Below the pieces are notes generated by a model. The model made no database searches and was not told the DNA's origin. It saw only the letters and a program-made list of their open reading frames with translations. Shown here piece after piece: positions 1 to 32,483 of a stretch of 32,483 bases of DNA. Origin of the DNA: Bacteroidota bacterium (GTDB taxonomy: Bacteria > Bacteroidota > Bacteroidia > Bacteroidales > JAAUTT01); contig JAJYAG010000063.1 of the NCBI GenBank assembly GCA_021779665.1, positions 1 to 32,483 on the forward strand, in the 5' to 3' direction. Each line of letters starts with the position of its first letter. Within the stretch, counting starts at the first letter, position 1. The translations under genes were made by a program, and so were the position numbers.

Positions 1-701
1 TCCGGGAACTTGCCCGGAAAATTCTCACCAACCCGGTCGAAATTAATATCGCCATTTCACGTCCGCCCGACAAAATAAAGCAGGAAGCGTATGTGATATA
101 CGAGTCGCAGAAAATTCCTCTTGTAAAGCATATCCTAAAGCAAAAGGATTTGAAGAGTATCCTTGTTTTTTGTTCCACAAAAATAGCTGTGAAGCAACTC
201 ACGCGCGATTTAAAGAAAGCAAATCTTCCAGCCGGCGAAATTCATTCCGATCTTGATCAGAACGATCGGGAAAAGGTGTTGCAGGAATTTAAAAACAGGA
301 GATTGAAAATTCTGGTTGCCACCGATATTCTTTCGCGCGGTATTGATATTGAAGATATAGATTTGGTTATCAATTACGATGTTCCACATGACGGAGAGGA
401 TTATGTTCATCGTATTGGACGTACTGCAAGAGCCGAATCGGACGGGGCCGCCATTACCCTCATTAACGAGAAGGAACAGAACAGGTTTTCGAGAATTGAA
501 AAGTTAATAGAGATTGAAGTTACTAAAGCTGTTGTTCCTGAAGAGTTTGGTGAAGTGCCTGCTTACAATCCCCGAACTTTCAAATCCGGCAACCGTCGGA
601 AAAATTTTAGAAAGTCAGGAGGCGGAAAACCTTTCAACAAAAACAGAAATTCCAAACCCGGCGGAGGAAACCGTCAGGGTGGTCATAAACCTGCAAATTA
701 A
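1..701 (+). CDS. DEAD-box RNA helicase, C-terminal part (5' end outside window)
   Basis: The frame is open from the first bases of the window (it begins at position 3), so the gene starts upstream; the ATG-like positions inside are not starts. About 232 residues are visible, covering the second RecA-like lobe: motif IV region (ILVFCSTKIAVKQL), motif V (VATDILSRGIDIEDIDLVIN) and the arginine-finger motif VI (YVHRIGRTARA). The protein ends in a basic tail rich in Gly, Asn, Arg and Lys, typical of RhlE/CsdA-type helicases and likely to bind RNA. These enzymes use ATP to unwind short RNA duplexes in ribosome assembly or RNA decay. The RhlE-like assignment rests on the tail and the HRIGRTARA context only; the N-terminal lobe with the DEAD box is not visible. 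Confidence 0.93.
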   Translation, partial: RELARKILTNPVEINIAISRPPDKIKQEAYVIYESQKIPLVKHILKQKDLKSILVFCSTKIAVKQLTRDLKKANLPAGEIHSDLDQNDREKVLQEFKNRRLKILVATDILSRGIDIEDIDLVINYDVPHDGEDYVHRIGRTARAESDGAAITLINEKEQNRFSRIEKLIEIEVTKAVVPEEFGEVPAYNPRTFKSGNRRKNFRKSGGGKPFNKNRNSKPGGGNRQGGHKPAN

Positions 702-800
702 TAGGATAAAGATCTGGTAAGGAATATTTTTTCAATCGGCCATTCCAAATCAGGAACCCTGATGCCGTTTGATGCATCTTCAAACCCGACTGTTATTTAG

Positions 801-849
801 CTATGGACTATGGACTATAGACTTTAATCCATGGCCTACTAACTATAAA
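801..849. repeat. Heptanucleotide array (CTATGGA unit) at the kinase stop codon
   Basis: Read in steps of seven from 801, the sequence gives CTATGGA twice, then CTATAGA, followed by decayed units that keep the phase (CTTTAAT, CCATGGC, CTACTAA, CTATAAA). The last units enter the 3' end of the minus-strand kinase gene and contain its TAG stop (839-841). One of five period-7 arrays in the window. Confidence 0.7.
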
Positions 850-2194
850 GCTGCTCCTTAATAAGCGCAAGCAATTCCTCACTATCAATAGGTTTTGTAA
901 TAAAACCATCGCCTCCTGCTTCCAGCGCTTTTTTCCTGTCCTCGTTGGAAGTATAAGCCGTTTGTACAATTATTTTAGTGTGCGGGCGCTTCAGTTTAAA
1001 TATCGGAATTGCTTCCAGTCCGCTAATGCCCGGTAATCCCAGATCCAGCAGGATGAGATCTATGCGTGTCCCTGAGTCAAAGACCGAAACAGCATCGTTT
1101 ATATTTGTAGTTTTCAGGATATTGATCTTAGTTTCGCTAAGCACTTCTTCCAGATAAATAGAATTGGTGATATCGTTTTCAATAATCAGGACAGAGTAGC
1201 CGCTAAAATCTATCGTTCCGTTGCTTTCGGCCGGATCGTTATTTTCTTTTATAGTAATTTCTTCATAAGGAATTGTAAATTTAAACCGTGTACCTTCTCC
1301 AACCTTCGATTCCAGGTTCACTGTACCTTTAAGCAGTTCAATCAGGCCTTTTACGATAGCCAGGCCCAGCCCTTTGCCCTTGAATTCATTTTCGGAATGA
1401 GGATCCAATCTGATAAACCGGTCGAAAACCAGAGGCTGCTTTTCAGGAGGAATTCCTATGCCAGTGTCGGCAACAAAAAATTCGATCTGTTTATTTTTTA
1501 TTTCAAACCCAAAACTAACCGCACCTTTATGGGTGAATTTTAACGCATTGAAAATGAGGTTAACAAATATCTGCCTTAGCTTTCCTTTGTCTACCAGGAT
1601 GTGATAAGGTTTTTCCGTGTTATTTGGTTCATACGAGATGTCGATATCCTGCTTTCCGATTTTATGTTTATGGTTATTGAAAAAAAGAAAGAGGTCGTTC
1701 AAAAGCTCATTTAAATCGCACTCCTCAGTATTGATTGTCATTTTACCGGTTTCGATGCTCGAAAGATCCAGCAGATCGTTTATCAGATCGTGGAGATCAA
1801 GCCCCTGCTGCCTGATAATGGAAGTATACTGCGCAAGTTTTTCTTTTTCTTTAAAATATTTTGGCAGTATTTCTGCAAATCCGATGATGGCATTCAGAGG
1901 TGTTCGCAGCTCGTGACTCATGTTCTGAAGAAAAATAGTTTTTAGGTGCTCACTCTCCAGGGCTCTGATTTTTTCATTTTGCAGTTCAATATTCCGAAGC
2001 TTTATTTTTTCATTTTCGAGAGCCGCTTCCCGCCCGGTTTTAAGATCGTCAACAAGCATATTAATGCCCATTGCAAGAGCGTCGAGCTTGTCGTTTTTCT
2101 CCGATGTCTCAATCTGCACCGTATAATCGCCTTTTGCTATTTTTATCACTGCTGCAATCAATTCATCAATCTTTTTTTCAGATCTTTCGTCCAT
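839..2194 (-). CDS. Soluble hybrid sensor histidine kinase with C-terminal receiver domain
   Basis: 451 residues with no membrane segment, so cytoplasmic. Order: an N-terminal HAMP-like helical segment (about 5-55), a long coiled coil (about 55-90), a HisKA dimerisation helix with H-box SHELRTPLNAIIGF (phospho-acceptor His94), and an HATPase_c domain with N-box (FVNLIFNALKFTHKG), G1 (DTGIGIPP) and G2 (GKGLGLAIVKGL). A CheY-like receiver follows, with probable phospho-acceptor Asp384 in LILLDLGLPGISG and the conserved Lys in ITKPID. There is no PAS or periplasmic sensor; input probably comes from a partner protein. The STAS-like gene 30 bp upstream is the obvious candidate and likely shares a transcript. 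No output regulator is encoded nearby. The stop codon lies inside a heptamer repeat. Confidence 0.93.
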   Translation of the reverse strand: MDERSEKKIDELIAAVIKIAKGDYTVQIETSEKNDKLDALAMGINMLVDDLKTGREAALENEKIKLRNIELQNEKIRALESEHLKTIFLQNMSHELRTPLNAIIGFAEILPKYFKEKEKLAQYTSIIRQQGLDLHDLINDLLDLSSIETGKMTINTEECDLNELLNDLFLFFNNHKHKIGKQDIDISYEPNNTEKPYHILVDKGKLRQIFVNLIFNALKFTHKGAVSFGFEIKNKQIEFFVADTGIGIPPEKQPLVFDRFIRLDPHSENEFKGKGLGLAIVKGLIELLKGTVNLESKVGEGTRFKFTIPYEEITIKENNDPAESNGTIDFSGYSVLIIENDITNSIYLEEVLSETKINILKTTNINDAVSVFDSGTRIDLILLDLGLPGISGLEAIPIFKLKRPHTKIIVQTAYTSNEDRKKALEAGGDGFITKPIDSEELLALIKEQLYS

Positions 2195-2224
2195 AGGGTG
2201 ATTATCGTTAGCTAAGTGTTTGTA

Positions 2225-2626
2225 TTATTTTTTAAGCCAAGCCATTGCATCTTCCTTATTGGTGAAGAATTCAATATTTTTCTTTCCTTTGATTCCGGTT
2301 ACAAAAGCCGCCAGAACCCTGGCGACTGGATGAATTCCATAAACGGCTACTTTATGGGTGCTTTCATGATTATTCATTTCTTCGTAAACCTGGCGGGCTT
2401 TAGGAGAACTTTTTCCAGATCGGTCAAGATTAACAAGCTGATTTATCTTTCCCGGTAATTCGGAATACAATTTTTGATACAACTTTAGTATTTCCCTTGC
2501 ATGTTCGTCAGTTTGCTCTCCGATGGCTTCAATATAAATGGTTGAATTGTCAAGAAGAGTGATCCGGTTTTCACCAATCGTAAATTCCTTTTCACTTATT
2601 TGTTTGTAACATAGTTGTGGTGCCAT
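2225..2626 (-). CDS. STAS/SpoIIAA-like small protein
   Basis: 133 residues from the ATG at 2626; a TTG two codons upstream is possible but weaker. The alternating beta-alpha pattern, with segments such as NRITLLDNSTIYIEAIGEQ, INQLVNLDRSGKSS, THKVAVYGIHPVARVLAAF and NIEFFTNKEDAMAWL, matches the STAS/SEC14-like or SpoIIAA-like family known from Bacteroidota signalling operons. Such proteins usually act through protein-protein contacts rather than catalysis. The conserved DRSGK region sits where anti-sigma-factor antagonists carry their phosphorylated Ser, so Ser phosphorylation is conceivable but not shown. It is followed after 30 bp by the soluble hybrid kinase on the same strand, which suggests that it presents a signal to, or is regulated with, that kinase. 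Fold assignment is by pattern only. Confidence 0.75.
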   Translation of the reverse strand: MAPQLCYKQISEKEFTIGENRITLLDNSTIYIEAIGEQTDEHAREILKLYQKLYSELPGKINQLVNLDRSGKSSPKARQVYEEMNNHESTHKVAVYGIHPVARVLAAFVTGIKGKKNIEFFTNKEDAMAWLKK

Positions 2627-2826
2627 TACCAATATTTTAGAAGTATAAATAGCCTAATAGTTTCACCAACTTTTTTCAAGGACCATATTGTTTACGGCAG
2701 TTGGCAAATATGGTTATGTAATATTACACGAGTAGTTTCTATGCATTTATAAATGTAATTTTTTCTGCAACGAATCCAAAATTTAAGCAGATAATATTGT
2801 ATTTATTACACTTTACGTTCAGGAGC

Positions 2827-4890
2827 TTATTTCAGATTAATTATTGCTTTAATCGTTATTATTCTTCCCGGAGATAGGTATTCTCCTGTTTCCAGATGTT
2901 GGTTATTAAATAAATCCTCGATATACATAATAGTTCTTAGCCTATCGTGAATAAACGAACGGGAAAAACTCAGGCAAGCATTAAAATAGGCGTCAATATT
3001 ACTGGTGTTGTTGTCGTTTACGAACTGCTTGCTTTTATAGAGCAAGCTAATGCTAGTATTGATAATTTTGGTTTCCCAGAAAAAGTTTCCCTTTACCTGA
3101 TGTTTGGGGCTGTAGGTAAGCTCTTTGTTTTCAAGATCGTGTCGTTTGGTAAACTCGAGAATTTTAGTCCGGTTGTAAGTATAATTTCCCGAAATTGAAA
3201 TTTTACCGTTTAGTTGGTAGTTTAAAGTGAGCTCACTTCCTAAAATATTTACCTGAGTTACATTCTCACGCCGGTAAATTGGGCGCGAATGCCACAACGA
3301 ATCTCCTGTTGCCACATAGTAAAGAAAATTGCTACCTGCCGAATAATACAAAGTTGGAGAGAAAGTAAGTTTGATGGTGGGTTTTAAATCGAATCCTATT
3401 TCAAAATTATTCAGGTTTTCGGGACCCAGATCCGGATTGGCAACCTTGGGACCTATCCACATCCACCCCGATCGGGTGAGATCGTCGAGTATCGATGCCC
3501 TGAAACCTTTTGAGTAAGACACATAGCCGCTGAAAAACTTTTTTGGATTATATCTCAGTCCTATTCTCGGACTCAGTGCAGTCCAGGTGTTTTCATGCAG
3601 GTTACCGTTGTAAACAGCGAAATCTTTTACCATTTCTCCTGTTGCTGCAAAATATCCTTCATAAAACCTGACTCTGTCGCTTCTTATCCCCACTTGAAGG
3701 TGCAGTTTATTACCCGGGAAAGTAACTTCATCCTGGAGATACATAGCCAGGGTATGCAGTTTTCCGCGGTTTAAAACCTTATCGGGGGATGTTTGATAAT
3801 GGTCGCCACCATTCACTTTACCCTTTTTAGATTCCAGTCCTGCCGTGAGAAGATTGTATTTTCCCATTCTCCGCGAAATGTTGAACAAAGCTCCAAAATC
3901 GTCGCGATCCGAAAGAACATCAAAACGCTGATATGCGCTACCTTTCATTTTTTCGTTAAGGTTGAAATAATTCTCCCTTTGAAAATAAGTGCTTAAGTTA
4001 TATTTCAGATGTCCCACTTTCCCATAAAAGGTGCTTCTTATAGTATTTGTATTGAAATGCCGGTAAACACCATCAACTGCCATAATCTTAGTTCCTTCTC
4101 CCCGTTTGTCGCGATAAAAACCATAGCTTACATCCGCATTGAAGTAGCTGTTAAGCTCATAAACAGCTCTTGCATTTATCCCGCCTTCTTTCAGATAACG
4201 GGCGGTACTATAAATGTTGGCTGGTTTCTTTCGAAGTGAATCAGGAATATTGTTGTATCCGTCGCTCGAATTGAAAAAGGCATTCAGTGAGATCCCTAAT
4301 TTCTTATTCACCTGACCCGATGTATAAAAGCCTGAATTAATAGTATTATAAGTGCCATAGGAAATATTGGCTGTCGCTTTTAATTTTTCAGCAGGCCTTT
4401 GCGTGATTACATTAATTACTCCACCCATAGCATTGCTTCCGTAGAGCGAAGACCCGGGACCTTTGAATATCTCAACTCTTTCAATATTTTCAGGGTTCAG
4501 ACTATTCCAGTTAACGCCACCTTCATCGGATGTGTTTAAAGGAATGCCGTCGAGCAGAACAAGGGTGCGGCTTTGCTCGTTTGCTGAAAAACCACGAAGG
4601 CTTACAACTGGCCGCATTGTGTAGATACCCATATTTCTGCTGACGTTTACTCCCGATGAATATTTTAGAATATCATCCACTTTCAATGCCGCTGCTCGGC
4701 TTAATTGACGTGATCCCAGAATCTCAATACGACCGGCAATTTCTTCAGGCTTTTTGTCCGACTTGGTGGCGGTAACTGTTACTTCGCTCAGATTGGTGGT
4801 GCGAAGACTATCGGAGCTGGGTTGTTGCCCCTTTATTCCGATTAAAACAAAAAGCAAGCCCAGAGAGCTGAGAAGCTTTCTTAAATGCAT
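2827..4890 (-). CDS. TonB-dependent outer-membrane receptor
   Basis: 687 residues from the ATG at 4890 (an in-frame GTG lies two codons upstream). An N-terminal signal peptide (LLSSLGLLFVLIGIKGQ) is followed by a TonB-box-like stretch (LSEVTVTATKSDKKP) and a plug domain (about 45-165: IEILGSRQLS, VDDILKYSSGVNVSR, RTLVLLDGIPLN, IERVEIFKGPGSSLYGSNAM, GGVINVITQRP). A 22-strand-type barrel ends in the expected C-terminal strand (GRIITIKAIINLK). There is no carboxypeptidase-regulatory extension, so it resembles BtuB/CirA-type receptors rather than SusC. It would import a siderophore, cobalamin or metal chelate with TonB-ExbBD energy; the substrate cannot be read from sequence. It starts 27 bp after the SUMF1-like gene and is probably co-transcribed with it. 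Confidence 0.95.
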   Translation of the reverse strand: MHLRKLLSSLGLLFVLIGIKGQQPSSDSLRTTNLSEVTVTATKSDKKPEEIAGRIEILGSRQLSRAAALKVDDILKYSSGVNVSRNMGIYTMRPVVSLRGFSANEQSRTLVLLDGIPLNTSDEGGVNWNSLNPENIERVEIFKGPGSSLYGSNAMGGVINVITQRPAEKLKATANISYGTYNTINSGFYTSGQVNKKLGISLNAFFNSSDGYNNIPDSLRKKPANIYSTARYLKEGGINARAVYELNSYFNADVSYGFYRDKRGEGTKIMAVDGVYRHFNTNTIRSTFYGKVGHLKYNLSTYFQRENYFNLNEKMKGSAYQRFDVLSDRDDFGALFNISRRMGKYNLLTAGLESKKGKVNGGDHYQTSPDKVLNRGKLHTLAMYLQDEVTFPGNKLHLQVGIRSDRVRFYEGYFAATGEMVKDFAVYNGNLHENTWTALSPRIGLRYNPKKFFSGYVSYSKGFRASILDDLTRSGWMWIGPKVANPDLGPENLNNFEIGFDLKPTIKLTFSPTLYYSAGSNFLYYVATGDSLWHSRPIYRRENVTQVNILGSELTLNYQLNGKISISGNYTYNRTKILEFTKRHDLENKELTYSPKHQVKGNFFWETKIINTSISLLYKSKQFVNDNNTSNIDAYFNACLSFSRSFIHDRLRTIMYIEDLFNNQHLETGEYLSPGRIITIKAIINLK

Positions 4891-4917
4891 AAGCACAGCA
4901 ATGAATTGATATGTCTA

Positions 4918-5664
4918 TTACTTCAAGCTCTTGGCGCACCTGAAACCAACACCAAAGTCGACCCAGTTGGCAGGGATTCCTTTCCGGTAATATACCTTTT
5001 TGCACATTCCTCCCGAGTGCCAGCTCCCGCTGCGGATTGACTTGTTAAATCCTGGAAAAGCTGCCACAGGGTTTTTGGCCGGACTATTCGCATAAAAGTT
5101 TTGCTCATAGGTATCTTCTGTCCATTCCCATACGTTACCATCCATATCGTACAATCCAAAGCGATTGGGCTTGAAAGAGCCTACTTTAACAATGCGGTTC
5201 TCCCAAACTCCGGGAATCTTTTTCTCTTCCACACGGCCCAAGGTATCGCCGGTAGGGTACTCTTTCCCTATTAAACCGCCACGGGCAGCCAATTCCCATT
5301 CAGCCTCGGTAGGCAGACGTTTTCCAGTCCACTCGGCATATTTGCGGGCATCGAACCAACTAATTCCAACTACGGGATAATCAGGGAACTTATCTCCACA
5401 CCTGAAAATATCCACATTCCAGAATTCAGGTAGTTTGTAATTAGTGGCATCGCAGAATTTTTTGTATTCGGCGTTTGTAACCTCATGCTTATCCAGGTAA
5501 AATGAATCGACACTAACTTTATGAGCAGGATTAAAATCGGCTCCAGGCGCATCTTTGCCCATTGTAAATTCATTTCCGGCGATTAAAACCATATTTTCAG
5601 GGAGATTTTGAGATACAGCATTCAATGATATTATCAGTGCTGTAATAAAAGCAGTTGTTTTCAT
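4918..5664 (-). CDS. Secreted SUMF1/FGE-fold protein, probably not a formylglycine-generating enzyme
   Basis: 248 residues: signal peptide (about 1-18, cleavage after AVSQ), then one FGE-sulfatase (SUMF1, C-type-lectin-like) domain over the rest. Hallmarks are MVLIAGNEFTMGKD, the HEVTNAEYKKFCD segment, PVVGISWFDARKYAEWTGKR, LPTEAEWELAARGG, NRFGLYDMDGNVWEWTED and the end GVGFRCAK. True aerobic FGE has two copper-binding cysteines near the C-terminus in a C-x4-C arrangement; here the matching stretch is GMCKKVYYRKG, keeping the first Cys but having Tyr in place of the second. Catalysis is therefore doubtful, and a binding role is more likely. It is first in a two-gene operon with the TonB receptor and has a clear Bacteroidota promoter 35 bp upstream. 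No sulfatase gene is nearby. Confidence 0.9.
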   Translation of the reverse strand: MKTTAFITALIISLNAVSQNLPENMVLIAGNEFTMGKDAPGADFNPAHKVSVDSFYLDKHEVTNAEYKKFCDATNYKLPEFWNVDIFRCGDKFPDYPVVGISWFDARKYAEWTGKRLPTEAEWELAARGGLIGKEYPTGDTLGRVEEKKIPGVWENRIVKVGSFKPNRFGLYDMDGNVWEWTEDTYEQNFYANSPAKNPVAAFPGFNKSIRSGSWHSGGMCKKVYYRKGIPANWVDFGVGFRCAKSLK

Positions 5665-5698
5665 TGATAATTTGGGTTAGATTGATAAAAACATAAAC

Positions 5699-5729
5699 CA
5701 AATGTAAACCATTCAATTATGATGTCAAT
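5699..5729 (-). promoter_or_regulatory. Bacteroidota-type promoter for the SUMF1/TonB operon
   Basis: On the minus strand TACATTTG (5699-5706) fits the -7 consensus TAnnTTTG exactly; ATTG (5726-5729) lies 19 bp upstream and matches the -33 TTTG at three of four bases. The predicted transcript starts about 28 nt before the ATG at 5664. Confidence 0.6.
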
Positions 5730-5776
5730 TCAATTATTCTTAAAATGTGTTAAAGCACAAGCTTTTGTCTGTTTTT

Positions 5777-6373
5777 TCAGAAAGGCGGATTTTTAAGGAA
5801 ATCTGGAGGATTGTAGTAATATTTTTCAAGATCCTTTTTAGTGTAGCAAACCAGCGAGTAAGAATTGTAAAATCTTTCGGGATAACTTTTGGCTGGTTTA
5901 AGCTGCATGGGTTTTACTTTTAGAATTTCGAGATGGAAATGATCGAATTGCCACCCATGTTTGTTTAGCTCGGCTTTTGTCATAAACCGGGCAATAGGAG
6001 TGAGATGCCCTACTGTATCGCCTGTATTCACACATATACCTGCAATATGTTCGTACAACGACCAGAATTTGGTTCCATTTATTTCATGTTCAATCATCAG
6101 GTTGGCATAAGGGCCATCAGTCCGCTTGCTGATAACGATTCCTCCGGCAATTGGAAAAATTGGCTCGGAGTCGTAATTCGTACCCGGACGTTTGATATCG
6201 ATACCTGTATGATAATGTGCAGGGATATTGGGTCGTGCTTTCCTCATAATTCCAAACTGACCAATGGCTGTAAGCTGAATTTGAGAAACATCCTTTCGGT
6301 CGGGATTATTGATGGGAAGGTAGATAGGACTGGTTAGTATTATGGAAAAAAGAATGGTAAGGAGTTTTGGCAT
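5777..6373 (-). CDS. Secreted M23-family (LytM-like) peptidase
   Basis: 198 residues with an N-terminal hydrophobic signal (LLTILFSIILTSPIYLP). The LytM core is present: the first zinc-ligand motif HYHTGIDI (H-x3-D), the strand PIFPIAGGIVISKRTDGPYA, the second segment WSLYEHI, and the final HxH ligand pair in FDHFHLEILKV. The catalytic zinc ligands are therefore all represented and it may be an active peptidoglycan endopeptidase; substrate specificity is unknown. It is short, with no LysM or coiled-coil targeting domain. It is not tightly linked to its neighbours (112 bp to the SUMF1 promoter side, 107 bp to the antitoxin-like gene). I could not identify a convincing consensus promoter. Confidence 0.85.
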   Translation of the reverse strand: MPKLLTILFSIILTSPIYLPINNPDRKDVSQIQLTAIGQFGIMRKARPNIPAHYHTGIDIKRPGTNYDSEPIFPIAGGIVISKRTDGPYANLMIEHEINGTKFWSLYEHIAGICVNTGDTVGHLTPIARFMTKAELNKHGWQFDHFHLEILKVKPMQLKPAKSYPERFYNSYSLVCYTKKDLEKYYYNPPDFLKNPPF

Positions 6374-6480
6374 ATTAGTTAATTTTTATGAGATGGGATT
6401 GGTTTAGATTCTTACTATCCAGTTTTCGATAAGAATTCCTTCTAGTCTCTCAAATTCTAAAACATTTTAGGTAACCTTTA

Positions 6481-6702
6481 TTAAATCCTAATTCTCGAAT
6501 TCATGATCTCTTTTATAATTTGGTCTGAGTCTCTGGTGTCTTCCCAGGCGCCATAAATATCCTTTAAATCAGAAATATTTTCTTCTTTTATATCAATTGA
6601 TTCCGTAAGTTTTATAATAAGCCTTTTTTTGGATTTGTTATCAAGCTTTGTCAGGAAACCAAAATACTTGTCTATTGCTTCATTTGTCAATGCGAAACCC
6701 AT
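6481..6702 (-). CDS. Small VapB-like antitoxin family protein, no toxin beside it
   Basis: 73 residues, ATG at 6702. The helical N-terminus (AIDKYFGFLTKLDNKSKKRL), the acidic middle and the C-terminal IYGAWEDTRDSDQIIKEI and NSRIRI resemble the short antitoxins that usually precede PIN-domain (VapC) toxins in Bacteroidota and Cyanobacteria, where a conserved FGAW-D...I-..IR.SR pattern is typical. In such pairs the C-terminal part wraps around the toxin. Here the 107 bp downstream hold no PIN gene, nor is there one upstream. It is either a solitary antitoxin, a remnant of a lost pair, or a protein with another role. The family call is from recall of the pattern and is moderate. Confidence 0.6.
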   Translation of the reverse strand: MGFALTNEAIDKYFGFLTKLDNKSKKRLIIKLTESIDIKEENISDLKDIYGAWEDTRDSDQIIKEIMNSRIRI

Positions 6703-6811
6703 AAATTAATATTTGGGTAAATATAACGAATTATAGGTAAAGTAATTAATCTATAAGAAGATAATTCTTTGGTTTGTTTTCAAGAATCTCCAATCCCTCT
6801 TTTCAATAAAA

Positions 6812-6843
6812 TTTGCCCGTTTCCCAAAAAACCTGTACGTTTG
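6812..6843 (+). promoter_or_regulatory. Consensus Bacteroidota promoter for the cyclophilin gene
   Basis: TTTG (6812-6815), a 20-bp spacer and TACGTTTG (6836-6843) match the primary sigma-factor consensus of Bacteroidota at every defined position. The transcript would start near 6848-6850, giving a leader of about 25 nt before the ATG at 6873. This also argues against the longer reading frame that begins at 6813. Confidence 0.75.
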
Positions 6844-6872
6844 TCGCTCTAAAAAAAATAATAACGAGAATT

Positions 6873-7310
6873 ATGAAACGTGCTGAAATTCATACTCAAA
6901 AGGGCGTGATGAAAGTAAACTTTTATGAAAAAGACGCTCCTAACACTGTTGAGAATTTTATAAAGTTATCCAAACAGGGCTTCTACAATGGCTTAACCTT
7001 TCACAGGGTTATACCCGATTTTGTAATTCAGGGAGGTTGTCCCAACGGTACTGGCGCTGGTGGTCCGGGTTATACCATTAAATGTGAATTAACAGGCGAT
7101 AACCAGTATCACGATCGTGGTGTACTTTCGATGGCGCATGCTGGTCGTAACACCGGTGGATCTCAGTTTTTTATCTGCCACAGCCGCAAAAATACCAGTC
7201 ACCTCGACCGCAATCACACTTGCTTTGGCAAGGTTTACGAAGGTCTGGAAGTGATTGATGCCATCCGTCAGGGTGATAAAATTGAAAAAATAGAAATTTT
7301 TGAAGAATAA
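6873..7310 (+). CDS. Cyclophilin-type peptidyl-prolyl cis-trans isomerase
   Basis: 145 residues from the ATG at 6873; the open frame extends to 6813 but that part overlaps the promoter. The cyclophilin core is complete: [19 protein letters not shown], the catalytic Arg in [13 protein letters not shown], the [15 protein letters not shown] segment with the conserved Gln-Phe-Phe, and [14 protein letters not shown]. There is no signal peptide, so it is cytoplasmic. The tryptophan typical of the cyclosporin-binding site (W121 in human CypA) is replaced by His (LDRNHTCFG), as is common in bacterial PpiB-type enzymes. It catalyses proline isomerisation during protein folding. YebC follows 61 bp downstream across a perfect palindrome. 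Confidence 0.95.
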
Positions 7311-7320
7311 TTTGGTTGGT

Positions 7321-7352
7321 TTGTAGAGACACCATGCATGGTGTCTCTACAA
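7321..7352. repeat. Perfect 32-bp palindrome with GTAGAGAC/GTCTCTAC ends
   Basis: The left arm TTGTAGAGACACCATG and right arm CATGGTGTCTCTACAA are exact reverse complements with no loop. It lies between the cyclophilin stop and the yebC start. The conserved termini GTAGAGAC...GTCTCTAC with a variable core are like a dispersed palindrome family I recall from cyanobacterial and some Bacteroidota genomes. There is no T-run after it, so it is a poor intrinsic terminator; a 16-bp stem could still attenuate or stabilise the transcript. Confidence 0.85.
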
Positions 7353-7371
7353 GCAACCTAGGATTAAAATT

Positions 7372-8082
7372 ATGGGAAGAGCGTTTGAATATCGTAAAGC
7401 CAGAAAGCTCAAGAGATGGGGCAGCATGGCAAAGACTTTTACAAGAATTGGTAAAGATATCACCATAGCTGTGAAGGCTTCAGGGCCCGATCCTGTTGCC
7501 AATTCCCGCTTAAGGGTGTTAATCCAGAATGCCAAGGCTGCCAATATGCCTAAGGAAAATGTGGAACGGGCAATTAAAAAAGCCACTTCTAAGGACCAGG
7601 CTGATTATAAGGAAATGGTATATGAAGGATACGGTCCCTTTGGTATTGCCGTGTTGGTGGAAACATCAACCGATAACCCCACCCGTACTGTTGCCAATGT
7701 TCGCATGAACTTCAATAAGTATGGCGGTTCTTTGGGAACATCGGGAAGTGTGGCTTTTATGTTTGAGCATAAATGTATTTTCAAGGTGAAACCTAAAGAA
7801 GGGGTAGACCTGGAAGAACTGGAACTCGAAATGATTGATTGCGGTGTTTCCGAAATTTTTGCCGAAGAAGATGCAATGATCATTTATGGTGAATTTGAAT
7901 CATTCGGTCCTATCCAGAAATATCTGGAGGATAACAAATTTGAAATTATAAGCGCCGAGTTTGAAAGAATTCCGAACGATACCAAGGAATTAAATGAAGA
8001 ACAGGTTGCTGCTGTAGAAAAGCTGCTTGAAAAGCTGGAAGAAGACGAAGATGTGAATGTTGTTTTTCACAACATGAAATAG
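7372..8082 (+). CDS. yebC: YebC/PmpR family protein (translation factor or regulator)
   Basis: 236 residues, the normal length. The N-terminus MGRAFEYRKARKLKRWGSMA is the Bacteroidota form of the YebC start, followed by the helical domain (DPVANSRLRVLIQNAKAANM), the family signature ERAIKKATSKDQADY-EMVYEGYGPFG, NPTRTVANVRMNFNKYGGSLG and SGSVAFMFEHK. YebC proteins were annotated as DNA-binding regulators; more recent work shows that some relieve ribosome stalling at polyproline stretches. The protein is cytoplasmic. It lies on the same strand as the cyclophilin gene and may be read from the same promoter through the palindrome. A strong hairpin lies 66 bp downstream. Confidence 0.96.
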   Translation: MGRAFEYRKARKLKRWGSMAKTFTRIGKDITIAVKASGPDPVANSRLRVLIQNAKAANMPKENVERAIKKATSKDQADYKEMVYEGYGPFGIAVLVETSTDNPTRTVANVRMNFNKYGGSLGTSGSVAFMFEHKCIFKVKPKEGVDLEELELEMIDCGVSEIFAEEDAMIIYGEFESFGPIQKYLEDNKFEIISAEFERIPNDTKELNEEQVAAVEKLLEKLEEDEDVNVVFHNMK

Positions 8083-8148
8083 ACAATAGCTGCAGAAAAA
8101 ACAGGAGTTTAGACGTTAGTGAAAGTTTTGTTGAATTCCTTTAATGAT

Positions 8149-8187
8149 AAAGAGGTGATGTTCGCAGGAACACCACCTCTTTTAGTT
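8149..8187 (+). terminator. Intrinsic terminator-like hairpin after yebC
   Basis: A 15-bp stem (8149-8163 with 8168-8182, one A-C mismatch) closes a GCAG tetraloop and is followed by a T-rich tail (8181-8189). On the minus strand the mismatch becomes a G-U pair, so the structure could also act from the other side. Confidence 0.75.
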
Positions 8188-8221
8188 TTATGTTGCAATG
8201 AATTGTCGTATTTTTTAAAAG

Positions 8222-8257
8222 TCAAAAGCTCAGCGAAACCTTTTGATTTCACTGAGC
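8222..8257 (-). terminator. Intrinsic terminator for the lipoprotein gene
   Basis: On the minus strand GCTCAGTGAAA (8257-8247) pairs with TTTCGCTGAGC (8238-8228) with a single G-U pair and an 8-nt loop, followed directly by TTTT. It lies 37 bp after the lipoprotein stop. Confidence 0.7.
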
Positions 8258-8263
8258 AAATTT

Positions 8264-8298
8264 TCGATAGCCTAAACTCCTATAGCCTATAGCCTAAT
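8264..8298. repeat. Heptanucleotide array (GCCTATA unit) at the lipoprotein stop codon
   Basis: In steps of seven from 8271: CCTAAAC, TCCTATA, GCCTATA, GCCTAAT. The lipoprotein stop codon (TAG on the minus strand, 8294-8296) lies inside the last unit, as in the arrays at 801 and 21991. Confidence 0.65.
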
Positions 8299-9217
8299 AA
8301 GGAAGAATCACTGTTTTATCTCCTCCAACAGCATTCCAACTGATTTTATAATGTGTAGCACATCCTTCAGTCACGGGAACTCCGTTAGCATCAGTGCCAA
8401 GTGTTACGGTAACGGTACGCAGACCTACATAGTGAATTTTCACACCACTTGAAGGTTTGTAGTCACATGCCTGCGACATTACTACCGGATTTTGAATTTG
8501 AGTATAAAATTCAGAATCCCTGCGGTTGGTGCCCCATTCAACAAGGTTGGTTTTGCCATTGGCTTCTCCAAATCCTGTAACTGTAATTACCAGACTACCT
8601 GAAGTTCCTTTGGTAAAGCTGCGTTGACGGGCAATATTCCAAGATCTTGATGTGCCATTTGTGAAAGTTATATTCATGTCGTTTGACTGAATTTTGCGAA
8701 CAATAGTAGTTGGAGTTCCAACACTTCCGAGGTTTTTAACCAAACCACCAGATACGTTGGTGTGTGTTTTTGTTCCATTCAGTATAACATACTTACCTGA
8801 AGCTATGTGCTTTATTTTAACATCTGTGTATTTTGCAGTTAAAACAGCTCCCTGATCGGCCCACCGGGTTCCATTGGTAAGTGTTATTTCAACTTTACCA
8901 GTCCTGAAACGAGTACCATTGCAATTCTCGCCATTAAATGTAACAGTGAATTTCTTCTGGGCTTTCAGGGTGGAGTCGATGGTAGCATTGCATGGTAAGA
9001 GCGTTGCATCAAAACTTTTCAGGGAAGAGAGCGACATAACATTGTCAATCTCGTCGTCAACCATGTCCGATGAGGCTGCTACGTCTTCACCATCAGTAGA
9101 TTGTTCTTTGTTCAGTGTGGTTGTGTCGGCTTCGCTTTCATCTTTTTTACAGGAATTCAAAAGTGTCATACCTGTTAATAGGGTAACTGCTGCTAAAATT
9201 AAATACGACTTTTTCAT
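8294..9217 (-). CDS. Lipoprotein of unknown function
   Basis: 307 residues. A classical lipoprotein signal (SYLILAAVTLLTGMTLLNSC) with acceptor Cys23 followed by KKDES, which in Bacteroidota fits an outer-membrane or surface lipoprotein. A short acidic linker (about 28-60) precedes a beta-rich region with repeated Thr/Gly strands (FTVTFNGENCNGTRFRTG, VEITLTNGTRW, MNITFTNGTSRSWNIAR, SGSLVITVTGFGEANG, LRTVTVTLGTD). Four cysteines (in LPCNAT, ENCNG, SQACD, EGCATHY) could form two disulfides. I recognise no family beyond this; the strand-turn pattern suggests a beta-sandwich. It is monocistronic with its own terminator and a heptamer array at its stop. Confidence 0.85.
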   Translation of the reverse strand: MKKSYLILAAVTLLTGMTLLNSCKKDESEADTTTLNKEQSTDGEDVAASSDMVDDEIDNVMSLSSLKSFDATLLPCNATIDSTLKAQKKFTVTFNGENCNGTRFRTGKVEITLTNGTRWADQGAVLTAKYTDVKIKHIASGKYVILNGTKTHTNVSGGLVKNLGSVGTPTTIVRKIQSNDMNITFTNGTSRSWNIARQRSFTKGTSGSLVITVTGFGEANGKTNLVEWGTNRRDSEFYTQIQNPVVMSQACDYKPSSGVKIHYVGLRTVTVTLGTDANGVPVTEGCATHYKISWNAVGGDKTVILPY

Positions 9218-9383
9218 TTTTTCGAGTTATTAAAGTTTAAAAATTCAATTACGTTTTTTAAAGATTTTACCCTTTGATGCGAAAAGGTTATAAAGGTTTA
9301 AATCGGATATCTAAAATTTTGAAATATTCTTTCGATTATTTTATAACAGCCTGATTATTAATTAATATATTTTAAAAAAATAT

Positions 9384-9414
9384 TTTGTGCAATTAGAAAT
9401 TATTTTTATTATTG
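9384..9414 (+). promoter_or_regulatory. Promoter for the hut operon
   Basis: TTTG (9384-9387), a 19-bp spacer and TATTATTG (9407-9414) match the Bacteroidota consensus with one deviation in the -7 element. The start point would be near 9420, inside the palindrome at 9415-9436. Confidence 0.55.
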
Positions 9415-9436
9415 TAAGAACTTATATAAGTGCTTA
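9415..9436. promoter_or_regulatory. 22-bp imperfect palindrome, candidate operator of the MarR-GNAT regulator
   Basis: The arms TAAGAACTTAT and ATAAGTGCTTA are inverted repeats at 10 of 11 positions, with the perfect core ACTTATATAAGT at 9420-9431. It abuts the predicted -7 element and covers the expected transcription start, and is 7 bp from the start codon of the MarR-type gene. Size and symmetry fit a MarR-dimer site; binding is inferred. Confidence 0.5.
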
Positions 9437-9443
9437 ATTAAAT

Positions 9444-10271
9444 ATGAGTGTCTTTAATGATGCAGGTTTGTTAATAATCGGAACGCGACTGAAGCGATTA
9501 AGCGATCGTTTTCTGAACGAAGTGGCGCGTATTTATAAAAGTCAGAACATCCGTTTTGAACCTGCCTGGTTTCCGATTTTCTTTCTGCTCGATAAAAAGG
9601 ATTCGCTTTCACTTACAGAGATTGCCTCGGAACTGGAAGTAAGTCATTCGGCCATCAGCCAAATGATTACCCAGTTGCTGAACAAGAAAGTTGTTGAAAT
9701 TCAGCCGGATGCTTCCGATGCCCGCATTAAAAAGATTGTGTTTTCGGCCAAAGGTAAAAAGTTAGTCGAACAGGTACATCCCATTTGGGCCGCATTGCAA
9801 AAGAGCTTGAATCAATTGATGCCTGGTGATATTACCGGCGAGCAATTTCTGAAAACCATTTCTCAAATTGAAGAAAAGCTTACAAACAATTCGTTGTACG
9901 AGACAACACTTACGCATATTGACAGTGTTTCACCTGAAATAGAACTGGTACAACCGGATGAAGCGGCCAAAAAGAAGCTCTTAAGCTGGATGAGGATTGA
10001 GAATACCGGTTACAGCTATACTTCGGGAAAATTACTTTTGGCACTTCAGGGCAACGTAATTTTGGGGTTCGCTGTTTATGATGTTCTGGAGCAAACGGTA
10101 TTCTTAAAGTACTTATATATAACGCCTTTGCACAGGCGTAAGGGAATTGCCTTTCAAATTTTACAGTTTTTAAAAGACAGGGAGTCGCCTGTTTGTTTTA
10201 ATATCGATAACGCGAATATCGATCTGATCAAATTACTTATAAAAGCAGGATTTACATTTAAAGTGAACTAG
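9444..10271 (+). CDS. MarR-GNAT fusion protein, probable regulator of the hut operon
   Basis: 275 residues. Residues 1-140 form a MarR winged helix: LSLTEIASELEVSHSAISQM is the helix-turn-helix, followed by the wing (VVEIQPDASDARIKKIVFSAKGK) and the C-terminal dimerisation helices. Residues about 165-275 form a compact GNAT acetyltransferase-like domain with FLKYLYITPLHRRKGIAFQI, where R-R-K-G-I-A matches the acetyl-CoA pyrophosphate loop (Q/R-x-x-G-x-A). The gene stops 1 bp before hutH, so the two are co-transcribed and probably translationally coupled. Known MarR-GNAT fusions exist, but their ligands are mostly unknown. Position at the head of the operon and the palindrome just upstream suggest autoregulation and control of histidine catabolism; the ligand and any acetylation target are inference. 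Confidence 0.88.
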   Translation: MSVFNDAGLLIIGTRLKRLSDRFLNEVARIYKSQNIRFEPAWFPIFFLLDKKDSLSLTEIASELEVSHSAISQMITQLLNKKVVEIQPDASDARIKKIVFSAKGKKLVEQVHPIWAALQKSLNQLMPGDITGEQFLKTISQIEEKLTNNSLYETTLTHIDSVSPEIELVQPDEAAKKKLLSWMRIENTGYSYTSGKLLLALQGNVILGFAVYDVLEQTVFLKYLYITPLHRRKGIAFQILQFLKDRESPVCFNIDNANIDLIKLLIKAGFTFKVN

Positions 10272-10272
10272 T

Positions 10273-11844
10273 ATGCAGAAAGTTTTCAGATATGGTCTCG
10301 ACAGGCTTAGCGCCGGGATAGCCATGGATATTTGTAATGGAGAAGTCAAAGCTTTGATTGATAGTGCTACCGCTGATAAAATAAATGCAAATCGATTGGC
10401 TGTTGAAAATATTGTGCACAAGCAGAAGATAGTTTATGGCATCAACACTGGTTTTGGGCCATTATGTACCACTATAATTTCCGAAGCAGATACAAAACAG
10501 TTACAGTATAACCTGCTTACCAGTCATAGCGTGGGAATGGGAGAGTTGCTGCCTCCCGAAGTTTCAAAAATGATGATGGTATTGAAAGTGCATGCTCTTG
10601 CAAAAGGGTTCTCGGGTGTGAACATCGAAACTCTGAACCGCATAATATGGCACATCGATAACGATGTTATTCCCTGTGTTCCCTCTCAGGGTTCTGTAGG
10701 CGCTTCAGGGGATCTGGCTCCGCTTGCGCATTTGTTTCTTCCCCTGATAGGGTTGGGTGAAGTGACTGTTAACGGTAAAAATAGTCCTTGTCAGGAAGTT
10801 CTGAAAAACTATGGGCTTTCTCCTTTAGAGCTTGGTCCCAAGGAAGGTCTTGCCCTGATTAATGGTACCCAGTTTATTGTGGCCAATGCAGTTCATTTCC
10901 TGGTACGCTTTCAAAACTGCCTCGACAATGCCGACCTGATTGCAGCCATCCACCTCGAAGCCATTCTGGGATCGGTCAAAGCTTTTGATGAAGAATTGCA
11001 TGAACTTCGGCCATACAAAGGATCGGTTTATGTGGCAAAGAGAATCAGGACTTTACTCGAGAATTCTGAAATTAATCAATCGCATAAAGATTGTACACGT
11101 GTACAGGATCCCTATTCGTTGCGCTGTATTCCTCAGGTACATGGCGCTGCCCGTAATGCTTACCTTCACCTGAAAGATATGCTCGAAACTGAGATGAATT
11201 CGGTTACCGATAATCCGATTGTCTTTAGTGAAGACAAAGCCATCAGTGGCGGCAATTTCCATGGAGAACCGGTTGCCCTGCCAATCGATTATGCAGCTCT
11301 GGCAGCTTCGGAGCTTGGAAATATTTCCGACAGGAGGATTTACCTTTCACTTGATGATAAAATTCCCGGACTTCCCAAACTTCTGATGAAAGAGACGGGT
11401 CTAAACTCAGGTTTTATGATTACCCAATATACCACGGCCGCGTTAGTGAGCGAAAACAAAAGTCTTTGCTACCCGGCAAGTGCCGATAGTATTCCAACTT
11501 CTCTCGGTCAGGAAGATCATGTGAGTATGGGTTCTATAAGTGCCCGAAAGGCTTTGAGAATTGTCGACAACCTCGAGAAAATTTTGGGTATTGAACTGTT
11601 CTGCGCGGCACAGGCGTTTGATTACCGAAAGCCTTTGAAATCGGGTGTGATTGTAGATCGTTGTCACGAACTTGTACGCAGTAAAATCACTTTTGTGGAT
11701 CACGACCGCATTCTATCCGTGGATATGAATGCTGCCACTGAAATTGTTCGCCGCAAAGAACTTGTTCAGTTAGCTAATCAACTTGCTTTATCCGAGAACA
11801 TCGATATAAAAAATGAAACGCATGAACTATTCGGAATTTATTAA
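10273..11844 (+). CDS. hutH: Histidine ammonia-lyase
   Basis: 523 residues, close to the usual 500-510. Deaminates L-histidine to urocanate, the first step of histidine degradation in the cytoplasm. The self-processing MIO triad is in [15 protein letters not shown] (Ala144-Ser145-Gly146). The catalytic Tyr is in YGINTGFG (about 55), and the substrate and MIO contact segments follow: [57 protein letters not shown]. It starts 1 bp after the MarR-GNAT gene and its 3' end overlaps hutU by 23-32 bp, so the three are one transcriptional unit. No odd features in the catalytic parts. Confidence 0.97.
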
Positions 11845-13519
11845 AACTTACGCTTCGCATCCGAAGTATTTTGCTCCACGCGGAGGTGAGCTTAATGCCC
11901 TTTCCTGGCAAACAGAGGCTCCTTTACGAATGTTCCTGAACAACCTGGATCAGGAAGTTGCTGAAAATCCCGGTGAACTTGTGGTTTACGGAGGAACTGG
12001 TCAGGCTGCCCGCAACAGGGAAGCACTTGAGAAAATAATTGAGGCTTTACTCCAACTGAAAGACGACCAGAGTTTATTAATTCAATCGGGTAAACCTGTC
12101 GGGGTGGTTCGTTCTCATCCCGAAGCTCCGCGGGTGCTCATTGCCAACAGCAACCTGGTTCCTGCCTGGGCCAACTGGGAGCATTTTGAACAGCTAAAGG
12201 CCCGGGGACTGATGATGTATGGTCAGATGACTGCCGGAAGCTGGATTTACATCGGCACACAGGGTATTCTGCAAGGCACTTACGAAACTTTTGCTGCCTG
12301 CGGAGATAAATACTTTGGCGGGTCGCTCCGGAACAAACTATTGGTATCCGGTGGCCTTGGAGGTATGGGCGGTGCTCAGCCGCTGGCTGCTACCATGGCC
12401 GGTGCGGCTTTTTTAGGTGTGGATGTCGATGCAACCCGCATTCAGAAGCGTCTGGATACAGGTTACATTGATATTATGACTTCCAATTACGAAGAGGCTT
12501 TGAAGATCGTGCTTACGGCTAAGCAGAGAGGCGAAGCGGTTTCGGTGGGATTGGTTGGTAACATTGGCGATGTGCTTTACCGCTTGTTGCAGGATAATAT
12601 TATTCCGGATGTTTTAACTGATCAAACATCGGCGCACGATCCTGTGAATGGTTATGTTCCTGCCGGAATGCCGCTTGAAGAAGCAAAAAACCTGCGGGTT
12701 GCTAATCCTGCACATTATAAAGAACTTTCACTTAAAAGTATGGCCCGCCATGTGGGTTATATGCTCGAAATGCAGAAACGCGGAGCCGTTACTTTCGATT
12801 ATGGAAACAATTTGAGGGAATTTGCCCGTCAGGGTGGCGAAAAGAATGCTTTCGACTTCAAAGGCTTTGTACCTGAGTTTATCCGTCCGCTGTTTTGCGA
12901 AGGGAAAGGGCCTTTTCGCTGGGTAGCACTTTCGGGCGACCCGGAAGATATTTATACAACTGATCAGGCCCTGATTGATGCTTTCCCCGAAAACCGGCAC
13001 ATGATTCACTGGTTGCGGGAAGCTCAAAAGAAAGTTCATTTCCAGGGATTGCCAGCTCGTATCTGTTGGCTGGGAATGGGAGAGCGCGAAAAAGCCGGCG
13101 TGATTTTTAATGACCTGGTAAGATCGGGAAAAGTAAAAGCTCCGATCGTGATTGGCCGCGACCATCTCGATTGCGGTTCGGTTGCTTCACCCAACCGGGA
13201 GACTGAAGGTATGAAAGATGGCAGCGATGCGGTGTCCGACTGGCCATTACTCAATCTCATGTCGAACGCCAGTGGTGGTGCTACATGGATCTCATTTCAT
13301 CATGGCGGCGGAGTTGGTATAGGTTACTCTCAGCATGCCGGCATGGTAGTGGTAGCAGATGGAACCGAACGGGCTGAACGTTGTATCCGCAGGGTGTTGT
13401 ACAACGATCCTGCCATGGGTATTTTCCGCCATGCTGATGCAGGGTATGAAGAGGCGGAAAGAATAAGCCAATCGTTGATTATCTCACCCCCATCTCCTCT
13501 CCCAAATGGAGAGGGGTGA
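11822..13519 (+). CDS. hutU: Urocanate hydratase, C-terminal tail derived from an inserted repeat
   Basis: 565 residues from the ATG at 11822 (another in-frame ATG lies at 11813). Hydrates urocanate to 4-imidazolone-5-propionate using tightly bound NAD+. Visible hallmarks: [32 protein letters not shown], the Rossmann-like [37 protein letters not shown] and [17 protein letters not shown]. The start overlaps the end of hutH. The last residues, [12 protein letters not shown], are not urocanase sequence: from 13483 on the coding DNA is the 154-bp repeat, and translation ends on a stop inside it. The natural C-terminus therefore seems to have been replaced after [14 protein letters not shown]; the catalytic core is intact and the enzyme is probably active. 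Confidence 0.97.
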
Positions 13520-13636
13520 CGCTCTCAACAAGAGGTTGCATCATATTTTAAAGTAATAGAAATCAATAGTTATGGTAAAGACAATCATGAACGAGGTGCA
13601 GTTCCCTCTCTTTGAGGAGAGGGTTAGGGTGAGGTG
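13483..13636. repeat. 154-bp direct repeat, left copy, with two CCTCTCC palindromes
   Basis: This copy matches 14049-14202 over its full length with only 7 differences and no gap. Each copy begins CTCACCCCCAT, has a hairpin of the type CCTCTCC...GGAGAGG near each end, and closes GGGTTAGGGTGAGGTG. The central 85 bp are AT-rich and not palindromic. The outermost parts of each copy are themselves roughly inverted (CTCACCC at the start, GGGTGAG at the end). Confidence 0.95.
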
Positions 13637-13657
13637 AAAAATGTAAATAATAGTTTT

Positions 13658-14047
13658 ATGATAAAACCTTTAAAAAGACCGGATTTCGAGCTTCATATAG
13701 GAGCTGGAAAAATGACGTTTAATCATGCTATGGAATTAAGAAAGAATTTGACACCAGCAGAAGATAAATTATGGGACGCCCTAAGGAACCGGAGACTTTG
13801 TGGGTTTAAATTCAGAAGGCAGCATCCTCTTAAACAGTTTATTGCTGATTTTTATTGCCATGAAAAGAAACTGGTAATTGAGCTTGATGGTGAAATTCAT
13901 CAAAAACAAGAGATTTCAGAATATGATGAAGGTCGTACATTTGAGCTGGAAAAATTTGGCTTAACTGTTCTTCGTTTCAAAAATGAAGAGGTTTTAAGAA
14001 GTTTTGACAAGGTTTTGGATATGATCAAGACAGCTTTGGGATTATGA
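13658..14047 (+). CDS. DUF559 (Vsr-like, PD-(D/E)XK fold) endonuclease domain protein
   Basis: 129 residues from the ATG at 13658; a GTG at 13634 lies in the repeat and is less likely. The DUF559 pattern is clear: RKNLTPAEDKLWDALRNRRL, GFKFRRQHPLKQFIADFYC, LVIELDGEIHQKQ, and the end GLTVLRFKNEEVL. The Asp in IADFY and the Glu in VIELDG fit the nuclease active site of the Vsr/PD-(D/E)XK fold. Its biological role is not established; it may be a homing-type or repair nuclease. It sits in the middle of the hut operon on the same strand, enclosed by 154-bp direct repeats, and has no metabolic link to histidine. Probably acquired. Confidence 0.9.
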   Translation: MIKPLKRPDFELHIGAGKMTFNHAMELRKNLTPAEDKLWDALRNRRLCGFKFRRQHPLKQFIADFYCHEKKLVIELDGEIHQKQEISEYDEGRTFELEKFGLTVLRFKNEEVLRSFDKVLDMIKTALGL

Positions 14048-14048
14048 C

Positions 14049-14202
14049 CTCACCCCCATCCCCTCTCCTAAAAGGAGAGGGGTGCCGCGCTCAACAAGAG
14101 GTTGCAGCATATTTTAAAGTAATAGAAATCAATAGTTATGGTAAAGACAATCATGAACGAGGTGCAGTTCCCTCTCCTTGAGGAGAGGGTTAGGGTGAGG
14201 TG
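14049..14202. repeat. 154-bp direct repeat, right copy
   Basis: About 95 percent identical to 13483-13636 and in the same orientation. It begins 1 bp after the DUF559 stop codon. The differences cluster in the first 60 bp, around the first hairpin, while the central AT-rich part is nearly unchanged. The remaining 97 bp up to hutI hold no recognisable feature. Confidence 0.95.
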
Positions 14203-14299
14203 CAGAAAAGAAGCCGGGCTTTAAAGTTTTTGATTGTCAGAATTAAGAATATGAAAATCATTCTTCTGAGTAGAAAAGTATACTTTAATGGAATAAAAT

Positions 14300-15613
14300 A
14301 TGGGTGTAAATTTCAATAATCATTCATCCGATTCACACGGGGAAGCGAATACAGGTCTTCTCATCGGTCCCTTCCGGCAGCTCCTCACAATGAACAATCT
14401 TCCTGAAAAAGGCAAGATTGCCGACGAACAGCTTGAAATAATCCAGGATGCGGGAATAATTACCGTAAATGGATTAATCTCCAGAATCGGCTTATATTCA
14501 CACCTGGAGGATGAGGCACAGCAGAATGGCTTTGGTTTCGATTTTCTGAATGGCGATTACGTTGCTATGCCGGGTATGATTGATGTGCATACGCATATTT
14601 GTTATGGAGGTAGTCGGGCTGGTGATTATGCCATGCGGCTGTCGGGCAAAACCTACCTGGAGATTGCCTCTATGGGCGGGGGAATATGGAGTACTGTTCA
14701 GAAAACAAGACAGGCTTCGAACGAAACATTGCTGCATGCTTTGTTGAAAAGGCTTGAAATATTGCTTTCGGAAGGGATTACAACTGTTGAAGTGAAGAGC
14801 GGATATGGTTTGAACATAAATGATGAACTCCGTATGCTGGAAGTGATTCAAAACTCGGATTCATTGCTGCCCATCGATGTTGTTCCTACCTGTCTCGCCG
14901 CTCACATGAAACCAAAAGATTTCAACGGAACGAACCTGCAATACCTCGAATTAATTGTGGATAAATTGCTTCCGGCAGTCAAAAGCAGGAATCTTTCAAA
15001 CCGCGTGGATATTTTTATTGAAAAAAGTGCTTTTACAACTGATGAAGGTTTATTTTACCTGAGAAAAGCCAAAGAGATAGGCTTTGATGTTACTGTTCAT
15101 GCCGACCAGTTTACTGCAGGCGGATCTGAAGTTGCCTGCCTGGAAGGGGCTCTTTCGGCCGATCATTTGGAAGCGTCGGGAGAAAAGGAAATCAGCATAG
15201 TGGCTCAAAGTAATACAGTCGCGGTTTGCTTGCCTGGTGCATCCCTGGGATTGGGAATGCAATTTGCTCCTGCCAGGAAGTTACTCGATGCAGGAGCCTC
15301 CGTAGCTATAGCCTCTGATTGGAATCCGGGTTCAGCACCCATGGGCGATTTGCTGATGCAGGCAGCTGTGCTGGGCGCCTACGAACACTTGAGCCTTGCC
15401 GAGACTTTGGCAGCTATTACCACAAGGGCTGCCAAAGCCTTGAACCTGACTGATCGTGGAAGTATTAGTAAAGGTAAACTTGCCGACATCATTGCTTTCC
15501 CAACGCACGATTACCGGGAAATTCTTTACAGGCAGGGAAAATTGAAACCCGCAGCTGTCTGGAAAAGGGGAAAGAGAATGCCTCTCCCTGGCCCTCTCCA
15601 AGGGAGTGTATAG
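14300..15613 (+). CDS. hutI: Imidazolonepropionase, C-terminal tail derived from repeat
   Basis: 437 residues, slightly long (about 405-420 is usual). Hydrolyses imidazolone-5-propionate to N-formimino-L-glutamate. An amidohydrolase barrel with metal ligands in DVHTHICYGGSRAGDY (HxH), the His in VTVHADQFTAGGSE, and the Asp in ASDWNPGSAP; TTVEVKSGYGL is another family signature. The first 18 residues (MGVNFNNHSSDSHGEANT) have no counterpart I recognise, but no later Met keeps the first beta strand (LLIGPFRQLLT), so the 14300 start stands. The natural end appears to be near AAVWKRGK; the remaining RMPLPGPLQGSV is coded by a CCTCTCC-type palindrome (15581-15606), as in HutU. ftcD follows after 95 bp. 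Confidence 0.96.
   Translation: MGVNFNNHSSDSHGEANTGLLIGPFRQLLTMNNLPEKGKIADEQLEIIQDAGIITVNGLISRIGLYSHLEDEAQQNGFGFDFLNGDYVAMPGMIDVHTHICYGGSRAGDYAMRLSGKTYLEIASMGGGIWSTVQKTRQASNETLLHALLKRLEILLSEGITTVEVKSGYGLNINDELRMLEVIQNSDSLLPIDVVPTCLAAHMKPKDFNGTNLQYLELIVDKLLPAVKSRNLSNRVDIFIEKSAFTTDEGLFYLRKAKEIGFDVTVHADQFTAGGSEVACLEGALSADHLEASGEKEISIVAQSNTVAVCLPGASLGLGMQFAPARKLLDAGASVAIASDWNPGSAPMGDLLMQAAVLGAYEHLSLAETLAAITTRAAKALNLTDRGSISKGKLADIIAFPTHDYREILYRQGKLKPAAVWKRGKRMPLPGPLQGSV
15581..15606. repeat. CCTCTCC-type palindromic repeat forming the hutI 3' end
   Basis: CCTCTCCCTGG followed by CCCTCTCCAAGGGAG. On the minus strand it aligns with the right end of the 154-bp repeat (GGAGAGGG, two bases, AGGG-GAGG), so it appears to be a short member of the same family in the opposite orientation. 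Confidence 0.6.
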
Positions 15614-15667
15614 AATAAAATGATATATTTTGAAGGATTGAACTAAAACAAATAATAACCGTCTTCT

Positions 15668-15690
15668 TAAGTCCCCCTTTGGGGGATTTA
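15668..15690. repeat. CCCCC/GGGGG palindrome in front of ftcD
   Basis: AAGTCCCCC (15669-15677), loop TTT, GGGGGATTT (15681-15689), one G-T pair, then AGGGG. It is a GC-rich hairpin in an AT-rich gap, ending 18 bp before the ftcD start, and has the look of a dispersed repeat. It could affect translation of ftcD. Confidence 0.6.
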
Positions 15691-15708
15691 GGGGCCAAAC
15701 TCAAAAAT

Positions 15709-17397
15709 ATGAACCGAATCATCGAATGTGTGCCTAATTTCAGCGAAGGCCGTAATATGGATATCATCAACCAGATTGTAGCTGCAATTACATCTGTTGA
15801 AAAGGTAAAACTTTTAAATATTGATCCGGGTAAAGCTACTAACCGCACTGTGGTTACTTTTGCCGGCGATCCCGACGATGTAATCGAAGCTGCTTTCCGA
15901 GGAGCAAAAAAGGCTTCAGAAGTAATTGATATGAGCAGGCATGCAGGTGAGCATCCACGTTTTGGAGCTACCGATGTTTTGCCCTTGATTCCAATTTCGG
16001 GAATTACCATGGCCGAAACCGTGGAGTATGCCCGGAAACTTGCCAAAAGAATAGGAGAGGAGCTTGAAATTCCGGTTTATTGCTATGCCAACGCAGCTTT
16101 CAGCGAGCTCCGGAGGGAACTGGCTTACTGCCGCTCGGGCGAATACGAAGGACTTGCATCAAAGCTTGAAAAGCCGGAGTGGAAACCCGATTATGGACCA
16201 GCCAGGATAAATGTCCGTTCGGGAGCCATGGCGGTAGGAGCACGCGATTTTTTGATTGCTTACAATGTTAACCTCAATACAACATCTACACGCCGTGCCA
16301 ACGCCATAGCTTTTGATGTGCGCGAAAAAGGCCGTCCCAAACGCGAAGGCGACAGCATAACCGGTAAAATTGTAACCGACGAAAACGGCAATCAGGTTTA
16401 TATTCCCGGTACTTTAAAGAGTGTGCGGGCAATAGGGTGGTTTATCGAAGAATTTGGAATTGCCCAGATTTCGATGAACCTGACCAACATTAATATTACT
16501 TCACTGCATGTTGCATTTGACGAAGTATGTCGCAAGGCTGAGGCCAGGGGCATACGGGTTACAGGTTCTGAAATTGTGGGACTGGTCCCTTTAAATTCGA
16601 TGCTGGAAGCTGGTCGCTATTTTCTTAGAAAACAAAACCGTTCTGTGGGTGTTTCGGACGAAGAGTTGATCAAGATTGCGATAAAGTCACTCGGACTGGA
16701 TGATCTATATAAATTCAAACCTGAAGAAAAGATTATAGAATACGTTTTGGAAGGAACCTCCGGCAAAAAACTGATTTCGATGGATCTCAAGACTTTTACC
16801 AACGAAACGTCATCCGAGTCGCCTGCTCCCGGGGGAGGTTCTGTAGCTGCTTATATGGCTTCATTGGGTGTTGCCCTTGGGAATATGGTGGCCAACCTTT
16901 CTTCTCATAAGGCCGGCTGGGATAACCGTTGGGAAGAATTTTCAAATTGGGCCGACAAAGGCATGCAGCTTCAGAAAAAGCTTCTGAGGCTTGTAGATGA
17001 AGACACTGAAGCTTTCAACCGCATTATGGATGCTTTTGCATTAGGAAAATCGAACGACATGGAAAAGCAGATCCGTACTGCAGCAATTGAAGTAGCTACT
17101 AAACGTGCCATGGAAGTACCTTTCCAGGTGATGCAAACGGGACTTGAAGCCATGGAAGTTGTGAAAGCCATGGCCGAAACCGGGAATCCGAATTCTGTTT
17201 CCGACGCCGGAGTAGGAGCACTGGCGCTCCGTTCGGGTGTACTTGGCGCCTGGCTCAACGTGAAAATTAATGCCAGTGGCCTTAAAGACGAAAATTTCAA
17301 AAGAGAAGTCCTGGAGAAAGGTTCAAAAATAGCAGAGCAGGTAAAGGAATTGGAAAGTGAGATTATTAAAATTGTTGAAGGGAAGATTAAGGTGTAA
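15709..17397 (+). CDS. ftcD: Bifunctional glutamate formimidoyltransferase / formimidoyltetrahydrofolate cyclodeaminase
   Basis: 562 residues from the ATG at 15709; the upstream extension to 15679 runs through the CCCCC palindrome and is not used. The N-terminal formiminotransferase (about 1-325) starts RIIECVPNFSEGRN and has the catalytic-His segment RHAGEHPRFGATDVLP; it moves the formimino group from formiminoglutamate to tetrahydrofolate, releasing glutamate. The C-terminal cyclodeaminase (about 355-560) begins SPAPGGGSVAAYMASLGVAL and makes 5,10-methenyl-THF plus ammonia. The two-domain order is that of the mammalian FTCD enzyme and is common in Bacteroidota. It completes the pathway of this operon, so hutF or hutG is not needed. 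A convergent hairpin follows. Confidence 0.97.
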   Translation: MNRIIECVPNFSEGRNMDIINQIVAAITSVEKVKLLNIDPGKATNRTVVTFAGDPDDVIEAAFRGAKKASEVIDMSRHAGEHPRFGATDVLPLIPISGITMAETVEYARKLAKRIGEELEIPVYCYANAAFSELRRELAYCRSGEYEGLASKLEKPEWKPDYGPARINVRSGAMAVGARDFLIAYNVNLNTTSTRRANAIAFDVREKGRPKREGDSITGKIVTDENGNQVYIPGTLKSVRAIGWFIEEFGIAQISMNLTNINITSLHVAFDEVCRKAEARGIRVTGSEIVGLVPLNSMLEAGRYFLRKQNRSVGVSDEELIKIAIKSLGLDDLYKFKPEEKIIEYVLEGTSGKKLISMDLKTFTNETSSESPAPGGGSVAAYMASLGVALGNMVANLSSHKAGWDNRWEEFSNWADKGMQLQKKLLRLVDEDTEAFNRIMDAFALGKSNDMEKQIRTAAIEVATKRAMEVPFQVMQTGLEAMEVVKAMAETGNPNSVSDAGVGALALRSGVLGAWLNVKINASGLKDENFKREVLEKGSKIAEQVKELESEIIKIVEGKIKV

Positions 17398-17414
17398 CTT
17401 TCCATTTAGAAAAT

Positions 17415-17467
17415 GAAAGCACAAAGACATAGAGATTATTTCTTGTGTTTTTGTGCTTTCGTGTTCA
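17415..17467. terminator. Hairpin built of heptamers between ftcD and doxX, likely bidirectional terminator
   Basis: GAAAGCACAAA (17415-17425) pairs perfectly with TTTGTGCTTTC (17450-17460). Read in sevens, the left half gives AAGCACA, AAGACAT, AGAGATT and the right half TTCTTGT, GTTTTTG, TGCTTTC, GTGTTCA, so it also belongs to the period-7 arrays. It lies between two convergent genes. Confidence 0.65.
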
Positions 17468-17502
17468 TAAACAGCTAAATAGTAGAAATTTATAATTTAG
17501 CT

Positions 17503-17958
17503 TTATTGGATCTTGCTTCTCCATTCCATCAAATTCATTCTATAGTCAGCGGATAATTTTCCGGCACCATAAATTAACAGAAAAATCAGAAGCATCGTCA
17601 TTGCAAAATCAGTGCGGGATTCATGGGCCATATTCCAGAACCCTTTTTCGGTGAGAATAGGAATTTTGGTTGTAATAATGGCAGTTGTCATTATTAATAA
17701 CAGCGGAATAGCGGCTATGCGTGTAAGCAACCCCATTAAAACCAGAATACCGCACGAAATTTCAAAAAATGCTACAAAAACTGCCCATAGTTCCGGGTCC
17801 GGAAAGCCGATCCTTGCAAATCGCCCTGCACCCGCAGTTTCCGAGAAAAGAAACTTTTGTATTCCTTCCGAAAGAAAAACTAAACCTACGATAAGTCTGG
17901 GTATAACGGATCTGTTATCGTTGGTAGTCCTGATAATTTTGAAAATGAATTTATTCAT
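17503..17958 (-). CDS. DoxX family membrane protein
   Basis: 151 residues from the ATG at 17958 (a TTG directly before it is possible). Four hydrophobic helices (VIPRLIVGLVFLSEGIQKF, WAVFVAFFEISCGILVLMGL, RIAAIPLLLIMTTAIITTK, FAMTMLLIFLLIYGAG) in the DoxX arrangement, with the early GLVFLSEGIQKFLF and FFEISCGILVLMGLLTR motifs. DoxX-like proteins sit in the inner membrane; some act with quinone-linked oxidoreductases, but the role of this type is not established. It is separated from the K+ channel gene by 180 bp without a gene and appears to be transcribed alone. Confidence 0.88.
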   Translation of the reverse strand: MNKFIFKIIRTTNDNRSVIPRLIVGLVFLSEGIQKFLFSETAGAGRFARIGFPDPELWAVFVAFFEISCGILVLMGLLTRIAAIPLLLIMTTAIITTKIPILTEKGFWNMAHESRTDFAMTMLLIFLLIYGAGKLSADYRMNLMEWRSKIQ

Positions 17959-18138
17959 CAAAGTTTAGTTGTATCAGTATAGTAAACAAATTACAACCAA
18001 ATTGTTCTTTTTTAAACCAACCATGGTTCCGATGCTGAAGTGCATAAGGTCACGTTCCTAAAAAGCGGTTTGCATGACACTCACGGAATGACTATGCATT
18101 GTTTCACATCTGTTAAACTTGAAGAGGACTTCCTAAAT

Positions 18139-18930
18139 TCACAGCTCTTTTCCGCAGTGAGGGCATTTTGGATGATCCTGATGTTTTTTATTTACTTTTT
18201 CCATAAATCCGGCACTTATTAGTCCTGTAGGAAGTGCTACAAGTCCGATACCCAGAAGCGCAATAAAACCGCTAACCACTTTTCCAATGCTTGTAACAGG
18301 GTATACATCGCCATATCCGACAGTAGTAAGCGTTGCTACAGCCCACCAGAGACATGCCAGTATATTTGGAAATTTATCGGGTTGCACGTCCCCTTCAATA
18401 TAAAACATCAGAATTGAAGCAATTATCAGAATTAATGTAGTAAGTGTCACAGTTATCGTTAGTTCTTCTTTTTTCTCTTTCATCACTTCCCAGATAATAT
18501 TAAGAGAACTATTATACCGGTTTAGCTTTAAAACTCTGAAAAACCTCATTAACCTTAAAATTCTAAGAAAGCGCAGGTCCATTTTTATGATGAAAGGAAG
18601 ATAAAAAGGTAAAATAGCCGCAAGATCTATAATTCCGTAGGCTGAAAACATAAATTTTAAAACGGATTTAGTGCGCGAAGGAGATGGATGTGTCAGATCG
18701 GAAATATAAATCCGAAGAAAATATTCAATTGAAAAAACTGCAATCGAGAAGAGTTCAAATGCTTTAAAAAATTGATGATAAGGCTTTTCTATATCAGGAA
18801 GAGTTTCCAGCACAATGGAGAAAACATTCAATAGGATAAGCCCCATAATGAAATAATCGAAAACATGATTGACTTTCGACCTTTGGGCTCCTTTGTCAAT
18901 CAAATTATAGATCTTAGTTTTAAGTTTCAT
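18139..18930 (-). CDS. Voltage-gated-type potassium channel with C-terminal zinc-ribbon-like tail
   Basis: 263 residues from the ATG at 18930. Six-helix ion-transport fold: S1 (FDYFIMGLILLNVFSIVLE), S2-S3, an S4 with regularly spaced Arg (RFLRILRLMRFFRVLKLNR), S5, the pore loop with the K+ selectivity filter TTVGYGD, and S6 (VVSGFIALLGIGLVALPTGL). It probably passes K+ out of the cell on depolarisation. The extreme C-terminus has CPHCGK, half of a zinc-ribbon motif, seen in some bacterial Kv relatives; metal binding is unproven. It is last in a same-strand series after DUF1361 (30 bp apart). Confidence 0.93.
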   Translation of the reverse strand: MKLKTKIYNLIDKGAQRSKVNHVFDYFIMGLILLNVFSIVLETLPDIEKPYHQFFKAFELFSIAVFSIEYFLRIYISDLTHPSPSRTKSVLKFMFSAYGIIDLAAILPFYLPFIIKMDLRFLRILRLMRFFRVLKLNRYNSSLNIIWEVMKEKKEELTITVTLTTLILIIASILMFYIEGDVQPDKFPNILACLWWAVATLTTVGYGDVYPVTSIGKVVSGFIALLGIGLVALPTGLISAGFMEKVNKKHQDHPKCPHCGKEL

Positions 18931-18960
18931 TTCTTTAACCGACAATTGGATTTATATTAG

Positions 18961-19644
18961 CTACTTCACATCTTTGTCTTCACGGTTACCCGCCTCTATA
19001 GCTTTAATAGGCCAGTAAAACATATTGAGCAGCACGCCCATCAGCAAAGTCATGGCATAAGCACGCGGATGTGAAAACGGATTGATAATATCGCTAGTTA
19101 TATTGTAAATTAGTTTGAAAGGTTCCTGAATTACATCCCAACTATTCCATCGGAGGTAACGTCCTATGTAAATACCAAAGCCACCCATAAATAGAAGTAA
19201 AACAGAAATATAATGTACCCACGTACGGGAAATAAATCGTTTCAGAAACATTTCTATATTAAAAAGGCTTGCAAAGCCAAACATCAATCCAGTCCAGGCG
19301 TACGCCAGAATCATGATCAGGTCGTACCACACAGGTACAGAATTGTCATCGTAAAGGTGAAAAAGATCCGTGAGGATGTAAGGAGCGTTTGGAAAAAACA
19401 AAAGCCAGGTTATAAGAATTATGCTCACATACCACTTTTTGTAATGAAGATTTGTTTTCATCATGAAGATCATGCTCAGTGCCCATGGGATAAAAGCCAG
19501 AAACAGGTTCCAGTTGAGAAACAAAAACATCTCGGTTTTTGTGAAGAAAACCCTGAAAACGGACATTGAGAAACAGATAAGACTCATCACCAGTAACAAG
19601 ATAGTGAGATGGTAACGTTGGTATTTTTTTAAAAGTTCAAACAT
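18961..19644 (-). CDS. DUF1361 integral membrane protein
   Basis: 227 residues with six or seven predicted membrane helices. Family signatures of DUF1361 are visible: LNWNLFLAFIPWALS, LLFFPNAPYILTDLFHL and GFGIYIGRYLRWNSWDV. Function unknown. Its start overlaps the end of the diacylglycerol kinase gene by 16 bp, indicating translational coupling, and the K+ channel follows 30 bp later, so a membrane-related operon dgk-DUF1361-channel is likely. Confidence 0.9.
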   Translation of the reverse strand: MFELLKKYQRYHLTILLLVMSLICFSMSVFRVFFTKTEMFLFLNWNLFLAFIPWALSMIFMMKTNLHYKKWYVSIILITWLLFFPNAPYILTDLFHLYDDNSVPVWYDLIMILAYAWTGLMFGFASLFNIEMFLKRFISRTWVHYISVLLLFMGGFGIYIGRYLRWNSWDVIQEPFKLIYNITSDIINPFSHPRAYAMTLLMGVLLNMFYWPIKAIEAGNREDKDVK

Positions 19645-20015
19645 AAATTAAGTATTTTTGGAAGGAAAATGATTAACCCCGAAACTAACGCTCCCGCCGC
19701 AATAAATAGTACAGCCAGAGCCGAGAGGTCCTTAATTTTTTTGATAAGTTCGTGATATTGAGGCGAAACAAAGTTGCATATATATTCAATAGCCGAATTA
19801 AAAGCTTCGGCAGCAAAAACCAGGCTAATTGCGAGCACGATAACGATCCATTCCCAGCTCGAGATTTTAAGGAGTACACCAGCAATAATAGCTGTGATAG
19901 CGGCTGCAAGGTGAATACGGGCATTGTGTTCCTCGCCGATAAGTACTTTCCATCCCTGGAAGGCATAAGTAAAGCTTTTAAGACGGGCTTTTATGGAAAA
20001 GGGCTTTTTAGTCAT
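19629..20015 (-). CDS. Diacylglycerol/undecaprenol kinase family protein
   Basis: 128 residues, typical for the small integral-membrane DAGK family. The N-terminal amphipathic part (RLKSFTYAFQGWKVLIGEEHNARIHL) carries the conserved Glu-x-Asn/His-Arg pattern, and the active-site helix is FAAEAFNSAIEYICNFVSP with E, N and E as in DgkA/UdpK, followed by KIKDLSALAVLF. It phosphorylates diacylglycerol or, as in many non-proteobacterial members, undecaprenol. Which lipid is used cannot be told here. It is preceded by a heptamer array and overlaps the next gene. Confidence 0.93.
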   Translation of the reverse strand: MTKKPFSIKARLKSFTYAFQGWKVLIGEEHNARIHLAAAITAIIAGVLLKISSWEWIVIVLAISLVFAAEAFNSAIEYICNFVSPQYHELIKKIKDLSALAVLFIAAGALVSGLIIFLPKILNLCLNF

Positions 20016-20021
20016 ATTTTA

Positions 20022-20056
20022 GTCGTAAGTATCAGGTCGTAAGTCGTAAGACTCAC
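20022..20056. repeat. Heptanucleotide array (GTCGTAA unit) downstream of ygiQ
   Basis: Five units in phase: GTCGTAA, GTATCAG, GTCGTAA, GTCGTAA, GACTCAC. The reverse complement of the unit is the unit of the array on the other side of ygiQ. It lies 6 bp upstream of the dgk start codon. Confidence 0.8.
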
Positions 20057-20114
20057 GGAATGAACAAAAACATTCCAAAAATAGGAATTATAAAATAAAA
20101 GGAGAGGAGGAAAC

Positions 20115-21953
20115 CTAAATATTCTTACCGTGCTTGTTCTTAAATCCCTTGCCAGGCTTTTTAAACAACGATGCAGCGAGCTGATTCAACCCTTTTTTGT
20201 AAAGATACGATTCCAGTTCCGACCGGTATTCAGGTTTATACCAGAAGAAAAATTTATGCTGCAACTGCCGGTCTTCCTTTTTAAAGGGCACGAAAACCTG
20301 TTCGAGGGTGTACGGATCGATGCCGGTGTGGTAAATTACCGATGAAAGTGTCATAGGCGTTGGTGTAAACTCCTGTACCTGCTCCAGGTGGTAGTGCATC
20401 TGACTTGTTTTTGCAGCAAGGTTCGCCATATCTATGTTCCGGGTGCCGGGATGAGCTGAAATCAGATACGGAATAAGCTGCTGCTTCACGTTATGCTTCT
20501 GATTGTATTGCTCGAATTGCATTTTAAGCTGTTCAAACAATTTGAAGGAAGGTTTGCGCATCATTCTCAGCACGTGGTCTTCGGTGTGTTCCGGGGCAAC
20601 CTTCAACCTTCCGGAAACATGTTTCTGGAGTACCTCGTTCAGGTATTTTTTATGCGAAGGATGCGGATATGGGTTCTGAATAAACAAATCGTAGCGGATG
20701 CCACTGCCAATGGTTACTTTTTTAATTCCTTCGAGAGATGATACTTTTTTGTAAAGGTCCATCAAAGGAGTATGATCGGTATTAAGGTTTTTGCACACCT
20801 TGGGGTGAATGCACGAATATCGGCTGCATTTGGCACAGATTTCAGGGTTGAGGCCTTTCATCCGGTACATATTGGCCGAGGGGCCGCCCAGATCGCTGAG
20901 ATGTCCTTTAAAGTCGGGTTGGGAGGCAATTTCCTGTACCTCTTTTAAAATGGACTGTTCGGAGCGACTTTGTACAAACTTTCCCTGATGAGCAGAGATG
21001 GTACAGAAGCTGCATCCGCCAAAGCAACCACGGTGTATATTAACCGAGTATCGAATCATTTCAAATGCGGGTATGGCTCCTTTCTTTTCGTACCGGGGAT
21101 GCGGTATACGATAGTATTTTAAAGCATAGGGCTCGTCAATTTCTTCCTGGGTATAGTTGCTGTAGGGAGGATTAATAACTACAGCTTTACTGCCATGATG
21201 CTGAATAAGCCGAGCACTGAAAAGTTTATTGGATTCTTCCTCGATAGTCTTGAACGAAAGGGCAAAATCCTTCTTATTTTTCAAACAATCCTCGTAGCTG
21301 GCTATGGTTTTTGTGATGACCTCCGAAGCTGGAATGGTTTCGGGAACGCACAGGTAAGCCGTTTGCGGAATATTTTTAAGTTGCGAAACAGGAGTCCCAG
21401 CCTGAATAGCTTTTACTATATCTTTTAAAGGTTTTTCGCCCATTCCGTAAACAAGCAGGTCGGCATTGGTTTCGGCCAGTATGGAAGGTTTAATTTTATC
21501 AAGCCAGTAATCGTAATGAGTGAGCCGGCGCAGTGAAGCCTCTATTCCGCCAATAATTACAGGAACATCCGGATAGAGTTGCTTCAGTATGTTTGTATAA
21601 ACGGTTGTGGCATAATCGGGCCGGTTTCCTGCTTTCCCTCCGGGAGAGTAAGCGTCGTCGCTGCGTTTGCGTTTGTTACCGGTGTAATTGTTAATCATGG
21701 AGTCCATGCTGCCCGAGGAAACTCCGAAAAACAGTCGTGGCCTGCCGAGCTTTTTAAAATCACGCAAATCGTCCTGCCAGTTTGGCTGAGGTATCACAGC
21801 AACTTTTAACCCCATTTTCTCCAGCAACCGGGCAAGCACAGCAATACCAAACGATGGATGATCGATATATGCATCGCCGCTAATTAATATCACGTCGGCA
21901 TATGTCCATCCCAAAGCCTGCATTTCTTTAACTGATGTGGGAAGCCAGGACAT
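20115..21953 (-). CDS. YgiQ family radical SAM protein
   Basis: 612 residues, the usual length. N-terminal domain resembling the B12-binding/UPF0313 region (ADVILISGDAYIDHPSFG, FFGVSSGSMDSMINNYT), then the radical SAM core with the iron-sulfur motif in RGCFGGCSFC (Cys310, Cys314, Cys317). A second Cys-rich stretch (CAKCSRYSCIHPKVCKN, about 400) may hold another cluster. The C-terminus (QEFTPTPMTLSSVIYHTG) fits the DUF3362 part. The substrate of YgiQ is not established. The gene is flanked on both sides by heptamer arrays in opposite orientation; dgk follows 100 bp downstream. Confidence 0.95.
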   Translation of the reverse strand: MSWLPTSVKEMQALGWTYADVILISGDAYIDHPSFGIAVLARLLEKMGLKVAVIPQPNWQDDLRDFKKLGRPRLFFGVSSGSMDSMINNYTGNKRKRSDDAYSPGGKAGNRPDYATTVYTNILKQLYPDVPVIIGGIEASLRRLTHYDYWLDKIKPSILAETNADLLVYGMGEKPLKDIVKAIQAGTPVSQLKNIPQTAYLCVPETIPASEVITKTIASYEDCLKNKKDFALSFKTIEEESNKLFSARLIQHHGSKAVVINPPYSNYTQEEIDEPYALKYYRIPHPRYEKKGAIPAFEMIRYSVNIHRGCFGGCSFCTISAHQGKFVQSRSEQSILKEVQEIASQPDFKGHLSDLGGPSANMYRMKGLNPEICAKCSRYSCIHPKVCKNLNTDHTPLMDLYKKVSSLEGIKKVTIGSGIRYDLFIQNPYPHPSHKKYLNEVLQKHVSGRLKVAPEHTEDHVLRMMRKPSFKLFEQLKMQFEQYNQKHNVKQQLIPYLISAHPGTRNIDMANLAAKTSQMHYHLEQVQEFTPTPMTLSSVIYHTGIDPYTLEQVFVPFKKEDRQLQHKFFFWYKPEYRSELESYLYKKGLNQLAASLFKKPGKGFKNKHGKNI

Positions 21954-21959
21954 GATCGG

Positions 21960-22018
21960 GTTACGTGTTACGGGTTACAGGTGTGTTTGTCTTACGACTT
22001 ACTACTTACGATTTACTA
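21960..22018. repeat. Double heptanucleotide array (GTTACGN and CTTACGA units) between folE and ygiQ
   Basis: First block from 21960: GTTACGT, GTTACGG, GTTACAG. After 10 bp, second block from 21991: CTTACGA, CTTACTA, CTTACGA, TTTACTA, running directly into the folE stop (22019-22021). The whole 65-bp gap between folE and ygiQ is made of these units. Confidence 0.85.
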
Positions 22019-22663
22019 CTAGTGAAGCTTTACCCCAATTAAATGTATAAACTCTTCCCTTGTCTTTGTTTCGCGCATAAACGAACCTGTGAATGCCGAT
22101 GTTGTCGTAACAGAGTTTTGTTTCTGGATACCGCGCATCATCATGCAAAGGTGATGAGCTTCAATAACCACGGCCACACCCATGGGATTCAGAGATTCCT
22201 GGATACAATCGCGGATCTGCATGGTAAGGCGTTCCTGCACCTGGAGACGGCGGGCAAAAGCATCCACTACACGGGCTATTTTGCTCAAACCTGTAATTTT
22301 ACCATCGGGAATATAGGCAACATGCGCTTTTCCATAAAACGGTATCATATGATGCTCGCACATGGAATAAACTTCAATATCCTTAACCAGCACCATTTGC
22401 TTATAATCTTCATGAAAAGTGGCTGAACCTATAATTTCTTTAGGATCAAGGTTGTAGCCATGTGTGAGGAACTGCATGGCTTTTGCAACCCGGAGGGGGG
22501 TGTCTTTTAAACCTTCCCGTTCAGGATCGGTATCGATAACATCTAAAATGCTGCGATATAATCCCGACAGCTTTTCGGTGTTTTCGCGGTGATATTTTTC
22601 GTATTTGGTATAGCCGTCCTCATCTATGATGCCGGCAAGCTTATAAATATGATCGTTACTCAT
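22019..22663 (-). CDS. folE: GTP cyclohydrolase I
   Basis: 214 residues, normal length. Converts GTP to 7,8-dihydroneopterin triphosphate, the first step to folate and other pterins. Zinc and catalytic residues are visible: [19 protein letters not shown] (Cys and His ligands), [35 protein letters not shown] (second Cys and His) and the C-terminal TREEFIHLI. Its start codon shares one base with the stop of the preceding PTPS-family gene (TAATG type), so the two are translated together, suggesting flow of dihydroneopterin triphosphate into the PTPS-family enzyme. Confidence 0.97.
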
Positions 22664-23073
22664 TATCCAAAATATTCGATAATATTATTTTCGGTTTCTT
22701 CTATTTTTATGCTGTGAAGCTCAATTCCAAGGTTTTTAATATGAGGCTCAAGTTGCTGCCAGATGGCGATGGCAAGATTCTCCGAAGAGGCTATCAATCC
22801 CCTCATGAACGCCACTTCGATGTTTATATTTTTATGATCGAGCTTTTCTACAATATTTTCGTTTATAATTTTACTTAGGGTTTTTAGGTTTACCACATAA
22901 CCGGTCTCCGGATTAAGTTCTCCCTTAACTGTTACAAACAAAGTGTAATTATGACCGTGCCAGTTTGGATTGGAGCACTTTCCAAAGATTTCTTTGTTTT
23001 TCTCATCGTCCCATTCGGGCCGAAACATACGGTGCGCGGCGTTAAAGCGTTCGCGGCGTGTGAGGTATATCAT
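22663..23073 (-). CDS. 6-pyruvoyl-tetrahydropterin synthase / QueD family protein
   Basis: 136 residues from the ATG at 23073; a TTG start 8 codons upstream would overlap the predicted -7 element. Zinc ligands are His in FNAAHRM and the two His in WHGHNY; the catalytic Cys is in [14 protein letters not shown], and LDHKNIN and the late Glu complete the site. The spacing C-x5-HGHNY and the stretch [16 protein letters not shown] are like animal PTPS rather than the C-x3-HGH of E. coli QueD. Both use dihydroneopterin triphosphate made by FolE, which is encoded immediately downstream with a 1-bp overlap. The product may be 6-carboxytetrahydropterin (queuosine route) or 6-pyruvoyltetrahydropterin (biopterin route); no other que gene or sepiapterin reductase is in view. 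Confidence 0.92.
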
Positions 23074-23094
23074 ATTTGAATTCTTAAAATCACG

Positions 23095-23102
23095 CAAAGT
23101 TA
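23095..23102 (-). promoter_or_regulatory. -7 element upstream of the PTPS-folE pair
   Basis: TAACTTTG on the minus strand fits TAnnTTTG exactly and lies 22 bp before the ATG at 23073. No good TTTG -33 box is found at the right distance, so confidence is limited. Confidence 0.4.
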
Positions 23103-23191
23103 ACTATTTTAATTTTGTGGCTCAGGGTTTAAATCTGATATTAATCACTCCAAACCTTTATTAATACTTTCAGTATAAGGTGAAAAAAAGC

Positions 23192-24352
23192 ATGAGAACA
23201 AAAATAGTCTGCTTATTACTTGTCAGCATCGTTTTCAAAAATCTAAAGGCCGATGAGGCTCCTCTGGCGTTTATACCTGGCGGTAATGTGAAACCCATAA
23301 ACAATACCGATGTTCAATTGGATCACGAAACTATTGATATCTATCTCCTACCTTATAAATATTCAGTGGAAGTGAATTATTATTTTAAAAATACCGGAAA
23401 AGCTCAAAAAATTATGATGGGGTTCCCGAGCAATAAGGAAACCAAAGTAATGGATTATAAAGTGTATGAGAACAACGTTTCGTTACCGACGACTAATCGT
23501 CCGGGCAATTGGGAGTTTAACCTGAAGAATGTTGGAGCGCAGTTTTACGAAAACCCGATTAATTCTTTCGAATGTTTTGAAGTTGAATTTAAGGAAGGTG
23601 AGACAAAGCATCTTAAAGATGTTTTTAGCCAAAGCTATACAGATGATTATGATGGCTTTACTTGTTCCTTTTTTTATATTTTGAAGACAGGTAGTTTATG
23701 GAAGGATAGGATAAACTCGGTTAAAATAAGATTGCATACCGAAGAAGCACCTGATGGTTTCAATCTGAAATCAGGCGAACTCAACGAAAAAAAGATATCA
23801 CTTGTAGATTTCTCATGCGAGTATACAAATATTGAGCCTTCGGAAGATCTGATTTTTACCGTTAGAACTTATGATGACTTTAATGTTACCGGTGCATCTT
23901 CGGAGTTATTGCCCAAAAGTTTATTTGCCCCGGCTAACATAAAAGATAACGATTTAACAACTGCATGGATTGAGGGTGTTAAAGGCGATGGAATAGGCGA
24001 AACCATCAGGTTCTTTACAAACAAAAGTCATAATTTAGGTGTAACGCTTCTGATTGATTCCATCGGGATAGTGAATGGCTATACAAAAAGTCCGACAACT
24101 TTCAGGAACAATAGCCGGGTTAAGAAGCTTTTCGTGCGATTTGAAGTTGATAATGACTATGACCCTGAATACAAAAAGCCTCTTGTTAAACCCATAATGC
24201 TGCTTGACACTCCCGAAATGCAGATTATACGTTTTAAAACACCTGTAAAAGCCACCGATATTGAATTCAAAATTGCCGAAATTTATAAAGGCGAAAAATA
24301 TGAGGACACAGCTATTTCGGAAGTGAAATTTTATATTTCTTCGAATAATTAA
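23192..24352 (+). CDS. Secreted protein with C-terminal discoidin-like (NADase-type glycan-binding) domain
   Basis: 386 residues from the ATG at 23192 (an in-frame GTG at 23180 would add four residues; both give a signal peptide, cleaved near LKADE). Residues about 20-225 form a beta-rich N-terminal region with DIYLLPYKYSVEVNYYFKNT, IMMGFPSNKET and CFEVEFKEGE, reminiscent of DUF4424-like secreted proteins. The C-terminal part (about 235-385) has SLFAPANIKDNDLTTAWIEG, VKGDGIGETIRFF and DSIGIVNGYTKSPTTFRNNS, the pattern of the F5/8-type NADase-type glycan-binding domain often found on bacterial surface proteins. Probably a periplasmic or surface carbohydrate-binding protein. Divergent from the PTPS-folE pair. 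Family names are from recall. Confidence 0.75.
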   Translation: MRTKIVCLLLVSIVFKNLKADEAPLAFIPGGNVKPINNTDVQLDHETIDIYLLPYKYSVEVNYYFKNTGKAQKIMMGFPSNKETKVMDYKVYENNVSLPTTNRPGNWEFNLKNVGAQFYENPINSFECFEVEFKEGETKHLKDVFSQSYTDDYDGFTCSFFYILKTGSLWKDRINSVKIRLHTEEAPDGFNLKSGELNEKKISLVDFSCEYTNIEPSEDLIFTVRTYDDFNVTGASSELLPKSLFAPANIKDNDLTTAWIEGVKGDGIGETIRFFTNKSHNLGVTLLIDSIGIVNGYTKSPTTFRNNSRVKKLFVRFEVDNDYDPEYKKPLVKPIMLLDTPEMQIIRFKTPVKATDIEFKIAEIYKGEKYEDTAISEVKFYISSNN

Positions 24353-24397
24353 AACTAAAAATAAACTTACATTTTACTTAGTTAAGTTAAATTCTTC

Positions 24398-24441
24398 GTT
24401 CTCCTTTCGTTCTCCTTTCGTTGTTCCTTCGTTCAGATTTC
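24398..24441. repeat. Tandem 11-bp repeat between convergent genes
   Basis: Four units in phase: GTTCTCCTTTC twice, GTTGTTCCTTC and GTTCAGATTTC. The pyrimidine-rich strand is the plus strand. It lies in the 125-bp gap between two convergent genes. Confidence 0.75.
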
Positions 24442-24477
24442 TTTCGAAGTTGGAGCGACAAATGGAAGAAAGATGCT

Positions 24478-25296
24478 TTATGGGATAATTGCCAATTCCT
24501 TCAGTATCTTCTTTGTTAACTCAATACGGTAATTATTCTGTAAGTCGCTAAAATTGTTCACAATTACATTCATTGCAAATACTTTCGGACCCGAAGCGGT
24601 TTCTACAAAGCCAACATACCAGCCAATTACTTTATGATCCCAGCAGTCGCCACTGCCTGTTTTTCCAAATAGTTTATAATCAGTACCAGTTTCGTAGAGC
24701 ATTATACTTTTAACAGCATCATTGGTATTATTGGAAATGCCGCTTAATTGATGCAAATAAAATCTTTTCAGAAAATCAATCTGTTCATTTATTGAAATCT
24801 GAAGAGAACTGCATAGCCAGTAAGAATCTAATCCGCCCGAAATATCTTTATTGCCATAGTTCAGCCTGGTTATCATCTCTTTCATTCTGACTTCGCCAAC
24901 TCTTCTGGCCAATTCCTGATAATACCAAACCGAGGAATACTTAAATGCTCTTTTCAGCGACAGGTCCTGATACCAATATTTGAAAGGCTCTCTTGCAAGT
25001 AGGTCCGAATCCATGGGATGAAGTTTGCTGTCGTATTTTATGATAAATCCGGTATCGGGAATAACTCCGGTTTCGAGCCCGATGATCGAATTAGCAATTT
25101 TGAAGGTTGAGCATGGTGAGAATCTTTTTTTGCAATGTTCCGGATTATATTGCTGATATTTATTCGTTTTTAGATCGTATATACTAAATCCACCTTCAAA
25201 ATTTCCAAATAAGGGTTTTAGATCGATAACTTCTGCTTTTTGACCAAAAGAATTAAAACTGAGTAAAATCAAACTAAATAGAAGAACCTTTTTCAT
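24478..25296 (-). CDS. Class D (OXA-type) beta-lactamase
   Basis: 272 residues with a signal peptide (about 1-18), normal for OXA enzymes. All class D motifs are present: the nucleophile in CSTFK (Ser63, Lys66, the carbamylated Lys), S-x-V as SSV (121-123), YGN (147-149), the conserved Trp of the omega region in LDSYWL (Trp160) and KTG (212-214). It should hydrolyse penicillins in the periplasm; the wider spectrum cannot be judged. BlaR-type sensor domains share this fold, but there is no membrane domain here. The unknown secreted protein gene ends 18 bp upstream, so they are co-transcribed. No mobile element is adjacent, so it looks like a resident chromosomal gene. Confidence 0.93.
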   Translation of the reverse strand: MKKVLLFSLILLSFNSFGQKAEVIDLKPLFGNFEGGFSIYDLKTNKYQQYNPEHCKKRFSPCSTFKIANSIIGLETGVIPDTGFIIKYDSKLHPMDSDLLAREPFKYWYQDLSLKRAFKYSSVWYYQELARRVGEVRMKEMITRLNYGNKDISGGLDSYWLCSSLQISINEQIDFLKRFYLHQLSGISNNTNDAVKSIMLYETGTDYKLFGKTGSGDCWDHKVIGWYVGFVETASGPKVFAMNVIVNNFSDLQNNYRIELTKKILKELAIIP

Positions 25297-25314
25297 GGGG
25301 TGATTTTTGGGTGA

Positions 25315-26085
25315 CTACAAGCTGGAAAGTAAGGACGAACTTTTTACAGGTTTTCTGTCGGGATTATGACTATCGGGTAACAAGCCCATCTGTGGTTTCT
25401 TATTTTTCTTGTACTTCCCTTCAAAGGAACAAAAGGCCCCATGCCATTCGCAGCTTTTTTCAGTTATGATAACCATTTCCGGGCTTAATTCCATGTTTAA
25501 TTCATCGCATGAAGAATCTGAATACCGGCCTTTGGATAAGTCTGTCAACTCAATCAATCCTTTTAAATAGCCAACGCAACCGTCTTCTTTACCTGTCGAA
25601 ATTTCAAAACAAAACAGGTTATCTTTAATATTTTTCATTCGGATTGAACTTTTAAAACTTACAGTGTTATTGATATTCTTGTAGTTGCCTTCCAATTGCT
25701 TAATCTCATCAGTGATTTGGACAGGATTGTCCGAATCGACTCGGGCTCTAAAATTCAAAGTTTTATCTTTTCTTTTGTCGATCCATTGTCCAACAAACGT
25801 TTTTGCATTTAATTCTCCGGTAAATCCCATTTTAAATTCAGTTTCATAATCGGGCGATTCATTTAATGTTATCCTGTTTCCATCCATTTGTCCCGATAAA
25901 AGAATTTTGGTTTTGTACTTTTCGTAGTAATAAAATCCCAGTATTTTACCATTTTCCAGGGTTAGGGTCATTTTAACGGGATAATTTTCCGATATAGTTC
26001 CGGTAAGTTCTATCAATCTTCTTCCTGATTGAGCCTGAAGATTCACTAATAACGAAATTGCAAGTAGCGTGAACAGTGTTTTCAT
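25315..26085 (-). CDS. Secreted protein of unknown function, upstream of the beta-lactamase
   Basis: 256 residues, signal peptide MKTLFTLLAISLLVNLQAQ. Residues about 25-120 form repeated beta strands (IELTGTISENYPVKMTLTLE, KILLSGQMDGNRITLNE, GFTGELNAKTFVGQWIDKR), a pattern common in Bacteroidota proteins where GxW marks a lipocalin-like or beta-clip barrel. The second part (about 130-230) repeats a similar theme (LEGNYKNINNTVSFKSSIRM, CSFEGKYKK) and has several Cys that may pair. The tail is Lys/Ser-rich. I do not recognise the family. It is first in a two-gene unit with the class D beta-lactamase (18 bp), though a functional link is unproven. Confidence 0.8.
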   Translation of the reverse strand: MKTLFTLLAISLLVNLQAQSGRRLIELTGTISENYPVKMTLTLENGKILGFYYYEKYKTKILLSGQMDGNRITLNESPDYETEFKMGFTGELNAKTFVGQWIDKRKDKTLNFRARVDSDNPVQITDEIKQLEGNYKNINNTVSFKSSIRMKNIKDNLFCFEISTGKEDGCVGYLKGLIELTDLSKGRYSDSSCDELNMELSPEMVIITEKSCEWHGAFCSFEGKYKKNKKPQMGLLPDSHNPDRKPVKSSSLLSSL

Positions 26086-26391
26086 ATTGCCTTAACGGTT
26101 AGGTTTCTGGAGTTTCCTATCTTAAATCAGGTTTTGCTATAAACATCACAAAAAAGTAATTTCCTGCTTTGTAATGGCAGGAGTAAACATAATCGTTTTG
26201 AAGGAAAAAAACAATTGTCTCAGTTGAGGTGTTTTTTAAAAATTTAATCGTAGTAAATCTTAAATTTAGTGACTATCAATCATCTACATCGGTAGCGTGA
26301 AAAAGTTTAATTTTTTCTGCAAAAAAATCATTTTCTGATGCAACCTTTTCATGGTTTTTGCATCTATATAGTTAAAGCAATCCAACATAAT
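26086..26391. other. 306-bp AT-rich intergenic region with a short inverted repeat
   Basis: No gene longer than a few codons was found. It is very AT-rich. GATGCAA (26337-26343) and TTGCATC (26358-26364) form an inverted repeat around 14 bp, about 30 bp before the small open frame at 26392; TCCTGC and GCAGGA near 26165-26180 form another weak hairpin. I could not find a convincing promoter for either strand. Confidence 0.5.
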
Positions 26392-26466
26392 ATGAAAGAA
26401 CGGTTGTTGAATTTTGTAACCATTGTGATTTTGTGGCTTATTATAGTTTTCTTAAGTGCGGCTTAA
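26392..26466 (+). CDS. Possible 24-residue single-helix membrane peptide
   Basis: ATG to TAA, 24 residues: a short basic start MKERLLNF and then a continuous hydrophobic helix TIVILWLIIVFLSAA. The charge pattern (Lys, Arg at the start, none at the end) fits an inner-membrane peptide with its N-terminus in the cytoplasm. It lies alone in a 444-bp gap and has an inverted repeat upstream; there is no Shine-Dalgarno sequence, which is normal for this phylum. Chance occurrence cannot be excluded for so short a frame. Function unknown. Confidence 0.4.
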   Translation: MKERLLNFVTIVILWLIIVFLSAA

Positions 26467-26529
26467 TCTGAATTACAAGGTTTGTAAGCTTTCCGGAAAT
26501 TAGTTTAGAGAAGTTAAATTTTCTACCTG

Positions 26530-28122
26530 TTATTTTTTGCGCCATTTTAAAATAAGAATGGCACCGAAGGAAATCAAACTCAGCAATAAAGCTATTTTCC
26601 CCGGGTAGTCTCCATGCCGTGTGTAAAATGTTAGTTTACTGTTTTTGTTCACATTTGCCACTAAAGCGCCTTTTTCCGCCCAGTCAAGGTAATTTACAAG
26701 ATCTCCTCTCTGATTTATTATTGCAGATATCCCTGTATTTGCACTCCGTGCAACACTTCGCCTCGTCTCAATAGCTCTTAACCGTGATAAATTTAAATGT
26801 TGCCATGTGCCCGTCGAATTTTTCCACCAGCCATCATTTGTAATAACAAACAAGATGTTTGCACCGGCTTTGACATAATCCGTTACATATTTGCCGTATA
26901 CCGATTCAAAACATATGATGGGTGCTACAGAAGTTGAATCAGCAGCCCGGAATGCTTCCCTGAAATTCTGGGTTCCCAGGCTGCCATATGTACCTCCTAG
27001 CTTAATTGGAAACTTCTCCAGAAATTTTAAATATCGCAAAAGGGGCATCTTTTCAACTCCGGTAACAAGTTTCGATTTGTGGTAAATTTGAACATTATCT
27101 GATGAGTCAACCTGAATGGCCGAGTTGAACCGATCTTCCCAAAGGTGTGTAGTATCGTTTTTGCGGGCGGTGTACGAGGGCTTTTCTTTGGGCAGATATT
27201 CTTTTTGGGTTTCGGCACCTATAACAAATTTGATTCCGGGATTTTTTTTCAGAAATTGCTTAATACTTATAACAGAATTACTTTCAAGTATTTTACTTTC
27301 TTGATTCTTCCCGAGAATGGCTGTTTCGGGTCCGATAAAATAATCGATATCTCCATTGTTTGCTTTTTCAGCTTCATTTAAAATAACCCTTAGCTGATCG
27401 CCGGGAGTCAGATTGCCGAACTTTTCCTCGTAAGGATCTATATTGGGTTGAATTACTGCTACTTTTACCGGATTCGGAATCTCCCGATAGTTGTAATACA
27501 TTTGAAGGGAAAGAAGCGACGGAAGTAAAAGCAAAACAATAATGCCGGTTAACCTGAGTCCTATTGACTTTAAAGATTTGCTGCTTATAAAAACCCTGAA
27601 AGCTTCTGCAACTCCAATATTTATAAATAATATCCAAAGCGATCCTCCTAAAGTTCCGGTATATTCGTACCATTGAACGAGCTCTGTCATATTTCCGAAT
27701 ATGTTTCCCAGATTAAACCAGGGCCATGAGATCTCGGTTCTCATATAAATATATTCGTACGAGAGCCAATAGGCTATAAGAATTAACCAGCCTGCTTTTA
27801 TTTTCAGTTTGCTTTTCGAAATGTGAAAAAGCCAGAAAACAATAGCCATCCAAAATGAGTTGAAGCTCAATAAAGCTATCGCTCCCGGAATTGATGCATA
27901 TCCTACCCACCATGCAGCAGTAACGTTCCAAATAATAAAACTGAGCCATGACAACCAGAACAGGCTCCCGCTTTTTGAAGTTTCTGCAGAGGCCAGGTCG
28001 TTTTCAAGTATCAACAGCGGCACCAAAGCAATAAAAATAACCGCCGGAAATATATTCCATGCAATACCTGACAGTATTCCGCTTGAAAGGGCTAAAAATA
28101 TTCTTTGATGCTTACTGTACAT
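26530..28122 (-). CDS. lnt: Apolipoprotein N-acyltransferase
   Basis: 530 residues. The N-terminal third (about 8-210) holds several membrane helices, then a nitrilase-type domain (about 218-500) in the periplasm. The catalytic triad is visible: Glu266 in IGPETAIL, Lys349 in IYHKSKLV, Cys404 in PIICFESVYG, followed by FVITNDGWWKNSTGTWQH and the final membrane helix (KIALLLSLISFGAILIL). It transfers the third acyl chain from phospholipid to the N-terminal Cys of lipoproteins, the last step of lipoprotein maturation; the lipoprotein encoded at 8294-9217 would be a client. It is divergent from the phosphate porin gene, 210 bp away. Confidence 0.95.
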   Translation of the reverse strand: MYSKHQRIFLALSSGILSGIAWNIFPAVIFIALVPLLILENDLASAETSKSGSLFWLSWLSFIIWNVTAAWWVGYASIPGAIALLSFNSFWMAIVFWLFHISKSKLKIKAGWLILIAYWLSYEYIYMRTEISWPWFNLGNIFGNMTELVQWYEYTGTLGGSLWILFINIGVAEAFRVFISSKSLKSIGLRLTGIIVLLLLPSLLSLQMYYNYREIPNPVKVAVIQPNIDPYEEKFGNLTPGDQLRVILNEAEKANNGDIDYFIGPETAILGKNQESKILESNSVISIKQFLKKNPGIKFVIGAETQKEYLPKEKPSYTARKNDTTHLWEDRFNSAIQVDSSDNVQIYHKSKLVTGVEKMPLLRYLKFLEKFPIKLGGTYGSLGTQNFREAFRAADSTSVAPIICFESVYGKYVTDYVKAGANILFVITNDGWWKNSTGTWQHLNLSRLRAIETRRSVARSANTGISAIINQRGDLVNYLDWAEKGALVANVNKNSKLTFYTRHGDYPGKIALLLSLISFGAILILKWRKK

Positions 28123-28207
28123 AAATAAATTTTGCCGAATAGTACAAATATTCCTTCACATTTGAAAGTTTCCTTGTACCTGATCTGGTTTGTTTTTCAA
28201 AGCCTAC

Positions 28208-28229
28208 GTTAATTCAATGTTAACCCAAT
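28208..28229 (+). promoter_or_regulatory. 11-bp direct repeat upstream of the phosphate operon, candidate PhoB/PhoP site
   Basis: GTTAATTCAAT and GTTAACCCAAT are adjacent and agree at 9 of 11 positions. Direct repeats on an 11-bp period are the arrangement bound by PhoB/PhoP regulators. A -7-like TTCCTTTG lies at 28298-28305 without a TTTG -33 box, as expected of an activator-dependent promoter. Distance to it (about 70 bp) is greater than usual, so this is tentative. Confidence 0.35.
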
Positions 28230-28332
28230 ATCAATATAGTCTTTCAATGCTCTTAAAAACTTAAGATTGGAGTAACGATGAGTTAAAGCGCCGGTATTTC
28301 CTTTGTACTGTGATTAAATGAAAAACTGATAT

Positions 28333-29634
28333 ATGAAACTTGTCTCATCCAAAAGAATCCTCTTATTAACATCTGTTTATTTTATTGCTGGAATACAATT
28401 TTTAAAAGCCCAGGAAAATCCAGGCACCGACACTATAACTCAAACTCTCGAAAAAGTACAGTCCGAGCTTCAGCTCATGAATCGTTTGAAAATTACGGGC
28501 TACGTTCAGGCTCAGTATCAAAAGGCTGATACGGCCGGTATTGAATCATTCGCGGGCGGTAATTTTGGCACTAATCTCGATAGCAGGTATACGGTTCGCA
28601 GGGGCCGTTTTAAACTGGCCTATTCAAACGAATTATCGCATTATGTTATTCAGGTGGATGTTACCGAAAAGGGATTAGGTATTAAGGACGCATATGCAAG
28701 CTTTACCGAACCCTGGTTCAAATCAGCAACATTTACAGGAGGTATTTTCGACCGCCCTTTTGGTTACGAAATTTCGTATTCATCCAGCAGCCGCGAATCT
28801 CCCGAAAGATCCAGGGTTTATCAGACACTTTTCCCCGGAGAACGTGAGGTAGGAGCCAAATTAACGCTTTTGCCTCCAAAAGCTTCCCGTTTTTACTTTT
28901 TCAAAATCGAAGGTGGATTGTTTAATGGTAGTGGACCAACCGCTGTTGAATTTGATAGTTATAAGGATTTTATTGGTCATGTCAGTTTTTTTAAAAATAT
29001 GATGAACGAAAGTATAAGTCTCAGTGGAGGTTTATCTTATTACAATGGTGGCTGGAGACAAAATACAAAATATGTTTACAGAATGGCAAATTCAGGTTTC
29101 GTAAAAGACTCAGCTAAGATTGGCGATAAAGTTAAGCGCGAATACTTTGGAGTGGATGCTCAGGTAAGTATTGTCAATAATCCTCTTGGAATTACAACTC
29201 TGCGGGGAGAATATATTCAGGGACAGCAGCCGGGAACATCTGCGGGTTCCATTAGTCCTTCTGTTCAACCTTCGGGCGATGCTTATATCAGAAATATACA
29301 GGGTGGTTACTTCTACTTTCTTCAGAATATCCTGAAAACTCCAAACCAGCTGGTATTCAAATACGATTGGTACGATCCGAATACAAAAGCCAGTGGAAAC
29401 GAAATTGGACTTGCCGGTTCGAATACTTCGGCAGCTGATGTAAAATTCACCACCATAGGCTTAGGCTGGATTTACCGATGGAATAGTCAGATAAAGATTA
29501 CTGCATATTACGATATCGTTAAAAACGAAACCAGTAACGCTATTGCGGCCATTGAAAAAAACAACACTGTTAAAACCTGGTCGAAGGACAGAAAAGACAA
29601 TGTTTTTACACTCCGACTTCAATATAAATTCTAA
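28333..29634 (+). CDS. OprO/OprP-type phosphate-selective porin
   Basis: 433 residues. Signal peptide (LLLTSVYFIAGIQFLKAQ), a short coiled-coil segment (TITQTLEKVQSELQLMNRLK, about 37-56), then a barrel that begins KITGYVQAQYQK with the family pattern YTVRRGRFKLAYSNELSHYV and FDRPFGYEISYSSSSRESPE, and ends in the C-terminal strand DNVFTLRLQYKF with terminal Phe as needed for BAM insertion. It should form a trimeric outer-membrane channel for phosphate or similar anions. pstS follows after 47 bp, and pstC and pstA are on the same strand, so outer- and inner-membrane phosphate uptake are encoded together. Confidence 0.92.
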   Translation: MKLVSSKRILLLTSVYFIAGIQFLKAQENPGTDTITQTLEKVQSELQLMNRLKITGYVQAQYQKADTAGIESFAGGNFGTNLDSRYTVRRGRFKLAYSNELSHYVIQVDVTEKGLGIKDAYASFTEPWFKSATFTGGIFDRPFGYEISYSSSSRESPERSRVYQTLFPGEREVGAKLTLLPPKASRFYFFKIEGGLFNGSGPTAVEFDSYKDFIGHVSFFKNMMNESISLSGGLSYYNGGWRQNTKYVYRMANSGFVKDSAKIGDKVKREYFGVDAQVSIVNNPLGITTLRGEYIQGQQPGTSAGSISPSVQPSGDAYIRNIQGGYFYFLQNILKTPNQLVFKYDWYDPNTKASGNEIGLAGSNTSAADVKFTTIGLGWIYRWNSQIKITAYYDIVKNETSNAIAAIEKNNTVKTWSKDRKDNVFTLRLQYKF

Positions 29635-29681
29635 AAATACCTTAATAAAGAAATTTTTGTAAAACATTAAAATTTTTGAAT

Positions 29682-30512
29682 ATGAAGAAATTAATTTATT
29701 TATTCATCGCAATTTCGGTAATAAGCACTTATGCTGTTAAAGCCCAGAAAGTTGTATGTAAAATTAAAGGCAGCGATACCGTTTTGCCTCTGTCGCAAAA
29801 AGAAGCTGAAAATTACATGAAGAAAAATGCCGGATCGTCTATAACAGTCACGGGTGGAGGTTCAGGTGTAGGATTGTCGGCTATTATGAGCGGCACTACC
29901 GATATAGCACAAGCTTCCCGTTCGATGAAAATGGACGAAAAACTTAAAATGCAGGAAGCCGGCAAAGCATTCAAGGAAGTTATTATTGCTTACGATGCTT
30001 TGGCGGTTGTTGTACACCCGTCGAACAAAGTAAGCCAGTTAACCCGCGAACAGCTCGAAGGTATTTTTACCGGTAAAATTACCAACTGGAAAGAAGTTGG
30101 TGGAGCCGATCTTAAAATAATTGTTTACTCCCGCGAAACAAGCTCAGGTACATACGAGTTCTTTAAAGAGCACGTAATGAACAAAAGGAATTATGCATCC
30201 TCTGCTTTGTTAATGCCTGCCACCGGAGCAGTTGTACAGTCGGTAAGCCAGACTCCGGGTGCTATTGGTTATATCGGTTTAGCTTATATCGAGAAAAATG
30301 TTAAGCCTTTAAAGGTTTCTTACGATAAAGGTAAAACAGCAATAGCCCCAAGCGTGGAGAATGCAAGAAACAAAACTTACCCGGTTACCCGTCCGCTGTA
30401 CTATTATTATCTTGTAAAATCGGAAAAACAGGTGAAACCCTTTGTGGATTATATTCTTAGCCAGGAAGGGCAGCAAACTGTTTTAAAAGAAGGTTATGTA
30501 CCTGTTAAGTAA
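29682..30512 (+). CDS. pstS: Phosphate ABC transporter substrate-binding protein PstS
   Basis: 276 residues from the ATG at 29682 (a TTG two codons upstream is not needed). Signal peptide LIYLFIAISVISTYAVKAQ. Phosphate-binding elements: IKGSDTVLPLSQ, VTGGGSGVGLSAIMSGTTDI, SRSMK and SRETSSGTYEFF, with the core ITNWKEVGGADLKIIVYSR and GAIGYIGLAYI. It binds phosphate in the periplasm and delivers it to PstCA. Short form of the family, usual for Bacteroidota. Parts of it (ITNW, GG, IGY) recur in the insert of PstC encoded 20 bp downstream. Confidence 0.95.
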   Translation: MKKLIYLFIAISVISTYAVKAQKVVCKIKGSDTVLPLSQKEAENYMKKNAGSSITVTGGGSGVGLSAIMSGTTDIAQASRSMKMDEKLKMQEAGKAFKEVIIAYDALAVVVHPSNKVSQLTREQLEGIFTGKITNWKEVGGADLKIIVYSRETSSGTYEFFKEHVMNKRNYASSALLMPATGAVVQSVSQTPGAIGYIGLAYIEKNVKPLKVSYDKGKTAIAPSVENARNKTYPVTRPLYYYYLVKSEKQVKPFVDYILSQEGQQTVLKEGYVPVK

Positions 30513-30532
30513 AAAATCATATTTGAACTGCC

Positions 30533-31738
30533 GTGCGAAAAAATAAGAAAATTAAGGAAAAAGCAGTTGAAGGAATTTTATTTACAAGCAGCACCATCAC
30601 CAGTATAACGGTGCTGCTTATTGTAATATTTTTATTTAAGGAAGGCCTTGGTCTTTTTAAGACAAGCCCTTATGAAGCCAATCATGTGTTGGCAGTTCAT
30701 AAGGATAATCCTGTGAAAAATCTTACAGCCCATCAGGTGAAAGATATTTTCGATCAGCAGATTACTAACTGGAGCCAATTGGGTGGAAAGAATGATACAA
30801 TCCTTTTATTATCATTTGGCGAATTGACAAACTACACCACCGAGGCTGAATTGGGTGCTTCCTTTGAGTTTGTTCCTCATAAAATAGATTCTATAATTTC
30901 GGCCAATCAAAATATTATTGGGTATTTCCCTGATAAATATTTTCCGAAGGATTTTAAAGGGACAATCCTGAAACAGGAGAACGTATCGCTTTCGAGTTTT
31001 TTAAATGGAAGAGAGTGGATACCGACAGCATCACCAGCCGCCCAATTTGGAGTTTTACCGCTTATTTTAGGAACCCTTTGGGTGAGTTTGGGTGCTATTT
31101 TATTAGCTTTACCCATTGGTCTGGCAGTTTCTATTTATCTGGCCGAAGTAGCAAGTATGCGTCTCAGGAATTTTTTAAAACCTGTTATCGAATTATTGGC
31201 AGGCATTCCATCGGTAGTTTATGGTTTTTTTGGTTTGGTAATTCTTGTTCCGTTTATTCGCAACACTTTTAATCTGCCGGTTGGCGAAACAGCGCTTGCA
31301 GGTATGATTATTCTTGCAATTATGGCTTTGCCCACCATTATTACTATTTCGGAGGATGCATTACGTACAACTCCTGTTTCACTTAAAGAAGCTAGTCTGG
31401 CGCTTGGAGCCTCGCGCTGGCAAACCATGGTGAGGGTAACAATTCCCTATGCCATGTCGGGCATTACTACTGCATCAATTTTAGGCATTGGCAGGGCAAT
31501 TGGTGAAACCATGGCAGTTTTAATGGTTACCGGAAATGCTTCGGTAATGCCAACCACTGCATTGGAACCTGTTCGCACAATTCCTGCAACCATTGCAGCC
31601 GAACTGGGTGAAGCGCCTTTTGGCGGAGCTCATTTCAAAGCCTTATTTGCATTGGGAATAATCCTTTTTTTAATCACACTCACCTTCAACCTGATTGTTG
31701 ATTATGTGAAGATGCGTCGCAAAAAATTAATGAGTTAA
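30533..31738 (+). CDS. pstC: Phosphate ABC transporter permease PstC with PstS-like periplasmic insert
   Basis: 401 residues from the GTG at 30533; typical PstC is about 290-320. TM1 is at about 15-38. Residues about 46-152 are an insert before the conserved EWIPTASPAAQFGVLPLILG region: HVLAVHKDNPVKNLTAHQVK, DIFDQQITNWSQLGG and NIIGYFPDKYF, which parallel PstS (VVVHPSNKVSQLTREQ, GIFTGKITNWKEVGG, AIGYIGLAYI). The permease core follows with the EAA-type loop (ASLALGASRWQTMVRVTIP). The insert lies in the periplasm between TM1 and TM2. The core is complete and should be functional in phosphate import. The stop overlaps the pstA start (TAATG). Confidence 0.95.
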   Translation: MRKNKKIKEKAVEGILFTSSTITSITVLLIVIFLFKEGLGLFKTSPYEANHVLAVHKDNPVKNLTAHQVKDIFDQQITNWSQLGGKNDTILLLSFGELTNYTTEAELGASFEFVPHKIDSIISANQNIIGYFPDKYFPKDFKGTILKQENVSLSSFLNGREWIPTASPAAQFGVLPLILGTLWVSLGAILLALPIGLAVSIYLAEVASMRLRNFLKPVIELLAGIPSVVYGFFGLVILVPFIRNTFNLPVGETALAGMIILAIMALPTIITISEDALRTTPVSLKEASLALGASRWQTMVRVTIPYAMSGITTASILGIGRAIGETMAVLMVTGNASVMPTTALEPVRTIPATIAAELGEAPFGGAHFKALFALGIILFLITLTFNLIVDYVKMRRKKLMS

Positions 31739-32483
31739 TGAATACACGGAAAAAAATAAATCAGGCAATAGCCTTCAATATCTTCCGGCTGGTTAGTTTG
31801 ATGGTTGTATTAATTCTTGGGTTAATCCTTGGTTTTATTATTTACCATGGTTATTCTGCGATCAGCTGGGAATTCTTAACTGCCATGCCCGAGGAAGGAA
31901 TGACCAAAGGTGGAATTTTTCCTGCAATCGTAGGTACATTATGTTTGATAGCCGGGAGTATGGTTTTTGCTTTTCCGGTTGGTGTACTTTCGGGAATTTA
32001 CATTAACGAGTACCTGAAAGACTCCTGGTTTAAGCGATTCCTGAGAAGTATGACCGACAATCTTGCCGGCATTCCTTCTATAGTTTTCGGTCTTTTTGGA
32101 ATGGCTTTATTTGTGAATACGCTCGATTTCGGGGATTCCATACTGGCGGGTTCGCTAACCCTGGGACTAATGGTTTTACCTGTAATAATCCGCACTACCG
32201 AAGAATCTCTTAAATCAGTCGATAATTCGTTACGTATCGGAAGTTATGCGCTTGGAGCTACAAAACTGCAAACCATACGCAAAGTGGTTCTTCCTATTGC
32301 TTTTCCGAATATAATCACCGGGTTGATTCTTTCAATAAGCCGTGTCTCGGGCGAAACAGCGCCAATTTTGTTTACGGTGGCAGCATACTTTTTGCCCAAA
32401 TTACCCACCAGTATTTTCGATGGTGTAATGGCGCTGCCTTACCACCTGTATGTTTTAACTACAAGTGGCACAAACGTTGAGGA
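31738..32483 (+). CDS. pstA: Phosphate ABC transporter permease PstA (3' end outside window)
   Basis: The ATG shares its A with the pstC stop (TAATG), so the two are coupled. 248 residues are visible and the frame is open to the end of the window. TM1 (LVSLMVVLILGLILGFIIYHG), then WEFLTAMPEEGMTKGGIFPA, the PstA pattern, further helices, the EAA-type loop ESLKSVDNSLRIGSYALGA-KLQTIRKVVLP and the late RVSGETAPILFTVAA motif. Forms the transmembrane channel with PstC; pstB is expected just beyond the window. There is no periplasmic insert like that of PstC. Confidence 0.95.
   Translation, partial: MNTRKKINQAIAFNIFRLVSLMVVLILGLILGFIIYHGYSAISWEFLTAMPEEGMTKGGIFPAIVGTLCLIAGSMVFAFPVGVLSGIYINEYLKDSWFKRFLRSMTDNLAGIPSIVFGLFGMALFVNTLDFGDSILAGSLTLGLMVLPVIIRTTEESLKSVDNSLRIGSYALGATKLQTIRKVVLPIAFPNIITGLILSISRVSGETAPILFTVAAYFLPKLPTSIFDGVMALPYHLYVLTTSGTNVE

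Follow-up and report, generated by a model that had tools for sequence, protein, structure and literature searches.

The DNA analysed here, a 32,483-nt stretch of a Bacteroidota genome (contig JAJYAG010000063.1; below, the window), carries a DUF559 nuclease gene between two near-identical repeats inside its hut operon. This unit is probably one copy of a widespread family of mobile elements in which the DUF559 nuclease mobilises hairpins of intrastrand-triplex type, in a manner resembling REPIN/RAYT. More tentatively, these elements may amount to a new class of bacterial mobile element, triplex-ended and mobilised by a nuclease of EDxHD/Vsr fold. The pairing of nuclease and repeat recurs in other bacteria, including E. 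coli, so a nuclease of the DUF559 type may be the missing spreader of these repeats; that DUF559 cuts them and that the elements move are points that we infer. In the open PubMed Central literature we found no report of a connection between DUF559 and these repeats.

The repeat–nuclease unit in the hut operon

A previous sequence-only reading of the window had described 154-bp direct repeats around a DUF559 gene that splits hutU from hutI. The repeats are indeed present at positions 13,483–13,636 and 14,049–14,202, with 147 of 154 positions identical, and the match extends to 13,478–13,641 and 14,044–14,207 (153 of 164 identical). None of 20,000 pairs of 154-nt segments drawn at random from the window had 80 or more identities. 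The enclosed gene matches PF04480 (DUF559) with E = 5e-38, and it does separate the two hut genes together with its repeats: the hutU frame ends in the left repeat and hutI starts at 14,300. (The names hutU and hutI are those of the earlier reading, together with a reading of the proteins.) The features of the region are as follows, with hairpins given without strand.

11,813–13,519, plus strand: hutU frame, the 3' end of which enters the left repeat (frame reading)
13,478–13,641, plus strand: left two-hairpin repeat, 153 of 164 positions identical to the right copy
13,496–13,516: hairpin 1 of the left repeat, CCTCTCC..GGAGAGG, with outer block CTCACCCC (sequence reading)
13,604–13,636: hairpin 2 of the left repeat with its outer mirror block, GGAGAGGG-TTA-GGGTGAGG, which reads as the type-A triplex motif (type as defined in the sections of PMC4666352 cited here)
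13,634–14,047, plus strand: DUF559 nuclease gene, 137 aa from GTG, probable start ATG at 13,658 (open reading frame and profile match)
14,044–14,207, plus strand: right two-hairpin repeat, 153 of 164 positions identical to the left copy
14,060–14,080: hairpin 1 of the right repeat; the C-rich end is formed together with CCTCACCCCCAT (sequence reading)
14,170–14,202: hairpin 2 of the right repeat with its outer mirror block, GGAGAGGG-TTA-GGGTGAGG (sequence reading)
14,300–15,613, plus strand: hutI frame, which adjoins hutU in two same-genus relatives (frame reading)

The final codons of the hutU frame and its stop codon lie in the left repeat; the window copy only adds a tail to HutU. The in-frame ATG at 13,658 of the DUF559 frame aligns with a start in this genome's second copy of the gene.

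Comparison of hutU–hutI junctions among relatives had been proposed as a check on the earlier reading. In two genomes of the same genus, G002 and G003, hutU and hutI are directly adjacent, and the junctions, when read, contained no nuclease and no such repeat; not all relatives therefore carry DUF559 at this place. The other two same-genus genomes searched lacked a HutI match. Since G002 and G003 are without the unit, it was either added to the hut operon or lost in both relatives, and insertion is the simpler reading.

Architecture of the repeats

The palindromes at both ends of the repeats and their AT-rich centre, also part of the earlier description, were both recovered: CCTCTC..GAGAGG hairpins lie close to either end of each copy, and positions 13,530–13,600 are 69% A+T. 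Each repeat consists of a C-rich end (CCTCACCCC..CCTCTCC-loop-GGAGAGG) and an inverted second end, GGAGAGGG-TTA-GGGTGAGG. The two right ends in the window have a TTA loop and the left ends GAT (reverse complement ATC). A pyrimidine arm, a purine arm and a mirror purine block, which make up the triplex plan, are present in the window and in its relatives. Judged by its sequence, the window repeat contains two hairpins, and its ends are laid out like the intrastrand-triplex motif BoxC.

The sequence formerly called BoxC or PIT was identified in PMC4666352 as an intrastrand triplex motif that is present in many bacteria; triplex formation in vitro was reported for the E. coli motif. In E. coli the motif is described there as always intergenic, with close inverted pairs that always join a TTA second-loop type to a CCG type, and in the sections cited here transposase or integrase remnants were never met in its gene contexts. 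The window shares with this motif (BoxC, PIT or TMECO) the purine core GGAGAGGG-TTA-GGGTGAGG at its two right ends, and the family has in common with it the inverted pairing of two end types and the occurrence in many bacteria. Three differences stand out against the same sections. Here the repeat pairs bracket or contain a DUF559 nuclease, whereas no mobility genes were found there; relatives of the unit lie in frame within genes, whereas the E. coli motif is intergenic; and the loops vary. In 12 solo copies from the window's own genome, the second-end loop was exactly TTA in three, a longer ATTTA or ACTTA in seven and another sequence in two, and the C-rich end had a CCG loop in five. A search of Rfam with the window stretch and 20 loci gave no match above the gathering score; whalefall-1 appeared below threshold.

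The DUF559 protein

The PF04480 match scored 129.8 bits against a curated cut-off of 20.6; a further Pfam hit, to MTES_1575 REase, fell below its own cut-off. An AlphaFold2 model of the window protein (mean pLDDT 85) matched PDB entry 3hrl, an endonuclease-like protein from N. gonorrhoeae (E = 4e-8), and 3r3p, which is the catalytic domain of I-Bth0305I, a homing endonuclease (E = 4e-4; TM-score 0.74, normalised by target length). The protein is accordingly described here as having a predicted nuclease fold of the EDxHD/Vsr type, PD-(D/E)XK-like. Twelve residues were invariant in 52 aligned rows: T40, W47, Q63, D72, F73, E83, D85, G86, H89, D98, R114 and N117. Among them, D72, E83, D85 and H89 are candidate active-site residues. 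The dN/dS ratio between the window copy and a second copy in the same genome (contig C162) was 0.20, by which measure the protein is under purifying selection. PADLOC returned weak hits only, the best (E = 5e-5) between the DUF559 protein of contig C57 and a homing endonuclease model.

Repeats and DUF559 genes elsewhere in the genome

A search of the genome for further copies of the repeat, likewise proposed with the earlier reading, was productive. The assembly comprises 6.9 Mb in 305 contigs. The window repeat was found at 19 places by blastn, and a covariance model of one repeat end, built from 16 ends of this genome, detected at least 111 half-elements. (Half-element counts are lower bounds, taken from the best 150 candidates per genome here and in the G279 genus and from the best 24 in the 295-genome scan described below.) Many half-elements pair as solo elements of 105–166 bp.

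Four DUF559 genes were found in this assembly. All are flanked by repeats, three of them by the window repeat type. On C162 the gene lies between two copies of that type, on C136 it is inside one single element, and on C57 it is flanked by a different hairpin type. On another contig, C109, two repeats enclose an apparent DUF559 tail. Flanking repeats are 93, 89 and 82.5% alike within a pair and 63.5–80.3% alike between pairs; with a within-pair minimum of 82.5% and between-pair values of up to 80.3%, the margin is small for C162.

Association of DUF559 genes with triplex hairpins

The association was examined at 113 loci: 4 from the window's own genome, 80 from contigs of other genomes and 29 from the class. 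The 80 are the best of at least 368 DUF559 relatives, and the sample leans to the kin of the window. According to the earlier reading, DUF559 genes often occur amid such repeats elsewhere. Here, strict hairpins were present on both sides at 64 of the 113 loci, compared to 7 of 388 control windows. Inverted or direct repeats in the flanks exceeded the 99th percentiles of the controls at 74 of 108 loci (the rest were dropped for short flanks) compared to 9 of 437 control windows. A PF04480 search of 14 control genomes gave matches in two, Caulobacter and C. glutamicum.

The hairpins themselves are distinctive. Pyrimidine-then-purine arms were found in 209 of 241 flank hairpins, compared to 32 of 131 control hairpins, and 149 of the 209 have a mirror block such as a triplex third strand would require (3 expected after neighbourhood shuffling). 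At the 18 loci with one hairpin per side, 30 of the 36 ends have this block on their outer side, one has it on the inner side and five on neither. When a pyrimidine/purine hairpin and a mirror block were required jointly, as the definition of a triplex hairpin, the loci were distributed as follows.

113 DUF559 loci: both sides 42, one side 32, none 39
388 controls: both sides 1, one side 13, none 374
40 further PF04480 loci of the class, hand-picked from the listed matches outside the 113: both sides 16, one side 11, none 13
78 controls for the 40-locus set: both sides 0, one side 8, none 70

A further set of 15 loci, drawn from records of plasmids, phages and E. coli and including ycjD twice, was examined with a more lenient hairpin rule and without controls: 13 had pyrimidine/purine hairpins within 350 bp, and at eight of these the mirror block reached at least 0.85. 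The P. aeruginosa and Synechocystis B12 loci did not have even a lenient pyrimidine/purine hairpin within that distance. A Sinorhizobium locus (K101) has the same solo–gene–solo plan as the window. DUF559 relatives were found in 2 of 50,697 phage records. Over the 87 loci with hairpins and without a stop, nuclease distance and hairpin likeness were weakly correlated (rho = −0.15; 1 of 1000 permutations as low). This weak correlation and the loci with a triplex hairpin on neither side count against mobilisation of the hairpins by DUF559. The suggestion in the sequence-only reading of a mobile nuclease–repeat unit is well supported by the two relatives without the unit, the further copies in the genome and the pairing in other phyla.

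Presence of the gene and number of repeats

Of 295 genomes of the class, 139 contained DUF559 and 105 the end motif: 82 had both, 57 DUF559 only, 23 the motif only and 133 neither (odds ratio 8.3, p = 1.3e-15, with genomes counted as independent of kinship). With a threshold of at least five motif hits, the corresponding numbers were 58, 81, 9 and 147. Other hairpin families may account for part of the DUF559 genomes without the modelled motif and of the motif genomes without DUF559. In the G279 genus (36 genomes), the 31 genomes with DUF559 hold 0–84 half-elements and the five without hold 0, 0, 0, 1 and 9, all lower bounds (Mann–Whitney p = 0.0016; Spearman correlation of counts 0.41), and these hits are in part the ends of DUF559 elements themselves.

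In genome G123, the DUF559 element in the leucyl-tRNA synthetase (LeuRS) gene and 11 of 15 fetched solos, selected among high-scoring and mutually alike hits, have an identical 33-nt left end. The second DUF559 copy in G123 has another loop, which recurs at one end of one solo.

Proposed mechanism

REPINs are short palindromic two-hairpin elements that flank a small nuclease gene, the RAYT (TnpA-REP) transposase; their ends are GTAG-tagged, and RAYT transposases are thought to act in trans on them. The elements described here resemble them in being short, palindromic, two-hairpin and present in many copies, and in flanking a small nuclease gene. They differ in the enzyme, which has a predicted PD-(D/E)XK/Vsr-type fold and, by Pfam and structure matches, is no HUH Y1 transposase, and in the ends, which are CCTCACC triplex motifs and not GTAG-tagged.

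We propose that in its basic form the element consists of the nuclease gene with one hairpin to its left and one to its right, as on C136 and in the LeuRS and MetH copies, and that its ends are intrastrand-triplex hairpins with pyrimidine arm, purine arm and outer mirror block. Loss of the gene would give solo two-hairpin elements of 105–166 bp, and the window copy would represent a solo–gene–solo form in which the flanking repeats are near-copies of each other. On single-stranded or supercoiled DNA, the nuclease would recognise the hairpin or triplex once extruded and would nick or cut at its outer edge. Through excision or repair, copies that retain or lack the gene would then arrive at new sites, in AT-rich DNA or protein linkers, and leave the target unduplicated. 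The enzyme may also act in trans on solo copies. Recombination between direct repeats would subsequently delete or tandemly amplify the gene-plus-repeat unit.

DUF559 is a family of unknown function, for which the pairing with the motif offers a candidate. If the proposal is correct, the enzymes that move short palindromic repeats include a nuclease that is neither of HUH nor of DDE type, and it would become clear how BoxC/triplex repeats came to be spread over hundreds of genomes, including E. coli K-12 with its ycjD.

A tandem repeat–gene–repeat–gene array in G116 and two DUF559 copies 567 nt apart in G118 indicate that direct-repeat recombination seems to remodel units after insertion. A candidate for a recent full-element jump in G116 was rejected: the long match (629 nt at 94%, offset 560) is a tandem duplication. 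Of 11 DUF559 matches in that genome, nine copies on eight stretches were compared, and since most are far apart in sequence, recent full-element jumps look rare there.

Insertions within protein genes

Open frames of more than 250 codons hold 53 of the 113 DUF559 loci (one of these, L096, is partly masked). As read from the translations, the hosts cluster in LeuRS (14), MetH (10), RecQ (5), a DNA methylase (5) and HsdR (4), with single cases in IleRS, HisF and TrpA, and many in-frame hairpins translate as peptides such as LTPNPSPKERG. Our search of open PubMed Central found no paper on LeuRS or MetH insertions of this kind. Rickettsia palindromic elements, of about 150 bp, are in some cases in frame within protein genes (PMC10969869), and by that description the LeuRS and MetH relatives are like them; the main text of that paper differs in mentioning no endonuclease. 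If our reading is correct, nuclease domains have been accepted repeatedly inside essential enzymes such as leucyl-tRNA synthetase.

The host sites are found both occupied and empty. In the G279 genus a MetH query matched in 34 genomes, whole in 23 and split in 11. The split genes contain DUF559 in nine cases, a shortened, internally deleted DUF559 in one (L190) and a solo hairpin in one (L192), while some of the whole-match genes bear short hairpins or remnants. Five aligned sister species of G123 lack its insert at the LeuRS point (85, 85, 94, 85 and 85 nt, compared to 631). The DUF559 tail on C109 and the internal deletion in L190 point rather to solo repeats derived from fuller elements; such intermediates look like deletions rather than like solos that served as empty targets and were later filled by the nuclease.

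Sister species that differ in whether a fixed LeuRS or MetH point is occupied are also what would be expected if DUF559 were a free-standing homing endonuclease, cutting empty alleles at a single site and entering them as repair copies it across. On this view the hairpins would be palindromes that either invaded the element or shield it, and the solos would have spread by other means. EDxHD/Vsr-type homing endonucleases such as I-Bth0305I share the predicted fold of the window protein; moreover, the five RecQ-site nucleases group together as a single clade in every one of 200 bootstrap trees, and one locus (L119) reads, by eye, as DUF559 inside a Brocadia intein. We nevertheless consider homing unlikely, because the same hairpin ends are also found, in solo form, at scores of unrelated positions, which sets these elements apart from homing endonucleases. 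Apart from L119, they also differ in that no intron or intein splicing parts were noticed; intein parts were looked for by eye at the window, LeuRS and MetH copies. A single clade of LeuRS-site nucleases was rejected (AU p = 0.007), so the LeuRS point was probably filled more than once. For MetH, two hairpin types occupy the site within one genus and no tree of 200 bootstraps had a single origin, although the test itself (p = 0.106) is compatible with one. (The LeuRS and MetH tests used 43 rows, 33 of the in-frame clade and 10 others, picked after a comparison of 109 loci; L135, identical to L074, was omitted.)

Direct repeats around solo elements

The mobilisation by DUF559 that we favour would leave no target duplication. 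At the edges of 12 solos from the window's own genome no target-site duplication above chance was detected, and direct repeats within 60 nt of either end had a mean of 6.2 in 17 such solos, compared to 6.1 after shuffling. The own-genome solos, with at least 111 half-elements, are thus dispersed inverted palindromes without target duplication, as in REPIN/RAYT systems and unlike some of the G123 solos. The latter are within a conventional MITE, with an outer 14-nt terminal repeat and direct repeats of 9–10 bp outside it. As these direct repeats are like target duplications, a DDE-type transposase probably spread those solos, which argues against a single cause of spread.

It could be argued from the G123 MITEs that the repeats are no more than MITEs, mobilised by some unrelated DDE transposase, and that DUF559 genes were caught between them and kept by direct-repeat recombination. 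The likeness of the two members of each pair, above that between different pairs, would be expected from duplication after such a capture. This explanation is improbable, however, in view of the chance-level direct repeats around the own-genome solos, the position of the gene within a single element on C136 and in the MetH copies, the recurrence of the association with unlike hairpin sequences in several phyla, and the purifying selection on the protein.

The ycjD gene of E. coli

In E. coli K-12, ycjD, annotated as DUF559, is located between sapF and fabI. The ycjD stretch was matched in 3365 of 5426 E. coli genomes, at a median of one place per genome. A cellular role for DUF559 as a structure-specific nuclease that processes hairpins or triplexes when they stall, and so limits the instability they cause, would fit this distribution, the purifying selection and the association of triplex-motif loci with instability (PMC4666352), but such a housekeeping role is very improbable given the patchy distribution of DUF559 even inside one genus and its insertion within essential genes such as that for LeuRS.

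A clean empty site for ycjD in E. coli was sought and the candidate rejected: in three strains without ycjD, an efflux operon lies between sapF and fabI instead. In K-12 a type-A motif is present between ycjD and fabI, downstream of ycjD; that it occurs on this side only counts against the proposed mobilisation. Its letters equal those of no. 9 of the 23 K-12 motifs in Table 1 of PMC4666352, which is placed there at 1,351 kb. In a record of K-12 size, ycjD is likewise at 1,351 kb. With equal letters and similar positions, the motif beside ycjD and no. 9 of that table are probably the same site, and this pairing makes the role of DUF559 directly testable in E. coli K-12.

Repeat ends and their surroundings

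The left of the two-hairpin repeats around the DUF559 gene encodes, at window positions 13483-13519, the 11-residue C-terminus of HutU, and this tail differs from those in both relatives compared (the same-genus genomes G002 and G003). The right half-elements, at 14168-14202 and 13602-13636, scored 24.4 and 18.9 bits, respectively, against the Rfam family whalefall-1, below the threshold of 37; sub-threshold likeness to this family was also present in solo elements of the same genome. At locus L236 (contig C19 of genome G000), C-rich repeat ends stand in a row at a spacing of ≈226 bp, and one element in the row is surrounded by a 17-nt direct repeat. In the window itself, at 24395-24445, the 11-nt unit TTCGTTCTCCT forms a short tandem array.

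At four loci (L319, L324, L325 and L360), the two-hairpin unit lies inside a MITE, the outer terminal repeat of which is ATCCCTAAGATTAT (13-14 nt). Direct repeats of 9-10 nt, farther out than the MITE terminal repeat, were found at L317, L319 and L324.

DUF559 genes in other settings

In five Hymenobacter loci (L094, L099, L107, L125 and L126), the nucleases of which form a single clade, DUF559 lies in frame ahead of an apparent RecQ. The Candidatus Brocadia open frame 428-4270 of L119 has DUF559 within a putative intein. In E. coli, the sapF-fabI interval (L259, L261-L263) contains either the DUF559 gene ycjD or an efflux operon that includes a TetR-family gene, the latter arrangement being seen in three inspected strains. 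Two further strains (L264 and L260) carry a broken ycjD, one shortened by a small deletion and the other interrupted by IS1.
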